A stretch of DNA of 64,000 bases from Microcaldota archaeon. GTDB taxonomy: Archaea; Micrarchaeota; Micrarchaeia; Norongarragalinales; UBA8480. This document shows positions 1 to 64,000 of this stretch, piece by piece. The position numbers were made by a program, and so were the translations under genes. Below the pieces are notes generated by a model. That model made no database searches. It was not told the DNA's origin and saw only the letters and a program-made list of their open reading frames with translations. How positions within the stretch are numbered: the stretch's first letter is position 1; every line of letters begins with the position of its first letter. The stretch is taken from the NCBI GenBank assembly GCA_023247085.1, contig JAHFHC010000002.1, positions 13,206 through 77,205 of the forward strand, written 5' to 3'.

Positions 1-537
1 AAACTAGCTCACTTGTTAAAGCAACGCGGTATTAGTTCAGTGATCTCTGCATCTGATACGTTTCGTGCAGCTGCAATTCAACAAAGCGAACACCACGGTG
101 AAAAAATTGGGGTAAAAGTAATCAAGCATGATTATGGTTCAGACCCAGCAGCTGTTGCATTCGATGCAGTTTCACATGCAAAAGCAAAGAAAATTGACGT
201 AGTGCTAATTGACACAGCCGGACGACAAGAGACAAATGTCAACTTAATTGAAGAGATGAAAAAAATATCGCGTGTAGTGAAGCCAGATTTAAAGATTTTC
301 ATTGGCGAAACACTTGCGGGTCACTCAGTTATTGAACAAGCCAAGAAGTTCCACGAAGCAATTCAACTCAATGGGCTAGTACTTACAAAATTAGACTGTG
401 ATGCAAAGGGGGGCAACTGCCTTTCAATTGCACACGATTTATCCATTCCAATTTACTTCGTTGGATTGGGCCAAGAATACAATGAATTAGTCGAGTTTGA
501 ACCAGAACTGCTTGTATCAAGGATATTAGCCGCTTGA
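1..537 (+). CDS. ftsY: Signal recognition particle receptor FtsY, C-terminal part (cut by window start)
   Basis: This is the GTPase (NG) domain of the SRP receptor, which docks SRP-ribosome complexes at the membrane. The reading frame is open from base 1, where KLAH precedes the rest, so the start and Walker A loop lie upstream of the window. Visible SRP-GTPase motifs are DTFRAAA near the beginning, DTAGRQ (G3), TKLDCDAKGG (G4) and the GLGQ turn (G5) before the closing FEPELLVSRIL helix. FtsY rather than SRP54 is indicated by the absence of a methionine-rich M domain and by the ending just after the G domain. ThrRS follows 81 nt downstream on the same strand. Confidence 0.93.
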   Translation, partial: KLAHLLKQRGISSVISASDTFRAAAIQQSEHHGEKIGVKVIKHDYGSDPAAVAFDAVSHAKAKKIDVVLIDTAGRQETNVNLIEEMKKISRVVKPDLKIFIGETLAGHSVIEQAKKFHEAIQLNGLVLTKLDCDAKGGNCLSIAHDLSIPIYFVGLGQEYNELVEFEPELLVSRILAA

Positions 538-618
538 GAGAGATGCAATTCTCGAATTTTTTTAATGAACCGAATGGTTTTAAGTTTTGTCAACCTCTAA
601 TTTCTAGGTCGAATTTAC

Positions 619-2547
619 ATGCGTTTACTCCAATTACACTGTGACTACGTTGAATACAAGGCTAATAAGCCTGCTTTCAAAAGTGCTGAAGAGATTACAG
701 AAGAGGAAAAAAAAGCAAAGAAAGTGAGCAACGCGCTTGTTGTATTCACAACCGTAGAAGCCGGAGACAATGAAGAAGTAGTCGCAAAAGCTACATTGGA
801 TATAAAAAAGCATTTTGGTGAAGTTAAAGCAGATTCAATTGTAATTTACCCTTACGCTCACCTTTCAGCTAATCTAGCTAAGCCAGCTGAAGCAATTCGC
901 TTACTTTCACTATTGCACCTTGAAGTGCAAAAGTTCAACGCATCTGCTGTACGCAGCCCATTTGGCTGGTACAAGGCATTTGAGCTCAAATGCAAAGGTC
1001 ATCCTTTAGCTGAATTATCAAAAACTATTTCATTTGAAACCGGCGGCGCAGCAAAGAAAATAGCTGGGAGCGGTGCATTGATTGAAACAGAAATCACTTC
1101 CGCGAAGCCGGGTCAAGCAGTTGAAACGGTTGTTTCAGATTCGCTTAAACAAGAAGCAGCTACAAAAAGCGTTTTTTACGTGTTAACCCCCGAAGGCGAA
1201 GTGATTCCAGCTGATAAGTTTGACTTCAAAAAACACAAGGATTTAAAGAAATTCATTGACTATGAAGTCAAAAAAGTAAGGGTTTACGCAGAAGAGCCTC
1301 CACATATCAAATTAATGAAAGAACATGCTCTCGTGAATTATGAACCGGCTAGTGACCAAGGCAATTTTCGCTGGTTACCAAAAGGCTTAACTGTCAAAAA
1401 ACTCTTGGAACGCCACGTTACTAACCTAATGCTTGACTATGGCGCAGTTCAAGTTGAAACCCCCATAATGTACGACTACGAACACCCTGCATTGAAAAAA
1501 TACCTTAACCGCTTCCCAGCGAGACAGTACGTTGTCAAAAGCGATGAGAAAGAGTTTTTCTTGCGTTTTTCAGCGTGCTTCGGTCAATTTCTAGCGGTAC
1601 ACGATGCGGTTGTATCTTACAAGAATTTGCCTTTTCGCATTTACGAATTAACCCATTATAGTTTCCGCCGTGAACAAAGTGGTGAATTAGCTGGGCTAAA
1701 GCGCTTGCGAGCATTTTCAATGCCAGATATGCACACCATGTGCGCGGATTTTGAACAAGCAAAAGAAGAATTTGAAAGACAATACCGCTTATGCGCAGAA
1801 TGGAATAAAGGGCTTGGAATAGACTTTGAAACTGCATTTCGAGCACAAAAAGACTTTTTTGAAGAGAACAAAAAATGGTATGTTGCAATGGCAAAACATA
1901 TTGGCAAGCCAATGTTACTAGAGCTTTTCGACAAGCGATACGCTTATTTCATTACAAAGTTTGAAATGAACTTCATTGACAATGCAGACAAGGCAACGAG
2001 TTTAAGCACAGTGCAAATTGACGTCGAGAACAGCGAAACATTTGACTTAGCTTTTGTTGACGATAATGGCAAAAAACAACGCTTTACAATTTTACACGCG
2101 TCTATCCCCGGTGCAATTGAACGAGTCGTCTATGCACTACTCGAGCGAGAAGCAATGAAGATCAAAAGCGGCAAACCCGCTTCACTTCCAACTTGGCTTT
2201 CGCCAACGCAAGTGAGAATAATTCCCATTTCAGAAAAAGTTTCAAAATACTGTGAAGAATTAATCCAAACATTCACTCGTGCGGGCTTTCGAGCTGATTT
2301 TGACGATCGTAGTGAAACTTTACAAAAGAAAATCCGTGAAGCTGAACATGAATGGATTCCCTACATTTGCGTAATCGGCGAACGTGAGGCAGAAGCACAC
2401 GCCATGTCAGTTCGAGTACGCGAAACTGGCAAACAAGAAAACTTCTCGCCATTGTCACTTATTGAAAAACTTGAAAAAGAAACAGTCGGTAAACCGCAAG
2501 AAAAACTTTCGCTTCCAAAACGCTTATCCTTGCGGCCAAAATTCTAA
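619..2547 (+). CDS. thrS: Threonyl-tRNA synthetase, archaeal type
   Basis: Charges tRNA-Thr in the cytoplasm. The first ~145 residues form the archaeal-specific editing domain related to D-aminoacyl-tRNA deacylase (start MRLLQLHCDYVEY), which removes mischarged serine. The class II catalytic core follows, with motif 2 around residues 345-370 (YSFRREQSGEL) and motif 3 near 495-510 (SIPGAIERVVYALLER). The C-terminal ~110 residues, from PTWLSPTQVRIIP, are the anticodon-binding domain. At 642 aa the length is normal for archaeal ThrRS. The ATG at 619 is chosen because the editing domain begins there. A HAD gene follows 23 nt downstream. Confidence 0.96.
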   Translation: MRLLQLHCDYVEYKANKPAFKSAEEITEEEKKAKKVSNALVVFTTVEAGDNEEVVAKATLDIKKHFGEVKADSIVIYPYAHLSANLAKPAEAIRLLSLLHLEVQKFNASAVRSPFGWYKAFELKCKGHPLAELSKTISFETGGAAKKIAGSGALIETEITSAKPGQAVETVVSDSLKQEAATKSVFYVLTPEGEVIPADKFDFKKHKDLKKFIDYEVKKVRVYAEEPPHIKLMKEHALVNYEPASDQGNFRWLPKGLTVKKLLERHVTNLMLDYGAVQVETPIMYDYEHPALKKYLNRFPARQYVVKSDEKEFFLRFSACFGQFLAVHDAVVSYKNLPFRIYELTHYSFRREQSGELAGLKRLRAFSMPDMHTMCADFEQAKEEFERQYRLCAEWNKGLGIDFETAFRAQKDFFEENKKWYVAMAKHIGKPMLLELFDKRYAYFITKFEMNFIDNADKATSLSTVQIDVENSETFDLAFVDDNGKKQRFTILHASIPGAIERVVYALLEREAMKIKSGKPASLPTWLSPTQVRIIPISEKVSKYCEELIQTFTRAGFRADFDDRSETLQKKIREAEHEWIPYICVIGEREAEAHAMSVRVRETGKQENFSPLSLIEKLEKETVGKPQEKLSLPKRLSLRPKF

Positions 2548-2570
2548 TTTCACGAGAAAGATTTAAACAA

Positions 2571-3224
2571 ATGCTAAAAGCAGTAATTTTCGACATGGAT
2601 GGAGTACTAGTTGACTCACCAAAGTACAATAAAATAGCTTTTCAGCGCATAATGGCTGAACACGGAATAGCAATTTCAGATGATTATCATAAGCGTCACC
2701 TTGGGGCTTCATTCCGTGATACCATTGCTGATGTGGAAAAAACGCATGGCGTTAAGTTGCCGCCGTTGATGTCCCTTTCACAAAAAGCAACTGCCATGCA
2801 AATTGAATTTTTAAAAGCCGATTTAAAACCAAACCCTTTGTTAAAACACTTTTTGAGGGATATTAAAAAATCTGGTTTAAAGCTAGCAGTTGGCACAGCA
2901 AGCATGCGCTACCGCGCTGAAAAATTCCTTGAACTACTCGGCATACTAAACGAACTAGATGCGCTTGTAACTTCTGACGAAGTCCAGCACCACAAGCCTA
3001 GTCCGGATATTTACTTAGAAACCGCAAGACAACTTTGCGTAAAGCCATCAGAATGCATTGTAATTGAAGACGCACTTAGCGGAATTGCAGCTGCAAAGGC
3101 AGCTGGAATGAAAGTAGTTGGGCTAGTTACTCAATTCCACAGTGCAGCGGAGCTAAAAAACACTGATTTAGTAGTTGAAAGTTTAACTGAACTAAAACTA
3201 GATATACTAAAAAAATTGTTTTAG
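2571..3224 (+). CDS. HAD-family phosphatase, beta-phosphoglucomutase-like
   Basis: A 217-aa haloacid dehalogenase superfamily hydrolase or phosphomutase. Motif I is FDMDGVLVDS (nucleophile D8, acid/base D10), the conserved lysine is in HHKPSPDIY near residue 140, and the Mg-binding motif is IEDALSGIAAAKAAGM near 165-178. The helical insert between motif I and the core is cap type C1, as in beta-phosphoglucomutase and phosphoglycolate phosphatase. The substrate cannot be inferred. It probably shares a transcript with thrS. Its stop codon abuts the stop of the convergent LemA gene with no gap. Confidence 0.85.
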   Translation: MLKAVIFDMDGVLVDSPKYNKIAFQRIMAEHGIAISDDYHKRHLGASFRDTIADVEKTHGVKLPPLMSLSQKATAMQIEFLKADLKPNPLLKHFLRDIKKSGLKLAVGTASMRYRAEKFLELLGILNELDALVTSDEVQHHKPSPDIYLETARQLCVKPSECIVIEDALSGIAAAKAAGMKVVGLVTQFHSAAELKNTDLVVESLTELKLDILKKLF

Positions 3225-3803
3225 TTAAAAGCTTAATTTAACATCTTCAGTTGTCCCTAGAGCTGGCTTGAACATCTCCTTCTTTTCTAAACGCATTAAC
3301 CCAGCAATCACTGAATCTGGAATTTGTTGAATGCGAATGTTAAACGTGTTAACTGAATCATTATAAAATTCACGTCGGTCAGCAATTGCGTTTTCTAATT
3401 CGCTGATGCGTCCTTGAAGTTGCTGGAAATTTTCACTTGACCTTAATTGCGGGTAATTTTCAGCAACTGCGAATAACTTGCCCAATGCGCCGGATAACAA
3501 ATCGCTTGCAGCTGCCTTTGCCTGTGGGCCAGATGCATTTGCAACACTAGCGCGCAAGCGCGTAATATCTTCAAGCGTGCCCCTCTCGTGCTTCATGTAA
3601 CCCTTAACTGTATCTAATAGTTTAGTAAGTTCAGCATTACGTTGCACAAGCAAAACATCGATATTAGCCCACGATTTCTCAATGTTATTTTTAAGCGCTA
3701 CAAGCGAATTGTAAACGGAAAGCACGAAGAATACAATAACTAATGCAATTAAACCAAAGAATACGAGTGCGACTAACCCGAGTCCAAGCCCCCAAAACGC
3801 CAT
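3225..3803 (-). CDS. lemA: LemA family membrane protein
   Basis: A 192-aa protein with one N-terminal membrane segment (about residues 5-30) followed by a long helical domain. The family hallmark YNSLVALKNNIEKSWANIDVLL directly follows the membrane helix, and the conserved NYPQLRSSENF and FYNDSVNTFN stretches are present. LemA proteins occur in bacteria and many archaea; their biochemical role is unresolved. The upstream gene on the same strand encodes a GIDE-domain protein, an association also seen elsewhere for LemA. The two may act together at the membrane, but that is inference. Confidence 0.9.
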   Translation of the reverse strand: MAFWGLGLGLVALVFFGLIALVIVFFVLSVYNSLVALKNNIEKSWANIDVLLVQRNAELTKLLDTVKGYMKHERGTLEDITRLRASVANASGPQAKAAASDLLSGALGKLFAVAENYPQLRSSENFQQLQGRISELENAIADRREFYNDSVNTFNIRIQQIPDSVIAGLMRLEKKEMFKPALGTTEDVKLSF

Positions 3804-3859
3804 ATGTTGAATCTTACCTCTCTACTTCTTACTTATTGTGAGTTTATAAAACCCTTTTA

Positions 3860-4564
3860 TCAAATTAAAAACTTAAAAATTAAGTAACCAAAACTTATCG
3901 TGGTTAACATTAGCCCCGCTATTATTCCAATTTGTGCTCTTTGGTATAAATTCTTTTGTACGTCTTGTTCTTTTTTATCCGTTATGTAAAAAGTGTTGTC
4001 CCCTTCGCCTTGAGTTACTATTAAACTTGCTGCATTGTCAACTGTGCGTACTCCTGGTCGAATCTTAGCTGTACCAAGAACATAGCAATCGCCGTCAGGT
4101 GAAAGAAAATATTCAATATCTCGCCTTGAACCGTAATACTGTACTTTTTTTTGTGGGATGTCAATATCTGCCTTGCGGGGATCAACTTCAACTTTGCCAG
4201 TATCATCTTGCAAATAAAAATTTTCATACTCCTGATCAATTGAGGTTGTAATCCAGTGCCCGCCTTTTTCACTTCGGATATAAGTCTGGTGTTCTACTTT
4301 ATAGTAAACGCATCCTTGTTTCGAAACCGGTGAAGTTAACGCTTTAATAGCAATTGTTTTTCCGTTTAGTTCAACTAACCCCGCAGCCATTGACCTTACT
4401 TTTGAAGTTGTTGTATCCGCAACTTTTTTGAACTTATTCCATTGTGTGAACCCGTAATAAAAAGCATAAATACCAATGAACACTCCAGCAACTGCGTACA
4501 TTACAAATTCGTCAACAGAACTAGAGCTATAAGCTGTACGAAATAAGAGGAAAAGTAAATCCAT
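3860..4564 (-). CDS. GIDE-domain membrane protein
   Basis: A 234-aa protein with predicted membrane helices near residues 18-38 and 210-232. Between them lies a domain resembling GIDE (the MULAN/MAPL E3 ligase-associated domain): a GLVELNGKT start, then LTSPVSKQGCVYYKVEHQTY, and a DDTGKVEVDP strand. There is no RING finger, so ubiquitin-ligase activity is not implied. Archaeal and bacterial GIDE proteins are uncharacterised. It lies 56 nt upstream of lemA on the same strand and is likely co-transcribed with it. Confidence 0.78.
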   Translation of the reverse strand: MDLLFLLFRTAYSSSSVDEFVMYAVAGVFIGIYAFYYGFTQWNKFKKVADTTTSKVRSMAAGLVELNGKTIAIKALTSPVSKQGCVYYKVEHQTYIRSEKGGHWITTSIDQEYENFYLQDDTGKVEVDPRKADIDIPQKKVQYYGSRRDIEYFLSPDGDCYVLGTAKIRPGVRTVDNAASLIVTQGEGDNTFYITDKKEQDVQKNLYQRAQIGIIAGLMLTTISFGYLIFKFLI

Positions 4565-4635
4565 AAAATAAGTTTCACGTTGTTGTTAAAAAATCTATTT
4601 GACATCCCGCTTTTGCGATATAGGTATATTATAAG

Positions 4636-5865
4636 TCATTTGCAAGTGGCGTTGCTTTCTAAGTTTTTCTCAACTGTTTTGTTTGCATAAATTGTACAAT
4701 TGCTTCCAACTAATTTTCCGGGGTAAATTACAGCATTACATCCAATGTTGGTTTTTTCTCCAATTGTTGTGCCAAGTTTCTTTAGATGAGACGCAACTGT
4801 TTTTCCACTTATTTCAACGTTTACTTCGCTTTTGTCAAAACGCAAATTGGCAACTTGAGAACCTGCTCCAAAATTAACTTCCGGACAAATAATTGAATCA
4901 GTTATATGTGTAAAGTGGAGTGCTTTTACTCCTTTCATCAACACGCTTCGCTTGACTTCGCTGCTCCCAACAGCACATTTTTCTTCTAACGCACAATCTT
5001 TTAGCAACGCGTGTGGTCCAATGCTACAATTATCTCCAATGTAAACATTGCCTTCAATTCGTGAAGGTCCAACTACTTTTGAGTTTTTGCCAATATGCAA
5101 TTTCCCCTTTACAACTACTGTGTTCTCCACATTAGCCCCCTTATCTTTTTTTTCTTTCATCAAATGTTCAAGTGCATATTGGGTTACGTCAAGTAAATTC
5201 CAGAAATAGCCAACGTCATTCCAATAACTTTCAAATGGAACTACTTTCAAAGTGTTTTCAGCTGCAAATAACGTAAGTGCATCTGTAACTTCATATTCGC
5301 CGCGTGGAGATAATTTCAAATTACGCAAGTAATCAAAAAAGGCAATTGGCACGCAATATGTTCCAGTGTTAATCTCGACATTTTGCGCAACTGGCGGTTT
5401 TTCAACAATGCGTATTAGTTTACCATTTTTCTCTTCTAGTACTCCATATTTTGAACCATCTGGAACAGTTTTACCAAGTATAAACGCGCCGTCAGCACTG
5501 TTTTGCGCAATTAAATCATAAATTTTTGGGTCAGAAAAAGTATCCGCATTTATAACCACGAACTTATCCGCCCCAATGTAAGGTTCAGTTTGAAGCACAG
5601 CATGACCAGTTCCCTTTTGTTCAGTTTGTTCAACAAAGATGATTTTATCTTTGTATTTTGAAGCGCTGAAGTGTCCAATTACGCTATCGCGGTGAGCGCC
5701 AATTACTATTATGATTCTATTGGCCTTATCATAAATTGCTTCTACGATCCATTCTAGCAATGGCTTTTCCAATACGCGTACCATAGTTTTGGCACAGTGT
5801 TCTGTAATAGGCCACAACCGCTTGCCATTGCCCGCTGCTAGTAAAACGTAGTCAATTTCGGTCAT
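4636..5865 (-). CDS. Bifunctional sugar-1-phosphate nucleotidylyltransferase / acyltransferase (archaeal GlmU-like)
   Basis: The N-terminal ~235 residues are a nucleotidyltransferase fold starting VLLAAGNGKRLWPIT, with NADTFSD for metal and sugar binding and a later WNDVGYFWNLLD motif. The C-terminal ~160 residues are hexapeptide-like repeats forming a left-handed beta helix, typical of an acetyltransferase half. Archaeal homologues act as UDP-GlcNAc or dTDP-glucose pyrophosphorylases with GlcN-1-P acetyltransferase activity. The precise sugar here is uncertain. The start at 5865 is preferred over an upstream one at 5916 because the family begins at MTEIDYVLLAAG and a GAGGT ribosome site lies 11 nt before it. 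Confidence 0.87.
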   Translation of the reverse strand: MTEIDYVLLAAGNGKRLWPITEHCAKTMVRVLEKPLLEWIVEAIYDKANRIIIVIGAHRDSVIGHFSASKYKDKIIFVEQTEQKGTGHAVLQTEPYIGADKFVVINADTFSDPKIYDLIAQNSADGAFILGKTVPDGSKYGVLEEKNGKLIRIVEKPPVAQNVEINTGTYCVPIAFFDYLRNLKLSPRGEYEVTDALTLFAAENTLKVVPFESYWNDVGYFWNLLDVTQYALEHLMKEKKDKGANVENTVVVKGKLHIGKNSKVVGPSRIEGNVYIGDNCSIGPHALLKDCALEEKCAVGSSEVKRSVLMKGVKALHFTHITDSIICPEVNFGAGSQVANLRFDKSEVNVEISGKTVASHLKKLGTTIGEKTNIGCNAVIYPGKLVGSNCTIYANKTVEKNLESNATCK

Positions 5866-5971
5866 TTTGTTATTCAACCTCTTTTTGGGTCGATCGGCAT
5901 ATATTTGATTGTTCAAGCTATGCTCTAAGCTTCTATCTTTAATGCATGCGAATAATAATTACTTTGTTGCG

Positions 5972-6409
5972 TCAGGCTATTTTCTTCGCTTCTTTTTCAA
6001 ATTGCTTCACATCTTCGAATTCGTTGTAAACTGATGCAAATCTAATGTATGCCACTTTGTCAACTATTTTTAGTTTTGCCATTACTTTTTCGCCAATCAA
6101 CGCAGATGCAATTTCGCTTTCTCCATTTGCCTTAATTTCACGTTCAATTTCATCTACCAGTGCATTAATTTGATCTGCTGAAATTGGGCGTTTTTGACAT
6201 GCACGAGAAACGCCACCTTTGAGCTTCTCCCTGTCAAACGCCTCTCTTCGCCCATCTTTTTTAACTACCATTTGCTCCATTTCCAAGCGTTCATAAGTAG
6301 TGAAGCGCTTTAAGCATTTTTCACATTCGCGCCTACGCCGAGTAGCGTCTTCACTTTCGCGCGAGTCAATTACGCGGGTTTCTCCTTCCTTGCAAAATGG
6401 ACATTGCAT
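5972..6409 (-). CDS. nrdR: Transcriptional repressor NrdR
   Basis: A 145-aa nucleotide-sensing repressor of ribonucleotide reductase genes. The N-terminal zinc ribbon has cysteines 3, 6, 29 and 32, with the conserved RVIDSR and [18 protein letters not shown] signatures. Residues ~46-135 form an ATP cone ([24 protein letters not shown]) that binds dATP/ATP in bacterial homologues. The length matches the family. NrdR is nearly universal in bacteria but patchy in archaea. No ribonucleotide reductase is in this window, so its target is elsewhere. It is divergent from the tRNA-binding-domain gene with a short shared promoter region. Confidence 0.93.
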
Positions 6410-6464
6410 ATAATTTATTGGTAGGTAATTGGTTTTTATACCTCGTTTTCGCTTTTTCTTACTA

Positions 6465-6788
6465 ATGATAAACTACGATGATTTTGCTAAGTTAGACCTT
6501 CGAATAGCTACTATTCTTAGCGCTGAAAAAGTAGAGAAGTCGGAAAAATTAGTAAAATTAGTCGTTAAAATAGGAGAAGAACAACGCACTCTAGTTGCAG
6601 GAATTAGCAAGTTTTACGATCCAGTTGAATTAGTCAACAAGCGTATAGTTGTGCTCGCTAATCTTGAGCCGCGCAAGTTAAAGGGAATAGAATCGCAAGG
6701 TATGTTACTTGCAGCAGAGTCACCCGAAGGTGAACTAGTGTTGCTAACTGCTGACAAAAATATTGCCGATGGGGCAAAGGTTGGTTAA
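6465..6788 (+). CDS. Stand-alone tRNA-binding domain protein (MetRS C-terminal / CsaA-like)
   Basis: A 107-aa OB-fold protein of the EMAPII/MetRS-beta tRNA-binding family: [31 protein letters not shown] at the start, [12 protein letters not shown], then [21 protein letters not shown]. In several archaea the MetRS tRNA-binding domain is a separate polypeptide that improves tRNA affinity. CsaA-type chaperone function is an alternative. The ATG at 6465 is chosen because the conserved fold starts there; the upstream TTG extension is low-complexity. A tiny rubredoxin-like gene begins 2 nt after its stop, implying one transcript. Confidence 0.88.
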
Positions 6789-6790
6789 AA

Positions 6791-6892
6791 ATGAAGTGGA
6801 AATGCGCAATTTGTGGATTAACCGTGCTAGCTCTCCCGCAGTTTTGCCCGTCTTGTGGAGCTACTCCTGAAAAGTTTATAGAGCAAGGATAG
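6791..6892 (+). CDS. Tiny rubredoxin-like metal-ribbon protein
   Basis: A 33-aa reading frame beginning MKWKCAICGL and containing CPSCGATPEKF. The two CxxCG knuckles (C5/C8 and C19/C22) and the aromatic after the second knuckle match the rubredoxin-like domain at the end of rubrerythrins, but shorter than a classical rubredoxin. It starts 2 nt after the preceding stop codon, consistent with translational coupling. Whether the site holds Fe or Zn cannot be told from sequence. Confidence 0.62.
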   Translation: MKWKCAICGLTVLALPQFCPSCGATPEKFIEQG

Positions 6893-6951
6893 CAATTTAA
6901 AACCTATACGTGCCTATTAAATTTGCAATTTAGAACATTAGTGAAGATAAT

Positions 6952-7152
6952 ATGAAATGTCAATCTTGTACAAAAGAAAACCATTACTTAGAAGTATGCA
7001 ATTCTTGTGAAAAAATAGTCTGCAAAGCCTGTCAAAAAAGCTCTAGAACTGCAAACACCGCTGCTGGAAAAAAACAAAGGCTTGTAATTTGCCGAACATG
7101 CTGGGGTAAAATTCCAAGCAGAAAGAAGTTCTTAAGACCAGTAAACGTCTAA
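6952..7152 (+). CDS. Small eight-cysteine zinc-finger protein
   Basis: A 66-aa basic protein not recognised by name. Its eight cysteines are four CxxC pairs at 3/6, 16/19, 24/27 and 47/50. That spacing resembles a two-zinc cross-brace or treble-clef arrangement (FYVE/RING-like topology), though no family can be assigned. The last 15 residues are basic (KIPSRKKFLRPVN), suggesting nucleic acid contact. It sits 59 nt after the rubredoxin-like gene with its own AT-rich upstream stretch. Confidence 0.6.
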   Translation: MKCQSCTKENHYLEVCNSCEKIVCKACQKSSRTANTAAGKKQRLVICRTCWGKIPSRKKFLRPVNV

Positions 7153-7203
7153 AAAACGCAACAACTCGTGTGTCATTTTACTACAAATGCTCTACTCTTA
7201 GTT

Positions 7204-7659
7204 TTACGCAGTTGTGATCCTGTGCTTTTCGCGAACAGCTTGAGCTGCTTCAAAAACCAGTCGCACTCTATTTTGATGTGCTGCCAATGCTTTGCTAACT
7301 AATTTAGGTAATTCCGGATGGATGTTAACTACCTTTCTACGCGCCAATAAGCGTAATTCAGCTCTCATTTTTGTAGGTAGCTGTAATTGTCTGCCTAAGT
7401 CTGCGTGTTTCATAGCATAAGCATCTATTAAGTTGAGTAATTGTCTTGTAATGCGTGTATGCTCTTGTGATTCGCGGGTTATATCTCTTGAATTTGCGCC
7501 AGTTTTTCTACCAGAAATAAGCGGTTTCAATAAAACTAGTCTTGGTTTCTTTTGATGTAAAGTATTAAACGCTTTTTCTAGCTTCATTAGTTCTCTTTCA
7601 GTTTGCCTTATGCGTCTATCTAGATTTTGTTGTGCTTTTGAGGTTACTTCGCTTTGCAT
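7204..7659 (-). CDS. Hypothetical basic helical protein
   Basis: I do not recognise this 151-aa protein. It is rich in Arg, Lys, Gln and Leu and is predicted to be mostly helical, with heptad-like stretches in residues 8-45 (coiled coil likely). There is no membrane segment, signal peptide or cysteine motif. It is transcribed divergently from rfcS. It is probably a real gene, because it fills the only open frame here with a codon usage like its neighbours. Confidence 0.55.
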   Translation of the reverse strand: MQSEVTSKAQQNLDRRIRQTERELMKLEKAFNTLHQKKPRLVLLKPLISGRKTGANSRDITRESQEHTRITRQLLNLIDAYAMKHADLGRQLQLPTKMRAELRLLARRKVVNIHPELPKLVSKALAAHQNRVRLVFEAAQAVREKHRITTA

Positions 7660-7756
7660 ATTATACTTTACTCAAAAATGGTTTAAAATACTCGCCGGCT
7701 GCGCTTTCATACCGTCATAGTTAAAATCTTTGACTCTCAGAATCATTTCAATAATT

Positions 7757-8722
7757 ATGATTGATTTTATCCCGTGGGTGGAAAAGTATAGGCCAGCGAA
7801 ATTAAGTGACGTAGTTGGCAACGAAAAGATCGTTGAACGCTTGCGCGCCTACGTTGAATCAAAAAACCTGCCCAATTTACTGTTTTCAGGTCCAGCTGGA
7901 AGTGGAAAAACAACTAGTGCATTAGCTTTAGCAAAAGAATTATTCGGAGAAGATTATCAAAACTCTTTTTTTGAGCTAAATGCTTCAGACGAGCGCGGCA
8001 TTGACACTGTGCGTGGTAAAATCAAGGATTTCGCGCGTTCTATTCCAGTATCTGGAGTGCCCTTTAAGATCCTTTTACTTGACGAGGCAGATGCATTAAC
8101 TGCAGATGCACAACAGGCATTGCGTCGAACAATGGAAAAATACGCGTCGAATACTCGTTTTATTTTAAGTTGTAATTATTCTTCTCGCATAATTGAACCA
8201 ATTCAAAGCAGGTGTGCGTTGTTCCGCTTTTCTTCAATTTCACCAGATTCATTTAAACCGCTTGTGAACTCAATTGCCTCTAAGGAATCGCTTACTTTAT
8301 CTGCCGACGCAGTTGATGCCATTGTAGAAATTGCAGATGGCGATGCTCGCAAGGCAATTAACTGCCTTCAAAGTTGCGCGTCTATTTCTCGTGATATAAC
8401 TGTTGATGCGATTTACGGGGTTTCTTCACGCGCTAGGCCAAAAGAAATCGGCGAAATGCTTCAATTTGCAATAAATGGAAAATTTACAGATGCGCGTAAA
8501 GTGCTTGACAAACTCTTGTTTGAATACGGCATAAGTGGTGAAGATGTTGTAATACAATTGTTCCAAGAAATTAATCGCTCGACAATTGAAGATAAAACTA
8601 AACTATTATTAATAGAAAAACTCGGGGAGTGCGATTATCGCCTCAACCAAGGGGCAAATGACCGAATACAAATCGAAGCAATGCTTGCAGCTTTTGCTTT
8701 GCTAAAACCAAGCGGGGTTTAA
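7757..8722 (+). CDS. rfcS: Replication factor C small subunit
   Basis: Clamp-loader AAA+ ATPase that places PCNA on DNA. Seen are the N-terminal FIPWVEKYRPAKLSDVVG box, Walker A GPAGSGKTT (residues 45-53), Walker B LLLDEADA near 107-112 and the SRC arginine-finger motif in EPIQSRC near 150. A C-terminal collar domain follows. Its 321 aa match archaeal RfcS. The ATG at 7757 is chosen because the RFC box starts there. The large subunit is not in this window. It is convergent with pelA, with 7 nt between stops. Confidence 0.96.
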   Translation: MIDFIPWVEKYRPAKLSDVVGNEKIVERLRAYVESKNLPNLLFSGPAGSGKTTSALALAKELFGEDYQNSFFELNASDERGIDTVRGKIKDFARSIPVSGVPFKILLLDEADALTADAQQALRRTMEKYASNTRFILSCNYSSRIIEPIQSRCALFRFSSISPDSFKPLVNSIASKESLTLSADAVDAIVEIADGDARKAINCLQSCASISRDITVDAIYGVSSRARPKEIGEMLQFAINGKFTDARKVLDKLLFEYGISGEDVVIQLFQEINRSTIEDKTKLLLIEKLGECDYRLNQGANDRIQIEAMLAAFALLKPSGV

Positions 8723-8729
8723 CGTTTTT

Positions 8730-9782
8730 TTACCATTCAACTTTATATCTTAAAAGTGCGGCTATTTTAAAGTCCTTAAACTCTTGACCCGCTTGGTCTT
8801 CGCTGTTGAAAATAGTTATCTTTGCGCCAAGTTGCTTAGCATCCGTTAAAGCCTTTTGTACAGCTTTATTTTTCCGTAATACTTCATCAAGCACTAGCAA
8901 CTCTGAACACGCCCCGCTTAATACAAATTCACCCACTTTTTCACCGTAAACACATAGCCCGTCGTTACGCCCCAGGCTAGCTTTGAACTTTTCTAATGCA
9001 TCGAACTCATCTTGTAGTTTTTGTTCAGTTAACAGTTTTTGCAATAACCCTTTTTTTAATAATTCAAAAACTGCAGAACGTTCAGCGCTGCTGGCATATT
9101 CATACACGACTCGCTTTGCAAGTTCCTTGTAATCGTGGTCAATGTATTTTTTCAGGTTGTCCTTTGCAAAACCAGGCCCAGCAATTAACGCCCTGCCGCC
9201 TGCTTTTGCTTTTTTGTCTAACTCGCTTGCAACTTCTTGAAAATATGCTTTGTTTTTCTCGTCAAAAGTTTTCGGGTTACGTTTATTTGCAGAATTGTTG
9301 ATCTCAATCCCGAAGTTTATTCCCTTTGTCTCTAGTTCAGAGAGCATCGCTTTTTCTTCGTCAATAACTAGGATCGTTATTTTCAAGTGCTTGGAACGCT
9401 TCTTTGCCTCGTCAAGCATAGCTTCGTGAAATGGGGTAAACGTTTTTTTTACTGTTATTGTCTCGCCTATTCCTACATCTAGCGTGTGGTGTTCTCCGCG
9501 TGGGCAAATCTCTTCTGGTTCGCCATTCAAAATAGTGCCAGTTAAACGCAATTTGTTAGCAGCTTGTGCATATTCTACTTTTTCTACACTTATTTCAAGC
9601 TTCACTGGCTTTCGCTCAGCTGCACCTGGTCTACTAGCATCTTCTGGTTTCCATAACCTCAAGCTACGGCCATTCACAATGTCTTTTTCTTCAACGATTT
9701 TTTTCAAGTACCACAAGTCTTCCAAAGTTTGTGGCTCAACTTTAAGCTCCCCTTCAGTCTTGTCAAAACGAATAATTCGCAT
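8730..9782 (-). CDS. pelA: mRNA surveillance protein Pelota (Dom34)
   Basis: Ribosome-rescue factor that acts with aABCE1 on stalled ribosomes; a relative of aRF1 lacking the GGQ peptide-release loop. The 350 residues show the three expected domains: an Sm-like N-terminal domain (MRIIRFDKTEGELKVEPQTLEDLWYL), a central domain with ALIAGPGFAKDNLKKYI, and a C-terminal domain containing LVLDEVLRKN and the closing KITIFNSEDQAGQEF stretch. No GGQ is present, separating it from aRF1. The MazG-like gene lies 12 nt upstream on the same strand. Confidence 0.95.
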   Translation of the reverse strand: MRIIRFDKTEGELKVEPQTLEDLWYLKKIVEEKDIVNGRSLRLWKPEDASRPGAAERKPVKLEISVEKVEYAQAANKLRLTGTILNGEPEEICPRGEHHTLDVGIGETITVKKTFTPFHEAMLDEAKKRSKHLKITILVIDEEKAMLSELETKGINFGIEINNSANKRNPKTFDEKNKAYFQEVASELDKKAKAGGRALIAGPGFAKDNLKKYIDHDYKELAKRVVYEYASSAERSAVFELLKKGLLQKLLTEQKLQDEFDALEKFKASLGRNDGLCVYGEKVGEFVLSGACSELLVLDEVLRKNKAVQKALTDAKQLGAKITIFNSEDQAGQEFKDFKIAALLRYKVEW

Positions 9783-9794
9783 GTTTCCTTCACT

Positions 9795-10199
9795 TTATTT
9801 TTTCATTTTGTTTTTTCGCAGTTTCTTCGCCTTTTCTTCTTTCTCCTTCTTTTTTATCTCTTGCCACATTTTTTCAATTTCTTCAATCGTAGTTGCTTTG
9901 ACGTTCCCGTAAACATGTGGATTACGCCGTTTCATTTTTTCAATGCTTTCTTGAATCACGTCGCCAATGTCAAACTTGCCTTGCTCTTTGGCAATCTCTG
10001 CGTAAAGAAGCACGTGGAACAGTACGTCGCCGAGCTCTTCGCGCAAGTTTTCCCAATCTTCTTTTTCAACCGCTTGCATTAATTCTTCAAATTCAGATTT
10101 GCTGTACTTTGGCACGTCGTGCAAAGTAAGTGCTTTTTTCCATTTGCACTTTTTGCGAAGCGTTCCTATAATTTCCACTAGCTCGTTGAACTTTTGCAT
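9795..10199 (-). CDS. MazG-family nucleotide pyrophosphohydrolase
   Basis: A 134-aa all-alpha NTP pyrophosphatase, probably hydrolysing non-canonical or excess (d)NTPs. Diagnostic are the metal-binding acidic helices (EFEELMQAV and LREELGDVLFHVLLYA) and the KMKRRNPHVYG motif, equivalent to RHPHVFG of MazG. The C-terminal ~25 residues are a lysine/glutamate-rich tail not found in the core family. It is single-domain, like archaeal and house-cleaning MazG enzymes, and lies directly upstream of pelA on the same strand. Confidence 0.9.
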   Translation of the reverse strand: MQKFNELVEIIGTLRKKCKWKKALTLHDVPKYSKSEFEELMQAVEKEDWENLREELGDVLFHVLLYAEIAKEQGKFDIGDVIQESIEKMKRRNPHVYGNVKATTIEEIEKMWQEIKKKEKEEKAKKLRKNKMKK

Positions 10200-10238
10200 T
10201 GTATCTCTCGACTAGATTAGAATTAGTTAGTTTTAAAG

Positions 10239-10565
10239 TTACTGGCACGTGCCTAGAGTTGCGTTTGACTCTTGCCTGCAGAACATGGCTGCTGGGCCTT
10301 CCCAATAGCATTTGCCTACTTTGCAATTTGCCCCAATCCCTTGCTGGTAGTCAACTGTTATTTTCCACTTGCCGTCAGCTTTACTAATTATGGTGGAGCT
10401 AGTAACCCTGCTGCTCTGAATACTGGTAGCGACGTAATTTTCAGCTATTTTCAAAACATCTGCATCGCTTAGCACCGGAGACTCGGCTTTTTTTGGAATT
10501 AACTGCGGCGCAAATACGACTAAGAGTAGTAAGATTGCTGCAACTAAGATAATCGAATACTTCAT
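10239..10565 (-). CDS. Small membrane-anchored or secreted protein, function unknown
   Basis: A 108-aa protein with one N-terminal hydrophobic helix (residues 4-22, IILVAAILLLLVVFAPQLI) and a small extracytoplasmic domain. The domain contains DVLKIAENYVA and a W-x-I-TVDY strand, with four cysteines in its last third that could form disulfides. No family is recognised. It is the last of three minus-strand genes (11996 to 10239) with membrane or export signals. Confidence 0.6.
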   Translation of the reverse strand: MKYSIILVAAILLLLVVFAPQLIPKKAESPVLSDADVLKIAENYVATSIQSSRVTSSTIISKADGKWKITVDYQQGIGANCKVGKCYWEGPAAMFCRQESNATLGTCQ

Positions 10566-10606
10566 GTTAAAATTTAGAAAGGAGCGTTTTCTTTAACTTT
10601 GTGGTT

Positions 10607-11740
10607 TTAAGGAAAATAATTCCGAATCGCCGCAAAGGCAATTGAGCCGCCTAATGCTGGCTTTCCAACTTTAAAAACAGTTGCAGCTAAGCTAATTGAA
10701 ATACAAGTTGCAAATGCAGCTATTCCAGTAAAGCCATCTGAGTAAAATATGTAGATAAACATAAGCAAGACGAAGCACCGTTTGGTTGTTTTTGAAAACT
10801 CTGGCATTATGTTGTTTAATTTAATTGCAAGGAAGCAAAATACAATTGTAACTGCGATTCCCGCTAATATTAGTAAATATGTTTCAGTGAATGAAAAAAA
10901 CTTTTCTCCAAGCAGCGTGGCAGTTGCGCCAGAACGCCCTTTTTGTAAGAATTCCATTGCAGCAAAGTCAGACACTGCCCTGCTTCCAATTAAACCGGAG
11001 TAAAGCGAAGCAAATTGATTTGATTGACTAAAAAATGATAACAGCACAATCGCAAGCATGGCTGGAGTCATTGCAGGTAGGAAGGACGACGCCATGCCCG
11101 TTATGCTGCCGATCGAAATTAAAAACAACGAACCAACTTTTGTTTTTTGTGCTATACTCGTCGAATTTGTTTTTTGTTCGTCTTCTACACTCGGTTTTTC
11201 TTCTTCTTTTTCTTCAAACAACAAAGATGGCGCGCCGTACAATCCAGTTAACAAAATTAGCAAACCGTTATTCAAATTTTTACTAAGTATGATTATTCCA
11301 GCTGCACCTGAGAGCATAACGATTAGAATTGCGTATTTGTTTTTTTGAGTTGATAGGAACCACAACAACACGCCAGCTACAGCAACTGGCGCTACATCTC
11401 TAATAATTGGGTAAATCGGTGGAGCGATAATTGAAAATATTGGGAATAGTGCTAATGCAACTAGCATTCCAGCAACGCAGTTGAACAGAATCAATTCTAG
11501 GTTTGTGATGCGCTTGAAGCTATTAATGGCAATTGCAATATCTGCGCCTGTTAGCCCGCGTGTTGCTGCTAGTAATTCTAAAGGAAGCCTTGCGAACACA
11601 AGGGATACAATGAAAAACGAGCTATTTGTATAATTGAATTTAGTTAGTATTTCAATAATTGTATTTACATGTACAAATGGAATTAGCCCGCTTAAACCAA
11701 GTGCGCTTCCAATTATTATGTCACTCAATTCGTTTAACAA
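10607..11740 (-). CDS. Archaeal TctA/DUF112-like polytopic membrane protein
   Basis: A ~377-aa integral membrane protein with about ten hydrophobic helices in two similar halves, each carrying a re-entrant glycine/proline loop (GSALGLSGLIPFVHVNTI and GSITGMASSFLPAMTPAM). This resembles the archaeal branch of the TctA tripartite-transporter family (COG1784). No periplasmic-binding partner is adjacent, so the substrate is unknown. A charged, glutamate-rich loop separates the halves near 195-225. The start is uncertain: TTG at 11740 follows a GGAGG site by 14 nt, while TTG at 11770 has none. The gene overlaps the upstream 91-aa gene by about 20 nt. Confidence 0.72.
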   Translation of the reverse strand: MLNELSDIIIGSALGLSGLIPFVHVNTIIEILTKFNYTNSSFFIVSLVFARLPLELLAATRGLTGADIAIAINSFKRITNLELILFNCVAGMLVALALFPIFSIIAPPIYPIIRDVAPVAVAGVLLWFLSTQKNKYAILIVMLSGAAGIIILSKNLNNGLLILLTGLYGAPSLLFEEKEEEKPSVEDEQKTNSTSIAQKTKVGSLFLISIGSITGMASSFLPAMTPAMLAIVLLSFFSQSNQFASLYSGLIGSRAVSDFAAMEFLQKGRSGATATLLGEKFFSFTETYLLILAGIAVTIVFCFLAIKLNNIMPEFSKTTKRCFVLLMFIYIFYSDGFTGIAAFATCISISLAATVFKVGKPALGGSIAFAAIRNYFP

Positions 11741-11996
11741 ATAAAGTATTTCGTCCTCCTTTTCTTTCAAAATAGCCAGTTACAATAACTTGTCCCGTGT
11801 GTCTCTTTCCGCCGATTACGTTGATACATGTGCTATCGGCTTTATCACATAGCGTGCCATTAGAGATTCTTCCAGTTGTTGTCACTAAGCCCGTTTGGCC
11901 GTTTATGTTTTTTAGTGAGACAAAAGGTTGTTTTGCTGGCAAAAAGTAGGTGATTGTTAGCATGGTAATTACAACAAGGAGCAAAACAAGGCGCAT
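11721..11996 (-). CDS. Small exported OB-fold-like protein
   Basis: A 91-aa protein with an N-terminal hydrophobic segment (residues 2-19) followed by alternating strands: GLVTTTGRISNGTLCD, TCINVIGG, TGQVIVTGYFERKGGRNTLFVKRIE. The pattern resembles the exported OB-fold proteins sometimes called bOB/tRNA_anti-like. Two cysteines near the middle may form a disulfide. Its stop overlaps the start of the TctA-like gene, so the two are translationally linked. The ligand is unknown. Confidence 0.6.
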   Translation of the reverse strand: MRLVLLLVVITMLTITYFLPAKQPFVSLKNINGQTGLVTTTGRISNGTLCDKADSTCINVIGGKRHTGQVIVTGYFERKGGRNTLFVKRIE

Positions 11997-12132
11997 ATGC
12001 AGTTAACCGAAAACTCATTCTACTGAATGTACGCTCTAAAAATAATAGGGTTAAAAAAAGGAACAAACAGAAAAGGTGCCGAATGTTCATTTTTTGTCTG
12101 GAGTTAGTTTATAGGTTTGCCCGCCTGTTTGG

Positions 12133-12142
12133 TTATAAAAAA
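12133..12142 (+). promoter_or_regulatory. TATA box for nurA
   Basis: TTATAAAAAA lies about 25-30 nt before the nurA ATG at 12163. No ribosome-binding site is visible between it and the ATG. The spacing places transcription initiation at or next to the start codon, suggesting a leaderless mRNA. This is by inspection only. Confidence 0.45.
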
Positions 12143-12162
12143 CTACTCGCCGTAATATCTTA

Positions 12163-13218
12163 ATGCACTGGTCTTCTAATTCAATTGCGCGCATTTTAAC
12201 CAGCATAGGTGAGTTGAAAAAACGCTGTTCAGTACAATGCGATAACTTGAAAAAAGATTCGCTAAACGATGTACCGATAGTTACGAATATAGAAAAAACC
12301 CAGGCAAATAGCACTTTGGCTGCTGTTGATTCTGGTTTTTCAACCAAACAATTTTTGTCAATGGACGTGATGCTTCTACGCAGCGTGTCAACCATATTTG
12401 CTTATGAAAATGGCAAACTGACTTCAACTGATTATTTTCCAAACAGAGTGCCTGGCATCTCAATTCACTATGGCGTGTTTTCCGATCAAAGTGAGTCCAC
12501 TTGTTTTAAATCCCTCACTAGGCTAAATGCAGAAATGTCCTGTGCAGTACAAACTGTAAATGTTTTCAAGCCCTCAATGATTTTAATAGACGGTAGCTTG
12601 CTTCCGTTGCCAAGCGATAAACCGCCAGAAAACACTTCACTATCTCTACTTTATAGTGAAACAATTGCCCTTTATTCAAATTTGTTTAAAGTGTGTGCGG
12701 AAAATAACTGCGAGTTGGTTGGCGTTTGTAAAGATTCGCGCAGCCAACGGTTATGCAATTTGCTTTCAGAGAACAACAAAGTAGATTTCCCAATTCCAAA
12801 TGATGAATTTGTAACTGATTTGCTTCTAGACTCCTTTCAACGTACGTTATGTTTTCCTCACTCGAATGTAAATTCATTGGATAATAGTGGTGCAGTGGCA
12901 GATGTGCATTGGAGTAAATTAGTGAATTGTTTTTATATGAAAGCAGGTGATTCACTGCCATTCAGAGTAGAGTTCCTTTTACCAAATACAAATAATGAAA
13001 AAGAAAATGATGGAAAAGAAAATTTAGAAAAAGCTGCTTCGCTTATTGCTTCTTCGCTTGCATCATTTTGCTCTCCGCAGTTTGGCTACCCGTCTATACT
13101 TATAGAAGTTGACATGCGTGCCTCGCTTAAACCCGGAGAAATTTCCACGTTATTCGCTTCGCTTGAACACCAAGCAAACGCATTAATATTACGTTCAAAT
13201 TCAAGACCATTTAGATGA
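12163..13218 (+). CDS. nurA: DNA double-strand break repair nuclease NurA
   Basis: A 351-aa NurA-domain 5'-3' exonuclease/endonuclease that works with the HerA translocase to resect DNA ends. The RNase H-like core shows the first catalytic aspartate in LAAVDSGFS (about residue 56), the second acidic strand MILIDGSLLPLP near 140-148, and the VGVCKDSRS motif near 185. The downstream herA starts 22 nt after its stop, the conserved archaeal operon order. Sequence conservation is modest, so the assignment leans on motifs plus context. A leaderless start at ATG 12163 is likely. Confidence 0.87.
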   Translation: MHWSSNSIARILTSIGELKKRCSVQCDNLKKDSLNDVPIVTNIEKTQANSTLAAVDSGFSTKQFLSMDVMLLRSVSTIFAYENGKLTSTDYFPNRVPGISIHYGVFSDQSESTCFKSLTRLNAEMSCAVQTVNVFKPSMILIDGSLLPLPSDKPPENTSLSLLYSETIALYSNLFKVCAENNCELVGVCKDSRSQRLCNLLSENNKVDFPIPNDEFVTDLLLDSFQRTLCFPHSNVNSLDNSGAVADVHWSKLVNCFYMKAGDSLPFRVEFLLPNTNNEKENDGKENLEKAASLIASSLASFCSPQFGYPSILIEVDMRASLKPGEISTLFASLEHQANALILRSNSRPFR

Positions 13219-13239
13219 AGGAGTTGCTAAACATTCATT

Positions 13240-14754
13240 ATGCTAGGAACAATAATTTCAAATGAAGAAACGCCCTCTACAAAGGAGTTTTGCTTTGTGC
13301 TTGGACCAGAACGCGTTGTGTCAATTGGCCAGCTAATTAAAGTGCGCTTGTCCCATTCGGCACAATCGGAAAACAACAAAGCTGGTGAAATAGTAGCGAT
13401 TGTAAAGCGAATCACGCGCCAAAACAGGTACTATGAATTTGCCGAGTCAATCTCTCAATATTCAAAAGAAGCCAAGAGCTTTGAAACAAGCTTTCCAGCA
13501 AGAGACTGGGAATATACAACTATCTTTTGTACTATACTTGGCAATTATGTTGAGGGTAATTTAACTCGCTGTGGGTTTCCGCCATCTCCAGGCGACGCAG
13601 TTTTCGATGTTGAACCTGAAGTAACAAAAAAAGTACTTGGAATAACCGACAATGGACTCCTTCTAGGCCACTTGCTTGCAAGTGATTTGCAGTGCACTGT
13701 TGACATTTCGCGTTTACTGCAAAAGCATTTAGCCGTGCTAGGAATGAGCGGGTCTGGCAAAAGCCATTTGGTTAATGTGATAATTGAAGAGTTGCTTAAA
13801 CGTGACCCAAATACTGGCAGACTAGCGGTAATTGTGCTTGACCCTCATGGAGACTACGCTGGGTTTTCCCACCCTGCTTCACCTTTTCGCGAATCAACAA
13901 TTGTTGTAAAAGGCGATGCAATTCAAATTTCAGCAGCTCATCTATCCGCTTCACTCTTGTCTGAACTAGTCCCTTCGCTAACCGCAGCTGCAAGAAGAGA
14001 ATATAGCAAATTATTTGCAAAAGTAAAAGAAGCTTGTGCAAATGAAGGAAAGCCTATTACGCTAGACGAATTGATAACTGCTAGTTATGAATCAACTAAA
14101 ACAAACTTGTCAGATGTACTTGATGAAGTTAGCCAATTGAAACTATTTGGCGCATTTGACTCGCCTGGAGTTAACATAGTAAAGCCGGGCAAACTAGTTG
14201 TATTTGACTTATCTAACCTAAACAATCGCGCTAAACAAGTAGTAGCGTGGTTCTTTGGCAGAAAACTATTCAACCAACGCCGTCAAGGCAATACCCCTCC
14301 TTTTGTACTTGTAGTTGAAGAAGCACATTTATTTGCCCGCGAAAAAGCAAAAAGCGAAAACTCAATTTCTAAACCAGTAATCGAGTCAATTGCACGCGAA
14401 GGACGCAAATTTGGAGCTTGCTTATGCCTAGTTTCACAAAGACCAGTGCAATTAAGCACAACTGCCTTATCGCAGTGCAATAGCTTCATAGTAATGCGCG
14501 TTACTAATCCGTACGATTTACAACACATTGGCGAAAGCTGTGAAGGAATTGACAAAAATAGCTTAGATGCAATTACAACTCTTCGTCCAGGCGAAGGTAT
14601 AGTTATAGGCGAAGCAACTAACTTTCCCACGTTTGTCAAAATCCGGCCAAAATCCACACTCGGCGCATCCAGCGTAAAGTTAGAGGATCTTGCCAAAGAA
14701 TTTGAGTCAAAAACAGTTGAACTTAAACCAAGTGACGTGGACGCATTTCTATGA
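13240..14754 (+). CDS. herA: HerA DNA-translocase/helicase
   Basis: A 504-aa hexameric FtsK/HerA ATPase that pumps DNA and activates NurA during end resection. An N-terminal beta-barrel (HAS) domain of ~160 residues precedes Walker A GMSGSGKSH (about 168-176). Further motifs are the VIVLDPHGDYAG strand, Walker B VLVVEEAHLF near 356-365 and the sensor region GACLCLVSQRPVQLS. It overlaps the following Hsp20-like gene by 4 nt (ATGA), so the three genes form one operon. The mre11 gene usually found in this operon is absent here. Confidence 0.94.
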   Translation: MLGTIISNEETPSTKEFCFVLGPERVVSIGQLIKVRLSHSAQSENNKAGEIVAIVKRITRQNRYYEFAESISQYSKEAKSFETSFPARDWEYTTIFCTILGNYVEGNLTRCGFPPSPGDAVFDVEPEVTKKVLGITDNGLLLGHLLASDLQCTVDISRLLQKHLAVLGMSGSGKSHLVNVIIEELLKRDPNTGRLAVIVLDPHGDYAGFSHPASPFRESTIVVKGDAIQISAAHLSASLLSELVPSLTAAARREYSKLFAKVKEACANEGKPITLDELITASYESTKTNLSDVLDEVSQLKLFGAFDSPGVNIVKPGKLVVFDLSNLNNRAKQVVAWFFGRKLFNQRRQGNTPPFVLVVEEAHLFAREKAKSENSISKPVIESIAREGRKFGACLCLVSQRPVQLSTTALSQCNSFIVMRVTNPYDLQHIGESCEGIDKNSLDAITTLRPGEGIVIGEATNFPTFVKIRPKSTLGASSVKLEDLAKEFESKTVELKPSDVDAFL

Positions 14755-15116
14755 CTGAATTCAAAACCCAAAACCAGTTAAATTCACGCGAATCAAAAAA
14801 AGAAATAAGCGCACCAAACAGCAATGACTTGTCATTCGAACAATTCCAAACCCCTACAGAAGTAATCATAATTGCCTATTTACCAAGCATTGTAAAAGAA
14901 GAAGTTAAACTAGAAGGAAACAGTGAGTCAATCACGCTGAAAATAGTCGGCCCATCTGACTCACGGCAACTAGCTAGAATGGGCTACTACAGTCACGAAG
15001 TCACCCGCCTCTACGGATTCTCTAAAACCTTCCACTTCACAACGCCAGTTGACCAAACAAGAACAAAAGCAACGTTCAAACACAACGTAATGGAAATAAG
15101 AATACCAAAAAAGTGA
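14751..15116 (+). CDS. Hsp20/alpha-crystallin-like protein
   Basis: A 121-aa protein with a disordered Gln/Ser/Asn-rich N-terminus (~40 residues) followed by an alpha-crystallin/CS-like beta-sandwich: VIIIAYLPSIVKEEVKLEGNS, then FSKTFHFTTPVD, then TFKHNVMEIRIPKK ending in the usual edge strand. It looks like a small heat-shock protein but lacks the full C-terminal I-x-I extension. Its start overlaps the herA stop (ATGA), so it is co-translated with a DNA-repair helicase. That is an unusual partner and may indicate an assembly factor. Confidence 0.72.
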   Translation: MTEFKTQNQLNSRESKKEISAPNSNDLSFEQFQTPTEVIIIAYLPSIVKEEVKLEGNSESITLKIVGPSDSRQLARMGYYSHEVTRLYGFSKTFHFTTPVDQTRTKATFKHNVMEIRIPKK

Positions 15117-15138
15117 AAACAAAAAAGAAGCAACAAAC

Positions 15139-15948
15139 TTATAATTTGGCTCTGTATCTTCCGGGGACAACGTGTTTTAGAAACGTTTGTTGTGCTTTTG
15201 CTAGTGCAGTTTGGTATTTAGTTTTTGGAATCAAGTGCACGTTGCCCTTTCGGTCAACAATTAGAAACGGGTGCGTCTCACGCGCATGCGCCACGCTGAT
15301 TGTGTTTCGCCAATCTAAAAATGCAGTCTTTCCCTTTTTAATAATCCTCCCAGTTGCTTCTCGAACTGCAGGTGAACCAGCTTTATACTGGGCAGCCATA
15401 GCGCTCGCTGAAGGTAAAGTCGCTAATGCAGCTCCCAATGGCATACCTTTTTCAATTGATTTAAAAGCAAATGGACCAAATGTTCCACCTATAATCGCAG
15501 CCACTGGCATTGAAACCGCAACCTCAAATGGCAACATGCCGGTTATTCGCTTTTGCCTTGCAGCTAGTAATTCGTTTACTTTTTGCTTTACTTCTGAATG
15601 TAAATCTTCGTGTTTTATTACTAAACGCTTTGCTTCAAGCGGCGCGCTAAGCACTAAGTTAACTGCATACATTAAATGGTCAAACGCTGCGTCACCCGAA
15701 ACGCCCTTGGCAATTTCATTCGCTAGAGTTAAATGTGGCTTCATTCGCTCAGCAGTTGTTTGTTTTAACAAATCACCGAGAGCCTTTAATTTCTTATCAG
15801 TGATTTTGCCTTCATTGCGTGCAGTGTGAAGCGCAACTTGTAAATCTTTATGAAGCCAGCCATATCGTGGCATTCCAATTGCTTTCAAATGAGCTTCAGC
15901 AGCAGCTCTTTGCGTTTCTCGATTAACTTTCCCTTCATTTACAGTCAT
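15139..15948 (-). CDS. PRYG-domain membrane protein, lineage-specific
   Basis: I recognise no named family in this 269-aa protein. The N-terminal ~130 residues are helical and contain GMPRYGWLHKDL, matching the IPRYG-L motif of the paralogues at 35531 and 36808. After that comes a weakly hydrophobic, Ala/Gly-rich stretch (about 140-200) that may insert in or associate with membrane. A basic C-terminal domain includes HPFLIVDRKGNVHLIPKTKYQTALAKAQ. It is convergent with the Hsp20-like gene. The shared motif and helical pattern suggest a family expanded in this lineage. Confidence 0.58.
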   Translation of the reverse strand: MTVNEGKVNRETQRAAAEAHLKAIGMPRYGWLHKDLQVALHTARNEGKITDKKLKALGDLLKQTTAERMKPHLTLANEIAKGVSGDAAFDHLMYAVNLVLSAPLEAKRLVIKHEDLHSEVKQKVNELLAARQKRITGMLPFEVAVSMPVAAIIGGTFGPFAFKSIEKGMPLGAALATLPSASAMAAQYKAGSPAVREATGRIIKKGKTAFLDWRNTISVAHARETHPFLIVDRKGNVHLIPKTKYQTALAKAQQTFLKHVVPGRYRAKL

Positions 15949-16067
15949 AAAAACAATTAACTCAACAACTCTTTTATAGCTGACGGTGCTTCGCTAAATA
16001 ACAAAATAAAAAAGAAGAAGGAAAAGAAAAAATTTAAAAAAAATAAAAAATGAAGAGAAGTTTATGT

Positions 16068-16442
16068 TTAACTTGCGTGTTTTTCAGCAAGTGTGCCAAC
16101 AACTGGCATTAACACTTTTTCTCCTTTGTATGCCTTGTAGCCAACGTATAATGAATATACCCACATTGCTAACCACAATAATGGAACTACCGCTAGCCAC
16201 ATTAATGCGCCTAAGAATGAGAGTGCGCCAAATACTAATCCAAGCACCATAACCACTACCCAAGATAATACCCAGTATAGTACCGCTTGTAAACCGTGAA
16301 ATTTAGCTGTTAAATCTTCTTTTTGAGTTAGAAACACAAACAATCCTACTATTGGAATTGGATAAGATAACGCCGAGAGCAGCGCATTGTCTGACTTTGT
16401 TGCCATTTTTTTATTACCACCTTTTGAACCTTTCTTTGCCAT
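16068..16442 (-). CDS. DUF4870-like small membrane protein
   Basis: A 124-aa protein with a basic, glycine-rich N-terminus and three to four hydrophobic helices between residues 20 and 110. The features ALLSALSYPIPIVGLFVFLTQKED, then a conserved FHGLQAVLYWVLSW segment, are characteristic of the DUF4870/Tic20-like membrane family found in bacteria and archaea. The function is unknown. The C-terminus (VGTLAEKHAS) is likely cytosolic. It stands alone with AT-rich flanks on both sides. Confidence 0.78.
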   Translation of the reverse strand: MAKKGSKGGNKKMATKSDNALLSALSYPIPIVGLFVFLTQKEDLTAKFHGLQAVLYWVLSWVVVMVLGLVFGALSFLGALMWLAVVPLLWLAMWVYSLYVGYKAYKGEKVLMPVVGTLAEKHAS

Positions 16443-16539
16443 TTATTACACCTATTTATTTACCTCTACAGAGGCTAGACAATATCACTCGTACAGCATA
16501 TATAAAACCCAGACATGCTGAGGAACTATAAAATACGCC

Positions 16540-16854
16540 TTAGCTTTTTTCTGGCGGTTGCATGTTTGCGTTTAACACTTTGCGGTGTTCTTCAGAATAA
16601 ATCTTTACAATTTTGAATTTGCCAATAGTTTTTTCTTCTAAGGGCAGTATCGTAAGTTCTGTAACTTGCGCTTCTCCGCGATAATCCCAAGTTCCTTTTT
16701 GATTATGCGCCAAAAATACTCGTCCAGGCGGTAAACGGTACAATCTTCGCCCATCTTTTTTAAACCAATATTCTTTGTTGATAATAAGCTCTTTTGGAAA
16801 ACCTTGTTCAGTTGTAATCTGTAACGTGTCGTTTATGATTAATGGGCTGCCCAT
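16540..16854 (-). CDS. Conserved hypothetical protein
   Basis: A 104-aa soluble protein beginning MGSPLIINDTLQITTEQGFP, with RLYRLPPGRVFL in the middle and IGKFKIVKIYS towards the end. From memory, similar small proteins with INDTLQIT and a proline-rich PP-R motif are frequent in Patescibacteria (CPR) genomes. This is recollection, not a search result. No catalytic motif is evident. The predicted fold is mostly beta. It has no obvious operon partner. Confidence 0.6.
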   Translation of the reverse strand: MGSPLIINDTLQITTEQGFPKELIINKEYWFKKDGRRLYRLPPGRVFLAHNQKGTWDYRGEAQVTELTILPLEEKTIGKFKIVKIYSEEHRKVLNANMQPPEKS

Positions 16855-16940
16855 ACAACACTTAAATAGTTTTAGATTTTTAAAGCGTTTCTTTTTCGCT
16901 GTATGCTTGACGTGTTCTTAGGTTTTAACGCAGTGCAAGC

Positions 16941-17627
16941 TTAGCTAGTTCGTTTTATTGTGATTTCGTCTTGTGGCGTTTCTAGTTTTAGATTTTCTAT
17001 TATTTTTTCAGCCACTATTGACGGTTGCATGTATTTGTCGAAATCAGTTGGTATCTCTTCGTCGAAGAAATTAGTATGCATTCCGCCTGGAAAAACCGCT
17101 ATTACTTTTATGTTGAATGGGGCGGTTTCTTGTCTGATGGACTGTGTAAAGCCCACAAGTGCAAATTTACTAGCAGAGTACGCCGCAAGGTTTGCTCTTC
17201 CAGTAAGGGCGGCGGTTGACAATATATTTATCACAGCACCACTTTTTTGCTTTTTCATATGTTTTAGTGCCGTTCGTGTACCGTTCATAGTTCCAAAGAC
17301 ATTAGTTTCAAACATGTCTCTTACTCGGCTCATGTCGTTTTCTTCTATTACTCGGTGAGGTATGCGGACGCCTGCGTTGTTGATCCAGATATCGACTACT
17401 CCGAATTTTTTAACTGCTAAATCGCCGAGTGCTTCAACGTCTTTTTTATTTGCTACATTCGTTTTAAGCGCAACTGCGCCAGTAGCTTCGGCTATTTGTT
17501 TTAGTCCGGATTCATTTCTTGAACCAATAACGAGTTTGGCTCCTTCTTTGGCAAATAGTTTTGAAAGCTCAGCTCCCAGTCCTTTACTTGCGCCAGTAAT
17601 TACAACTACTTTTCCATTAAGTTCCAT
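16941..17627 (-). CDS. Short-chain dehydrogenase/reductase (SDR)
   Basis: A 228-aa NAD(P)-dependent oxidoreductase. The Rossmann dinucleotide motif is TGASKGLGAELSK near the N-terminus, the structural NNAG motif is in WINNAGVRIP, and the catalytic triad is Ser in ILSTAA and Tyr/Lys in YSASKFALVG. The arginine in IGSRN after strand 2 suggests NADP(H) preference. The substrate is unknown. ATG 17627 is preferred over TTG 17636 because the core begins at MELNGKVVVITG. The tRNA-Arg gene lies just upstream on the same strand. Confidence 0.92.
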   Translation of the reverse strand: MELNGKVVVITGASKGLGAELSKLFAKEGAKLVIGSRNESGLKQIAEATGAVALKTNVANKKDVEALGDLAVKKFGVVDIWINNAGVRIPHRVIEENDMSRVRDMFETNVFGTMNGTRTALKHMKKQKSGAVINILSTAALTGRANLAAYSASKFALVGFTQSIRQETAPFNIKVIAVFPGGMHTNFFDEEIPTDFDKYMQPSIVAEKIIENLKLETPQDEITIKRTS

Positions 17628-17679
17628 TTGGATCAATTTGCTTTAGTGTTTTCTTTTGTGGCTAACGGGGCTACGGGGA

Positions 17680-17798
17680 TTTTCACGAAACCCTTTTCTT
17701 TTTCGCGAAAAAGAAAAGTCTTTCAACCCCAAAGAAAAAGGCGTTTGCCTCTTCTTTTGGGAGTGAAGGACCTTTTCTTTCGAAGAAAAGGGCTTTCA
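17680..17798 (-). other. Non-canonical T-loop intron of tRNA-Arg (59/60)
   Basis: The 119-nt insertion splits TTCAAA from TCCCCG. The junction folds as T-stem GGGG/CCCC, a four-pair central helix TTCA/TGAA, and a three-nt AAT bulge on each strand. Cutting after the second bulge base restores TTCAAATCCCC exactly. An inner GAAA/TTTC helix closes three hairpins: 17771-17791 (9 bp), 17727-17761 (long, imperfect) and 17693-17718 (11 bp around CGCG). Confidence 0.82.
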
Positions 17799-17819
17799 TT
17801 TGAACCCCGATCCTTAGCT

Positions 17820-17857
17820 GTCTACACTCATCTTGCAGTCGTGTGACCGCGGATGTT
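17820..17857 (-). other. Anticodon-loop intron of tRNA-Arg (37/38)
   Basis: A 38-nt insertion after G37. The exon stem TTAGC/GCTAA flanks a central helix of TTGC with GTAG (two G-U wobbles), and the three-nt bulges GGA and ACA hold the cut sites. This is the standard archaeal intron position and a somewhat relaxed bulge-helix-bulge. Splicing gives loop TTGCGGA. Confidence 0.78.
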
Positions 17858-18030
17858 CCGCAAGCTAATGTTCTATCCAGGTTATACTATAGCCCCAAGA
17901 AGATTCTTGTTAGTTTTACGTTGTTTTTAGTGTGCTGGCCGCGTGGCGCGTTATTTATTGTGATTGGAAATGTATAAAAGCTTCTTTTGTCCCTACTTCT
18001 CTGCTTTTATCTAGTGCTTTATGAGTGCTT

Positions 18031-18040
18031 TTTATAAAAG
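18031..18040 (+). promoter_or_regulatory. TATA box for the Zn-ribbon/ribL/aEF1B operon
   Basis: TTTATAAAAG is about 35-43 nt before the ATG at 18074, giving an expected initiation point near 18060. A second similar element, TGTATAAAAG, sits at 17971-17980. Both are on the plus strand in an otherwise empty stretch between the tRNA and the operon. Confidence 0.45.
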
Positions 18041-18073
18041 CAATTGATAAATTAGAGGTTTGAAAATTAATTT

Positions 18074-18229
18074 ATGACTATTTGCATGACTTGTGGACGC
18101 GAAACAGACAAATACGCGGTTTTAAACTGCCCAAATAAAGAATGCCAAGCTAAAATTATTCGCTGTGCTCCTTGCAGGGCTAATGAAAATAAGTACGTTT
18201 GTGCATCTTGTGCCTTTTCAGGTCCATGA
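18074..18229 (+). CDS. Small Zn-ribbon RNA-binding protein (COG2888-like)
   Basis: A 51-aa archaeal zinc-ribbon protein with four CxxC-type knuckles: CMTCGRET, NCPNKEC, RCAPCRAN and VCASCAFSGP, the last matching the family's C-terminal CPxCGF-GP signature. COG2888 members are small predicted translation-linked RNA-binding proteins commonly found beside the aEF1B gene. Here aEF1B is two genes downstream. Its TGA overlaps the ATG of the cytidylyltransferase (ATGA at 18226), indicating translational coupling. Confidence 0.82.
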   Translation: MTICMTCGRETDKYAVLNCPNKECQAKIIRCAPCRANENKYVCASCAFSGP

Positions 18230-18654
18230 GCGAACCAAGACTCGTAATGGTATTTGGCACATTTGATTTCCTACACTTGGGGCACGTTTATACTTTTCAA
18301 CAAGCTAAAGCGCTAGGCGACAAGCTCGTTGTAGTGATAAGTCGGGATTCCAGCGTTGAGAAAATAAAAGGCAAATCTCCTTTTTTCTCTCAAATGGAAC
18401 GCAAGCAACTAGTTGAATCACTAAAAACAGTAGACGAAGCAGTAATCGGTGATGAAGCGGATTTTTTTGTGCCAGTGCGCGCCTATAAGCCAGATGTAAT
18501 TGCGCTTGGCTACGACCAACAAGTAATGTCCGAAACCGACATCCGGCAAAAACTCAATGCAATCGGCCTAACAAAAACCGAAATCGTCAGGCTAAAGCCA
18601 TTTCAACACGATAAACACAAGAGTTCAAGTTTAAAAAAATTCTACGGAGTTTGA
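18226..18654 (+). CDS. ribL: FAD synthase / cytidylyltransferase-family protein (RibL-like)
   Basis: A 142-aa nucleotidyltransferase. The HxGH-type motif is FGTFDFLHLGHVYTF near the N-terminus, a conserved GYDQQVMSETDI segment lies near 105-116, and KHKSSSLKKFYG at the C-terminus supplies the S-S-x-K signature. Archaeal homologues such as M. jannaschii RibL adenylate FMN to FAD. Glycerol-3-phosphate cytidylyltransferase is the main alternative. The start at 18226 overlaps the Zn-ribbon stop and begins with the canonical strand MSEPRLVMVFGTFD. Confidence 0.87.
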   Translation: MSEPRLVMVFGTFDFLHLGHVYTFQQAKALGDKLVVVISRDSSVEKIKGKSPFFSQMERKQLVESLKTVDEAVIGDEADFFVPVRAYKPDVIALGYDQQVMSETDIRQKLNAIGLTKTEIVRLKPFQHDKHKSSSLKKFYGV

Positions 18655-18662
18655 TAACTAAA

Positions 18663-18908
18663 ATGGGAAAAGTACTAACTTTATTGAGAGTCTCAAGCGA
18701 AGAAGGCCAAAATTTAAACGAGTTACTTGAAAAACTAAAACAAGTAAGTGGCTATAACACTGGCAAAATCGAAGACTACGTTTTTGGTTCCAAAATAATC
18801 AAAATCTCCTACGTGTGCGAAGATAAAGACGCCGTTGACTTCGAATCAGTTGTAAGCCAAGTACCCGGTGTAGGCGAAGTAAACGTAGAAGAAGTTGGGC
18901 TAATCTGA
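18663..18908 (+). CDS. ef1b: Translation elongation factor aEF1B (EF-1 beta)
   Basis: An 81-aa guanine-nucleotide exchange factor for aEF1A. It shows the ferredoxin-like fold of the family: MGKVLTLLRVSSEEGQNLNELLEKLKQ, a central GSKIIKISYVCEDKDAVDFESVV, and the ending PGVGEVNVEEVGLI. The length is typical of archaeal aEF1B. ATG 18663 is preferred over TTG 18651, which overlaps the ribL stop. The 3' end overlaps that of the convergent PIN-domain gene by 9 nt. Confidence 0.93.
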   Translation: MGKVLTLLRVSSEEGQNLNELLEKLKQVSGYNTGKIEDYVFGSKIIKISYVCEDKDAVDFESVVSQVPGVGEVNVEEVGLI

Positions 18909-19304
18909 AGATTGCGAGAAGTCTATCTTTTTGAGATTTGGGACGCGGTCAAACGCGTTGTCTGTGCTTATTATTGCGTCGAACTTTTTAGCATGAATTG
19001 CGTGAATTGCATCGGTCGGCGAAAGTGAATACGCTTCTGCTAAAGACACTGCCTCGATTAATGTTTCAGGTTCAAGCGAAATTACTTCATCTACTATTTC
19101 TTCTACATATCTTACTGCTTCCAGCGTCTTTTCTTTTAAGTTATTGCGATTGAGATAATGCCAGATCTCCAATAACGTTGCAGTTGAGGTAAAGAACTCG
19201 TGTTTACCTGTATTATCTTTGAGGAACTTCTGCGCGCTCAGCTTTAAGTGATCCTTATCTTTGAATCCAGCTAGGAAAATATCAGTGTCCAAATAAAATT
19301 TCAT
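18900..19304 (-). CDS. PIN-domain ribonuclease, VapC-like toxin
   Basis: A 134-aa PIN domain with the expected acidic residues: DTDIFLAG at residues 6-13, an acidic residue in TLLEIWHYL, DAIHAIHAKKF near 108, and the terminal STDNAFDRV. VapC enzymes cleave tRNA or rRNA until bound by their partner. It overlaps by 4 nt with the upstream AbrB-type gene, the usual antitoxin-toxin layout. Whether the pair is a true toxin-antitoxin module is inferred from fold and arrangement. Confidence 0.84.
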   Translation of the reverse strand: MKFYLDTDIFLAGFKDKDHLKLSAQKFLKDNTGKHEFFTSTATLLEIWHYLNRNNLKEKTLEAVRYVEEIVDEVISLEPETLIEAVSLAEAYSLSPTDAIHAIHAKKFDAIISTDNAFDRVPNLKKIDFSQSSD

Positions 19305-19552
19305 ATATTGTCCACAAATTCTTTTCTAGCTTCTTCTTTCATTTGGCGCAGTGTCTTCTTATCTGATCCAGGAACGACTATTGAAAATAAGCCCTTTATC
19401 GGGTCTACATTCCTATGCACCGGTTTAAGCGTTATTTTGTTACCCTGTGCCTCTATTAGCACTTCTGTATTCGCCCCGATTCCCACTTCGTCCCTAACTT
19501 TTCTTTCTAGTTGCAGTCTTCCCTTTTCATCAATATTCCCAAAAACGTACAT
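19301..19552 (-). CDS. AbrB/SpoVT-type antitoxin, VapB-like
   Basis: An 83-aa protein starting MYVFGNIDEKGRLQLERKVRDEVG, the swapped-hairpin AbrB DNA-binding fold, followed by a helical tail (KKTLRQMKEEARKEFVDNI) that would wrap the PIN toxin. It likely autoregulates the pair. ATG 19552 is favoured over GTG 19561 because an AAAGGTGG ribosome site precedes it by about six nt. Confidence 0.82.
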   Translation of the reverse strand: MYVFGNIDEKGRLQLERKVRDEVGIGANTEVLIEAQGNKITLKPVHRNVDPIKGLFSIVVPGSDKKTLRQMKEEARKEFVDNI

Positions 19553-19716
19553 TAATCCCACCTTTCAGTTATTTTCCCACTTTTTATTAGAAATCCCACT
19601 ATTTAAAAGCTTTCCCGCTGGCGGAAGGTTGTGGTGCTTTTTCGCTTGGTTTAAGCCCCAAGTATATGCCCCGAGCTTCGCAACCTTTAAGCGGTTTTCT
19701 TCTCCTTATTTTTTAA

Positions 19717-22341
19717 ATGATTACTCGCTTGCGGTTGGTGAACTGGAAGAGCCACGAAAACACCGAGCTCCGCTTTTCCCCTGGAACTAACTTGCTAATC
19801 GGCTCAATGGGTTCAGGCAAAACGAGTTGTCTTGACGCCATTTGCTTTGCTTTTTTTGGATCCTTTCCCTCCCTCAAAAGCAGACAAGTTTCCTTACTAG
19901 AAGTAGTAATGTCCAGGCCAACCAAAAAGCCAAACGCATTAGTTGAAGTTGAATTCACTGCAAACAACAAAACGTACTTAGTTACGCGTCTAGTTAATCC
20001 AAAAGGAACAGAAGCGTTTCTACGCTGTGAAGGGGCATTAATGGAAGGGCCACAGCCAATTCGAACAACTGAAGCTGTTTCTCGCATTTTGAAAGTAGAC
20101 TATGATGTGTTTACTCGTGTGATTTACGGCGAACAAAATAAACTAGACTATTTTTTAACTTTGCAAAGAGGCCAACGCAAAATACAAATAGATGAATTAC
20201 TTGGTATTTCATTGTTTGAAACCGTGCGTCAAAATTGCACTTCGATGATTTCAAAACTAAAAGTTGAAAAAACTAGTTTAGAAAACTTTCTCAACAGCGT
20301 AAACGCACCAGCACTTGAAACTGAAATAACCACATTGCGTTCATCGCTTTCAATTGCAATTAACAACAAAAACGAGCTAGAGAAAAACCTATTCCTGCTA
20401 ACAAATGAATTTGAACTAGTTAAAAAGAACCTCGAGTCACTAGAAGAATTGAAAAAAATAAACGAAGAACTCAAAACCCAGCTTGTAACTGCTAATGCAG
20501 AGGCAAATTCACTTCACACTAGCGCCGTTTCAGTTATGCCTGCTTCACTTGCCTCACTTACACGTGAACAATGCACTTCGCTTCTAGAGCAATGCGCCCG
20601 TGCTTTACAAGAGCGGTTTGACTTAGAACGCCAAATTACTGAATTATCTTCTTCTGCCCAACGTTTTGAAGGCGAAGCCAAAGCCCTGCTAAACGTAATC
20701 GAACAGTTTCCACCAGAAAAACTAAAAGCAGAAATAACTGATTTGTCACGCATATCTGCAGAGTTTCAACTAGCATTACAAGAGTTCATTGAACTAGGCA
20801 AAAAAGAAAGCGCGATATCCGTACAGTTGAAAAACTTTGAATCTGAAATCAAACAAATTGAAATCAGTTTGCTAAAGTCACGCCAGCTTTTATTACCCGT
20901 TGAAGAAATTAAAAAGAGCTTCGCTTCACTTGAACAACTTGAAGAAAAAATAAGCCAATGCCGTCAAGGGGTTACCCAGTTTGAACGCTTAGTTGCAACA
21001 AAACTAGAAGTTGCAGCTACACTAGAAAAGTCGCTTTTCTTACTTCAACGCGAATACGCTTCTTGCCCAACTTGCGACCAATCAATTACAAGCGAAAAAA
21101 AAGAGTCGCTAATTCACCAAAAGACAAACGCACTGCAAAATGAAAAAGCAGAATACGCAATTGCAGTTGAAAAATTAGGGTTATTCCAACGCGAGTCAAA
21201 TAAGTTTGATTCAATGCGCGCAAAGTGGGTTGAATCCATTCCAATTGAAGCTAAAATAGCAGAATTACAAGCACGAAGCAATGCGGTTCAAACCGACTTA
21301 ACAAATTCACACCAAGAGCTTGAAGCCCTTCGTGCGCTTTCTGCTGTAAGCAAAGCGCGTGTTGATGCATTGCGCATAAAAGCAGATAAGCTCGAGTCAA
21401 CCAAACAAAATTTAACTCAGTCTGAAAAAAGTTTAGAAAAACTTGAAGGCGTTAGAAAAGAAATAGCGATTTTTGGAAATGAAATGGCGAAAAAGCAACT
21501 TGCTCTTAGCTCATTTGAAGATAAACGAAAACTAGAGTTAAAGCTTGAAGAAACTCGATCGGCATTAAAAGCATTTGAATTATTTGAAAAAACCGAATTA
21601 CTTCATAAAAAGTCAAAAGAATTATCCGCTAAATTGTCTAATTTACAGTTTCAAGAAGGTGAACTCATCACGCTACGCGCTACACATTCTAGCTTGTTTT
21701 CAAAACTCGAATCAATCCGCACGTCACTTGGCCACATTTCAACTGAAGTGAAAGAAAAAACTGAGTTAGTTGCAAAATTAGACGCACAATACAGCAAATT
21801 AGTGCAAATAAAAAAGAACTGCAGCGAATTAGACAATGGCATACACAATTCTACAATTTTTCAAAATAGTTTATTGGAGACACAAGCTGAATTACGCGGT
21901 GAGCTTATAAGCGCCGTTAATGAAGCAATGCACGAAGTGTGGCAAAACGTCTACCCGTATAAAGATTATTCGTCGTGTAGAGTGTTACCAACTGAAGATG
22001 ATTATGCACTTGAAGTGCTTTCTATGGACGGCTGGAAGCCAATTGAACAATGCAGTGGAGGAGAAAAAACTTGTGCTGCTCTTTCATTGCGTGTTTCACT
22101 TGCTATGATACTTGTGCCTAACTTATCGTGGCTAGTTTTAGATGAGCCAACACATAACCTAGACGCGCAAGGCGTTAATTTACTAGCAAGGGCTTTGCAT
22201 GATTCTCTACCAACAATAGTAAGACAAACATTTGTAGTAACCCACGACGAAGCACTAAAAGAAGGCGCAAGCGGCGCAGTACACTTCTTCAACAGAAACA
22301 AAGACTTAGGAGAAGCAACGTTGGTTGAAACACTAGCTTAA
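19717..22341 (+). CDS. rad50: DNA repair ATPase Rad50
   Basis: An 874-aa SMC-like ATPase that partners Mre11 in break processing. Present are Walker A GSMGSGKTS (residues 29-37), the Q-loop region RVIYGEQNKLDYF near 130, two long coiled coils flanking the zinc hook CPTCDQ (C450 and C453), the signature SGGEKT near 779, Walker B LVLDEPTHNLD near 805-815 and the H-loop VVTHDEAL. The length is normal. Unlike most archaea, mre11 is not adjacent and no Mre11-like phosphoesterase is in this window; nurA-herA are 5 kb away. It overlaps the convergent regulator gene by 4 nt. Confidence 0.95.
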   Translation: MITRLRLVNWKSHENTELRFSPGTNLLIGSMGSGKTSCLDAICFAFFGSFPSLKSRQVSLLEVVMSRPTKKPNALVEVEFTANNKTYLVTRLVNPKGTEAFLRCEGALMEGPQPIRTTEAVSRILKVDYDVFTRVIYGEQNKLDYFLTLQRGQRKIQIDELLGISLFETVRQNCTSMISKLKVEKTSLENFLNSVNAPALETEITTLRSSLSIAINNKNELEKNLFLLTNEFELVKKNLESLEELKKINEELKTQLVTANAEANSLHTSAVSVMPASLASLTREQCTSLLEQCARALQERFDLERQITELSSSAQRFEGEAKALLNVIEQFPPEKLKAEITDLSRISAEFQLALQEFIELGKKESAISVQLKNFESEIKQIEISLLKSRQLLLPVEEIKKSFASLEQLEEKISQCRQGVTQFERLVATKLEVAATLEKSLFLLQREYASCPTCDQSITSEKKESLIHQKTNALQNEKAEYAIAVEKLGLFQRESNKFDSMRAKWVESIPIEAKIAELQARSNAVQTDLTNSHQELEALRALSAVSKARVDALRIKADKLESTKQNLTQSEKSLEKLEGVRKEIAIFGNEMAKKQLALSSFEDKRKLELKLEETRSALKAFELFEKTELLHKKSKELSAKLSNLQFQEGELITLRATHSSLFSKLESIRTSLGHISTEVKEKTELVAKLDAQYSKLVQIKKNCSELDNGIHNSTIFQNSLLETQAELRGELISAVNEAMHEVWQNVYPYKDYSSCRVLPTEDDYALEVLSMDGWKPIEQCSGGEKTCAALSLRVSLAMILVPNLSWLVLDEPTHNLDAQGVNLLARALHDSLPTIVRQTFVVTHDEALKEGASGAVHFFNRNKDLGEATLVETLA

Positions 22342-22661
22342 GCTCTTGCCTTGATTTTTACCGTTTGTTTTTCAGCAGCACTTTCTCCAAGCAGTAACTC
22401 AAGTTCAATTAATTTTTTCACAACTGGGGTGGCTTCTTCCAATTTGTATAGTTTTGTTTTGCCGAACCGACGTGTTTCTTTCACTATGCCGAGCTTTTCT
22501 ATTTTCTTCCAGTTGTTGAACAACGTCACTCGACCAATTCCGCTTCCCTCTGCAATTTGCTGTTTTGAATAATCAAACAGCCTATTCTCCAATAAAAAAT
22601 CTACAATTAAGATAACCGGCGTCCTGCCAAAATGTTCCACAAGCACAGATTCATCTTTCAT
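22338..22661 (-). CDS. Winged-helix transcriptional regulator, archaeal
   Basis: A 107-aa winged helix-turn-helix protein: VDFLLENRLFDYSKQQIAEGSGIGRVTLFNNWKKIEKLGIVKETRRFGKTKLYKL. The recognition helix (GRVTLFNNWKKIEKLG) is followed by a basic wing. This layout is common in archaeal one-domain regulators, usually without a ligand-binding part. A palindromic repeat region lies right upstream of its start and may be its own operator, implying autoregulation. The lysine-rich C-terminal tail (KQTVKIKARA) is uncommon. Confidence 0.8.
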   Translation of the reverse strand: MKDESVLVEHFGRTPVILIVDFLLENRLFDYSKQQIAEGSGIGRVTLFNNWKKIEKLGIVKETRRFGKTKLYKLEEATPVVKKLIELELLLGESAAEKQTVKIKARA

Positions 22662-22665
22662 ATTT

Positions 22666-22704
22666 GTTCAACGTTTACTAAAATGAACGTTCAACATATA
22701 TTAG
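22666..22704 (-). promoter_or_regulatory. Candidate operator and TATA region of the winged-helix gene
   Basis: A perfect 10-bp palindrome, TGAACGTTCA, is at 22684-22693. The heptamer GTTCAAC occurs at 22666-22672 and again at 22689-22695, 23 nt apart or about two helical turns. A TATATT-like element lies just beyond it on the side away from the gene (about 22696-22704). Binding of the encoded regulator between TATA box and start codon would block initiation. Confidence 0.45.
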
Positions 22705-22785
22705 CTTTGTGGTTCGCGCCGCGTTTGCCTTTTTGTCAATTTTTTTGGCAGGTAAGTTGTTAAATCCTGCTAAATAAATTCCAAA

Positions 22786-23058
22786 ATGTGTTTTGACCTC
22801 AACTTGATAAAAGCGGATATTTTGCACAAGCTGTTCCGTAAGCGAAAGTGGGGTGCGTCGCACACTTCAGTTGACAATCTTCACAAGAGTTGTCCTTCTC
22901 ACTTGAAAGGCGAATACAAAGAAGTGGCGCAGCAGCTCATTAGAGAAGGTTTCATTTTATCCAAGCCAACTGGATACGGGCAAGAAGTGTCACTTAACCC
23001 GTTAAAACGCGAAGAAATAATTGCAATCATACGAATTTTTTTTGAAGATTCACTTTAA
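22786..23058 (+). CDS. Small winged-helix-like conserved protein
   Basis: A 90-aa protein with HTSVDNLHKSCPSHLKGEYKEVAQQLIREGFI, then SKPTGYGQEVSLNP, the profile of a short wing-and-helix DNA-binding domain. I recall similar LIREGFI-KPT-YG-VSLNP proteins in other archaea but cannot name a function. It starts with ATG after a 120-nt non-coding stretch shared with the divergent regulator. No partner gene is evident. Confidence 0.6.
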   Translation: MCFDLNLIKADILHKLFRKRKWGASHTSVDNLHKSCPSHLKGEYKEVAQQLIREGFILSKPTGYGQEVSLNPLKREEIIAIIRIFFEDSL

Positions 23059-23111
23059 GCTCATGAAAATGTAGCTCTAGTATTTTCGGCCGTTTTGAAG
23101 TGGTTGATTTA

Positions 23112-23966
23112 TCATCTCTTATAACTTGCCGATGGGTTTTGCCAGTAGTCCTTAGTTCTAATTTTATAAAAGCGGCTTAGATCAACTTTAGTATCGGAAC
23201 TGCGTTCTAGTATAAGAAAGTAATTTCCGTCAATTGTTGTTTTACCCCTTCCAAGAGCTAGCCTTATTTCTTTAGGCCACCCTATTACCGTACGCGCTCT
23301 CTTTTTTCTAAATTTAATTCCGTTTCTTTCAAGATAATCTTTTACGTGTCTCTCGTGTTTTCCAAGAAAATAGCCTGGCACATGGAGAATGGCTTTGCCA
23401 CCTCTTGCAAGACCATTTGCAATTACTTCCAACGCTTTTGCCTTATCAATTACATAACGCATTGTTTGAAATGCAAAAATTAAGTCTTGATCTCTTAACT
23501 CAAGCCCTTCAATAATACCAGTTCTTACTTTCACCGTGGGAACGTTTCCCATAATCATTCCAGCTAATGATCCGAAAGTATTTTGTGGTTGTAGAACGAC
23601 TGGACCATCCACATCATGTTTTCCAGCGGCGTGGTCAGCTGCACTTTGCGTTAAAGTAATACCATCTAGATTTGCGATTCCGCCTTTAAAAATTCCCAAA
23701 GTTCTTAGCGCGTATCCCCTGCCGCACCCAACTTCAAATACGTTGACTTTTCCCTTCTTACGTTCATACGCTGCATCTACTTCTTTTCTCAAGTCCATTC
23801 CTTTTGGCGGCTGCAAAACAATACTCCTCGTCATATTCCAAGGAGTCTTGCTTTCTTCAATATCTATGTAACTCCTGAGCTTTGCAGCTATTTCTCTATG
23901 TTCAACAGACTCCGGCTCAACGTGGGGAAAAGCTTTCCTTATCCACTTATGTTCAATCGGCTCCAT
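23112..23966 (-). CDS. Class I SAM-dependent methyltransferase-like protein
   Basis: A 284-aa protein with the Rossmann methyltransferase motif I VFEVGCGRGYALRTLG near residues 75-90, an acidic loop IANLDGITLT and a later LIFAFQTMRYVIDKAKALEVIANGLARGGKAILHVPG segment matching motifs IV-VI. The substrate is unknown. The N-terminal ~70 residues are unusual, and the C-terminus is basic and tyrosine-rich. It is third in the proS-GNAT-methyltransferase operon, with 3 nt between it and the GNAT gene. Confidence 0.76.
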   Translation of the reverse strand: MEPIEHKWIRKAFPHVEPESVEHREIAAKLRSYIDIEESKTPWNMTRSIVLQPPKGMDLRKEVDAAYERKKGKVNVFEVGCGRGYALRTLGIFKGGIANLDGITLTQSAADHAAGKHDVDGPVVLQPQNTFGSLAGMIMGNVPTVKVRTGIIEGLELRDQDLIFAFQTMRYVIDKAKALEVIANGLARGGKAILHVPGYFLGKHERHVKDYLERNGIKFRKKRARTVIGWPKEIRLALGRGKTTIDGNYFLILERSSDTKVDLSRFYKIRTKDYWQNPSASYKR

Positions 23967-23969
23967 TTT

Positions 23970-24503
23970 TTACTTTAGCCTCATGTAAACATGGCTCCAG
24001 TATTTTCCACGCACTTTTGACCAATTCGGCAGAGTAGCTACATTTTGAAATCCAACTTTTTCGTACAACGCTCGTGCTGGTTTGTTTCCCGAGAATACAG
24101 TTAAGTAAATTATCCTTGGGTGAAGCTTCCTTTTTGCTAATTTAATTAGCTCAACAAGTAGCTTCTTGCCCAGACCTTTTCCACGATATTGCCTAGCAAT
24201 TGAAATTCCGACCATTGCATTGACCCGATCAACGCCCCGTTGCCTAATTGCATCACAAACGCCAATTATTTCTTTGCCTCTCCAAGCAACTAGCTTAACC
24301 ATTTCCCCCTTTAGTATTTTTTCGCGTTTGCCCTTTAGCCACACTTCCTCTTCCTTCATTGAAGGCACCTTATCAACGAGAATAAATGGTTGCGGTTTCT
24401 CTTTAACTATTTTTTCAAAGAAGTCACGAAACTGCTTTGCAGTGGCTTTGCTATCAAGTTCCCTTATCTCAACTTCTTCACCGTTCTTCAAAACGAACTT
24501 CAT
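23970..24503 (-). CDS. GNAT-family N-acetyltransferase
   Basis: A 177-aa acetyltransferase with the acetyl-CoA motif ISIARQYRGKGLGKKLLVELIKLAKRK and the closing NKPARALYEKVGFQNVATL. The family acetylates amino groups of proteins or small molecules; the target is unknown. Its ATG immediately follows the TAG of proS (no gap), so it is co-translated with prolyl-tRNA synthetase. Confidence 0.87.
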   Translation of the reverse strand: MKFVLKNGEEVEIRELDSKATAKQFRDFFEKIVKEKPQPFILVDKVPSMKEEEVWLKGKREKILKGEMVKLVAWRGKEIIGVCDAIRQRGVDRVNAMVGISIARQYRGKGLGKKLLVELIKLAKRKLHPRIIYLTVFSGNKPARALYEKVGFQNVATLPNWSKVRGKYWSHVYMRLK

Positions 24504-25955
24504 CTAGTATTGCCTCGCTATGTAAACTTGTGCGCCTGTTTTACCACAAACGCAGCATTTTCCGCTCACTTTTTTTTCTCCAACTAGTTCGCCGCGTACT
24601 TTGCCGCCTTTTGTAAATGCTTGTAATTCCTGGCTGCATTTCACGCCTTCTTTTTCAGTGGAACAAATGAACGTCTTTGCATAGCACTTTGCGTCAAGTG
24701 CTTTTCCAACTTCTTCTTTTGTCTTTGCTGTTTTCACTTTATCTTCGAGGTCATCTTGTGCTTTTTTCAGTAAATCTTTATCTAGCTTCGCGCCTGTTTC
24801 TTTTACATTGCCAGCCATTTCGCTGAATTTGCAAGTGGTTTTATCTCGGTTATCTCTTCTGACAATCGTTGCTGTTTTTTCTTTTGCTTCCCTTGCGCCA
24901 ATTTCAATGCGTAATGGAACCCCTTTGAGTTCCCAGAAATTGTACTTGTAGCCCGGAGTTTTTGTTGAATCGTCAACTTTACACTCTACTCCATTTGCTT
25001 CAAGCTCTTCTTTTATTTCCATGCAGTATTTTTCAATGTTCTTCTCTTCGCCTGTCTTTGGAATTGGTATGATTATTGTTTGTAGCGGAGCAAGTGCGAA
25101 TGGAAATACTAATCCCTTGTTGTCGCCGTGCGTTGCAATTAGGGCTGCCATCATTCTCCATATTCCTGGCCCAAAGCAAGTCGAGTGTGGCGAGTGTTCT
25201 TTTCCATTTTCGTCATTGTACTTAACGTTGAACGCCTTTGTGAAATTAGCACCAAGGTAATGCGTAGTTGCAAATTGGAGTGTTTTTCCATCTGGTAGCA
25301 TTATGTCAGTTGCATAAGTTTCTACTGCACCTGCAAACTTGTCCCATTGTGGGCGCTTGAAAAAGTAAAATGGTAAACACATAACTTCAGCGCATTTTTC
25401 AAGTATTTTTTTATCTTCTTCAACTTGTGCTCTTGCCTCTTTTTCGTTGGCAAATACGTTGTGAGTTTCAATCCACATGAATTCACAGCCACGCATAAAG
25501 GGGTTAGTTTCGCTTTCATTGCGAAAAACTGTGCATGATTGATAGTACTTTATAGGCAAGTCAGAGTGACTTTTTACCCACAAGTTGTACATTTGGTAAA
25601 ATGCAGTTTCACTTGTTGGCCGAAGCGCTAGCCTTCGAGCCATGTCATGTTCTCCTTGTTTTGTTATCCAGTAAACTTCTGGAGTAAACCCTTCAGCGTG
25701 TTCTTTTTCAACTTCAAAATTATCTTCAGGGATAACTGTTGGAAAAGAAACTGGCTCGTGCCCATATTTTTCCAATTCAGTTTCAAATAACTTATAGAGC
25801 TTTTTGAAAACCTTCATTGACCACGGCTTATGTACGACAAAGCCTTGCACGTTATAGCGAATGTCTGCCAAGTCTGCGGCGTAGATAATTGTGTTATACC
25901 AGCTGGAAAAGTCATTTTCTTTATCTTTGTTAAATTCACGTGAACTCATTTGCAT
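24504..25955 (-). CDS. proS: Prolyl-tRNA synthetase (archaeal/eukaryotic type)
   Basis: A 483-aa class II synthetase lacking the bacterial editing insertion. Features are the N-terminal FSSWYNTIIYAADLADIRYNVQGF, motif 2 VFRNESETNPFMRGCEFMWIETHN, motif 3 in FGPGIWRMMAALI, an anticodon-binding domain after ~290, and a C-terminal zinc-type domain with cysteines in KCYAKTFICS, EGVKCSQEL and GKCCVCGKTG. A GGAGG ribosome site lies 13 nt before ATG 25955; ATG 25949 is an alternative. It heads an operon with a GNAT enzyme and a methyltransferase. Confidence 0.95.
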   Translation of the reverse strand: MQMSSREFNKDKENDFSSWYNTIIYAADLADIRYNVQGFVVHKPWSMKVFKKLYKLFETELEKYGHEPVSFPTVIPEDNFEVEKEHAEGFTPEVYWITKQGEHDMARRLALRPTSETAFYQMYNLWVKSHSDLPIKYYQSCTVFRNESETNPFMRGCEFMWIETHNVFANEKEARAQVEEDKKILEKCAEVMCLPFYFFKRPQWDKFAGAVETYATDIMLPDGKTLQFATTHYLGANFTKAFNVKYNDENGKEHSPHSTCFGPGIWRMMAALIATHGDNKGLVFPFALAPLQTIIIPIPKTGEEKNIEKYCMEIKEELEANGVECKVDDSTKTPGYKYNFWELKGVPLRIEIGAREAKEKTATIVRRDNRDKTTCKFSEMAGNVKETGAKLDKDLLKKAQDDLEDKVKTAKTKEEVGKALDAKCYAKTFICSTEKEGVKCSQELQAFTKGGKVRGELVGEKKVSGKCCVCGKTGAQVYIARQY

Positions 25956-26020
25956 AGTTTATGCTCGTCCTCCTTTTGTTCTTTTATTTTACTGTACTTT
26001 TCTTGGAAATCTGATACGTT

Positions 26021-27394
26021 TTAAATCCACTCTTCTTTTACCAACAAGTATTTAGCCAGTACATTGAGATTGGTTTTACTTACTTTTTTCACAAGCGATA
26101 CCTTAGCGCTTTTAGCAGGTACGATAAAATGCGAAGCAATGCCCGTTTTTTCCATTCTCAATAGCTGCTCAGTTATTTTGATAAGTTCAATTTCATGTTG
26201 TTCAACGTCTATGCACACTTTTTCTCCGTTTAAGTATGGCCCTCGGCTTATTTTTTTACCTTTCAAAAAGCCCACAACGTTTTCGCTATGCCAAGCTGGT
26301 GGCCCAACGAGTTGCTTTACTTTCGGTAGCTCACTTGACGTAACTTCAAATAACAATTGCCCAGTTGAATAAGAGTCACAGCTTCCAAATAAGTGAAAGC
26401 CACTTGCTTCTAGTTGCTTGAAAATGTTTTTTTCAGTTCGCTTAAACTGGGGGAATAAAATGTCGTCAACTACATCTGGTTTTTTTAGTTCAATTAACAA
26501 AAACGTTGTGCCGCGTTTAGAGATTATTTTATTCAATATCTTCGCTTTACTTTGACTTGCTAATTGGCTTTTTTCTTTAAAGAAAGCTTCGCTTGGTTTT
26601 TTTACAAACGCTTTTGCTAACAAAATGAACTTTGCTAAACTCTGTGAAGAAATTGCAGCTGCCGCGTTTCTATTGCGGTCAATCACATCGATTAGTATAA
26701 TTGACGCATCTTTGAAGCGGTGTAGTAGTTCAACTTTGCCTTGCTTTGTTTCAGAATTCCACGTGCCTTCGTAATCAACTATTATTGGAGGTAGCCAAAT
26801 TGCTGCTTCGCGTAGTAAGTTCTCTAAGTCGCCGTACTTTAGCATTAGTTGCTCGCACACTAGGCCAGAGAAGCCGCCGATTTCCACTTCTGCGCCGTAA
26901 ATTTGGTTTGTTTTTAAGAGTTTTTTCAAAACCCTGACATCGCGACGCTGGCGTTGCGTTAATTTTTTTTGTAAATAATCCATGTGCAATGGCGAGCGGT
27001 CAACTGCGCTTTTAATTCCAGTGTTAGGTTCAACTTTAAAGCAGGGGATTACTTCAATTTGGAAACCTGCAACGTTTGATTGAAGGTAAGGGTGTTCAGC
27101 ATAGTGCGTTTCCCATTTTGTTTTTACTGCTTTTTTTGCTGCATCAAACGTTTTCTTAACAATAACTTCTTCATTCATCTCGCGAGGAAATGCCGCAAAC
27201 AAGTCGATATCTCGATCCCCGCGTAAACCAGTGTCACGCGCTGCGCTGCCTACAAAAGTAACTTCGACTGTTTTTGGCAAGAATTTTTCTAAATTCGAAA
27301 TGACTTCGGCTGCGAATTTCTTCTCTTCTTTTAGCTCCGCTGGAGAAGGTGAAACCTCACCAGCTATTTTAGCAAATACGCGCTCCATTTCCAT
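26021..27394 (-). CDS. cca: CCA-adding enzyme (archaeal tRNA nucleotidyltransferase)
   Basis: A 457-aa class I nucleotidyltransferase that adds CCA to tRNA 3' ends without a template. The catalytic motif is FVGSAARDTGLRGDRDIDLFAAFP with the two aspartates of DRDIDLF, and the head-neck-body-tail arrangement of archaeal enzymes is compatible with the length. It is needed here, since neither tRNA gene in the window encodes CCA. Start ATG 27394 is chosen because MEMERVFAKIAGEVSPS begins the conserved domain; ATG 27388 is possible. Confidence 0.94.
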   Translation of the reverse strand: MEMERVFAKIAGEVSPSPAELKEEKKFAAEVISNLEKFLPKTVEVTFVGSAARDTGLRGDRDIDLFAAFPREMNEEVIVKKTFDAAKKAVKTKWETHYAEHPYLQSNVAGFQIEVIPCFKVEPNTGIKSAVDRSPLHMDYLQKKLTQRQRRDVRVLKKLLKTNQIYGAEVEIGGFSGLVCEQLMLKYGDLENLLREAAIWLPPIIVDYEGTWNSETKQGKVELLHRFKDASIILIDVIDRNRNAAAAISSQSLAKFILLAKAFVKKPSEAFFKEKSQLASQSKAKILNKIISKRGTTFLLIELKKPDVVDDILFPQFKRTEKNIFKQLEASGFHLFGSCDSYSTGQLLFEVTSSELPKVKQLVGPPAWHSENVVGFLKGKKISRGPYLNGEKVCIDVEQHEIELIKITEQLLRMEKTGIASHFIVPAKSAKVSLVKKVSKTNLNVLAKYLLVKEEWI

Positions 27395-27474
27395 ATAACT
27401 AGAAATACTCTGTGGTTGAATAAAAACCAAGGCGATGGGAGCAATCTACTTATATGTTGCGAGATTAATTAAGT

Positions 27475-27969
27475 TTGATTGCTGTGGTTTTGATTCGCCG
27501 TGCTAAAAAGTCAGATAAGCGCCAATTGTTGGGGCTGTCAAGAGAGTTTCACAATTCAACGCGCTTGAATCGCCGCATTGTATCTGCGAAATTATTTCAA
27601 TTACTTGCTCGGGATTTCAAACATTATCATAAAGAAAAAATAGCTAAGTACACTAACGCCGACGAAGATAACGCGACTTTTGTAGCTGAAGAAAACGGAA
27701 AGTTGATTGGGTTTATTTATGGCCGAATAGAAGAAGCCCAAAAAAAGAAGTTAAAGCGAATTGGGTACGTTGCAGATTGGTTTGTGCTTGAAGGATTTAG
27801 GCACAAGGGTATCGGAAGGAGATTGTGGGCTCAACTAATAATTTGGTTTAAGTTAAAGAAATGCGATTGCATTGAACTCAAAGTCTATCCGGACAACGAA
27901 CCATCAAAGAAAATATACCGAAAGCTAGGCTTAATTGAAAAAGATATTATAATGGGAAAAAAACTCTGA
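27475..27969 (+). CDS. GNAT-family N-acetyltransferase
   Basis: A 164-aa acetyltransferase with LIRRAKKSDKRQLLGL at the start, the acetyl-CoA motif FRHKGIGRRLWAQLIIWFKLKK and the closing NEPSKKIYRKLGLIEKDIIM. It is divergent from cca. The start codon is uncertain: TTG 27475 or GTG 27484, since no strong ribosome site is visible. The target is unknown. Confidence 0.83.
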   Translation: MIAVVLIRRAKKSDKRQLLGLSREFHNSTRLNRRIVSAKLFQLLARDFKHYHKEKIAKYTNADEDNATFVAEENGKLIGFIYGRIEEAQKKKLKRIGYVADWFVLEGFRHKGIGRRLWAQLIIWFKLKKCDCIELKVYPDNEPSKKIYRKLGLIEKDIIMGKKL

Positions 27970-28006
27970 TTGAGCTTTTCTGATTACTTTACTTTGATTA
28001 GGTCTT

Positions 28007-29992
28007 TTACTTTAATTCTATTCTTATTTTTTCAAGCAAGCTTTTCTTTTTGTTTGACGGCGCTAGCGCGTGTTGAAGCACTTGAACTATATTCTCAACT
28101 GGCACTATTTCAATTGCCTTGAGTTGCTTTGGTGATAGCACGAGGTCTCCATAGTTAGATTTTGGAATTATGATTGTTTTAATTCCCGCATTTATCGCTG
28201 CCTCTGCTTTTTGCGTTACGCCGCCAATTGGCAGCACTTCTCCTCTTACGCTAAGCGAGCCAGTCATAGCGATGTTTTGCAAAATCGGTGCTTCTTCCAA
28301 TGCTGAGATCACTGCAGTTGCAACACTAATGCTTGCACTATCGCCTTCAACTCCCTCGTAAGTTTGCAAGAACTGCACGTGAATATCATAAGAAGAAATA
28401 TCCTTACCAGTGTGCTTTTTGATAATAGCAGAAACGTTTTCAACTGCTTCTTTTGCAATGCTCCCTAGTTTACCCGTTGCAATGATTCTGCCTTCTTCTT
28501 TGCTTGACGATGGCGCAATTTCAGCAACAATTGGCAAAACAATCCCGCTGTCGCCCATTACTGCCAATCCATTTACTTTGCCTATTTGCTTGCCGTTTAT
28601 TGTAAATACTTTATAGTCTTTCTTTTGTTCAAGCATTTGGCTAGCTATTTGTTGTTCTAAAGTCTGTGAAAGCTTCTTAGCTAATTCAACGTGCGCTAAA
28701 GTTGCATATTTCGCTCCTTCTTGTTGCGCGATATCGCCTGCTGCGCGTATAAGCCCGCCTAATTCGCGCAATTTCAATGTTAATTTTCCTTTTCGTCCAC
28801 TTCGCTTTCGTGCTTCGTTTATGATTTCCATAACTGCTTCGCGTTCAAAGTGAGGAATTTTGCCGTCTTTTTTCACTTCTTGCGCAATGAATTTACAAAT
28901 CTTCATCCTGTTCTCTTTTGTATCTTGAATACTTTCATCCATGTAAACTTCATAGCCATACCCTCGTATGCGTGAACGCAATGCAGGATGCATGTACTTG
29001 ATGTCGCTGTAATTCCCAGCGGCGATTAATACGAAATCACATGGCACAGCTTGTGTTTTTACTAATGCGCCAGAACTCATTTCGCTTTGGCCAGTGATTG
29101 AATATTTCTTTTCTTGCATAGCTGTTAATAGTTCTTGTTGGCTACGCGCTTTGATTGTTGCAACTTCGTCAACAAACAACACTCCTTTGTTAGCTCTATG
29201 TATTGCTCCAGCTTCAATTCGAAGATGCGCCGGCGTGCCCAATCCTCCCGACTGCAAGGGATCGTGCCTGCAGTCCCCAAGTAGTGCTCCTGCTCGTGCG
29301 CCTGTTGCGTCGACGAACGGTGCTTTTTTCTTGTCGTGGTTATCAACAAGGAGTTTCATTTGCTCGTGTTCCATTCCGGGCATTAGCTTACCTTTACCTA
29401 TTTGCGTTGCAAATGTCAACATCGCGGACATTACAAAGAGTCCAATTAGCAACGCTGCGGTGATTATGTCCCCCAAATGCGGGCGAGCGTAGAATAATAG
29501 GAGGAAAGAAACGAGGATGACAACTGCCATTACTATTAGGTTTACATTGCTGCCTGACATGCGTGCTTTCATTCTGTTCGCTTGAAGCATTTTTCGGCCT
29601 TCGCCGGCTTTTACTACTTTGATAACTGGGGCATTTTCATCTTCAGAATTTTGGTAAACAAGTATATCTTCAAGAGCTTCAACTGGCAGCAATTCCGCCA
29701 TTGCTTGAGCTAACATTGACTTGCCAGTTCCAGGTGAGCCAATTAGTAATACGTTGCGTTTTTGGCTAGAAGCTTTTTTGATTATATTCACTGCCCTTTC
29801 CTGGCCAATGATTTGGTCAATAACCTTATCCGAAACAGGGATATCCGCAGTAGAATCGAACTTGTCAAAGTCAACTGAATCCGTAGCTTGAGTTTCTTTA
29901 GAAACCTTGCGCGCTTTAGACTTCTTAGTATTCACTTCTTTGATATTCGCTTCTTCGGTACCGTCAGTATCTTGATTATTTTCTGTTGCCAT
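28007..29992 (-). CDS. lonB: Membrane-anchored ATP-dependent protease LonB
   Basis: A 661-aa archaeal LonB. The AAA+ domain has Walker A GSPGTGKS (about 83-91) with two membrane helices inserted after it (about 145-195: [18 protein letters not shown] and [18 protein letters not shown]), which tether the hexamer to the cytoplasmic membrane. The protease domain has the Ser-Lys dyad in [11 protein letters not shown] (about 550) and [11 protein letters not shown] (about 593). ATG 29992 is chosen because the upstream extension overlaps the divergent RNase Z promoter. A disordered acidic/lysine-rich N-terminus precedes the core. A TATA-like TTTAATATT at 30020-30030 fits a leaderless start. Confidence 0.95.
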
Positions 29993-30035
29993 ATTGTATA
30001 TAGCTTTATCAATTTCCTTGTTTAATATTCTTAAC

Positions 30036-30932
30036 ATGATTCGAATAATTGCACTTGGAACAAGCGGGAGCATGCCAACTCCAAAATCTCCCCCTAGTTG
30101 CTTTGCGGTGAAATGGGGCGGCGTTTACTTATTTGACTGCTGCGAAGGCGGGCAACGTCAAATGATGAAGTACAACGTAAGTTTCGCTGGAATTGACGCC
30201 ATCTTTCTATCTCACTTACATGCCGATCATTTTGTTGGCATATTTGGCTTATTACACTCAATGAATTTCACTGGCCGTACAAATGCACTGAAGTTATTCG
30301 GACCACGTGGCACAAAAAAACTCTTTTCCTCTATTTTTGCATTGAAAGAATTCACAATGCGATTTCCAATTGAAATACTTGAAGTTGAAGCATCCAAAAA
30401 ACCTTTTTTCCAAACTGATTTATTTTCCGTCAAAGCGTTCGACGTAAAGCACAACGCTCCACATTCTCTTGGCTATGTTTTACAAGGGCTACCTTATCGC
30501 CGGTTTGACATGGAAAAATGTAAAAAAGTTGGCGTGCAAGGAAAGGATTTTTCGATATTGCAAGAAAAAGGTGAAGTTATGGCGAACGGCAAAAAAGTCA
30601 AGTATGCAGATGTAACTTACGTACAAGATGGGAAAAAAATCGTTTACACCGGCGACACTGCGCCGTGTAGTTCAATTGCAACAAATGCCAAAAATGCAGA
30701 TTTACTTATACACGATGCATGCTTCTTAGAAAAACATAAGGCACACGCCAAACAAAAACTACACTCGACGTGTCTAGATGCTGGGAAAAATGCGAAAAAA
30801 GCCAAAGTGAAAAAATTACTACTCACGCACTTTTCAAACCGTTACGATGACCAAACCGAATTACTTAAAGAATCCAAAACCGTTTTCGAAAACAGCGAAT
30901 TAGCCCAACCCGGATTAGAGATTATGATTTAA
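30036..30932 (+). CDS. rnz: Ribonuclease Z (tRNA 3' endonuclease)
   Basis: A 298-aa metallo-beta-lactamase-fold nuclease that trims tRNA 3' trailers before CCA addition. Seen are [11 protein letters not shown] at the N-terminus, the HLHADHF metal motif near residues 57-66, [14 protein letters not shown] and [12 protein letters not shown] 30036 fits the family N-terminus ([12 protein letters not shown]). It is divergent from lonB with 43 nt between. The TTGTATATAGC element at 29995-30003 is a plausible TATA box. Confidence 0.94.
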
Positions 30933-31007
30933 GTATAATCCCTCCTCGCGACAAAGTTTAAGTTCGCCTTTTACCTATAACTCTTCGCTAATTGGCGATG
31001 ATTTGAT

Positions 31008-31736
31008 ATGATTCAATGGATTTGTTTTGACTGGGGAGACACGCTAGCGGATATACGTGGAACTTACGAAGAGATGGAACGTGACCATGGGGTTTACAAC
31101 ACTTTACAGCACTTCGGAATTAAAGTTCAATTAGATGAATTTGATTTAGCATACGCTGAAGTTTCCAAACGCTTTTCAGTTGCACTACGCGGCAATACTA
31201 AGCGTTGGCAAAAAGGCTTCTTCTTCCTTGAGCTTTGTAATCGACTTAACTTTCCAATTACAGAGGAAGAGTCCAGTCGAATGGGTGATTATTATAACCA
31301 ACAATTTATTTCGAAGTTGAAACTGTTGCCCGGCGCTGCTGAGCTAGTTGAATCCCTTGCTAAAAATAATGCAATTCGCCTTGCGCTTATTTCAAATGCA
31401 AATGGCGAACGTGTACGCAAACAACTTGAGTTCTTCAAGCTAAACACTTATTTCTCAATTGTATTGATTTCAGATGAACTTGGCTACGAAAAGTCAAGCG
31501 TTGAACCATTCAATATATTCTTGCAACTCGCCAAGCAAATGAATCCCGATACAATTCCGAGCCAATGTGTCATGATTGGCGATCGAGCAGATGAAGATGG
31601 CTACGCTAAAAACGCAGGTATGAAAACAATCATAGTAAAGCGGACTCACCGTGCTACATCTAAAGATGATGTTGCTCCAGATTACGTTGTTGACGATTTA
31701 TATGATTTGAAAAAACTACTAGTGACCTTGTTATAA
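31008..31736 (+). CDS. HAD-superfamily hydrolase
   Basis: A 242-aa HAD protein with motif I FDWGDTLADI. The residue two after the nucleophile D8 is glycine rather than aspartate, as in some HAD branches without the usual acid. Further motifs are ALISNANGERVRKQLEFF and the Mg-binding VMIGDRADEDGYAKNAGM. The cap is helical. The substrate is unknown; the Gly substitution suggests altered chemistry or slow phosphatase activity. It is transcribed alone. Confidence 0.8.
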   Translation: MIQWICFDWGDTLADIRGTYEEMERDHGVYNTLQHFGIKVQLDEFDLAYAEVSKRFSVALRGNTKRWQKGFFFLELCNRLNFPITEEESSRMGDYYNQQFISKLKLLPGAAELVESLAKNNAIRLALISNANGERVRKQLEFFKLNTYFSIVLISDELGYEKSSVEPFNIFLQLAKQMNPDTIPSQCVMIGDRADEDGYAKNAGMKTIIVKRTHRATSKDDVAPDYVVDDLYDLKKLLVTLL

Positions 31737-31789
31737 GGGTTTTAAAACGAAGTTTTCCTATTAATTTTTACTTTTAAGAGGTTATTGTT

Positions 31790-32332
31790 ATGAATAAACA
31801 AGAGTTAATCACAACTACGGTAGTATTCCTAATTATTTTTGGCCTAGCATTTAGCTTCACATCTTGGCTCAAAATTCAAAACACAACGCTGTACGATTTC
31901 AAAATAGTTTCCCAAACACCTGCAGTTGATACTCTAAGTCAAATATTTCACCAAAACCGTTCACTTATACTGCGTGAAGAGTTAACAGCTAAACCATCTA
32001 GACAAAATAGCGCCATTGCGTCAATGGCAGCTGAACTCGTTTATGCTTCAACTGCAATGCACGTTCCAGTGTACGTATACGCTACTGTAAATGGAGTTCC
32101 TGTAAATGAAACTTGTAATCTCAACAATTCAAATTGCGGCGCGCCTGACATAATTGTTCGGCCTGAAGCGTCTTCAAACCCATGCAATTGTATTATACTA
32201 AACACTAACAAAACAATGGAAATAAGTGGGTCAATTGATTTCATGCTTCAAAGTGCTGCAAATATACGAAAAGTAGTGTACTTAGCCGCGTCTCCACTTG
32301 AAACACAAGCGCCGGTGAACAAAAGTGAATAA
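31790..32332 (+). CDS. Single-pass membrane protein, function unknown
   Basis: A 180-aa protein with a membrane anchor at residues 7-26 (ITTTVVFLIIFGLAFSFTSW) and an external domain containing four cysteines (NETCNLNNSNCG and NPCNCII), likely disulfide-bonded. No family is recognised. It follows an AAGAGGTTATTG leader and overlaps the start of pheS by 8 nt, so it is translated together with phenylalanyl-tRNA synthetase. The link is probably positional only. Confidence 0.62.
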   Translation: MNKQELITTTVVFLIIFGLAFSFTSWLKIQNTTLYDFKIVSQTPAVDTLSQIFHQNRSLILREELTAKPSRQNSAIASMAAELVYASTAMHVPVYVYATVNGVPVNETCNLNNSNCGAPDIIVRPEASSNPCNCIILNTNKTMEISGSIDFMLQSAANIRKVVYLAASPLETQAPVNKSE

Positions 32333-33818
32333 ATTGGATAAATCAAATTTATTAGACAAATTAACGCAGAATTTTCAAAGGTTAGACGAGGTAGCTGAAT
32401 CAATTGGCGTACCCGCTTCTACATTAGCGAGCATGGTATCTCAACTTGAAGAAGAAAAATCAGTTGAGCTAAAGCGCGAAGAGCGAACAATTGTACAACT
32501 TACCCCAGAAGGGCAAAATGCATTGAAGGAATTACCAGAAAGAAAATTAGTTTCATCTCTTGTAAACGAAGAAGAAGTTGGAAAATTACTTGAACGAACG
32601 GGATTACAACCAGTTGCATTGCAGTGGGCAAAGAAAAACAACTGGGTAATGTTGCTTAATGCTGGCGGCAAGACGCTTGTTAAAAAATTACCTGAAGCTG
32701 GAACAAAAAGCAACCACGAAATTCTTCTTGCTAAATTTTATCATGATCCAATTGTTAAAACAACTGAAGAATTGCGTTGCGCAAAAGAATTGCGTGACCG
32801 TAAATTAGTAAAGTTACTTGAACAAAAAGTCCTGTTCGTAAAACTAACGGGTACGGGCAAAGTTAGTTCTGCTAAAGCACACCGAAGTAATGTAGAATTG
32901 ATTAGTCAAGTTACGCCGCAAATAGTGAAGTTCGGCACAAACGCGAAGTTGCGTGAATACGACGTGCAAGCAGAAGTGGCAGCAGTTTACCCTGGCAAAA
33001 AACATCCTTTGCAAATCATGGCTGACCGAATGAGAGACGTACTGGTGGGCATGGGCTTTGAAGAGATGGATGGACCAATTGTTGAAAGCAGTTTTTGGAA
33101 TTTTGACGTGCTGTTTATGCCTCAAAATCACCCGAACCGCGACTTAATGGACACGTTTTTCCTCAAGCAGCCAAGCCAAGCAAAAGTTGAACCTAAATTA
33201 GCGGATATTGTAAAACAAGTTCATATTAACGGCTGGAAAACTGGCTCAAAGGGATGCGCTTCACAATGGAGTATCAACGAAGCAGCAAAACCAATTCTAC
33301 GCACACATACAACTTCAACCACTTATCGTTACTTGAACAAAATCGGAACCGGAGAAATAAAATCGCCCGCGCGCTTCTTTTCAATTGCAAAAGTTTTCCG
33401 TAATGAAGCAATTGACCGAACGCATTTACCCGAATTCCACCAAATCGAAGGATTCGTTGCAGCAGATGGCCAAAACCTACGTACTCTAATGGGAGTGTTT
33501 ACTGACTTCTACAAAGAACTCGGCATTTCAAAAATCCGCTTCAAGCCAGTTTTTAACCCATACACTGAGCCTTCAATGGAAATATTCGGCTACCATGAAG
33601 TATTGTCAAAGTGGGTTGAAATTGGAAACTCCGGCATATTTCGTCCAGAGACACTTGCTCCATTTGGAATAAAACAAAACGTATTAGGCTGGGGCTTAGC
33701 GCTTGAACGCGCAGCAATGATTCTATTTGGCGTGGATGACATAAGAAAAGTGGTTGGCGCATCAACAGATTTACAATGGATTCGCGATTTTCCAGAACTC
33801 CCAGAGGTATTGAGATAA
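32325..33818 (+). CDS. pheS: Phenylalanyl-tRNA synthetase alpha subunit
   Basis: A 497-aa archaeal-type PheS. The N-terminal ~170 residues contain winged-helix DNA-binding-like modules (DEVAESIGVPASTLASMVSQLEEE). The catalytic part carries motif 1 (YPGKKHPLQIMADRMRDVL, MDGPIVESSFWNFDVLF), motif 2 (FFSIAKVFRNEAIDRTH) and motif 3 (LGWGLALERAAMILFG). GTG 32325 is the start, with an 8-nt overlap of the preceding gene. PheT follows 2 nt later. Confidence 0.96.
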   Translation: MNKLDKSNLLDKLTQNFQRLDEVAESIGVPASTLASMVSQLEEEKSVELKREERTIVQLTPEGQNALKELPERKLVSSLVNEEEVGKLLERTGLQPVALQWAKKNNWVMLLNAGGKTLVKKLPEAGTKSNHEILLAKFYHDPIVKTTEELRCAKELRDRKLVKLLEQKVLFVKLTGTGKVSSAKAHRSNVELISQVTPQIVKFGTNAKLREYDVQAEVAAVYPGKKHPLQIMADRMRDVLVGMGFEEMDGPIVESSFWNFDVLFMPQNHPNRDLMDTFFLKQPSQAKVEPKLADIVKQVHINGWKTGSKGCASQWSINEAAKPILRTHTTSTTYRYLNKIGTGEIKSPARFFSIAKVFRNEAIDRTHLPEFHQIEGFVAADGQNLRTLMGVFTDFYKELGISKIRFKPVFNPYTEPSMEIFGYHEVLSKWVEIGNSGIFRPETLAPFGIKQNVLGWGLALERAAMILFGVDDIRKVVGASTDLQWIRDFPELPEVLR

Positions 33819-33820
33819 AA

Positions 33821-35482
33821 ATGGTAGTAGTGTCTTTTCCAACAAATCAACTCAAAAAGAAACTAAAACTCAGTGGCGACTTTCAAAAAACGCTTTCTGA
33901 AACACTATTTAAAATTGGAATGGAACTCGAGTCAATAAATGACGACGAAACCATAATTGACATAGCTGGAGCAGGTAACCGCATTGATGCAGTTTCACTA
34001 GAAGGCCTTGTCAGGATAGTAAATGCATACGTTGGAAACTACGATTTTTATTTTCCAAAAATCACAAAAGGCAAAAACACAATTAATGTAGACAAAAGCG
34101 TAGCCGACATAAGGCCTTACATGGGTAACTTTATTGTGCGCGATATAAACATCGACGATGAGTTACTGACTCGCATAATCAATTACCAAGAAAAAATTGC
34201 CTCTACATTTGGTCGAAACAGAAAAGTAATCGGAATGGGTTTATTCAAATTAACTGAACTAAAGTTTCCACTCCAGTATATTGCCCTTCCTGCAAAACAA
34301 ATTAAATTTGCCCCCCTTGGCTTTGAACAAGAAATGACTGGCGATGAGATCCTAAAAAAGCACGATAAAGGCGCCAAATACGGCGACTTATTCGCCGGGA
34401 AAGATAAGTTACCCATATTGCGCGACGCAAACGGCAAAATCTTAACGATGCCAGGAATAACAAACAGTAATGATCTAGGCCGAGTTGAACCAGGAAAACA
34501 AGACTTATTCATAGAAGCAACTGGCTCAAATCCAACGATGTTAATTCAATTATTAACCGCATGCGCGCTTGACTTCATTGAACTTGGTGGCAAAATAGAA
34601 AGCTGTACTGTAAATTATAATGGCAAAAAAGTAGAATTTCCGCAATTCACTTTTGATAAATACGTGCTTTCAATAAGTGAAATTGAATCAAAATTGGGCT
34701 TATCCCTCTCGTCACAACAAGCAGTTAAACTACTAAAACAAATGATGTTGCCAGCAACTGCAAAAGGCAACTCCGTTTTAGTCGATGTGCCTCGCTTTCG
34801 CTCTGACGTTGTACATAAAGTAGACGTAATAGAAGATGTTGGCAGAGCTTACGGCTTTGACAATTTTTCTCCCCTTGCTCCAACTCAGTATAACTTCGGC
34901 AAAAAACACGGCAAGACGATTTTATTTGATTCAATTATAAGTTCATTTGTAGGACTGGGCTTCCAACAAGTTGTCTCCTTGATTTTAACCGCTAAAAGTG
35001 AAGCAACTACAAAAGCAAATGTTGCGGACAATGGAAAATTTGTCGAATTACACTCAAGCCGGGCACTTGGATTAGATTCATGCCGTCAATCTCTTTTACC
35101 GGGTTTACTTGCAATAGTAGCAAGTAACAAGGGATATTCTTACCCGCAAAAAATATTCGAAGTTGGAGAATGTCTTGAACTTGACAAAAATAATGAAACC
35201 GGTGCATCAACCACTTGGAAAACATCTGGGGTTATAGCTGGTGCAAACCTTGGCTTTGCAGATGCAAAAGCAACAATAGAAGCACTTGGCAGGTGCCTTG
35301 ATGATTACAAACTAAAAATAGAGCCAATGGAAGACAAGCGATTCATAACGGGCAGGTGCGCAAAAGTAACTGGAAAAACCTTCAGCGGCTTATTCGGAGA
35401 ACTTGACCTTCAATTACTCCGCAACCACGGCATAGAAATGCCTTGCACTGCAATGGAAATAGAGCTGAAGCAAAAGAAATAA
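33821..35482 (+). CDS. pheT: Phenylalanyl-tRNA synthetase beta subunit
   Basis: A 553-aa archaeal PheT, lacking the bacterial N-terminal tRNA-binding domain, as expected for archaea. The B3/B4-like region (NFIVRDINIDDELLTRIINYQEKIASTFGRNR), the B5 domain (SISEIESKLGLSLSSQQAVKLLKQM, RSDVVHKVDVIEDVGRAYGF) and a C-terminal class II-like core are visible. ATG 33821 is chosen because it lies 2 nt after pheS and the upstream extension only overlaps pheS. PheS and PheT form the heterotetramer. Confidence 0.95.
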   Translation: MVVVSFPTNQLKKKLKLSGDFQKTLSETLFKIGMELESINDDETIIDIAGAGNRIDAVSLEGLVRIVNAYVGNYDFYFPKITKGKNTINVDKSVADIRPYMGNFIVRDINIDDELLTRIINYQEKIASTFGRNRKVIGMGLFKLTELKFPLQYIALPAKQIKFAPLGFEQEMTGDEILKKHDKGAKYGDLFAGKDKLPILRDANGKILTMPGITNSNDLGRVEPGKQDLFIEATGSNPTMLIQLLTACALDFIELGGKIESCTVNYNGKKVEFPQFTFDKYVLSISEIESKLGLSLSSQQAVKLLKQMMLPATAKGNSVLVDVPRFRSDVVHKVDVIEDVGRAYGFDNFSPLAPTQYNFGKKHGKTILFDSIISSFVGLGFQQVVSLILTAKSEATTKANVADNGKFVELHSSRALGLDSCRQSLLPGLLAIVASNKGYSYPQKIFEVGECLELDKNNETGASTTWKTSGVIAGANLGFADAKATIEALGRCLDDYKLKIEPMEDKRFITGRCAKVTGKTFSGLFGELDLQLLRNHGIEMPCTAMEIELKQKK

Positions 35483-35530
35483 AGTGACAAACTGCGGAAC
35501 TTCGTTAACTTTTTTGAAAATCGGATTATC

Positions 35531-36793
35531 TTATTGTGGCGTAGGTGAAGGGCTTTCAAGTTTAGGATGCCACTCTTCCAAAGCGCGTTTTAAGTCGGCA
35601 TTATAAGCCTTTCCAGCAAGTAAAATTAATTTGCGTGCCGCAGCTAAATCCGCCCCCTCTAGCCTTCTACCCATAGAAATTGCTTTTGCATAATGACGAG
35701 CAGCTATTTCAGGATTCCCTGATTTTAATTGCGTGCGTGCGTCTACAATTGCATTTTTCGCTTCCCTTGCCAATCCTTCTTCAGTAGCTTCGATTTCAAT
35801 TGGTTTGCTTCCTTTTTTTTCATGTTCTGTTTCAACATTGGCAGTGCCAATGGGACTTGCAGGAGTAATGCCAGCTGCGGCTCCACTTGTGCTGTTTGGC
35901 TCAATAGTGTAGTTAGTCATAATAGCCGCTATTTTATTTTTTTTTACATATGCCCCTAGTTTCTCTTCCCAGTTTTTGCCAGGCATTTTTACTAATTCAA
36001 ACAACGGTACGTGTACCGGTCTATTAGAAGTTGTGTCAAGTTTTGCCTCTCCGGTTGTTTCTGGAGTATCACTAACTTCATATTCATCTTTTGGTGGTTT
36101 AGGTTCTACAAATGGGTGAATTGGTACCACTTCTCTTTTACCAAAGTTTCTTAATTCAACTTTAGTAGGTTTAGGCAATTGATTCATGGCAAATGGTACG
36201 CCGAAAGCTAAGAGGCCGCCTAAAGTTAAGGCACCTAATGCATGTCTCACTAGTCCCGGTTTACCTCTCTTTTTTGGTAACAACGCAGAGGCCGCTCTTA
36301 ATGCAACTGCTTCTTCTTTTTGCGTTCTAGGTCGCTGCTTCGGCTTTGAAATTTTAGTGGTATCAGGCGCTGGTTTTGACTCTTTTCGAGTTGGTTTAGG
36401 TGCTGTAGGTACTGAAGGTGTTGGCTTTGTTTTCTCTTTGACTGCAACTACTGCGGCTTGCTTCAAAAAGTGGCTCAATGTAGGTGCTTCAAAATGAGTT
36501 TTTAAACTACGTAAAGCTTCTTTAGCATCGGTTCCACTTGTGATTTTTCTTTCATGGTGTCTAATAAGTTCTCCTGTTCTACTCAAAAATGCTTCAGTTT
36601 TTTTTGCAGTGGTTGCTTCTTTATGCAAACGCGCCATGTGGCTGCCGAGTTCCATTAATCTACTTGCAAACTTAGAATCAGTTTTTGCTCGTTTTGCAAA
36701 TTCAGTAAATAGGTGACCTTTACTTGTTTGTAAAAAACCGTAGCGTGGAATTTTCTTTTCCTCGTAAAATCGCTTTGCATCTTCTCTTCTCAT
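35531..36793 (-). CDS. PRYG-domain membrane protein, paralogue A
   Basis: A 420-aa protein of unknown function. Residues 1-~115 form a helical domain with FYEEKKIPRYGFLQTSKGHLF. A Pro/Lys-rich low-complexity linker (~120-180) follows, then one membrane helix near 190-208 (LGALTLGGLLAFGVPFAM) and an outer region with VPLFELVKMPGKNWEEKL. The C-terminal ~90 residues resemble a TPR-like helix pair (NPEIAARHYAKAISMGRRLEGADLAAARKL). It closely matches the next gene in order and motifs. The two are 14 nt apart and likely arose by tandem duplication. Confidence 0.7.
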   Translation of the reverse strand: MRREDAKRFYEEKKIPRYGFLQTSKGHLFTEFAKRAKTDSKFASRLMELGSHMARLHKEATTAKKTEAFLSRTGELIRHHERKITSGTDAKEALRSLKTHFEAPTLSHFLKQAAVVAVKEKTKPTPSVPTAPKPTRKESKPAPDTTKISKPKQRPRTQKEEAVALRAASALLPKKRGKPGLVRHALGALTLGGLLAFGVPFAMNQLPKPTKVELRNFGKREVVPIHPFVEPKPPKDEYEVSDTPETTGEAKLDTTSNRPVHVPLFELVKMPGKNWEEKLGAYVKKNKIAAIMTNYTIEPNSTSGAAAGITPASPIGTANVETEHEKKGSKPIEIEATEEGLAREAKNAIVDARTQLKSGNPEIAARHYAKAISMGRRLEGADLAAARKLILLAGKAYNADLKRALEEWHPKLESPSPTPQ

Positions 36794-36807
36794 TTTTTAT
36801 CTAGTAC

Positions 36808-37929
36808 CTATTTTGTTTTTTTAAGTTTTTGTTTTGTTTCTTCAACTTTAGCCGCTGGTTTTTGTAGCAAACGATGCCAGTCTTGCATAGCATGTTGAAT
36901 GCTATAGCTTGAATTTGGCTCAGCGATGTTCATCAACGCGTGTGCATGCTCTAAGTCGCTTCCGGTTAATTCTCTACCAAAATAAATTGCGCGCGTGTAA
37001 TGTAACGCCGCCATATCGTAGTTTCCTTTATCCCACTGACTGCGTGCTTTGTTTATTGCCATTTCTGCTCGTTCGGTTAATGCTTTTTCAGTTGGGTCTA
37101 TATCTGGATTTGTAGTTTCTTTTGGCACATATTTCGTTGACACATCAGTTGTGCCGCTTGCGCTTGCAGTGGTGGGCACTGGTTTGTTTAAGTCGGCTGT
37201 GTTATTTGGAGTTGCAGTTGTGAGCACTACCTCGCTTGGTTCAATTGGTTCCTGCGAATAATCCAATATTGAAGCTTTTACGCCGTTTTTGCTTGAATAC
37301 GCTGCGAGTTTATCCGCCCATGTCTTGCCGGGCATTTTTACTATTTTAAACAACGGTACCTCTATTTGTGGCGTGTAAATTGTTGATTCAATTTGAGGAG
37401 GTCTAATTAATTGATTTTCAGGAGTTTTCATTGCTTGGTGCATACCAAATAGTCCACCTGCAATTGCGCTGGCAGTTATTGCTAAGGCGCCGAATGCGCG
37501 CACTAGCCGTTTTGGTTTATTTCTCTGTTGTGGTAAAGCTGCGGTTGGTGTGGCTTTTTCTTGTTTGGCTGGTGTGATTGTTGCAATTGCTGTTTGTTTT
37601 AAGAATTCATTTAATGTGGGTGCTTTAAAGTGTCTATTTAGGCGTCGTAATGCATCTTTAGCATTCGTTCCTTTTGTCATTGTGGTTTCGTGGTGTTTTA
37701 CGAGTTCAATTACTTTTTGTTTAAAGAAGTCGGTTTTGTCTGTAGTAGTTGCTTCTTTGTGTAGGCGTGCTATGTGGGCGCCTAGTGCTGTTAAATCTTT
37801 TGAGAATTGTGGGTCAGTCTTTCCTTGTCTTGCAAATTCAGTAAATAGGTGACCTTTACTTGTTTGTAGAAGGCCGTAACGTGGAATTTTCTTTTCCTCG
37901 TAAAACTGCTTTGCTTCGTTTACTTTCAT
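36808..37929 (-). CDS. PRYG-domain membrane protein, paralogue B
   Basis: A 373-aa protein with the same architecture as its neighbour: FYEEKKIPRYGLLQTSKGHLF, a low-complexity linker, a membrane segment near 150-168 (FGALAITASAIAGGLFGM), VPLFKIVKMPGKTWADKL, and a C-terminal helix pair (NYDMAALHYTRAIYFGRELTGSDLEHAHAL). The N-terminal domains share most residues, while linkers and outer regions differ, suggesting diverging outside partners. ATG 37929 aligns exactly with the start of paralogue A; TTG 37938 is an alternative. Transcription begins upstream of this gene, between it and AMP phosphorylase. Confidence 0.7.
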   Translation of the reverse strand: MKVNEAKQFYEEKKIPRYGLLQTSKGHLFTEFARQGKTDPQFSKDLTALGAHIARLHKEATTTDKTDFFKQKVIELVKHHETTMTKGTNAKDALRRLNRHFKAPTLNEFLKQTAIATITPAKQEKATPTAALPQQRNKPKRLVRAFGALAITASAIAGGLFGMHQAMKTPENQLIRPPQIESTIYTPQIEVPLFKIVKMPGKTWADKLAAYSSKNGVKASILDYSQEPIEPSEVVLTTATPNNTADLNKPVPTTASASGTTDVSTKYVPKETTNPDIDPTEKALTERAEMAINKARSQWDKGNYDMAALHYTRAIYFGRELTGSDLEHAHALMNIAEPNSSYSIQHAMQDWHRLLQKPAAKVEETKQKLKKTK

Positions 37930-37944
37930 TTTTCTCAATAATGT

Positions 37945-39447
37945 TTATACTGTTTCAATTATAATTCCTTCGATTTCAACAACTGGAAACTGCTTAGTTT
38001 GTTCAAGCGCAAACCCTATTTTGTCTTTACTCGTGCCATATAGCGTATATAGTTTTTGTCCTTTTTTCACTTTGTCGCCAGTTTTCACATGTATAATCAT
38101 TCCAACTGTCTTGTTAGCTGGACAGCCTAATATGCGGCAAACGCGCGAAATCGATTTACTGTCAACATGTTGTACTTTGCCGTCTGTTTCAGCAACCACG
38201 TCACTTGTAATTTTAGAAATTTTAATATCTTTTTCAGTTATATCCGGGTCGCCACCTTGAGCGGCTACAATCTCTTTAAACTTCTGGTAAACTTTTCCAC
38301 TGCGCATCTGGTGCAACGCAATCCGGTAACCTTCTTCTTGAGTTGTGCCACGCACCATTCTTAAAACCCTTCCAGCCATAAGGCAAGTTTTTTCGCAAAG
38401 TAACCCGTCGCCGCCTTTTAATACTTTTAGAACTTCTTGCGCTTCTAACCCGGGTCCAATGGCCATGCTGATTGGTTCACTCCCGTCAGTTATAAGCACT
38501 TCAACTTTCATACCTAGTTTTGCACCAAGCGATTGAAAATCTTGAGCTAATTCGCGCGCTTTGTCAACATCAAGTATCTTCGTCCCCCGGCCAATTGGAA
38601 TATCAAGCAAAACGTGCGTTGCCCCTTCGCTTTTCTTCTTTGCTAAAATACTTGCTAACAAAAGTGACTTTGGATCCAAACGAAGCGGGTTACGGATTTT
38701 AATCAACTTGTCATCTGCAACAGCCATGTTGACTGCGCCGCCCCACACTAAGCAACCATTAGTCTTCTTCACTACTTTTTTAATGTCTTGAATAGAAAGC
38801 GAAACCGGACAAAACACTTCCATTGTATCTGCTGTTCCAGACGCACTTGAAATCGCCCTAGTGCACGTTTTTGGAATCGTTATGCCGAGCGAAGCAAGAA
38901 GCGGCACAAGCAAAATGCTCACGCGGTCGCCAGCAACTCCTCCAATTGAATGCTCGCTAACGATTATTTTGCCTTTTTCAAACTCAAGCTTATCTCCAGT
39001 TTCATAAATTGCCTTTGTCAAAGCAGTTGTCTCTTCAGTGTCCATCTCATTAGTGTAAACTCCGGTGATAAACGCGGCTAATTCGGCATTTGAAAGCTTT
39101 TCATCCATTAAATCGCGAATAATAGCGCTGATTTCTTCTTTTGTCAAAGTCTGACCATCGAGTTTGTTTCTAATATAATCGAGACTTTTTGGCCGTTGAG
39201 TTGACTGAATAACCACTTTTTCTCCAGTCTTTACGCCAAGCGCCTGCCCTACTTCTGCCATTAATTCTATTTCGCCAGGCTTAACATAATACTTTGAATA
39301 ATTTACAATTGCAACAATCTCCTTGTTGCGATACTTAACTTTAACTCGGTCTAATAAACTCAAATCAAGCTGTTTTGCCTCCTCTTCACTTAACACAACT
39401 TCGTTTTGGCCTGCTTCAATATCCAAAACCTTTGCAGTGAGATTCAT
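37945..39447 (-). CDS. deoA: AMP phosphorylase (archaeal, DeoA family)
   Basis: A ~500-aa AMP phosphorylase that splits AMP and phosphate into adenine and ribose-1,5-bisphosphate, the first step of the archaeal nucleotide-salvage route feeding isomerase and type III RubisCO. Seen are an N-terminal beta domain, EHSIGGVAGDRVSILLVPLLA, ISSASGTADTMEVF and the C-terminal biotinyl-like lobe. The family N-terminus aligns with MNLTAKVLDIEAGQ (ATG 39447). ATG 39540 would add 31 residues that look non-homologous, so the start is uncertain. No RubisCO or isomerase is in the window. Confidence 0.9.
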   Translation of the reverse strand: MNLTAKVLDIEAGQNEVVLSEEEAKQLDLSLLDRVKVKYRNKEIVAIVNYSKYYVKPGEIELMAEVGQALGVKTGEKVVIQSTQRPKSLDYIRNKLDGQTLTKEEISAIIRDLMDEKLSNAELAAFITGVYTNEMDTEETTALTKAIYETGDKLEFEKGKIIVSEHSIGGVAGDRVSILLVPLLASLGITIPKTCTRAISSASGTADTMEVFCPVSLSIQDIKKVVKKTNGCLVWGGAVNMAVADDKLIKIRNPLRLDPKSLLLASILAKKKSEGATHVLLDIPIGRGTKILDVDKARELAQDFQSLGAKLGMKVEVLITDGSEPISMAIGPGLEAQEVLKVLKGGDGLLCEKTCLMAGRVLRMVRGTTQEEGYRIALHQMRSGKVYQKFKEIVAAQGGDPDITEKDIKISKITSDVVAETDGKVQHVDSKSISRVCRILGCPANKTVGMIIHVKTGDKVKKGQKLYTLYGTSKDKIGFALEQTKQFPVVEIEGIIIETV

Positions 39448-39601
39448 TGTTTCAAAATTTCCCATGTGTATCATGCCTTTTTCGAACCCTTGTTGAGGGG
39501 TATTGACTTGAGTGTTTTTCTTTGTCTTCAACATAACCATTAATAATCTACCGTTAACTCAATACTATCTAGAAATTTATTTGTTCCCATCGGAGATTTT
39601 T

Positions 39602-40696
39602 ATGGATAAACAATACGAAGAACTGCTCGCAAATAGAAACTACGTAATAGAAGAACCAGGCAAAGCGCTGTCAGAAGACGAAAAAGAAATCCTTGCCGTA
39701 CTAGAAGCCAGCCAGCCAAAAATTTACATTGTAGGCACTGGAGGCAGCGGCTGTAACACAGTAAACCGCATGGCTCAAATCGGAATCAAAGGCGCATACA
39801 CTGTTGCCATGAATACCGACGCGCAACACTTACTTCGAATAAAAGCCGACAAACGCCTCTTGCTAGGCAAAAAGAAAACAAAAGGCCTTGGCGCAGGAAG
39901 CAACCCCGCAATTGGAGAAGCAGCTGCACAAGAATCACAAGAAGAAATAAAACAAATCCTAGCAAATGCAGATTTAGTATTCATAACCGGAGGGATGGGT
40001 GGAGGAACTGGAACTGGTTCAGCTCATGTAATTTCCAAAATAGCAAAAGACATAGGTGCAATTGCAATTGGGGTTGTCACGCTCCCATTTTATTCTGAAG
40101 GGCCACGCAGAATGCAAAACGCAGCAGACGGCTTAGGAAAACTACAACGCAACGCCGACACTGTAATTTCAATTCCGAACGACAAATTACTTCAATTTGT
40201 TCCAGATCTGCCACTTAATGCCGCATTCAAAGTAGCGGATAGCATTTTAGTAAATTCAGTTAAAGGAATAACTGAATTAATCACTAAACCAGGTTTAGTG
40301 AACCTAGACTTTGCAGATATGCGCACAATCCTCGAACACGGCGGAGACGCTGTAATTGGACTTGGAGAAGTGAACAACGACGAGACAAAAGACCGTTTGT
40401 TAATCGCAGCTGAAAAAGCGCTAACCTCTCCATTACTTGATATTGACGTTCGAACCGCAGACCGCGCATTAGTGAACATCACTGGAGGGTCAAGCATGAC
40501 TCTAGGCGAAGCAGAAGCAGCTGTTAATGCAATTGCTTCCAAAGTTTCCAAAGACGCTCACATAATTTGGGGCGCAACAATTGACGACACAATGGAAAAA
40601 GGCGGAGTACGCATTTTAGCTGTACTCGCTGGAATAAAACACAAAAGTGAACCAAGCCAACAAACAGAGGCAAATATAGACCTCGATTTCGTGTGA
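39602..40696 (+). CDS. ftsZ: Cell division protein FtsZ
   Basis: A 364-aa tubulin-like GTPase. The GTP-binding GTGGSGCNTVNRM motif is near residues 43-55, the tubulin signature GGMGGGTGTG is near 130-139, and the C-terminal FtsZ domain includes RALVNITGGSSMTLGEAEAAVNAI. The extreme C-terminus is short (QQTEANIDLDFV). ATG 39602 is chosen over 39512 because the upstream stretch is hydrophobic non-homologous sequence. The secE gene follows 10 nt later, the conserved archaeal FtsZ-SecE-Spt5-uL11 order. Confidence 0.96.
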   Translation: MDKQYEELLANRNYVIEEPGKALSEDEKEILAVLEASQPKIYIVGTGGSGCNTVNRMAQIGIKGAYTVAMNTDAQHLLRIKADKRLLLGKKKTKGLGAGSNPAIGEAAAQESQEEIKQILANADLVFITGGMGGGTGTGSAHVISKIAKDIGAIAIGVVTLPFYSEGPRRMQNAADGLGKLQRNADTVISIPNDKLLQFVPDLPLNAAFKVADSILVNSVKGITELITKPGLVNLDFADMRTILEHGGDAVIGLGEVNNDETKDRLLIAAEKALTSPLLDIDVRTADRALVNITGGSSMTLGEAEAAVNAIASKVSKDAHIIWGATIDDTMEKGGVRILAVLAGIKHKSEPSQQTEANIDLDFV

Positions 40697-40706
40697 TAAA
40701 ACTACA

Positions 40707-40883
40707 ATGAGTATATTACAACCTGCATTTGACTTCGTTGAACAAAGCAAACGCGTAGTCAACGTAACTCACAAGCCAAAAGACGAAGAATTCAGGCAAA
40801 TGACGCTCATCACTGGCCTCGGACTAGCCGTAATCGGAATAATTGGATTCATAATTTCCATGGTGGCGCATTTCCTAAGATAA
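40707..40883 (+). CDS. secE: Protein translocase subunit SecE (Sec61 gamma)
   Basis: A 58-aa single-pass membrane protein. An amphipathic N-terminal helix (FDFVEQSKRVVNVTHKPKDEEF) is followed by the membrane helix (TGLGLAVIGIIGFIISMVAHFL). It completes the SecYE channel. Its position between ftsZ and spt5 is the standard archaeal arrangement. Confidence 0.92.
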   Translation: MSILQPAFDFVEQSKRVVNVTHKPKDEEFRQMTLITGLGLAVIGIIGFIISMVAHFLR

Positions 40884-40947
40884 ACGCCAGTACATTTTTT
40901 TATATTTTTTCTACCAAAAACCAAAATTGCAAAAACGTGAAATACAA

Positions 40948-41376
40948 ATGTTATACACCTATCGAGTAACCGCCGGACAAGAAACCATTGTTTCAGACTT
41001 ACTACAGAAAAAAATTGAAAAAACCGGTGCACCAATAAAAGCAATAATAGTTGCGCCACGCTTGCGCGGCTACGTACTAGTAGAAGCACCAGATGACATA
41101 AGCGCCAAGTCAATAATTGCAAATGTCCCACACATTAAAGGCGCATTGCACAAAGCAATGGTAATAGGCGACATCGCAGAATTACTTGAAAGCAAACCAC
41201 AAGAAATCATACTTAACAAAGGCGATTTAGTTGAAATCATAGCAGGTGCATTCAAAGGCGAAAAAGCCAAAGTAGTACGCCTCGACCAAGAAGACGCAAC
41301 AGTTGAACTAATCGAAGTAGCTGTACCAATTCCAGTAACCATCAAAGTAAACACTTTGAAACTAATGCCAAAATAA
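40948..41376 (+). CDS. spt5: Transcription elongation factor Spt5 (NusG family)
   Basis: A 142-aa processivity factor for RNA polymerase, with an NGN domain (MLYTYRVTAGQETIVSDLLQKKI, RGYVLVEAPDD) and a KOW domain (NKGDLVEIIAGAFKGEKAKVVRLD). It pairs with Spt4 (50337). The ATG at 40948 fits the family. It lies between secE and uL11, so transcription and translation genes are co-expressed. Confidence 0.94.
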   Translation: MLYTYRVTAGQETIVSDLLQKKIEKTGAPIKAIIVAPRLRGYVLVEAPDDISAKSIIANVPHIKGALHKAMVIGDIAELLESKPQEIILNKGDLVEIIAGAFKGEKAKVVRLDQEDATVELIEVAVPIPVTIKVNTLKLMPK

Positions 41377-41496
41377 ACTCAACTACGTTTTAGGTATTTT
41401 TGGCCCTCCTGCGAAATCATTATTAATTGTCCATTTCCTACTTACCTAGCTTCTGAGTCTAAAAAAATACGCTTTTAATCTGGAGATGAAATTTAC

Positions 41497-41994
41497 ATGA
41501 CTAACAAAATGACCATACCTGCAATGGTAGAAGCAGGCAAAGCAAGCATGGGCCCACCGTTAGGACCTGCGCTCGGCCCTTCTGGAGTAAACCCCGGTCA
41601 AGTGATTGCAGCAATCAACGAAAAAACAAAAGCATTCGCTGGAATGACTGTACCAATCAAAGTTGTTATTGACAAAGATTCCAAAACATTTGAAATCGAA
41701 GTAGGCACACCCCCAACTTCAAGCTTGATAAAAGGCGAACTCGGCTTAAAAGAGCCAGTTAAAGAAGAAGCTGGAGTAAAAGGCAAAAAAACAATCGGAA
41801 ACCTCTCTTTTGACCAAGTGGTTAAAGTTGCACGAATGAAACGCGATTCAACACTTGCAAAAACACTCAAAGCAGGAGCAATGGAAGTAATGGGTACGTG
41901 CGTTTCACTTGGAGTAACCGTAGAAGGCAAAAAACCACAAGAAGTCCAAGCAGAAGTAAAAGAAGGCAAATGGGATAAACCACTAAAAGAATAA
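41497..41994 (+). CDS. rpl11: Ribosomal protein uL11
   Basis: A 165-aa protein of the stalk base that binds 23S rRNA helix 43/44. Motifs include MVEAGKASMGPPLGPALGPSGVNPGQVI (N-terminal domain), PPTSSLIKGELGL, and a C-terminal domain KTLKAGAMEVMGTCVSLGVTVEGKKPQEVQ. ATG 41497 follows a TGGAGATGA ribosome site by about 10 nt. In most archaea uL1 follows directly; here a minus-strand HD gene lies between. Confidence 0.96.
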   Translation: MTNKMTIPAMVEAGKASMGPPLGPALGPSGVNPGQVIAAINEKTKAFAGMTVPIKVVIDKDSKTFEIEVGTPPTSSLIKGELGLKEPVKEEAGVKGKKTIGNLSFDQVVKVARMKRDSTLAKTLKAGAMEVMGTCVSLGVTVEGKKPQEVQAEVKEGKWDKPLKE

Positions 41995-42040
41995 GCTGTG
42001 CTTTATTCACAACGCGCTGTGTGTTTATTTTTCGTTTTTT

Positions 42041-43348
42041 TTAAACTTTTTCAACTCCGCCGCCCCAAATTGCTGGTGGCACGTGCGGTTGCTTTATCAC
42101 TAGCCGTTTAACAATATGCCTAATGGCTTTGCGTGCGGTTTCTGCTTCTTCATGATGAACTGCTACAAATAGTTTTTTATCTTCTTCAGGCGTTTCGGGC
42201 AAGTAAGTTCTTTCAACTACTTTGCCGCCATCCACAACGCGATACTTTATTTTCTTTTCAAACGAACTAGTTACGTCAACGTAAAATCTATGTTCTTTTA
42301 ACCCAGATCTACGCAATGCCCTTATAATTTTCAAGCGCATTAATGCAAGTTGTGCAGGATTTCTAACTCGGGATTTCAATTGTGTGAAATTCGCTGCAAA
42401 AACCGGAACATAACTGCTGTGCACGTTGTGTTGTTTGAACAGTGGTTCGGCTTCAGGGATATCGCTTTCGCGTAATTTTTTTTCTGCGACATGTTCAATT
42501 TCATGTGTTAAATCTCTAACTGTGACGACTTTTTGGTCAATTGCTTTTTGCAAAGCTCTACGTAACAAGTGGCGTGTTAGCATCAAAAACGGTTGGCCGT
42601 AGAGTTCAGACCAAAATAAGTTTCGATAATCCGAAAATTTGCGAACCGCAGCTTCACCTTCTCTTGTAACACATAATTTTCCTTTATGTAGCCGCAAATT
42701 TTCGATGACTTCTTCAACGTTTCTACCAACGCCAGCTTGTACGTGGGAATACGCGCCGATTTTAAAAGCGTCGCGCTGAAGGTAATCCATTCTATCGGCA
42801 TATTCTGTAATTATTTCGCCCAACCCTTTGCCGCGCATTAATCCAAGCACTTTTTCAAAGTCGAGCCCATGTTTTTTAAGTAAAGCTGGAACTCCGTTTT
42901 CCCTGAGTTTTTTCTCACCAAGTTGCTCGTGATCCATTCCAGTCGATTTCTTTACAATTGGTTCAGAACCATGTGAAAACGCCGAGTGCCCAACGTCGTG
43001 AAGTAAAGCAGCTACGCGCAATTGTTGAATTTGCTTTTGAGATAAGCGTAGCCTTTGCCCTATTCTTCCAGCTAAGTGCATTGCGCCTATTGCATGCTGA
43101 AGCCGATCATGCGAAGCACTAGTATAATACCCTGACAAATCAGCTTCCATTTGATGTACAAATTGCAATCTAGCCACGCTTGGCACGCCTAATAGCGATT
43201 GCTCTACTTTTGTAAGTGTTATCGAGCCATGAATGGCATCATGAAGCGTGTTATCTTCATCGTCAATTAACTCGTGGCCAATTACAGCTAAGCCTTCTCT
43301 TCGCCATAAATCATTTGGCTCTTTTTTTCTGCGCTTGTTTTCAGCCAT
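42041..43348 (-). CDS. HD-domain phosphohydrolase (SAMHD1/dNTPase-like)
   Basis: A 435-aa HD superfamily enzyme. The metal ligands are H85 in DRLQHAIGAMH, the HD pair in LLHDVGHSAFSHG (117-118), and D near 190 in YADRMDYLQRDAF, the full H..HD..D set. The family hydrolyses dNTPs or other nucleotides. No allosteric domain beyond ~300 is recognised. It lies on the opposite strand between uL11 and uL1, interrupting an operon usually unbroken. Confidence 0.9.
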   Translation of the reverse strand: MAENKRRKKEPNDLWRREGLAVIGHELIDDEDNTLHDAIHGSITLTKVEQSLLGVPSVARLQFVHQMEADLSGYYTSASHDRLQHAIGAMHLAGRIGQRLRLSQKQIQQLRVAALLHDVGHSAFSHGSEPIVKKSTGMDHEQLGEKKLRENGVPALLKKHGLDFEKVLGLMRGKGLGEIITEYADRMDYLQRDAFKIGAYSHVQAGVGRNVEEVIENLRLHKGKLCVTREGEAAVRKFSDYRNLFWSELYGQPFLMLTRHLLRRALQKAIDQKVVTVRDLTHEIEHVAEKKLRESDIPEAEPLFKQHNVHSSYVPVFAANFTQLKSRVRNPAQLALMRLKIIRALRRSGLKEHRFYVDVTSSFEKKIKYRVVDGGKVVERTYLPETPEEDKKLFVAVHHEEAETARKAIRHIVKRLVIKQPHVPPAIWGGGVEKV

Positions 43349-43489
43349 GTAGATAGCTACGGCGAAAGCGTTTTAAAGCCGTTCACTTCTTTTTAATGTT
43401 AACTGAGTTGCTTCGCCCGAAGTGACTTTTCTAACAATCGACTATTTTGCTTCGGTGAAATAGAAGGGTTTCAAAAAAGCGTAATTTAT

Positions 43490-44122
43490 ATGGACAAAGG
43501 TAAATTGTCAAAAGCTATTCAAACTGCTCTAGAAAAAGGCAAAGGTAAATGTAAGTTTGCCCAAAGCGTAGAAATCGCGGTTAATTTTCACGATATTGAC
43601 TTCAACAAGCCAGAAAATCGTCTTAACTTAGACGTTGTACTTCCTTATGTTCCAAAACAACAAAAAATCGCAATTTTTGCAGACGGCCAACTAGCACTTG
43701 ACGCTAGGACAACGTGCGATAAAACCATTTCGCCAGCTGAAATTGAACAGTACACAAAAGACAAAAAATTACAAAAAGAACTACTTCAATACTCGCTAAT
43801 TTCGTCAACTGCGTTAATGCCTGTTGTTGGAAAAGCACTTGGTCAATTACTAGGTGCACGTGGAAAACTACCGCGGCCAGTTATGCCTGGAACCAGCTTA
43901 AAGGATTTAGTTGACCGAGTAAAGCGCAGCATTTCAGTTAAAACAAAAGGCAAATACTTACCAACTGTACATGCGCTAATTGGAACCGAGTCAATGTCCA
44001 GTGACCAACTACTTGAAAACTTACAAACTATACTTGAAGCAATTGAAAAGAAAATCCCCGAACACCAAATCTCTTCAATATTTATAAAAACCACAATGGG
44101 GCCAGCTGTAAAGGTGGCTTAG
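43490..44122 (+). CDS. rpl1: Ribosomal protein uL1
   Basis: A 210-aa L1-stalk protein. The typical start MDKGKLSKAIQTALEKGKGKCKF, LNLDVVLPYVPKQQKIAIFAD, LLGARGKLPRPVMPGTS and the closing SSIFIKTTMGPAVKVA are all present. It starts 141 nt after the divergent HD gene's start, so it needs its own promoter rather than sharing that of uL11. The uL10 gene begins 5 nt after its stop. Confidence 0.96.
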   Translation: MDKGKLSKAIQTALEKGKGKCKFAQSVEIAVNFHDIDFNKPENRLNLDVVLPYVPKQQKIAIFADGQLALDARTTCDKTISPAEIEQYTKDKKLQKELLQYSLISSTALMPVVGKALGQLLGARGKLPRPVMPGTSLKDLVDRVKRSISVKTKGKYLPTVHALIGTESMSSDQLLENLQTILEAIEKKIPEHQISSIFIKTTMGPAVKVA

Positions 44123-44127
44123 TAAAC

Positions 44128-44955
44128 ATGATTTCCAAACCACAAAAACTTGAAACTGTAAAAAACGTTGGGAAAAAACTCTCCCAGTACAAAGTAGTAG
44201 CAGTAGCAAGCATCAGTGGGTTAAAATCAAGACAATTTAACGCGATTAAAAAGAAACTCCGCGGCCAAGCAGAACTCATAGTAGCACGAAAAACACTACT
44301 GCAAAAAGCAATTGATAACAGCAAGCCAGAAGTCAAGGGACTAGAAGCACACATGACTGGCGCTGAAATACTAGTTTTATCCAATCTCGATGCGTTTAAG
44401 TTATACAAATTATTCAAACAAAACAAAACTAAAACAGCTGCTAAAGCAGGTGCAATTGCACCAGCTGACATAGTTATCCCGGCAGGTGAAACTAACCTTG
44501 CGCCGGGTCCAGTGCTCACTGAATTAAAACAAGCGAAACTAGACGCAAAAATCCAAGGGCCAAAAATCGTAATTACAAAAGATGCAGTTGTAGCAAAAGC
44601 GGGTCAGCCAATTTCGCCACAAGTAGCATCAGTACTATCCAAGCTAGGTATTGAGCCACTAGAAGTTGGAATTGAGCTCCAAGCTGCCTTTGAAGAAGGT
44701 ACAATTTACCCGGGTGCAATTCTAAACGTTGACGACGAACAAATCCTAGCACAAATCGTGAGTTGCCACCAAAAGGCGGTTAACCTTGCTGTTAATGCAG
44801 AGATCTTCAACAGTGTTTCAATGGAATTATTGTTAATGAAAGCTTCCCGCGAGTCTAAAGCAATCAGTGGGCTCTTCAAGCCAAATGTTGGTGAAGAACA
44901 AAAAGCAGTTCAAACTGAAACTCCAGCAGAAGCACAATCTCCGCCAGTAGCATAG
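44128..44955 (+). CDS. rpl10: Ribosomal protein uL10 (P0)
   Basis: A 275-aa acidic stalk protein. The rRNA-binding N-terminal domain ([43 protein letters not shown]) is followed by the insertion domain, then helices that dock P1 dimers. The C-terminus is Glu/Ala/Pro-rich. It begins 5 nt after uL1 and is followed by P1 (rpl12), as usual. Confidence 0.95.
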
Positions 44956-45056
44956 CGCAGTCGGAATTCTTAATTTTTCTTTTAATTTTCAAAAAAATAA
45001 CAACAAACAAAAAAGAGCTTGTAAAACAATCAAAAATAATAAACGGTGAATCAAAA

Positions 45057-45353
45057 ATGGAATATACTTACGCAGCAATGTTGCTTCACGCAACTAAACA
45101 ACCAATCAATGCAGAAAACTTGAAAAAAGTGCTAACCGCAGCAGGCGCAACAGCGGATGAGCTAAAGATCAAGGCACTTGTAACTGCATTAGAGGGAGTT
45201 AATATTGAAGAAGCAATTGCAAAAGCAGCAGTAGTTGCCGCTCCAGCAGCAGGCGCAGCGCCCGCAGCAGCAAAAGCTGAAGTGAAAGACGAAAAAACTG
45301 AAGAAAAGAAGGAAGAAGAAGCCGCAGCCGGACTAGCAAGCCTATTCGGCTAA
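45057..45353 (+). CDS. rpl12: Ribosomal protein P1 (archaeal L12)
   Basis: A 98-aa stalk protein: helical N-terminal dimerisation domain ([31 protein letters not shown]), an alanine-rich hinge ([14 protein letters not shown]) and a [14 protein letters not shown] tail that recruits elongation factors. It follows a GGTGA ribosome site 7 nt before the ATG. An AT-rich 100-nt gap separates it from uL10. A poly-T terminator follows directly. Confidence 0.95.
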
Positions 45354-45355
45354 AA

Positions 45356-45440
45356 AGCCTTTTTTCTTTCCTTTTATTTTCTTTTTTTATTTTAATTTTT
45401 TTTATTGATTTTTTTCTATTTATTTTTCTTTTAATTCAGT
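45356..45440 (+). terminator. Poly-T termination region after the stalk operon
   Basis: Immediately after P1, from about 45356 to 45440, runs a T-dominated stretch with repeated runs of five or more T. Archaeal polymerase terminates on such tracts without needing a hairpin. It is the longest T-rich stretch seen after an operon in this window. Confidence 0.7.
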
Positions 45441-45535
45441 AGCCTTGGCACTAGCGATACATAAAATAAAACTAAAAAAAGAAGTCGAACCCGTCCGGTT
45501 GTTTTGGGGGCTCGAGTGGGTAAGAAGTGCAAAAT

Positions 45536-45952
45536 TTATCCAGCTGGTTTGGTTTCTGGAGCTGGCATTAGCTTAGCACGTGGCACGTTAATAGGTGCGC
45601 TTACGTTAATTCCAAATGCAAGTAGAGTTCCAATTGCTGAACAAGTGTAAGTCATTGCAGTTAGCAAGTCGCTAGCCATGTTCTCTGGAAGTTGGCCGGT
45701 TTTCTCCCACTGTTCTTTTGCGTTTTTAGCGTCTTTTTCGCTTTCTTCAAATACAATCTCGCCTTCAATTACCATCTTAGCAACATCTGGCTTGTATGTG
45801 ACTTCATAAGTATAAGTTACTAACAGCTTAGTTTTATCGAATTTTAATGAGCCGACTCGAATGTTAACTACGGACCCACTGTGAGCCATGTCTTTCATTC
45901 GTTCTGCGCTGATTTTTTTTACTGTTCCGCCGGTAATCATTTGAAACAACAC
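45536..45952 (-). CDS. Hypothetical conserved protein
   Basis: A 138-aa protein with no recognised family. Residues 5-75 alternate strands (VVNIRVGSLKFDKTKLLVTYTYEVTYKPDVAKMVIEGEIVFEE). A helical middle follows, and a hydrophobic AIGTLLAFGINVSAPINVPRAKLMPAP tail ends it. The fold is probably small alpha/beta, perhaps an SecB-like or TATA-binding-like sheet, but this is speculative. It stands alone. Confidence 0.55.
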   Translation of the reverse strand: MLFQMITGGTVKKISAERMKDMAHSGSVVNIRVGSLKFDKTKLLVTYTYEVTYKPDVAKMVIEGEIVFEESEKDAKNAKEQWEKTGQLPENMASDLLTAMTYTCSAIGTLLAFGINVSAPINVPRAKLMPAPETKPAG

Positions 45953-46046
45953 CTCTAGTTAATACGTCTAAATAGTACTATTGCCGATAAAGGGCTATTA
46001 GTATACAATTATAGAAATTAAACTGCTTTTAAAACCGCCGGTTTTT

Positions 46047-46730
46047 TCAAAAGTCAAGCGTTTGGCCAATTTGAAGCACTTTAACTTCAGCGCGGCCGTT
46101 GCCTTGGCTCCGTTTGGCAAAATCGTGTGAATCAACCATTATTTTTTCAAATGTGTTAAAGTGCATTGGCACAACGAACCTAGCTTTAATACGTTTAATC
46201 GCACTAAGCGCCCCATATATGTCCATTGTGTAAGTGCCGCCAATTGGAATCAAAGCAACGTCTACGTTGATTTGACCCATTTCAAAAAAGTCATATGTGT
46301 CTCCAGCAAAGTAGACACTCTTACCGTTTTTTTCAACAATATATCCAACTGGGTTAATGCTCTGCGGGTGGCGCGCTGGAGTAACTGAAACATTAAGCCC
46401 ATGAAGCGTAAATTCATCTCCAGTTTGCACTGCCATTTTTTGCCTGGGCGAAACATCAGTTAACAATGCGAGAGTTTGATCTGGAGCAACAACAGTTGCA
46501 AATGTCTTTTGACTAATGCGCGTAACATCATAAGGGTCACAGTGGTCAAAATGCTCGTGGCTGATCATAATAGCATCTGCTTTTCTAATAGAGTCAACGT
46601 TCTGTATCCCCGGACTTACAAGCCGTTGCATTTGCCTGGGCTTTTGGTCAAACCAAGGGTCAAAGTAGATGATGCTTCCGCCAAGGTTAACTTCAAAACT
46701 CGCGTGCCCGAGCCAAGTGACGCTTGCCAT
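46047..46730 (-). CDS. Metallo-beta-lactamase-fold hydrolase (UPF0173-like)
   Basis: A 227-aa metal hydrolase. Motifs are VTWLGHASFEV at the N-terminus, MISHEHFDHCDP (HxHxDH-type with a Glu), VTPARHPQS, YFAGDTYDF and FVVPMHFNTFE. Archaeal and bacterial UPF0173 members are of unknown substrate. Start ATG 46730 fits the family. Alone on this strand. Confidence 0.88.
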   Translation of the reverse strand: MASVTWLGHASFEVNLGGSIIYFDPWFDQKPRQMQRLVSPGIQNVDSIRKADAIMISHEHFDHCDPYDVTRISQKTFATVVAPDQTLALLTDVSPRQKMAVQTGDEFTLHGLNVSVTPARHPQSINPVGYIVEKNGKSVYFAGDTYDFFEMGQINVDVALIPIGGTYTMDIYGALSAIKRIKARFVVPMHFNTFEKIMVDSHDFAKRSQGNGRAEVKVLQIGQTLDF

Positions 46731-46901
46731 AAACAAAACAAGGGGGGCAAATACTATTAAAACCTACTTGACTCAACGATATGTGGCATAGTCAGTGAAG
46801 CATAACTTCCGGAATTCATATTGTGCTCCATTTTTGCGCCTATCCTATTATCCTATTAAAAACTCAAAATACTTAAAATATAAAATTGGTGAAATTTACA
46901 A

Positions 46902-48059
46902 ATGTTAGATAGACAACCAGTAGACAATTCAAGCAGCGAAACAACAACCCAACCAATTGACAAGTCGAATAACAAGCCAAATATTCCAATTGCCTTCATA
47001 GCTTTCTTAATTATTGCAATAGCGTTCATTTTGTTCAATGTTTACAGCTTTTTAACGCCAGTGAGTCCAATCGCAGGCGCAACAAATGCGGTTGTTGCAA
47101 AACCAATTTTACTTAGCGCCCAGAATTGCGTTAACTGCTTTCCACTTGACCAAGCTGCAACTCAAATCTTTCAAAACTTCGACCGCGTTTCTTACGCAGA
47201 TAGCCACGGAAAAGATTTAGTTACTAAGTATTCGATTGCTAAACTTCCAGCGTTAATAATTTTCGACCCTTTAGCTCAATCTAATCCGCAATTAGCACAA
47301 TTACTTGTCAAAAAAGGTGACGCGTTTGTCTTGGAAGCACCATCGGCTCCTTTTTACGACATTGCCTCTCAGTCAATAAAAGGAATCGTAACGCTAACTT
47401 CAATCACACCACTTAACTGCAGTAAGTGTACGGCTCCTTCGAATCTTGCTGACGAGTTTAAACAAAACAAAGTCAGCCTCGTATCTCAGTCGTTCATTGA
47501 GGGAAGCGAAAAAGCAAATGAGTTAATAGCTAAATACAATCTGTCTTTCTTACCTGCATTTATTTTAACGCATGATTTGCTTGAATACCCGACATTTAAA
47601 CGATCATGGAACACAATGGGTTCAATTGAGCCAGATGGGACACTAGTTATGCGCCTTCCACTTCCGCCGTACAAAAACATCTCAACACAAAACATCGAAG
47701 GACTCGTAAGTGTAACTTACTTAAGCGACACAAGTTGTACGGCATGTTACAATGTTTCTGTTCACCGGGCTGTTTTGAAAGGATTAAATGTACATATAGA
47801 AAACGAGACTTTTGTTGACGTGAGCTCACCTGAAGGCACCGCGATTTTAGCTAAGTATAATGTAACTGCTGTACCAACTATATTGTTATCAAAAGAAGCG
47901 AACGTCTACTTTTCCATTAAACAAGTGTGGGCAACAGTTGGCTCAACAGAATCAGATGGCGTTTTTGTATTTCGTAATTTAGCTAAAACTCCTGGCTTAG
48001 TTTATAAGAATTTGACTACTGGCCAGATTTTAAATTCAACTTCGCCAAGTGCAACTTAA
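46902..48059 (+). CDS. Membrane protein with three tandem thioredoxin-like domains
   Basis: A 385-aa protein with a hydrophilic 28-residue N-terminus, one membrane helix (29-51) and three ~100-residue repeats. Each begins with a CxxC (C76-VN-C79, C173-SK-C176, C279-TA-C282), then a helix and a LP-A or VP-T turn typical of the cis-proline (KLPALII, FLPAFIL, AVPTILL). Repeat ends also match (DIASQSIKGIV and NISTQNIEGLV). It is likely outside the cell, acting in disulfide chemistry, but no substrate is known. It overlaps the convergent adenylate kinase gene by 44 nt. Confidence 0.78.
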   Translation: MLDRQPVDNSSSETTTQPIDKSNNKPNIPIAFIAFLIIAIAFILFNVYSFLTPVSPIAGATNAVVAKPILLSAQNCVNCFPLDQAATQIFQNFDRVSYADSHGKDLVTKYSIAKLPALIIFDPLAQSNPQLAQLLVKKGDAFVLEAPSAPFYDIASQSIKGIVTLTSITPLNCSKCTAPSNLADEFKQNKVSLVSQSFIEGSEKANELIAKYNLSFLPAFILTHDLLEYPTFKRSWNTMGSIEPDGTLVMRLPLPPYKNISTQNIEGLVSVTYLSDTSCTACYNVSVHRAVLKGLNVHIENETFVDVSSPEGTAILAKYNVTAVPTILLSKEANVYFSIKQVWATVGSTESDGVFVFRNLAKTPGLVYKNLTTGQILNSTSPSAT

Positions 48060-48660
48060 CGTATTCAATTGCGTTTTCTCTTCGAGAATCAACTTCGAGC
48101 ATTGGACAAAGTTGCTTGTAATGCTTTAGCAATGGCTTAGTTTTTTCTTCGTATATAGCTATTCGCCTAGCTATAGTTGTAGCTTCGTCTTCTTTTCTGT
48201 GAACTAATTCGCCCCCGCACACGTCACATGTTCCTGTTTTACGCGGTGGAGAGTACTTCGTGTTAAAAATAGCGTGACACTTTGAACAAATAACGCGATT
48301 AATAATCCGATCAACAATAGTTGGTTCATCTGCAAACAAGTTTATAACTAAGTCAATTTTCTTATTGCGTTTTGCCAGTAAATCTTCCAAATCCCCCGCT
48401 TGTTTCAAGTTACGAGGATACCCGTCTAATATGACGTCGTCGTTTATTTCCTTTGCAACTAAGGCTAGAGTCTCTTCATCACTCATTAGTTTACCTGCAT
48501 CTAAGTCTTCTTTAATTTTTTTTCCAAGTGGAGTGCCAGCTGCAATTTCGCGCCTAAACAAGTCACCAGTAGAAATTTGCCTAGCTACTTTTTGAGTTTG
48601 TAACGCTTGTGCTAACGTGCCCTTTCCCGAACCAGGCGCACCAAGCAAAACCAAAATCAT
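48016..48660 (-). CDS. adk: Adenylate kinase, zinc-type
   Basis: A 214-aa kinase catalysing AMP + ATP to 2 ADP. P-loop GAPGSGKGT at residues 7-15, the DGYPRN motif, and a LID with four cysteines (CSKCHAIFN and GTCDVCGG) binding zinc. This is the bacterial-type AdkA-unlike enzyme; many archaea use a different, shorter, trimeric AdkA, so its presence is a mild sign of acquisition. Its C-terminal end overlaps the convergent Trx-repeat gene by 44 nt. Confidence 0.93.
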   Translation of the reverse strand: MILVLLGAPGSGKGTLAQALQTQKVARQISTGDLFRREIAAGTPLGKKIKEDLDAGKLMSDEETLALVAKEINDDVILDGYPRNLKQAGDLEDLLAKRNKKIDLVINLFADEPTIVDRIINRVICSKCHAIFNTKYSPPRKTGTCDVCGGELVHRKEDEATTIARRIAIYEEKTKPLLKHYKQLCPMLEVDSRRENAIEYVKLHLAKLNLKSGQ

Positions 48661-48730
48661 TTGTAAACCCTACACCTTTTTATTAACGAAAAAGCGGGCT
48701 CGGTGGGATTCGAACCCACGACCCTCTGGT

Positions 48731-48753
48731 TTCTTCCCTCTAGAGAATAGAGT
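48731..48753 (-). other. Anticodon-loop intron of tRNA-Lys (37/38)
   Basis: A 23-nt insertion after A37. The central helix pairs CTTT with GAAG (one G-U), with three-nt bulges TAA and AAA. The intron folds CTCT/AGAG around a seven-nt loop. Cutting after the second bulge base leaves loop CTTTTAA. Confidence 0.86.
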
Positions 48754-48775
48754 TAAAAGCCAGATGCTCTAGCCA

Positions 48776-48831
48776 TTTCAGGAACAAAGAAAAACACGGT
48801 TGCGATAATCGCTATCATGCTTCTTTATTCT
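48776..48831 (-). other. Non-canonical D-loop intron of tRNA-Lys
   Basis: A 56-nt insertion in the D loop. The central helix is TCAG/CTGA (four perfect pairs), with bulges CTA and AAT. The inner helix GAATAAAGAA/TTCTTTGTTC has ten pairs (one G-U). Cutting after the second base of each bulge gives D arm GCTCAGCTTGGCTAGAGC, with an intact GG and D stem. Confidence 0.86.
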
Positions 48832-48871
48832 AGCTGAGCTACAAGCCCACGTTAGTTTTTCGGACTGAATC

Positions 48872-48882
48872 AAAATATAAAC
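48872..48882 (-). promoter_or_regulatory. TATA box for tRNA-Lys
   Basis: On the minus strand, GTTTATATTTT lies about 25-34 nt before the first tRNA base (48848), the expected archaeal TATA distance. No competing gene starts nearby on this strand. Confidence 0.6.
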
Positions 48883-48930
48883 TTGCACTTCGCCCACTCA
48901 TACTTAATAATCTTGGCGAAATGTAAGGCT

Positions 48931-48985
48931 ATAACAAAGCAGCATTAATTCGGGTGCTTAACTGCTTTGTTTTCTGCTTTGTTAT
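48931..48985 (+). repeat. Inverted repeat overlapping the PIN-gene promoter
   Basis: ATAACAAAGCAG at 48931-48942 is the exact inverse of CTGCTTTGTTAT at 48974-48985. A third arm, CTGCTTTGTT, lies between at 48962-48971. The last arm touches the TATA box at 48982-48990. Could be an operator, or a structured RNA. Confidence 0.6.
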
Positions 48986-48990
48986 ATAAA
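48982..48990 (+). promoter_or_regulatory. TATA box for the PIN-domain gene
   Basis: TTATATAAA is centred about 31 nt before ATG 49017, leaving at most a few nt of leader. No ribosome-binding site is visible, so leaderless translation is likely. Confidence 0.55.
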
Positions 48991-49016
48991 CCTGCGTGGT
49001 TTTGTATTTGGGTAAT

Positions 49017-49400
49017 ATGCCAATTGCAGTTGTGTTAGATACGAATTTCCTCTTATTGCCTTTTCAGCGTAAGCTAGATCTAGAAGGGGAAGTTGAACGA
49101 TTATTAGAAACCCCGCACTTCTACGTGGTACTTGGCCAGTGCCTTGACGAATTACGCGAAATGGGGTCAAAACAACGCAAATTCTCTCCAGCCAGCAGAG
49201 CAGCTTTAGCCTTAATAGCAAATAAAAAATTTGTAGTTGAACGCGGCTTTCCGGGTCCGCCAGACGATGCAATCCTAAAATATTGCATTGCAAAAAATGC
49301 AATTATGTGCACTGCGGACGCTGCATTGCGCGCCAAGGCTAAAAAAGCGCGAGTTAAGACGATTTATTTACGAGGCAAAAGCCATTTAGCACTAGCTTAG
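49017..49400 (+). CDS. PIN-domain nuclease, FCF1/rRNA-processing type
   Basis: A 127-aa PIN domain: VVLDTNFLLLPF with D8, a mid-domain acidic residue in LDELREMG, PDDAILKYCIAKN near 88-100, and CTADAALRAKAKKARVKTIYLRG. The layout (single domain, VLDTNFLL-P, closing TIYLRGKSHLAL) resembles archaeal Fcf1/Utp24-like proteins for rRNA processing more than VapC toxins, and no antitoxin is adjacent. ATG 49017 is used because the first strand starts there. Confidence 0.8.
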   Translation: MPIAVVLDTNFLLLPFQRKLDLEGEVERLLETPHFYVVLGQCLDELREMGSKQRKFSPASRAALALIANKKFVVERGFPGPPDDAILKYCIAKNAIMCTADAALRAKAKKARVKTIYLRGKSHLALA

Positions 49401-49440
49401 CGTTTTTAAAAGATAACTCTATTATGTTTAAGGCGTTGTT

Positions 49441-49728
49441 ATGCCTCTATCAAAGTCACACGAAAATCACTTAGTTGTATTGGAAGCTGCCGGGGTTCCA
49501 AATCATGAGTTATTTAGACCTTATCCAAGAGTAACTGCTGCTTTACACGCATCAGTAACCGTTGATAGCGCTGCGCCTATTGCTGGCTTTGCTCATCAAA
49601 TTGGCAGAAGAATAGGTGATATGCCTACAGCAAAACGCGATAAGTTATTAGCTTCAATTGAACGCCGTGCGCTTATACGTCGCAAAGATACAACTCTTTA
49701 CGATTTATTAGAGAAAGTTAGCGCTTAG
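49441..49728 (+). CDS. Small hypothetical helical protein
   Basis: A 95-aa protein not recognised. It is helical, basic in its second half (TAKRDKLLASIERRALIRRKD), and has a GVPNHELFRPYP motif near residue 18. The GVP plus aromatic pattern faintly recalls the PRYG motif of the genes at 15139, 35531 and 36808, but the match is too weak to assert. It lies between the PIN gene and rpo7, with gaps of 40 and 85 nt. Confidence 0.5.
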   Translation: MPLSKSHENHLVVLEAAGVPNHELFRPYPRVTAALHASVTVDSAAPIAGFAHQIGRRIGDMPTAKRDKLLASIERRALIRRKDTTLYDLLEKVSA

Positions 49729-49813
49729 TCATTTTATTTGGTTTTTTATGTATCAAAGCGTTTTTTAATAAGGACTCTCCTATTTTTTTACTTATTTTAA
49801 GAGGTTTACATGT

Positions 49814-50329
49814 ATGTATCGATTAGTAACTTTCAAAGAAGTAGTTAGAATCCCGCCAAACCATTTTGGAAAAAAAGTGTCAAAAGGCGCCCTAGATTTG
49901 CTTAGAGAGCAATACGAGCGAACAGTTTCCAAACAACATGGCATTGTAATTAGCTTGCACGATGCAAGAATAAAGTCAACTGGCAAAGTGATTCACGGCG
50001 ATGGAGCTGTATTTTGCGACGTTGAATTTGATGCATTAGTTTTTACTCCAGTTGCAAACGAAGTTGTTGAAGGTCGGGTATCTGAAATAGTCGAATTTGG
50101 TGCATTTGTGCGGCTTGGACCAATCGATGGCTTAGTGCACGTTTCACAAATAGCAAACGATTACTTTTCATACGATAAAAGAGTAGATGCCCTCGTTGGC
50201 AAAAATTCAAAGAAATCCCTTAAAAAAGGAGAATTAGTTCGCGGTAAAATTGCAACAATCAGTTTGAAAGACACGATTCCCAACAGTAAAATCGCTTTGA
50301 CGATGCGCACTGAAGGGCTAAATAAGTGA
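49814..50329 (+). CDS. rpo7: RNA polymerase subunit Rpo7 (RpoE')
   Basis: A 171-aa stalk subunit. The N-terminal RNP-like domain (MYRLVTFKEVVRIPPNHFGK, DARIKSTGKVIHGDGAVFCDVEFDALVFTPV) is followed by an S1 domain (EGRVSEIVEFGAFVRLGPIDGLVHVSQI). It forms the Rpo4/7 stalk; Rpo4 is not in the window. ATG 49814 follows a GAGGT site by 8 nt. spt4 starts 7 nt later. Confidence 0.96.
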   Translation: MYRLVTFKEVVRIPPNHFGKKVSKGALDLLREQYERTVSKQHGIVISLHDARIKSTGKVIHGDGAVFCDVEFDALVFTPVANEVVEGRVSEIVEFGAFVRLGPIDGLVHVSQIANDYFSYDKRVDALVGKNSKKSLKKGELVRGKIATISLKDTIPNSKIALTMRTEGLNK

Positions 50330-50336
50330 TGTAGAA

Positions 50337-50525
50337 ATGATGGAAAAAGCATGTAAACAATGTAGGCTAATAGTCGAAGGACCAATTTGTCCACTGTGTA
50401 GTTCAGGTGATCACTTAACCAAAACTTGGGAGGGTCACATTTTCATCGTGAATCCAGAAGGTTCAGAAGTAGCAACTGCGATTGGCGCCAAAACACCAGG
50501 CAGATACGCGCTTAAAATAAAATAA
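50337..50525 (+). CDS. spt4: Transcription elongation factor Spt4 (RpoE'')
   Basis: A 62-aa zinc protein that binds Spt5. The zinc cysteines are in KACKQCRLI (C6/C9) and PICPLCSSGD (C18/C21, approx.), followed by WEGHIFIVNPEGSEVATAIGAKTPGRYALKIK. Conserved rpo7-spt4-eS24 order. Either ATG 50337 or 50340 may be used. Confidence 0.95.
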   Translation: MMEKACKQCRLIVEGPICPLCSSGDHLTKTWEGHIFIVNPEGSEVATAIGAKTPGRYALKIK

Positions 50526-50577
50526 ATAGAAATAATACAAATACTAAAAAATTTAAAAGAAGTGAGTGTCGAAAATC

Positions 50578-50874
50578 ATGAAATTAAAAATCCTTTCAAA
50601 GAAAAACAACGTGTTGTTCAACCGAACTGAAGTAACTGCCTCGGCAACTGAATTTGAGTCAACCCCTTCGCGCAAAGAATTGCTTGGAGCTATGGCAACT
50701 GAATTAAAGTGTGAGGCAGGTGCATTAGTTCTAGAGCAGATTCACCAGCCGTTTGGCTCTAAAAGCGTTGCAATAAATGCAAAAGTATATGATTCTCCAG
50801 ATGCAGCTGCAAAAGCTGAACCAAAGTTTAAGTTTGAACGCGGTCAAGCAAAAGTACAGCCTAAACCGAGTTAG
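50578..50874 (+). CDS. rps24e: Ribosomal protein eS24
   Basis: A 98-aa small-subunit protein: MKLKILSKKNNVLFNRTEVTASA, TPSRKELLGAMATELKCEAGALVLEQI, and FGSKSVAINAKVYDSPDAA. ATG 50578 is preferred over GTG 50566 because it is the family start. It is followed by eS31. Confidence 0.94.
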   Translation: MKLKILSKKNNVLFNRTEVTASATEFESTPSRKELLGAMATELKCEAGALVLEQIHQPFGSKSVAINAKVYDSPDAAAKAEPKFKFERGQAKVQPKPS

Positions 50875-50907
50875 AGTAAAAAGGTAAATTGAGGTAAATT
50901 GAAAATT

Positions 50908-51045
50908 ATGGCAAAAGACGCTAAGAAAAAACCAAAAGCATATGTTGTCGGCAAAAACTGTCCAAAATGCGGGCCAGGCAACAAACTAGCTGGTCATAAA
51001 GATCGATTTGGCTGCGGCAAATGCGGTTACTACGAACGCAAATAG
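50908..51045 (+). CDS. rps27ae: Ribosomal protein eS31 (S27ae)
   Basis: A 45-aa zinc ribosomal protein, start ATG 50908. The family pattern [29 protein letters not shown] supplies four zinc cysteines (C18, C21, C36, C39). In archaea it is a free protein, not fused to ubiquitin. Sits between eS24 and the CPBP gene; conserved order with eS24 and Kae1. Confidence 0.94.
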
Positions 51046-51128
51046 GATTACAATTCGCTATGGGGTTTATAGTGTTATAAACTCGCCGTGGCTTTGCTAA
51101 ATAAACCCGAATAGTTTCTATTAATTAC

Positions 51129-51665
51129 ATGGCCGTACTTGAAGCGCTGCTTTTTTACTTTTTACTCATAGTTGCCACGCTGTTAATTGCCAAGAGAAAA
51201 ACTTGGATTCAAACACTAAATTACTTAGGGCTACAAACAAAGAAACCGAACGTAATGCAAATAATGCGCAATGCGGCGATTCTAGTATTCATCATATTCA
51301 TCAGCCTTACCGTTCTTTCAATTATATTATCGCTTGTGATTGTGGATGACTCGCAAAAAGTGTCTGCTATAATTTCAACTCTTTCTTTGCCAGCGATTTT
51401 AGTTGCAGTAACAATCGGTCCATTTGCAGAAGAATTATTCTTCAGGGGATGGTTACAAAAAAATATTGGCGTAGTTCTCTCAGCACTTATTTTTGCAGGC
51501 CTTCACTTTTCATTTGGTTCAATTGCAGAAATATTTGGTGCACTTGTAGCCGGTTTAGTAATTGGCTATTGGGTAAAATACCGGGATTCAAACCTCTGGC
51601 CAGCTATAATAGCCCACGCGGTTTACAATGCAATTAGCATTTTGCTAGTACTGGTGATAAAATGA
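51129..51665 (+). CDS. CPBP-family intramembrane metalloprotease
   Basis: A 178-aa integral membrane protein with about five hydrophobic helices. CPBP (Abi/Rce1-like) motifs are EELFFRGWL (E101/E102), the AGLHFSFG histidine near 122, and IIAHAVYNAI (His/Asn) at the C-terminus. It may cleave prenylated proteins or other membrane targets; substrate unknown. Its stop overlaps the kae1 start by 4 nt. Confidence 0.88.
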   Translation: MAVLEALLFYFLLIVATLLIAKRKTWIQTLNYLGLQTKKPNVMQIMRNAAILVFIIFISLTVLSIILSLVIVDDSQKVSAIISTLSLPAILVAVTIGPFAEELFFRGWLQKNIGVVLSALIFAGLHFSFGSIAEIFGALVAGLVIGYWVKYRDSNLWPAIIAHAVYNAISILLVLVIK

Positions 51666-52720
51666 TTGTACTAGGAATTGAAAGCACAGCGCATACCTTT
51701 TCAGTTGCAATTGTACAGAAAAGCAAGGGACTCAGCAAAACAAGCAAAGCCACAAAGCGCGCTAAAACTAAACGCCAATTGAGTTCGATCGAGGTTCTTG
51801 CCAATGCTTCAGATAAATACGCATCTACTCTTGAAGGTTACATTCCGCGCAAATTAGCTGATCATCATGCCGAAGCATTTCCAAAACTATTGCAACAAGC
51901 TCTATCTGATTCAAGCATTTCTTTAAGCGAAATAGATGCAATTGCGTTTTCTCAAGGAAGTGGAATTGGGCACTGTCTTCACGTTGGATACGTGGCTGCA
52001 AAAACACTTTCCACTATGCTAAAAATACCGCTTGTGCCAGTTAGCCACAGCATCGGCCACATTGAAATCGGGCGAGAATTCAACTGCGAAACCAATGACC
52101 CGCTCGTAGTTTACGTATCTGGAGGAAACACGCAAATTCTCGGCCTTGATAAAAAAAATTCGAAGTATCATGTATACGGTGAAACAAGTGACATTGGAAT
52201 TGGCAATTTCCTCGACGTACTTGGAAGAAAATTGGAGCTAAAGCCATCAGATGCAGTTGGAGTTGTGAATGCAGCGCAACTAGCGAGTAAATATATTGAA
52301 ATGCCTTACACGATTCGCGGAATGAACCTAGCTTTTTCAGGTCTCTTAACGTACATTGAAAAAAAACTTATTCCACAAATCGAAACAAAAAAATTTACAA
52401 AAGAAGAAATTGCGTTTTCAAGCCAAGAAACTGCCTTTGCAATGTTATGCGAAGCGGTTGAACGCGCCTTGTGCCACACCAACAAAAAAGAAATCCTCTT
52501 ATGTGGTGGAAATGCCCGCAACGCACGCTTGCAAGAAATGCTAAAAGAAATTTGCAGAGAACACAACGTCCACTTCGCTTGCACTTCTTTTGAATACTCC
52601 GGCGACCAAGCTGCAATGATTGGCTTAACTGGAATAAAAATGCTTGAATCAAAATGCCTTCCAAAATATGAGGCTCCAGTGCAGCGTTTGCGTACTGATT
52701 TAACACACGTTTGTTGGTGA
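51662..52720 (+). CDS. kae1: tRNA t6A synthesis protein Kae1 (TsaD)
   Basis: A 352-aa catalytic subunit of the KEOPS complex, transferring threonylcarbamoyl to A37 of ANN-decoding tRNAs. The N-terminal LGIESTAHTFSVAIV fits. The metal-binding HSIGHIEIG has histidines near 128 and 132, followed by VYVSGGNTQIL and ASQ-type ends LLCGGNARNARL and GDQAAMIGLTGI. It is not fused to Bud32, which is a separate gene at 53591. A start overlap with CPBP implies co-translation. Confidence 0.95.
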   Translation: MIVLGIESTAHTFSVAIVQKSKGLSKTSKATKRAKTKRQLSSIEVLANASDKYASTLEGYIPRKLADHHAEAFPKLLQQALSDSSISLSEIDAIAFSQGSGIGHCLHVGYVAAKTLSTMLKIPLVPVSHSIGHIEIGREFNCETNDPLVVYVSGGNTQILGLDKKNSKYHVYGETSDIGIGNFLDVLGRKLELKPSDAVGVVNAAQLASKYIEMPYTIRGMNLAFSGLLTYIEKKLIPQIETKKFTKEEIAFSSQETAFAMLCEAVERALCHTNKKEILLCGGNARNARLQEMLKEICREHNVHFACTSFEYSGDQAAMIGLTGIKMLESKCLPKYEAPVQRLRTDLTHVCW

Positions 52721-52864
52721 ATTATTGACCTCAATTTGTCGGTGCTTAGCTGGGAACCTTTTTATTTCTTTTTTTCCCATTCTTATTTACCCAAAGAAGC
52801 AAAATCGTAATTTAGACAACTAGCGTTTAAGTTTTAGAAGACGCGGTGTAGGTGAAAAAAACGT

Positions 52865-53512
52865 ATGAAAACTAAGCTCTATCAGTTTATTTTAAAAGAA
52901 CGCGAAAAAACAGCGAAAGTACTTGAAAACCTTGCCAATCTCTTGCGAAATGGCGGGGTAGCAGTTATCCCAACTGAAACCTGTTATTCACTTGCAATAG
53001 ATGCTACAAACGACGAAGCCGCACAGAAATTAAACGCCTTAGGTGTAAAACCCGGTTTAACCAATCCAATAATTGTAAGTGACTTGCGTATGGCTAACGA
53101 ATACACTTTGATAAATCCCTTAGCTGAAAAAATATCGCATTCATTTATGCCTGGTCCAGTTACATTGGTTGTTGACTTACTTCCAGAAACTAAACTCTCC
53201 AAAAACGTGTTCACAGATGGAGCATCCTTTAGAATTTCAAGCAACGTGTTTACACGCGCACTTGCAAGTGAATTAGAAAAACCTATAACCGTGTCTATAT
53301 TGAGTGATTCGCCACCAATTTACAAATTTAAAGACCTCTACGATACGTTCAACACGAAACTAGACGCGATCGTAAGTTCAGGAGACTTGCCACAAGTAAT
53401 GCCATCGACTGTAGTAGACGTCAGGTCACCTGTTCCACACCTGGTGCGCCAAGGGCCAGTTCCATTCGACGAAATAATGAACTTAGTTGCTAAAACCACT
53501 GTAGAAGCCTAA
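52865..53512 (+). CDS. TsaC/Sua5-like YrdC-domain protein, divergent
   Basis: A 215-aa YrdC fold: VIPTETCYSLAIDATNDEAAQKL, the MPGPVTLVVDL core, GASFRISSN and STVVDV near the end. The lysine-X-arginine pair usual before the NP-I strand is VKPGLTNPIIV here (arginine absent). The S-x-N motif is replaced by VSILSDSP. It could still make threonylcarbamoyl-AMP, or it may be a paralogue. Its position between kae1 and bud32 favours t6A function. Confidence 0.76.
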   Translation: MKTKLYQFILKEREKTAKVLENLANLLRNGGVAVIPTETCYSLAIDATNDEAAQKLNALGVKPGLTNPIIVSDLRMANEYTLINPLAEKISHSFMPGPVTLVVDLLPETKLSKNVFTDGASFRISSNVFTRALASELEKPITVSILSDSPPIYKFKDLYDTFNTKLDAIVSSGDLPQVMPSTVVDVRSPVPHLVRQGPVPFDEIMNLVAKTTVEA

Positions 53513-53590
53513 AAGCACTTCGACACTATTATGATCCGCAATGCTAAAGACATATTCTTATGTATGTGTGGCGTGTAGATAACTCTAGTT

Positions 53591-54208
53591 ATGCACAAAA
53601 CACCGAACAACCAAGGCGCAGAAGCCGTTGTAACTAACTGCATTTACTTTAACACTCCAGCCATATCGAAGCGCAGGCTTCCAAAACGCTATCGCGTGCA
53701 TTCCCTTGACTCAAAACTACGTTTAGAACGTACTAAAATCGAAGCAAGGATAATGCACCGCGCAAAAGCAACTGGGACAAATTGCCCGCTTGTATTATCA
53801 GTTGACCTTGAACGATGCGAATTAATCGAAACGCGATTAAACGGAGTTAAACTAGTTGACTACCTACAAGATAAAAAAAATCAAAAAAATGCCAAACGCA
53901 TTTTAGCAGATGCCGGCACTCAACTTGCAAAACTTCACCTTGCAAACATAAGCCACGGGGATTCAACTACTTCAAATTTCATGACTGACGGCAAAAGTGT
54001 TTTCATATTTGATTTTGGCTTATCGCAATTCAATGCAACTGACGAAGAACGCGCCATTGACTTACTCTTATTTTTTAAGTCCGTATCTGAACTTCAATTC
54101 AAGTATTTCATCAAAGGATACGCGGCACAATACGGTGAAAAACAAACCAAGCAATTAATATCAAAGATTCGTGAAATAGAGTCAAGAGCAAGATACGTGG
54201 AGCGTTAA
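53591..54208 (+). CDS. bud32: KEOPS kinase-like subunit Bud32
   Basis: A 205-aa small atypical kinase/ATPase. Motifs are GAEAVV at the nucleotide loop, KRRLPKRYRVHSLDSKLRLERTKIEARI, the catalytic HGDSTTSNFM and FDFGLSQF. It activates Kae1 in KEOPS. In many archaea it is fused to Kae1; here it is free and 870 nt downstream. The EamA-type gene follows 8 nt later. Confidence 0.93.
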   Translation: MHKTPNNQGAEAVVTNCIYFNTPAISKRRLPKRYRVHSLDSKLRLERTKIEARIMHRAKATGTNCPLVLSVDLERCELIETRLNGVKLVDYLQDKKNQKNAKRILADAGTQLAKLHLANISHGDSTTSNFMTDGKSVFIFDFGLSQFNATDEERAIDLLLFFKSVSELQFKYFIKGYAAQYGEKQTKQLISKIREIESRARYVER

Positions 54209-54216
54209 ACACTTCA

Positions 54217-55092
54217 ATGGAATGGTATTTTTTTGCAATAGCCTCTGCAATTGTAACTGCAATTATAGGCGTAACTGAAAAAAAGATTTTACAACACGAG
54301 CATTCGCTTACTTTTTCAGTTACACATGCGCTAATAGCTTTAGTTATTTCACTCCCCTTTTTTATCTACTTTGATTTTTCAACCATTACGCCGCAACTCA
54401 TAATTGCAATATACTTTGCTATGCTTTTAGCTGCAGCTGCGTTTTGGCTTACTGCAAAAGGAGTCAAACATTTAGAACTATCTGTTTCCAGCCCGCTGAC
54501 TCTACTTAACTTCATTTTCTTGCCTTTTCTAGCTTTTCTATTCGTAGGAGAACGCTTATCTTTCAAACAAATAGCAGGCGTTTGCCTCATACTGTTGGGA
54601 GTACTAGCACTAGAGCTAATTGTTCACCGCGGCAAGTTCTTTCCTCACATTAAAACAAAAGGAAAAGAACAATATTTTCTATTTATGCTAATTGCAGGCT
54701 TATTCTATGCAGTTACCGCAATTCTTGATAAGCATCTACTTGCCGCAGTGAATCCATTTACTTATTTATTGCTTGCGCATTTCTTCATTGCCCTTAATAG
54801 CTTATTGTTTTTCGCGTTTTTCGACAAGGAATTCAAGCGAGATTTGAAAAAAATCTTTTCGCAAGACTTAAAAACCACGATTTTTGTAGCCTTCTTATCC
54901 ATTATACAAAGGTTAACTTTTGCATTTGCAGCTTCAGCGGCTTACATAAGCATAGCAGTTGCAATTAAGCGCCTTAGCATACTATTCTCCGCGCTATTAG
55001 CTGGCAAACTATTTCACGAAAAAAACATAGTTGAAAAACTAGCGGTTTCAATACTAATGCTAATCGGCGCATTATTACTAGTGTGGCCGTAG
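54217..55092 (+). CDS. EamA/DMT-family transporter
   Basis: A 291-aa protein with ten hydrophobic helices in two repeat halves, like drug/metabolite exporters. Each half ends in the usual ER-conserved helix (LSFKQIAGVCLILLGVLALE and VEKLAVSILMLIGALLLVWP). Substrate unknown. Co-transcribed with bud32 (8 nt gap). Confidence 0.86.
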   Translation: MEWYFFAIASAIVTAIIGVTEKKILQHEHSLTFSVTHALIALVISLPFFIYFDFSTITPQLIIAIYFAMLLAAAAFWLTAKGVKHLELSVSSPLTLLNFIFLPFLAFLFVGERLSFKQIAGVCLILLGVLALELIVHRGKFFPHIKTKGKEQYFLFMLIAGLFYAVTAILDKHLLAAVNPFTYLLLAHFFIALNSLLFFAFFDKEFKRDLKKIFSQDLKTTIFVAFLSIIQRLTFAFAASAAYISIAVAIKRLSILFSALLAGKLFHEKNIVEKLAVSILMLIGALLLVWP

Positions 55093-55184
55093 AACTGTTC
55101 AAAAACCGCGCTAGCGCTAAAGTTGTTTTTAGAAAAAATTGAAAAAAGGAAGAAAACTCAAAAGAGTAGGGAGTTGGAAAATTC

Positions 55185-55298
55185 CTAAAGTTCTCCGACT
55201 CTTCGTTTCTGCTTGCGCTTCATGCGCTTGCGGCGTTTCTTTACCCATTTCCAGCGCATTCTGCCAGATTTCTTCCATTTTCGCGGTCTAGAACCCAT
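55185..55298 (-). CDS. rpl41e: Candidate ribosomal protein eL41
   Basis: A 37-aa frame on the minus strand, half Lys/Arg with Trp and Met: the C-terminal part after an internal ATG (55259) is a 24-residue [18 protein letters not shown] helix like eL41, a 25-residue arginine/lysine helix at the subunit bridge. Start could be 55298 or 55259. It fills a gap otherwise without a gene. Too short for certainty. Confidence 0.55.
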
Positions 55299-55367
55299 AA
55301 AGTATTGAACCCATTAATTTGAACTAAATTTGCTTAAAACTGAGTGTATTTATTGTGCTGCCAAAGT

Positions 55368-55817
55368 TTATAAGTTGAATTCCTTGGCTATTTTCTTCAT
55401 TGTCTGTACTTGGTTTGAGAATTTAAACAACTTCACTGCTTGCTTCCACGTGACCCACTTAAAAGCGTCATGTTCTTGAACGGGGTTATGCTTAAGTGAA
55501 ACGCGACGCGTTTTACTCTTGACAAGCCAGCCAGTGAAACGCGCGTGCGTGTAACTGTGCTTTTTCTCGTATACTTTTCCAAACTTGAACTTTACAACTA
55601 CTTTGCTTTTGCGAATAACGCTATAGTCTTTTTTTCGAAGGCCAACTTCTTCCCACAATTCTTCAGCTAACGCTTCACGTTCCGTGTGTCCATCCAAGCC
55701 GCCTTTTGGCAACTCCCAACCACGCCAATTAAGTACGCGATGTAATACTAAAACATCCCCTTTCTTATCAAGCACAACTGCGAAGATTCCACGACGAGTT
55801 TTAGATTTTTTTACCAT
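55368..55817 (-). CDS. Nudix hydrolase
   Basis: A 149-aa Nudix protein. VFAVVLDKKGDVLVLHRVLNWRGWELPKGGLDG precedes a Nudix box TEREALAEELWEEVGL. The box keeps the essential EExG, but one or two residues are missing from the loop before it, and its first arginine is glutamate. The KHNPVQEHDAFKWV segment is Ap4A-hydrolase-like. Substrate unknown, perhaps dinucleoside polyphosphates. Confidence 0.86.
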   Translation of the reverse strand: MVKKSKTRRGIFAVVLDKKGDVLVLHRVLNWRGWELPKGGLDGHTEREALAEELWEEVGLRKKDYSVIRKSKVVVKFKFGKVYEKKHSYTHARFTGWLVKSKTRRVSLKHNPVQEHDAFKWVTWKQAVKLFKFSNQVQTMKKIAKEFNL

Positions 55818-55869
55818 GAAATACGTAACGATAAATTTTTATTGTTTTGTTCAATTAATTATAGTATAT

Positions 55870-55918
55870 GTCAAAAGTCAACACTTTAAATTTGTTGCTA
55901 AGTTGCTCTACTTTTGAC
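55870..55918. repeat. 9-bp inverted repeat in a 230-nt gap
   Basis: GTCAAAAGT at 55870-55878 pairs with ACTTTTGAC at 55910-55918. It lies between the Nudix start and the HAD gene. The surrounding 230 nt has no clear gene; a 26-codon hydrophobic frame at 55984 overlaps the HAD ribosome site but is not convincing. Confidence 0.4.
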
Positions 55919-56053
55919 TTTGCTAATTTTTGGCATTTTTCATCCTAGCATCAGTTAGTTGAAACTTTGTCTGGTTGTTTGCTATGGAATTAATTTGTTT
56001 AGGTGTACTTTTCTTGCTTTTTCTAGTTGTATGTGGGAAGGAGGTGAAGGTTG

Positions 56054-56707
56054 GTGGCAGTTAAATGCGTGATTTTTGACAATGATGATACGCTCTACTA
56101 TGCGCCAGGCATAGGGAAAGAGGCAGTTGGTTACATGGTTGAATTTGCTGCAAGTGCTTTAAATATCTCAGTTGAAGACGCGGCGCTTGAACGTGTTAAA
56201 ATAAAGCGAAAATATGGCGTTGACTCTACTCCCTTTGCTTTTAACCAAAAGTATGGAATTGATTTTGATGAAATGATAAATTTTGCATATTCGCAAATTG
56301 AGCTAAAAAAATACGGGATTAGTAAAAATGATAGTTTAATCAAAACGTTGTCTGCATTAAAGGTTCCAAAATTTATATTAACAAATAACACTGCGGAATT
56401 CGCTTCACTAATATTGTCTGAATTGGGTGTTGCTAATTTATTTAAGCGCATTTTTGGCTGCCGTGAAGTAGATTTTAAACTTAAACCCGCGCCTGAAGCA
56501 TATTTGCGTGTACTTAATTTTGCAAATGTAAATGCAAGTGAAGCGGTTATGGTAGACGATCGAGTTGATTTTCTCTTAGGCGCTGCTCAGTTGAGGATGC
56601 GCACTATATTATTCTCCCGCGACATGAGCTTTCATCCGCTTTGTGGCGTTGATTTTGTGATTCGAGATTTAAAAGAATTGCCGAAGTTACTAAGTGAATT
56701 GAAATGA
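56054..56707 (+). CDS. HAD-family hydrolase, pyrimidine 5'-nucleotidase-like
   Basis: A 217-aa HAD protein with motif I FDNDDTLYYAPG, a helical cap, FILTNNTAEFA (motif II-like), KLKPAPEAYLRVL and VMVDDRVDFLLGA. The DNDDTLY opening resembles SDT1-type nucleotidases. A full AGGAGGTGA site (56039-56047) precedes GTG 56054 by 6-9 nt; TTG 56051 is possible. The nucleoside hydrolase starts inside its stop (ATGA), so the two are coupled. Confidence 0.85.
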   Translation: MAVKCVIFDNDDTLYYAPGIGKEAVGYMVEFAASALNISVEDAALERVKIKRKYGVDSTPFAFNQKYGIDFDEMINFAYSQIELKKYGISKNDSLIKTLSALKVPKFILTNNTAEFASLILSELGVANLFKRIFGCREVDFKLKPAPEAYLRVLNFANVNASEAVMVDDRVDFLLGAAQLRMRTILFSRDMSFHPLCGVDFVIRDLKELPKLLSELK

Positions 56708-57621
56708 AACGTAAATTAGTGATAATTGATACTGATCCAGGTCACGATGACGCTCTTGCTTTGATGCTTGCATTGCGAAGTAAAAAATTGCGAGTACTTG
56801 CGGTTACTACGGTAGCTGGAAATTCCACCATTCAAAATACGACTCGAAATGCCCGGTTTGTGCTTAAGTTGCTTGACGCGCAAAATATTCCAATTTATTC
56901 GGGCGCTTCAAAACCACTTTGTCGTAAATTAGTGAAGGCAGTTGTACATGGAAAGAATGGTTTATCTGGTTTAAAGTTTAAACAAAAAAGTAATTTAACC
57001 AATAACGCTGCCGAAAAGATAATCTCAATTGTTCAACAAAATGCTGGCGTGACTATAATTACTTTGGGTCCATTGACCAACTTAGCTCAAGCTATTTTGA
57101 AAAAGCCAAGTGTCATGTTGAAAGTGAAGAAATTTGTTATTATGGGTGGTGCGATTAAAGTTCCTGGAAATAAAAGTAGAGTGGCTGAGTTTAACTTTTT
57201 TGTTGATCCAGAGGCCGCGGATATAGTGTTTAAATTTCCAGTTGCAAAGATGCTCATTCCACTCGATGCAGGTAATCCTATTTTCCTAAAAAACTCGGAT
57301 TTTCGTAAGATAAGGGGGTCACTGAAAAAACCAATATTGCAGCTTATGAATTCGTATATGGGAAATCTCTATAACTACATAAAGGTAAAACGTGCGCTTA
57401 TATATGACGCATTAGCGGTATATTCACTAATAAAGCCCAGCGCTTGTAGAAAAAAGCGATATAATATTGTAATAGAAACAAAAGGAGAAGCTACGCGTGG
57501 CATGTCAGTTACCGAGCTGAGGCAGTTCAAAAAAACGCTACCAAATGCAACTGTAGTTGAAAAAATTTCAGCAAACGCTTTTAAGCAGGCGTTTATAAAT
57601 TCTCTTTCAAAAAGGGGATAA
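56704..57621 (+). CDS. Nucleoside hydrolase (IunH family)
   Basis: A 305-aa ribohydrolase splitting nucleosides to base and ribose. The DTDPGHDDALAL motif (D9, D11, D15, D16) binds calcium; VTTVAGNSTIQNTTRNA, LGPLTNLAQAI and EFNFFVDPEAADIVF fit the family. It follows a 5'-nucleotidase-like HAD, giving nucleotide-to-nucleoside-to-base order. The next acetyltransferase begins 3 nt after its stop. Confidence 0.93.
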   Translation: MKRKLVIIDTDPGHDDALALMLALRSKKLRVLAVTTVAGNSTIQNTTRNARFVLKLLDAQNIPIYSGASKPLCRKLVKAVVHGKNGLSGLKFKQKSNLTNNAAEKIISIVQQNAGVTIITLGPLTNLAQAILKKPSVMLKVKKFVIMGGAIKVPGNKSRVAEFNFFVDPEAADIVFKFPVAKMLIPLDAGNPIFLKNSDFRKIRGSLKKPILQLMNSYMGNLYNYIKVKRALIYDALAVYSLIKPSACRKKRYNIVIETKGEATRGMSVTELRQFKKTLPNATVVEKISANAFKQAFINSLSKRG

Positions 57622-57624
57622 CCA

Positions 57625-58398
57625 ATGCGTTTGAATTTACATCCATATTCAATTGAAGTTATTGAAAAACCCGGAAGTTTACCCCCTAGGCGTAGAGAAG
57701 TGCTTCTTCGCTCTGTTGTTCGAATAGCACAAGATGCATTTGGAAAAACAACTCGCGAAACCATGGAACGTCGTGTTTTACCGGCAGATGAGATTTTGGT
57801 AGTAAGGAAGGGGCGTAGGATAATCGGCTACTCTTTAAATAGATATTTTAATTTGCCTACTGGAAGAATGCTTTACCTTTCTGGATCTGCAGTTGAAAAG
57901 CAACATGAAGGAAAAGGGCTTTACGGTGCATTGCGACCACTATCCATTCTATTAGCCTGTAGGGACAATCGTTTTTCACATATTGCGACTAGAACCCAAA
58001 ATCCAATAATATATGCTTCCCTTGCAAAACTTGGTCTTCATCCTATAGAAGGACGAAAAGTGCCAAAAGAAATAAGTACGGCTGCAATACACTTAGCAGC
58101 TGAAATCAGTCCGGGCAAGGCGTTTGATTCTGCTTCTCTAGTTATAAAACAGGCATTTAGGGGATCAGCAAGTGTAGCTTCTCCAAAGCATCACGATGAA
58201 AGATTCAATACCTTTGTTTCAACAAGAATAAATGAAGCGCAAGGCGACGCGTTGTTACAAGTGGGAATGCTGGACAGACGGAAAGCCCGAGTACTTTTCC
58301 TAACTGCAGCTGATAAAATAAGCAAAAAAACAGCTATAGACGCACAAAAATTAGTTGAGCGACTCACTGTTGTTGGTAAAAGTGCGTTTGATTCATAA
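57625..58398 (+). CDS. GNAT-like acetyltransferase (intact copy)
   Basis: A 257-aa protein with a GNAT core near 55-140: ILVVRKGRRIIGYSLNRYFNLPTGRMLYLSGSAVEKQHEGKGLYGALRPLSILLA, then ATRTQNPIIYASLAKLGLHPI. The target is unknown. The C-terminus has QVGMLDRRKARVLFLTAADKI and LVERLT, also found, decayed, in the next 320 nt. Coupled to the nucleoside hydrolase by a 3-nt gap. Confidence 0.78.
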   Translation: MRLNLHPYSIEVIEKPGSLPPRRREVLLRSVVRIAQDAFGKTTRETMERRVLPADEILVVRKGRRIIGYSLNRYFNLPTGRMLYLSGSAVEKQHEGKGLYGALRPLSILLACRDNRFSHIATRTQNPIIYASLAKLGLHPIEGRKVPKEISTAAIHLAAEISPGKAFDSASLVIKQAFRGSASVASPKHHDERFNTFVSTRINEAQGDALLQVGMLDRRKARVLFLTAADKISKKTAIDAQKLVERLTVVGKSAFDS

Positions 58399-58723
58399 AT
58401 GGCCTGCGAAGATATTCAGCGCCACACTATTCCGATAAATGCGTTTTTCGTGATTAGAAAAAAAGTAATTGCTTTTTTGAGCAATAAATATTTAAACTTG
58501 CCAACTGGCCTGTTATTCTACCTCGCAGGAACAAGTGTACATGCTGATTACGGGCGCGTTGGACTTTATAGTTTGCTGTCAGGTTAACCTCGAAAATTGA
58601 GGTGGCTTGTTGATGGTTGGTTTAATGGATCTTAGGAAAGCAGAGCAAGCTTTTCTCGCCGCTGCAGGGAAAGTAAGCTCAATTGCCGCTGGCAAAATCG
58701 TTGAACAATTGCGACACTTGTGA
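58399..58723 (+). pseudogene. Decayed duplicate of the upstream GNAT gene
   Basis: A 62-codon frame (58399-58587) matches the upstream gene at VIRKKVIAFLSNKYLNLPTGLLFYLAGTSV. After its stop, in a shifted frame from 58613 to 58723, comes LMDLRKAEQAFLAAAGKV and KIVEQL, matching its C-terminus. The middle ~110 codons are missing. So this is a tandem copy with an internal deletion and frame shift. It may still make a short peptide. Confidence 0.78.
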
Positions 58724-58763
58724 AATAAAGGTATTTAATTGCGAGTTTGCTATTATTTCCAAT

Positions 58764-59765
58764 ATGCAAGAAGAGTCAATTACGCACAAGCGAGGAACTA
58801 GGCTTCACATTACTGAGCTTGATCCGGAAGATCCAAATTTTGAACACCACGTTGCTGATTCATGGAGAAACATAAAGGCTAGTTATCAGGAGTATCCCTA
58901 TGTTGAAGTGGGAGATCCAGTGCATGTTAGGCGAGAAATAGCCGCTGGTCGGCTGAGGACTTTTCTAGTGCGTGAAGATAACCGAGTGGTTGGAACCGCA
59001 GCAATGGTTTCAAATGGTCCAGTCTGGGAATTCGGAAGATTGGCAGTTGACCCGAGCCACCGTGGAAAGGCTTACGGTCAAGCGCTTGTCTGGCACAGAT
59101 TATCTGCGGCTGCAGGTGACCCGGTTTATACTACTGCACGCGCAGCTGAACCAGCCACTACGCATAATATCTTCAAGGCGTTTGCAACTACGAAGGGCGG
59201 AGTGCATATCCTCGGCGTTGCGCCATATGCTTTGGTTAATCACAAACAAGAGTTTTTAATCGAGATGGGCGGAAATCTTGGAAAAGCATCTGACTTCCAG
59301 CACCCGCGCTTTACCCCTGCAGAATGGGCTTTTCTCGGGCCATTTTTAAAAGGGCGGAGAACGGCATCATTTACTCACGTAAGGCCAAGCAATGTTAAAA
59401 TTGGCGACATTGTAAAAGTTTCAGAGCACAGTAAATACGGCGTAGCTGAACCAATTGGAAACAAAGCAATTCGGGATGTAATAACCGCTGCACGGCGCAA
59501 CTCGCTTGTAAACTTCTTAATGCTTCGCGTTCCGCTTAGAGACGAGCATTTGCCACTACGTGAAGCTTTGGTGCGTAATGGCTTTATTCCATCAGCAATT
59601 GGACCCAAGGGAAACTATATTATCTATGGCTTAGTCACGAAACCGAAACGCAAGGTAAAGCTAGGTGAAGTTAACCTACCAAGCAGCTTCGACGAGCCGC
59701 ACGTTGCGCCAGTTAAAGATGCAATTATGAAAATAGTTGAAGCTTACCACGAGCAGCTAGCGTAA
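58764..59765 (+). CDS. GNAT-family acetyltransferase with C-terminal extension
   Basis: A 333-aa protein. The GNAT core is near 25-125: TFLVREDNRVVGTAAMVSNGPVWEFGRLAVDPSHRGKAYGQALVWH. A further ~170-residue domain follows with no recognised motif; PLREALVRNGFIPSAIGPKGNYIIYGL may be a second, degenerate GNAT half. ATG 58764 is chosen over 58683, which overlaps the pseudogene. Convergent with an M20 deacylase. Confidence 0.8.
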   Translation: MQEESITHKRGTRLHITELDPEDPNFEHHVADSWRNIKASYQEYPYVEVGDPVHVRREIAAGRLRTFLVREDNRVVGTAAMVSNGPVWEFGRLAVDPSHRGKAYGQALVWHRLSAAAGDPVYTTARAAEPATTHNIFKAFATTKGGVHILGVAPYALVNHKQEFLIEMGGNLGKASDFQHPRFTPAEWAFLGPFLKGRRTASFTHVRPSNVKIGDIVKVSEHSKYGVAEPIGNKAIRDVITAARRNSLVNFLMLRVPLRDEHLPLREALVRNGFIPSAIGPKGNYIIYGLVTKPKRKVKLGEVNLPSSFDEPHVAPVKDAIMKIVEAYHEQLA

Positions 59766-59774
59766 CTCGTGCTT

Positions 59775-60872
59775 TCAAATCTTTTTGCACAGTTCAGTGT
59801 AGAACTGCTCAACTTGTCTCAATTGTTCTAGTTGCATTTTTTCGTCTGGAATGTGTAGTTTCATGTTACCTGCCCCTACGTTTATAGTTGGAATGCCTGC
59901 TTTTGAATAGTATCGCGCGTCGCTTGCGCCGAGCTTGTGCAAGTAGCCCGATATTGGTGTGCCGGTTACTTTTTCCAGCGTTGCCTGCGCGGTTTTGATA
60001 AATTCAGATTTTTCATCGCTAATCCAACCAGGCTCATTTTTTTGTATGTTTAATTTAACACTTTCTGGCAGTAGCTGCGTCAATTTTGCAGTGAATTTTT
60101 CTATTTTGATATCCGCAGGAAGCCTGAAGTCAATTGTTGCCTTGCATTGAAATGGAACTACGTTTTCAGCTGTTCCGCCTGAAATCAACGTAGTGTTCAT
60201 AGTTGGATGTGAAAAAACATATTCGTGATCGTGCGATTTCAGTTTAAACTCTTTTTCAAGCGCAACCAGCGCCGTTGCCATTGTATGCGCTGCATTTTTT
60301 GTATCTTGTGGGTAAGCCGCGTGCCCCCCTTTTCCCTCTGCAGTTAGTTCAATTTGCAACCGCGCCTTGTGTCCAGTTGCTAATTGCATTGCAGTCGGCT
60401 CGCCGATAACTGCATAGTTTGCAGTTATTCCTTTTGCAATGGTTGCGCCTGTACCATTGTGGCCGCCAACTTCCTCGTCACCAACCGCGATTAGTATAAT
60501 CTCACTGCTTAGGTTTTGTTTTGAAATTGCAATTGCCGTGTTAATCATGGCGGCTAAATTACAAGTCATGTCACATGCACCCAAGCCCCATAGTTCCCCT
60601 TTTTTCACAACTGGGTCAAACGGGTCAACAGTCCACTGATCAGATGGGGGTACGGTGTCATAGTGACCGTTTAGAATTATCTTTCGACTATTTTCTTTTC
60701 GGCCTTTAGTTGAGCCTATTACGCTTACAACTCCATTGCTAGAAATTAGTTCAACGTGTAAATCGTTTTTTTCCAAGTAGGTTTTAATTAAGTCAACTGC
60801 CGCACTCTTATCTGCGCTACCTTCATACTTGTGTAGTTTAATTAATTCGCTTGAAAGTTCAATTGTTTTCAT
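59775..60872 (-). CDS. M20-family metallodeacylase (ArgE/DapE-like)
   Basis: A 365-aa zinc amidohydrolase. Metal ligands are in NGHYDTVPP (near 70), GLGACDMT, and the catalytic glutamates in VGDEEVGG (near 134), with IGEPT and the C-terminal GAGNMKLHIPDE histidine. GASDARYYSKAGIP is typical of the family. It likely removes acyl groups from amino acids or peptides. A paralogue is at 62693. GNAT follows upstream on the same strand. Confidence 0.9.
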   Translation of the reverse strand: MKTIELSSELIKLHKYEGSADKSAAVDLIKTYLEKNDLHVELISSNGVVSVIGSTKGRKENSRKIILNGHYDTVPPSDQWTVDPFDPVVKKGELWGLGACDMTCNLAAMINTAIAISKQNLSSEIILIAVGDEEVGGHNGTGATIAKGITANYAVIGEPTAMQLATGHKARLQIELTAEGKGGHAAYPQDTKNAAHTMATALVALEKEFKLKSHDHEYVFSHPTMNTTLISGGTAENVVPFQCKATIDFRLPADIKIEKFTAKLTQLLPESVKLNIQKNEPGWISDEKSEFIKTAQATLEKVTGTPISGYLHKLGASDARYYSKAGIPTINVGAGNMKLHIPDEKMQLEQLRQVEQFYTELCKKI

Positions 60873-60874
60873 TA

Positions 60875-61429
60875 TTACAACCGTCTTGCAAAATACTTGC
60901 GTTGAGTAATAGTGCTGCTAGCTACGCGCCCAGATCCACTGTGCTCAAATAACATTTTATACCCCATGCTCCTGGCTAGCTTTTCTCTTGCAGGATGAAT
61001 TGTGCGCAGTGCAACCGAATCGTAACCTAACTTTTTACCGTATTCGTGCCTTGCCTCTGCAAGTTTTCGACCAATTCCTCTATTTTCATGGTCAGGGTGA
61101 ACTGCTACAAAGTCAAGGTAGTAAGTTTTTCCAAATGGCTTGAATGCAGCTTGGTGTTCTTTTGGCAAGTGCTCTCTTCCCCATTCGCGCATAAACTCAC
61201 TAAATGCATGACTTCCACCAACGCCAATCACTTGGCCATTTTCCATAGCTATGAATATTTTCCCGTGTCGTTTTTTGTTATTCTCTCGAAAAACATTTTC
61301 AACAACACTTTCAATTGTCCACGGGTCATTATACATAGAACCGGGTCCGAAACGCTTTACAAATATTGCAGCCGCTTGGCTAGTTAATTTTCTATTTCGT
61401 AAATTCAATGCCTTTACTTCCATTTTCAT
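60875..61429 (-). CDS. GNAT-family N-acetyltransferase
   Basis: A 184-aa acetyltransferase. MKMEVKALNLRNRKLTSQAAAIF at the start, KIFIAMENGQVIGVGGSHAF, then FVAVHPDHENRGIGRKLAEARHEYGKKLGYDSVAL. The start is among GTG 61441, ATG 61429 and ATG 61423. Two nt from the M20 gene, so acetylation and deacylation may be coupled. Confidence 0.84.
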   Translation of the reverse strand: MKMEVKALNLRNRKLTSQAAAIFVKRFGPGSMYNDPWTIESVVENVFRENNKKRHGKIFIAMENGQVIGVGGSHAFSEFMREWGREHLPKEHQAAFKPFGKTYYLDFVAVHPDHENRGIGRKLAEARHEYGKKLGYDSVALRTIHPAREKLARSMGYKMLFEHSGSGRVASSTITQRKYFARRL

Positions 61430-61522
61430 CAACTTTTCCACAGGGTAAATTCTTTTGCCTTGTTATATTTTTAACTTTTTAACGAAACGTTTTTATTTAA
61501 CCCTTTGGACAAATAGTAGGTC

Positions 61523-61636
61523 ATGAAAGTTAACGCTATTGTGGAAATGCTAGTAGCATATACCCTTAGCTTAAGCGCTTTCATTACAACCTTCTGGCAT
61601 ATGCTTTTGGGCATTCGAGCCGGGATTTTGAGATAA
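61523..61636 (+). CDS. Possible small membrane protein
   Basis: A 37-aa frame MKVNAIVEMLVAYTLSLSAF and onward, with one hydrophobic helix and an Arg-rich end (GIRAGILR). Preceded by TAGTAGGT close to the ATG and by an AT-rich TTTTTATTTAA at 61490-61500. It ends 32 nt before the P-loop gene. Real or not cannot be decided from sequence alone. Confidence 0.4.
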   Translation: MKVNAIVEMLVAYTLSLSAFITTFWHMLLGIRAGILR

Positions 61637-61668
61637 ACTCTTTATAACTTTCTCAAAAGGTGCCTGCT

Positions 61669-62709
61669 ATGAATGCTTTAATTATACCTACTACTTGCAA
61701 GTTGAATTGCGCTGCTAGCGTAGAAAATGCAAAAATTACGTTTGCAGCTTCGCGTGCGGTTTCTTCCCTTAAAGGTATGCAATTGGAATCCATAGATAGT
61801 TTTGAAGCTGGGCAGTTAGTTGCAGTTAAGGTTGTTAGAAATAACAGCGGAAAACTTATTCGACTAAACGATTTAAGCACTTATGCTCCCATTGCTGGCG
61901 ATGTTTTAGTTTGTCTAATTGGTGCAAATGGCTCGTTTAAAATTGAAGTTATAACTGTGCCAACTGCTGTCAATGAATGGGTGGTGGTTAATCGTGGCGG
62001 TTTAGTTGGCCAACCCATGTTTGATGTCGGTGAGTCGAGTTTAGTTGTCAGTTACCTTGGAAACCTTGTCAAAGACAATATGCCGGTTAAATTAACTGAC
62101 AAATTGCCTGCAGAATACAAGTTTTATAAGCCAATAATTGCAGTGGTGGGCACTGACACTAATACTGGCAAGACGGTTACGACCGCTAAAGTGATCAGCG
62201 AGCTCAAGCAAATGGGGTTATCTGTAGGTGCTTGCAAATTAACGGGCATATGTGGAGACGATATATTATCTTACAAAGATGCTGGCGCAGATGAACTCGT
62301 TGATTTTACTGATGCGGGTTTACCTTCTACAATTTGTACTGAAGAAACTGCAGTTAATGCCGCATTAAAATGCATATCTAGTTTACAAAACAACGACGTT
62401 ATAGTTGCGGAATTTGGATCTACGTTGATTGGCGGTCACCCTGTGTTATCGATATTGAAAGCTTTTAATTTAAGTAATTTGAAAGTAGTTGTTTGTTGTT
62501 CGGACGTACCTGGAGCAATAGGTGCAATGTTTTTGCTTGCAAGTGGAGCAAATGGCTTGAGGCCTTCACTATTTTCAGGGCTAGTTGCAAATAGCGAGCT
62601 AGCTTGTGCTAAGGTGTTAGAAACTACTGGCGTGCCATGTGCTTCTGCTGCTAAATTCCTTTTGCGTACAATGATTTTTCAAGGTGTTACAAATGTTGAA
62701 TTGTGTTGA
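61669..62709 (+). CDS. P-loop NTPase, DUF1611/BioD-like
   Basis: A 346-aa protein. The N-terminal ~135 residues form a beta-rich domain; the C-terminal part is a P-loop with Walker A VVGTDTNTGKTVTT near 161-170, SVGACKLTGICGDDILSYKDAGADELVDFTDAG, then VIVAEFGSTLIGGHPVL. The TG-GD-DAGA-DFTDAG signature resembles DUF1611 (DgcN-like). AGGTG precedes ATG 61669 by 6 nt. The M20 gene overlaps its end by 17 nt. Likely one pathway, possibly N-acyl amino acid metabolism. Confidence 0.75.
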   Translation: MNALIIPTTCKLNCAASVENAKITFAASRAVSSLKGMQLESIDSFEAGQLVAVKVVRNNSGKLIRLNDLSTYAPIAGDVLVCLIGANGSFKIEVITVPTAVNEWVVVNRGGLVGQPMFDVGESSLVVSYLGNLVKDNMPVKLTDKLPAEYKFYKPIIAVVGTDTNTGKTVTTAKVISELKQMGLSVGACKLTGICGDDILSYKDAGADELVDFTDAGLPSTICTEETAVNAALKCISSLQNNDVIVAEFGSTLIGGHPVLSILKAFNLSNLKVVVCCSDVPGAIGAMFLLASGANGLRPSLFSGLVANSELACAKVLETTGVPCASAAKFLLRTMIFQGVTNVELC

Positions 62710-63781
62710 ACTTGCTAAGCAACTGGCAGCTATTCCTAGTTTTCAAGGTAATCGTGAGGTTTCTTTGTTTTTGAAAAATTACTTGGAAAAAGAAGGTATT
62801 TCTGTTCAAGTTATTGAAAAAAATAATGTACTGAATGTAGTTGCGCGTACTGGAAAGCGGGACGGCAGATCCCTATTGTTAAACGGTCACACTGATACTG
62901 TTCCACCTCAACTTGGTTCGCAAATGCCAGTAAGTACAATTCGAGATGGAAAGCTCTTTGGCTTAGGCACCGTTGACATGAAGGCAGGAGCAGCTGCAAT
63001 GACTTGCGCTTTTCTTGAACTAGCTAAAAAAGAAACTGAGCTTAATGGCGAAGTGATTTTAGTCCTTGTTGGAGATGAAGAAAATGGCGGAGCAAATGGA
63101 ACAAAAGCAACACTAGAGGTGGGGGTTAAAGCAGATTACGTAGTTATAGGCGAACCAACTAATCTTAAAATTTGCCTTGGACAGAAAAGCGCATTGCAAT
63201 TAGAAATAAGCGCTAATGGCAACGCACGCCACGCAAGTCGAATAAGGCCAGATGACAATGCAGTGTCTAAAGTTACAAATGTGCTGTACTCATTAGAAAA
63301 AGCTTTTCCAGTTCCAGTCGGGCCAGATGACTTCTTGTTCAATAAAACAACTATGAATATAGGTACTGTCTTTGGAGGTACTGCTGCAAATGTAGTTCCA
63401 GATAAATGTACGGCTACTATTGACTTTAGATTTTCTCCATTGTCTTCCAAAGAAGAGTTAACCAATCAAATTATGACTAATTTAAATGAAGCCATAACTG
63501 TAAAAGAGAGGTTTACTGCGCTTGGCTGGTCACTTGATAAAAACACGCCTTATTGTCGTGCGCTTGTTTCTACAATGAAAAAAGTTGGAATCAAAGAAGA
63601 ATTTGTTTACAAATTTGGTTCAAATGATGCTAGATTCTATAATGCAGAAGGTTGCCAAGTCGTTAATATTGGCCCTGGAAATAATTTACTTTCACATACG
63701 GGCAAAGAAGAAGTCGAAGTAAATCAAATAGAACAAGCTAAGCAAGTATATTTGAAGCTAGCGCAAGAGTTATTAAAATAA
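62693..63781 (+). CDS. M20-family metallodeacylase, second copy
   Basis: A 362-aa paralogue of the gene at 59775. NGHTDTVPPQLG, GLGTVDMKAGAAA, VGDEENGGANGT and IGEPTN supply the metal and catalytic residues, and GSNDARFYNAEG the family signature. It overlaps the P-loop NTPase by 17 nt and is certainly co-translated. GTG 62684 is an alternative start. Confidence 0.9.
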   Translation: MLNCVELAKQLAAIPSFQGNREVSLFLKNYLEKEGISVQVIEKNNVLNVVARTGKRDGRSLLLNGHTDTVPPQLGSQMPVSTIRDGKLFGLGTVDMKAGAAAMTCAFLELAKKETELNGEVILVLVGDEENGGANGTKATLEVGVKADYVVIGEPTNLKICLGQKSALQLEISANGNARHASRIRPDDNAVSKVTNVLYSLEKAFPVPVGPDDFLFNKTTMNIGTVFGGTAANVVPDKCTATIDFRFSPLSSKEELTNQIMTNLNEAITVKERFTALGWSLDKNTPYCRALVSTMKKVGIKEEFVYKFGSNDARFYNAEGCQVVNIGPGNNLLSHTGKEEVEVNQIEQAKQVYLKLAQELLK

Positions 63782-63797
63782 GTCGAGTAAGTAAATT

Positions 63798-64000
63798 ATG
63801 ACATCTGTAAAAGTGCCACGAAGGGGATTTGGAAAAATACAATTACTTTCTGCCGAAGCTATGTTTGGACAAAATGGAATTTGGCACGCAAAAGATACTG
63901 CGGAGCTCTCTGCAGCAATGGCTACTCACAAAGATGCACTACAAGAACTTCATCGCCAGCCACACTTATCTCCTGCGGTTAAAGATAAATTAACTGAAGC
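63798..64000 (+). CDS. Hypothetical protein, cut by window end
   Basis: The first 67 codons of a basic protein (MTSVKVPRRGFGKIQLLSAEA). It has a helical region with NGIWHAKDTAELSAAM and LHRQPHLSPAVKDKL. No family is recognised. Weakly reminiscent of the PRYG proteins (an AEA-helix followed by short helices), but not enough to assert. It begins 16 nt after the M20 gene, so it may belong to that operon. Confidence 0.5.
   Translation, partial: MTSVKVPRRGFGKIQLLSAEAMFGQNGIWHAKDTAELSAAMATHKDALQELHRQPHLSPAVKDKLTE

Follow-up and report, generated by a model that had tools for sequence, protein, structure and literature searches.

How does a tRNA gene come to carry an intron of 119 nucleotides in its T loop, and from what does such an intron derive? 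The question is raised by a locus on the minus strand of the window, the whole stretch of 64,000 nucleotides analysed here, which belongs to an 892 kb source genome in 36 contigs that is 92% complete. An intron-aware cloverleaf solver reads positions 17666-17896 as a tRNA-Arg(GCG) gene with two introns. Exon 1 (tRNA positions 1-37; 17858..17896) is followed by a 38-nt intron at the canonical position 37/38 (17820..17857), exon 2 (positions 38-59; 17799..17819), the 119-nt T-loop intron at 59/60 (17680..17798) and exon 3 (positions 60-73; 17666..17679), all on the minus strand. The initial annotation had recognised the T-loop intron and overlooked the 38-nt intron of the anticodon loop. With both introns removed, the solver finds an acceptor stem (GGGGCTA/TAGCCCC), a D arm, an anticodon arm (TTAGC-TTGCGGA-GCTAA) and a T arm (CGGGG-TTCAAAT-CCCCG). 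ARAGORN calls this in silico spliced sequence tRNA-Arg(gcg) and calls no tRNA in the unspliced 64-kb window. The T arm after predicted splicing, TTCAAATCCCC, is that of the uninterrupted orthologue in the sister species nzgw34. Thus, both the solver and the sister locus bear out the earlier reading that the T arm is split after TTCAAA by 119 nt and that removing the intron restores a tRNA. Another interrupted tRNA gene within the window, tRNA-Lys(TTT) (48695-48848, minus strand), has introns of 56 nt in the D loop (48776-48831) and of 23 nt in the anticodon loop (48731-48753).

The ends of the 119-nt intron fold into a bulge-helix-bulge (BHB), although not quite the textbook form first described. 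The outer GGGG/CCCC and central TTCA/TGAA helices are each paired at 4/4 positions and the bulges are AAT, as annotated. The inner GAAA/TTTC stem has one extra G on its 3′ side, which turns that side into a 3x1 loop instead of a pure bulge and leaves the motif slightly relaxed. A fold constrained to contain the BHB reaches −61.8 kcal/mol versus −63.6 kcal/mol without constraint, a gap of less than 2 kcal/mol. The intron had also been described as three hairpins; a fold that keeps the outer two hairpins separate is possible but reaches only −53.3 kcal/mol, ∼8 kcal/mol worse. The better fold is a single long irregular hairpin, preferred because the 5′ and 3′ halves of the intron form an inverted repeat. 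Shuffled sequences fold far less stably than the complete pre-tRNA (z −8.1). Nothing in the window matched Rfam at gathering thresholds, the ribozyme families of group I and group II introns included.

The host encodes both enzymes expected where BHB introns are spliced: a splicing endonuclease and an RtcB-type ligase (E 2e-172). The endonuclease has PF02778 (N-terminal part) and PF01974 domains and, in its C-terminal part, a match to the epsilon2 enzyme of PDB 4fz2 (E 3.7e-82). In its best segment it is 99% identical to the endonuclease of nzgw34, and nearly all other relatives found are labelled Micrarchaeota, which assigns the source genome to Candidatus Micrarchaeota. By sequence, the enzyme appears to share the three-unit type of the ARMAN-2 epsilon2 endonuclease (PDB 4fz2), which accepts non-canonical introns (PMC12397907). 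In contrast to the ARMAN-2 gene, the gene in the source genome is split into two overlapping frames beside a masked (N) stretch of the assembly, and the activity of its product is a prediction.

Genome-wide, tRNA genes were gathered through searches for the 119-nt intron, tRNAs, tRNA 5′ halves and the hairpin, combined with intron-aware cloverleaf solving. The 43 genes pieced together include 39 whose spliced forms ARAGORN recognises, with 39 different anticodons, and only Cys, Arg(TCG) and Glu(TTC) seem to be missing from the usual set. Introns interrupt 36 of the 43 genes and a T-loop intron is present in 26, modelled exactly at 59/60 in 24; these counts carry some ascertainment bias, as part of the gene set came to light through the hairpin. 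For Met, initiator Met, Phe and a Ser-like gene (L026), the solver gave no model or an ambiguous one, and four genes are partly resolved. In initiator Met, Phe and the Ser-like gene the T-loop introns are clear and the other introns are partly resolved. Pro(GGG) (L032), Gly(GCC) (L047), Leu(TAG) (L173) and Leu(CAG) (L174) apparently have two T-arm introns, at 53/54 and 59/60. The 119-nt intron had been singled out for its size; with T-loop introns in more than half of the local tRNA genes, several of them longer than 100 nt, it is not unusual in its own genome.

The 119-mer holds a dispersed hairpin repeat twice, in opposite orientations; relatives of the repeat lie in introns of unrelated tRNAs, in 16S rRNA and at a few other sites. 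The 5′ half of the intron holds a forward copy of the unit (hairpin at 17764..17798), which has an 80% match in the T-loop intron of tRNA-Thr(TGT). The 3′ half holds a reverse-oriented copy (17687..17724), and other tRNA introns match its reverse complement. The unit is built as a TTTTCTTT..AAAGAAAA hairpin followed by an additional AAAAGAAAA tract, that is, a stem of the U4CU4/A4GA4 type and then another A4GA4 tract. Among introns from different isotypes, 85 pairs score at least 48, a score reached by no pair in 20 dinucleotide-shuffled sets (maximum 45). The best partner of the 119-nt intron is the tRNA-Thr(TGT) T-loop intron (90 of 118 aligned columns identical). Closer still are the T-loop introns of Leu(TAA) and Phe, identical at 51/54 positions, and the Thr(CGT) anticodon intron and Ser-like T-loop intron, identical at 48/51. 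Very similar introns therefore occupy unrelated tRNAs and positions, as expected of transposed introns. The low complexity of the poly-pyrimidine/poly-purine stems makes weak similarities look stronger than they are; in the strongest pairs the match also extends beyond the stems.

The distribution of the repeat is strongly skewed. The tRNA and 16S genes make up ∼1% of the genome and contain 32 of its 40 TTTTCTTT..AAAGAAAA hairpins, with four more beside tRNA genes and four elsewhere. Ordinary terminators or intergenic repeats are ruled out as a general account by these 32 hairpins within RNA genes; one site between protein genes, C8:8421, does resemble an ordinary hairpin. The 16S rRNA gene (L031, G000:C28 near 1590) is interrupted by a hairpin unit of the family in a manner that resembles an rRNA intron. 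An intergenic unit directly 3′ of a protein-coding gene (L178, G000:C16 near 13825) resembles the Arg(TCT) anticodon intron.

Copies of the unit occur in both orientations. Fourteen pairs match much better in reverse complement, among them pairs with the 3′ half of the 119-nt intron, and the copy in the Ala(TGC) T loop scores 83 in reverse and 48 forward. Directly behind the splicing-endonuclease gene lies a reverse-oriented unit (L175, G000:C26 near 3845) that agrees with the Leu(GAG) T-loop intron at 39/42 positions. It is flanked by two near-identical 29-bp copies of the end of the endonuclease gene, and nzgw34 has at this site a single copy of the 29-bp sequence and no insert. In the congeneric genome G001, a unit precedes the aEF-2 start codon and is flanked by the similar stretches ATGGCCGACTAAACGCGCG and ATGGCGACTAAAGAGGCGG (L093, G001:C53 near 143). 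Parts of tRNA genes are also duplicated beside units: the 5′ parts of Thr(TGT) (L046), Tyr(GTA) (L028/L015) and Leu(CAG) (L174), and the 3′ exon of Thr(GGT) (L013). Duplication lengths vary (about 17, 29 and 85-90 bp), unlike the fixed-length target duplication expected of a MITE, and none is seen at the 119-nt intron of tRNA-Arg. As for a mobiliser, no Y1 (RAYT-like) transposase turned up in the 92%-complete assembly, and the unit had no match among viral contigs at the stringency used, which gives no hint of a virus as carrier.

A comparison with relatives, as had been suggested, revealed that the same site differs among close relatives. The genomes compared are apparently draft metagenome assemblies. 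In nzgw34 (G002, also G040), the orthologous tRNA-Arg(GCG) lies in the same place with flanks that are 92-93% identical, its exons are 100% identical, and it has a homologous anticodon intron and an uninterrupted T loop. G001 has a 62-nt T-loop intron at the identical position. This intron is unlike the 119-nt intron (local scores 24 and 29) and is identical at 50/53 positions to the T-loop intron of a different tRNA in the source genome. Among more distant relatives with a solvable tRNA-Arg(GCG), several have T-loop introns of other sequence and others are intron-free. Other loci differ too: tRNA-Asp has a T-loop intron in G001 and none in the source genome, and the Pro(TGG) anticodon introns of these two genomes differ. 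By itself, such presence and absence would fit loss of the 119-nt intron as well as gain, and it is the family pattern that points to gain. The 38-nt anticodon intron has homologues in G001, G002 and G003; in contrast to the T-loop introns, its sequence is alike throughout the genus and in CG1_02_51_15, and it may be under constraint.

The locus is probably a working, single-copy tRNA-Arg(GCG) gene that recently gained a BHB intron from a non-coding repeat, one that spreads as DNA and that an epsilon2 endonuclease can excise. The hairpin repeat would insert in either orientation, sometimes duplicating target sequence. Copies that land in stable-RNA genes would survive when their inverted ends and exon sequence jointly form a BHB that a broad-specificity endonuclease removes; the repeat would thus persist mainly where the epsilon2 enzyme can excise it. 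At tRNA-Arg(GCG), the three-unit endonuclease would cut the pre-tRNA in both bulges and RtcB would join the exons to restore the T arm, and in vivo the released intron is probably circularised. The initial annotation had wondered about a relic of a mobile RNA; the pointer to mobility holds up, and the evidence favours a repeat that moved as DNA. Its other suggestion, that the intron has an extra function, found no support. More tentatively, the family may represent a non-autonomous, self-spreading double-stranded DNA element of archaea with tRNA genes as its niche: it would insert either way round, its inverted ends would make it an intron, and a permissive endonuclease would neutralise it. 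T-loop introns might also shield tRNA genes from integrating viruses or plasmids. We consider this reading, element and shield together, possible and somewhat doubtful.

Other routes could place similar introns in unrelated tRNAs. An excised, possibly circular intron might be reverse-spliced into other RNAs by the endonuclease and ligase, copied into cDNA and recombined into the genome. This would suit the occupation of positions that permit a BHB and the finding of one family in 16S and, among unrelated tRNAs, at both 37/38 and 59/60. However, spread through RNA predicts sense copies only, and reverse copies exist in the Ala(TGC) T loop and behind the endonuclease gene; copies at sites that are not spliced, with a duplicated target of at least 29 bp, are likewise unexpected. 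Reverse-splicing as the sole route is disfavoured by the reverse-orientation copies, and these, with the insertion behind a protein gene and its duplicated target, favour movement as DNA; we regard the RNA route as improbable. Somewhat less remote, and still unlikely, is an exchange driven by integrases, as in Caldiarchaeum, in which elements with intron-bearing att copies of tRNAs recombine and leave introns and tRNA fragments behind, the T-loop introns perhaps shielding att sites. The duplicated 5′ parts of Thr(TGT), Tyr(GTA) and Leu(CAG) and the Thr(GGT) 3′-exon copy do resemble the tRNA-Thr fragment of PMC3293823, but the stretches between duplicated parts are too short for an integrase gene, the insertions that follow the endonuclease gene and precede aEF-2 do not occupy tRNA att sites, and the inverted double copies are left unexplained. 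Introns could also spread with no true mobile element if tRNA genes recombine or undergo gene conversion with one another, but less easily between unrelated isotypes and into sites outside tRNA genes.

The introns could instead be old, kept by a permissive endonuclease and alike only through A/T-rich hairpins that aid BHB formation. The tRNA-Arg anticodon intron common to relatives and the low complexity of the stems would agree with such vertical inheritance and convergence. Nonetheless, the Leu(TAA) and Phe introns and the Thr(CGT) and Ser-like introns pair with scores that no shuffled pair reaches, and congeners hold different introns at the same site, so that this account is strongly disfavoured and given very little chance. 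It is scarcely credible, finally, that the gene is a pseudogene with a junk insertion, as a large insertion within an essential loop might suggest. The 92%-complete assembly yielded no second tRNA-Arg(GCG), a copy that, as the initial annotation had held, would make this one a pseudogene; the exons are identical to those of the uninterrupted nzgw34 gene, and most tRNA genes of the source genome are built likewise.

The proposed gain of an intron from a repeat that moves as DNA has its closest precedent in the Thermoproteales. In that group, similar introns are reported to spread among tRNAs by transposition, most tRNA genes are interrupted, and the endonuclease has broad specificity (Fujishima et al. 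2010, as cited in PMC4090602 and PMC4033280). The present family belongs to another phylum and is paired with an epsilon2 endonuclease rather than the (alpha-beta)2 enzyme described there. Its concentration at T-loop position 59/60, both orientations, copies in 16S and beside protein genes, and congeners with empty and differently filled sites also set it apart, although some of these features may occur in the Thermoproteales too. In the model for Caldiarchaeum, the tRNA-Thr gene acquired an intron that distinguishes close relatives, and a fragment of the tRNA 5′ part was duplicated upstream of it (Sugahara et al. 2012, PMC3293823). Both the intron difference between close relatives and the duplicated 5′ tRNA parts recur here, but that insert is 1.8 kb long with a recombinase gene, whereas the units here are short, gene-free hairpins at many loci. 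Asgard archaea have 92-95% of their tRNA genes interrupted, often at non-canonical sites, and the portion of that account consulted mentions no intron repeat family or transposition (PMC11291895), in contrast to the family found here.

Non-autonomous repeats of the MITE and REP-like kinds are short, dispersed, palindromic and non-coding. The units described here differ from them in lying mostly inside spliced RNA genes, in the varying length of their duplications and in the lack of any Y1 transposase among the genes found. A literature search on micrarchaeal tRNA introns, incomplete in coverage, found no paper on intron mobility. Within that literature, the Micrarchaeota intron family, its T-loop 59/60 concentration, its reverse copies and the insertion beside a protein gene with an empty sister site are apparently undescribed.

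ARAGORN finds neither of the two tRNAs in the window, and similar genomes would be misjudged as lacking tRNAs. How archaeal tRNA genes gain introns has been hard to settle, as insertions that distinguish closely related genomes were lacking. In the present case, one T-loop site occurs in three states among three congeneric genomes: with a 119-nt intron, with an unrelated 62-nt intron, and empty. A copy outside RNA genes also has its empty site in the sister species nzgw34, and together these sites make the mechanism directly testable. Beside the Thermoproteales, the Micrarchaeota would thus offer a second, independent lineage, with a different type of endonuclease, in which to follow how tRNA introns spread.
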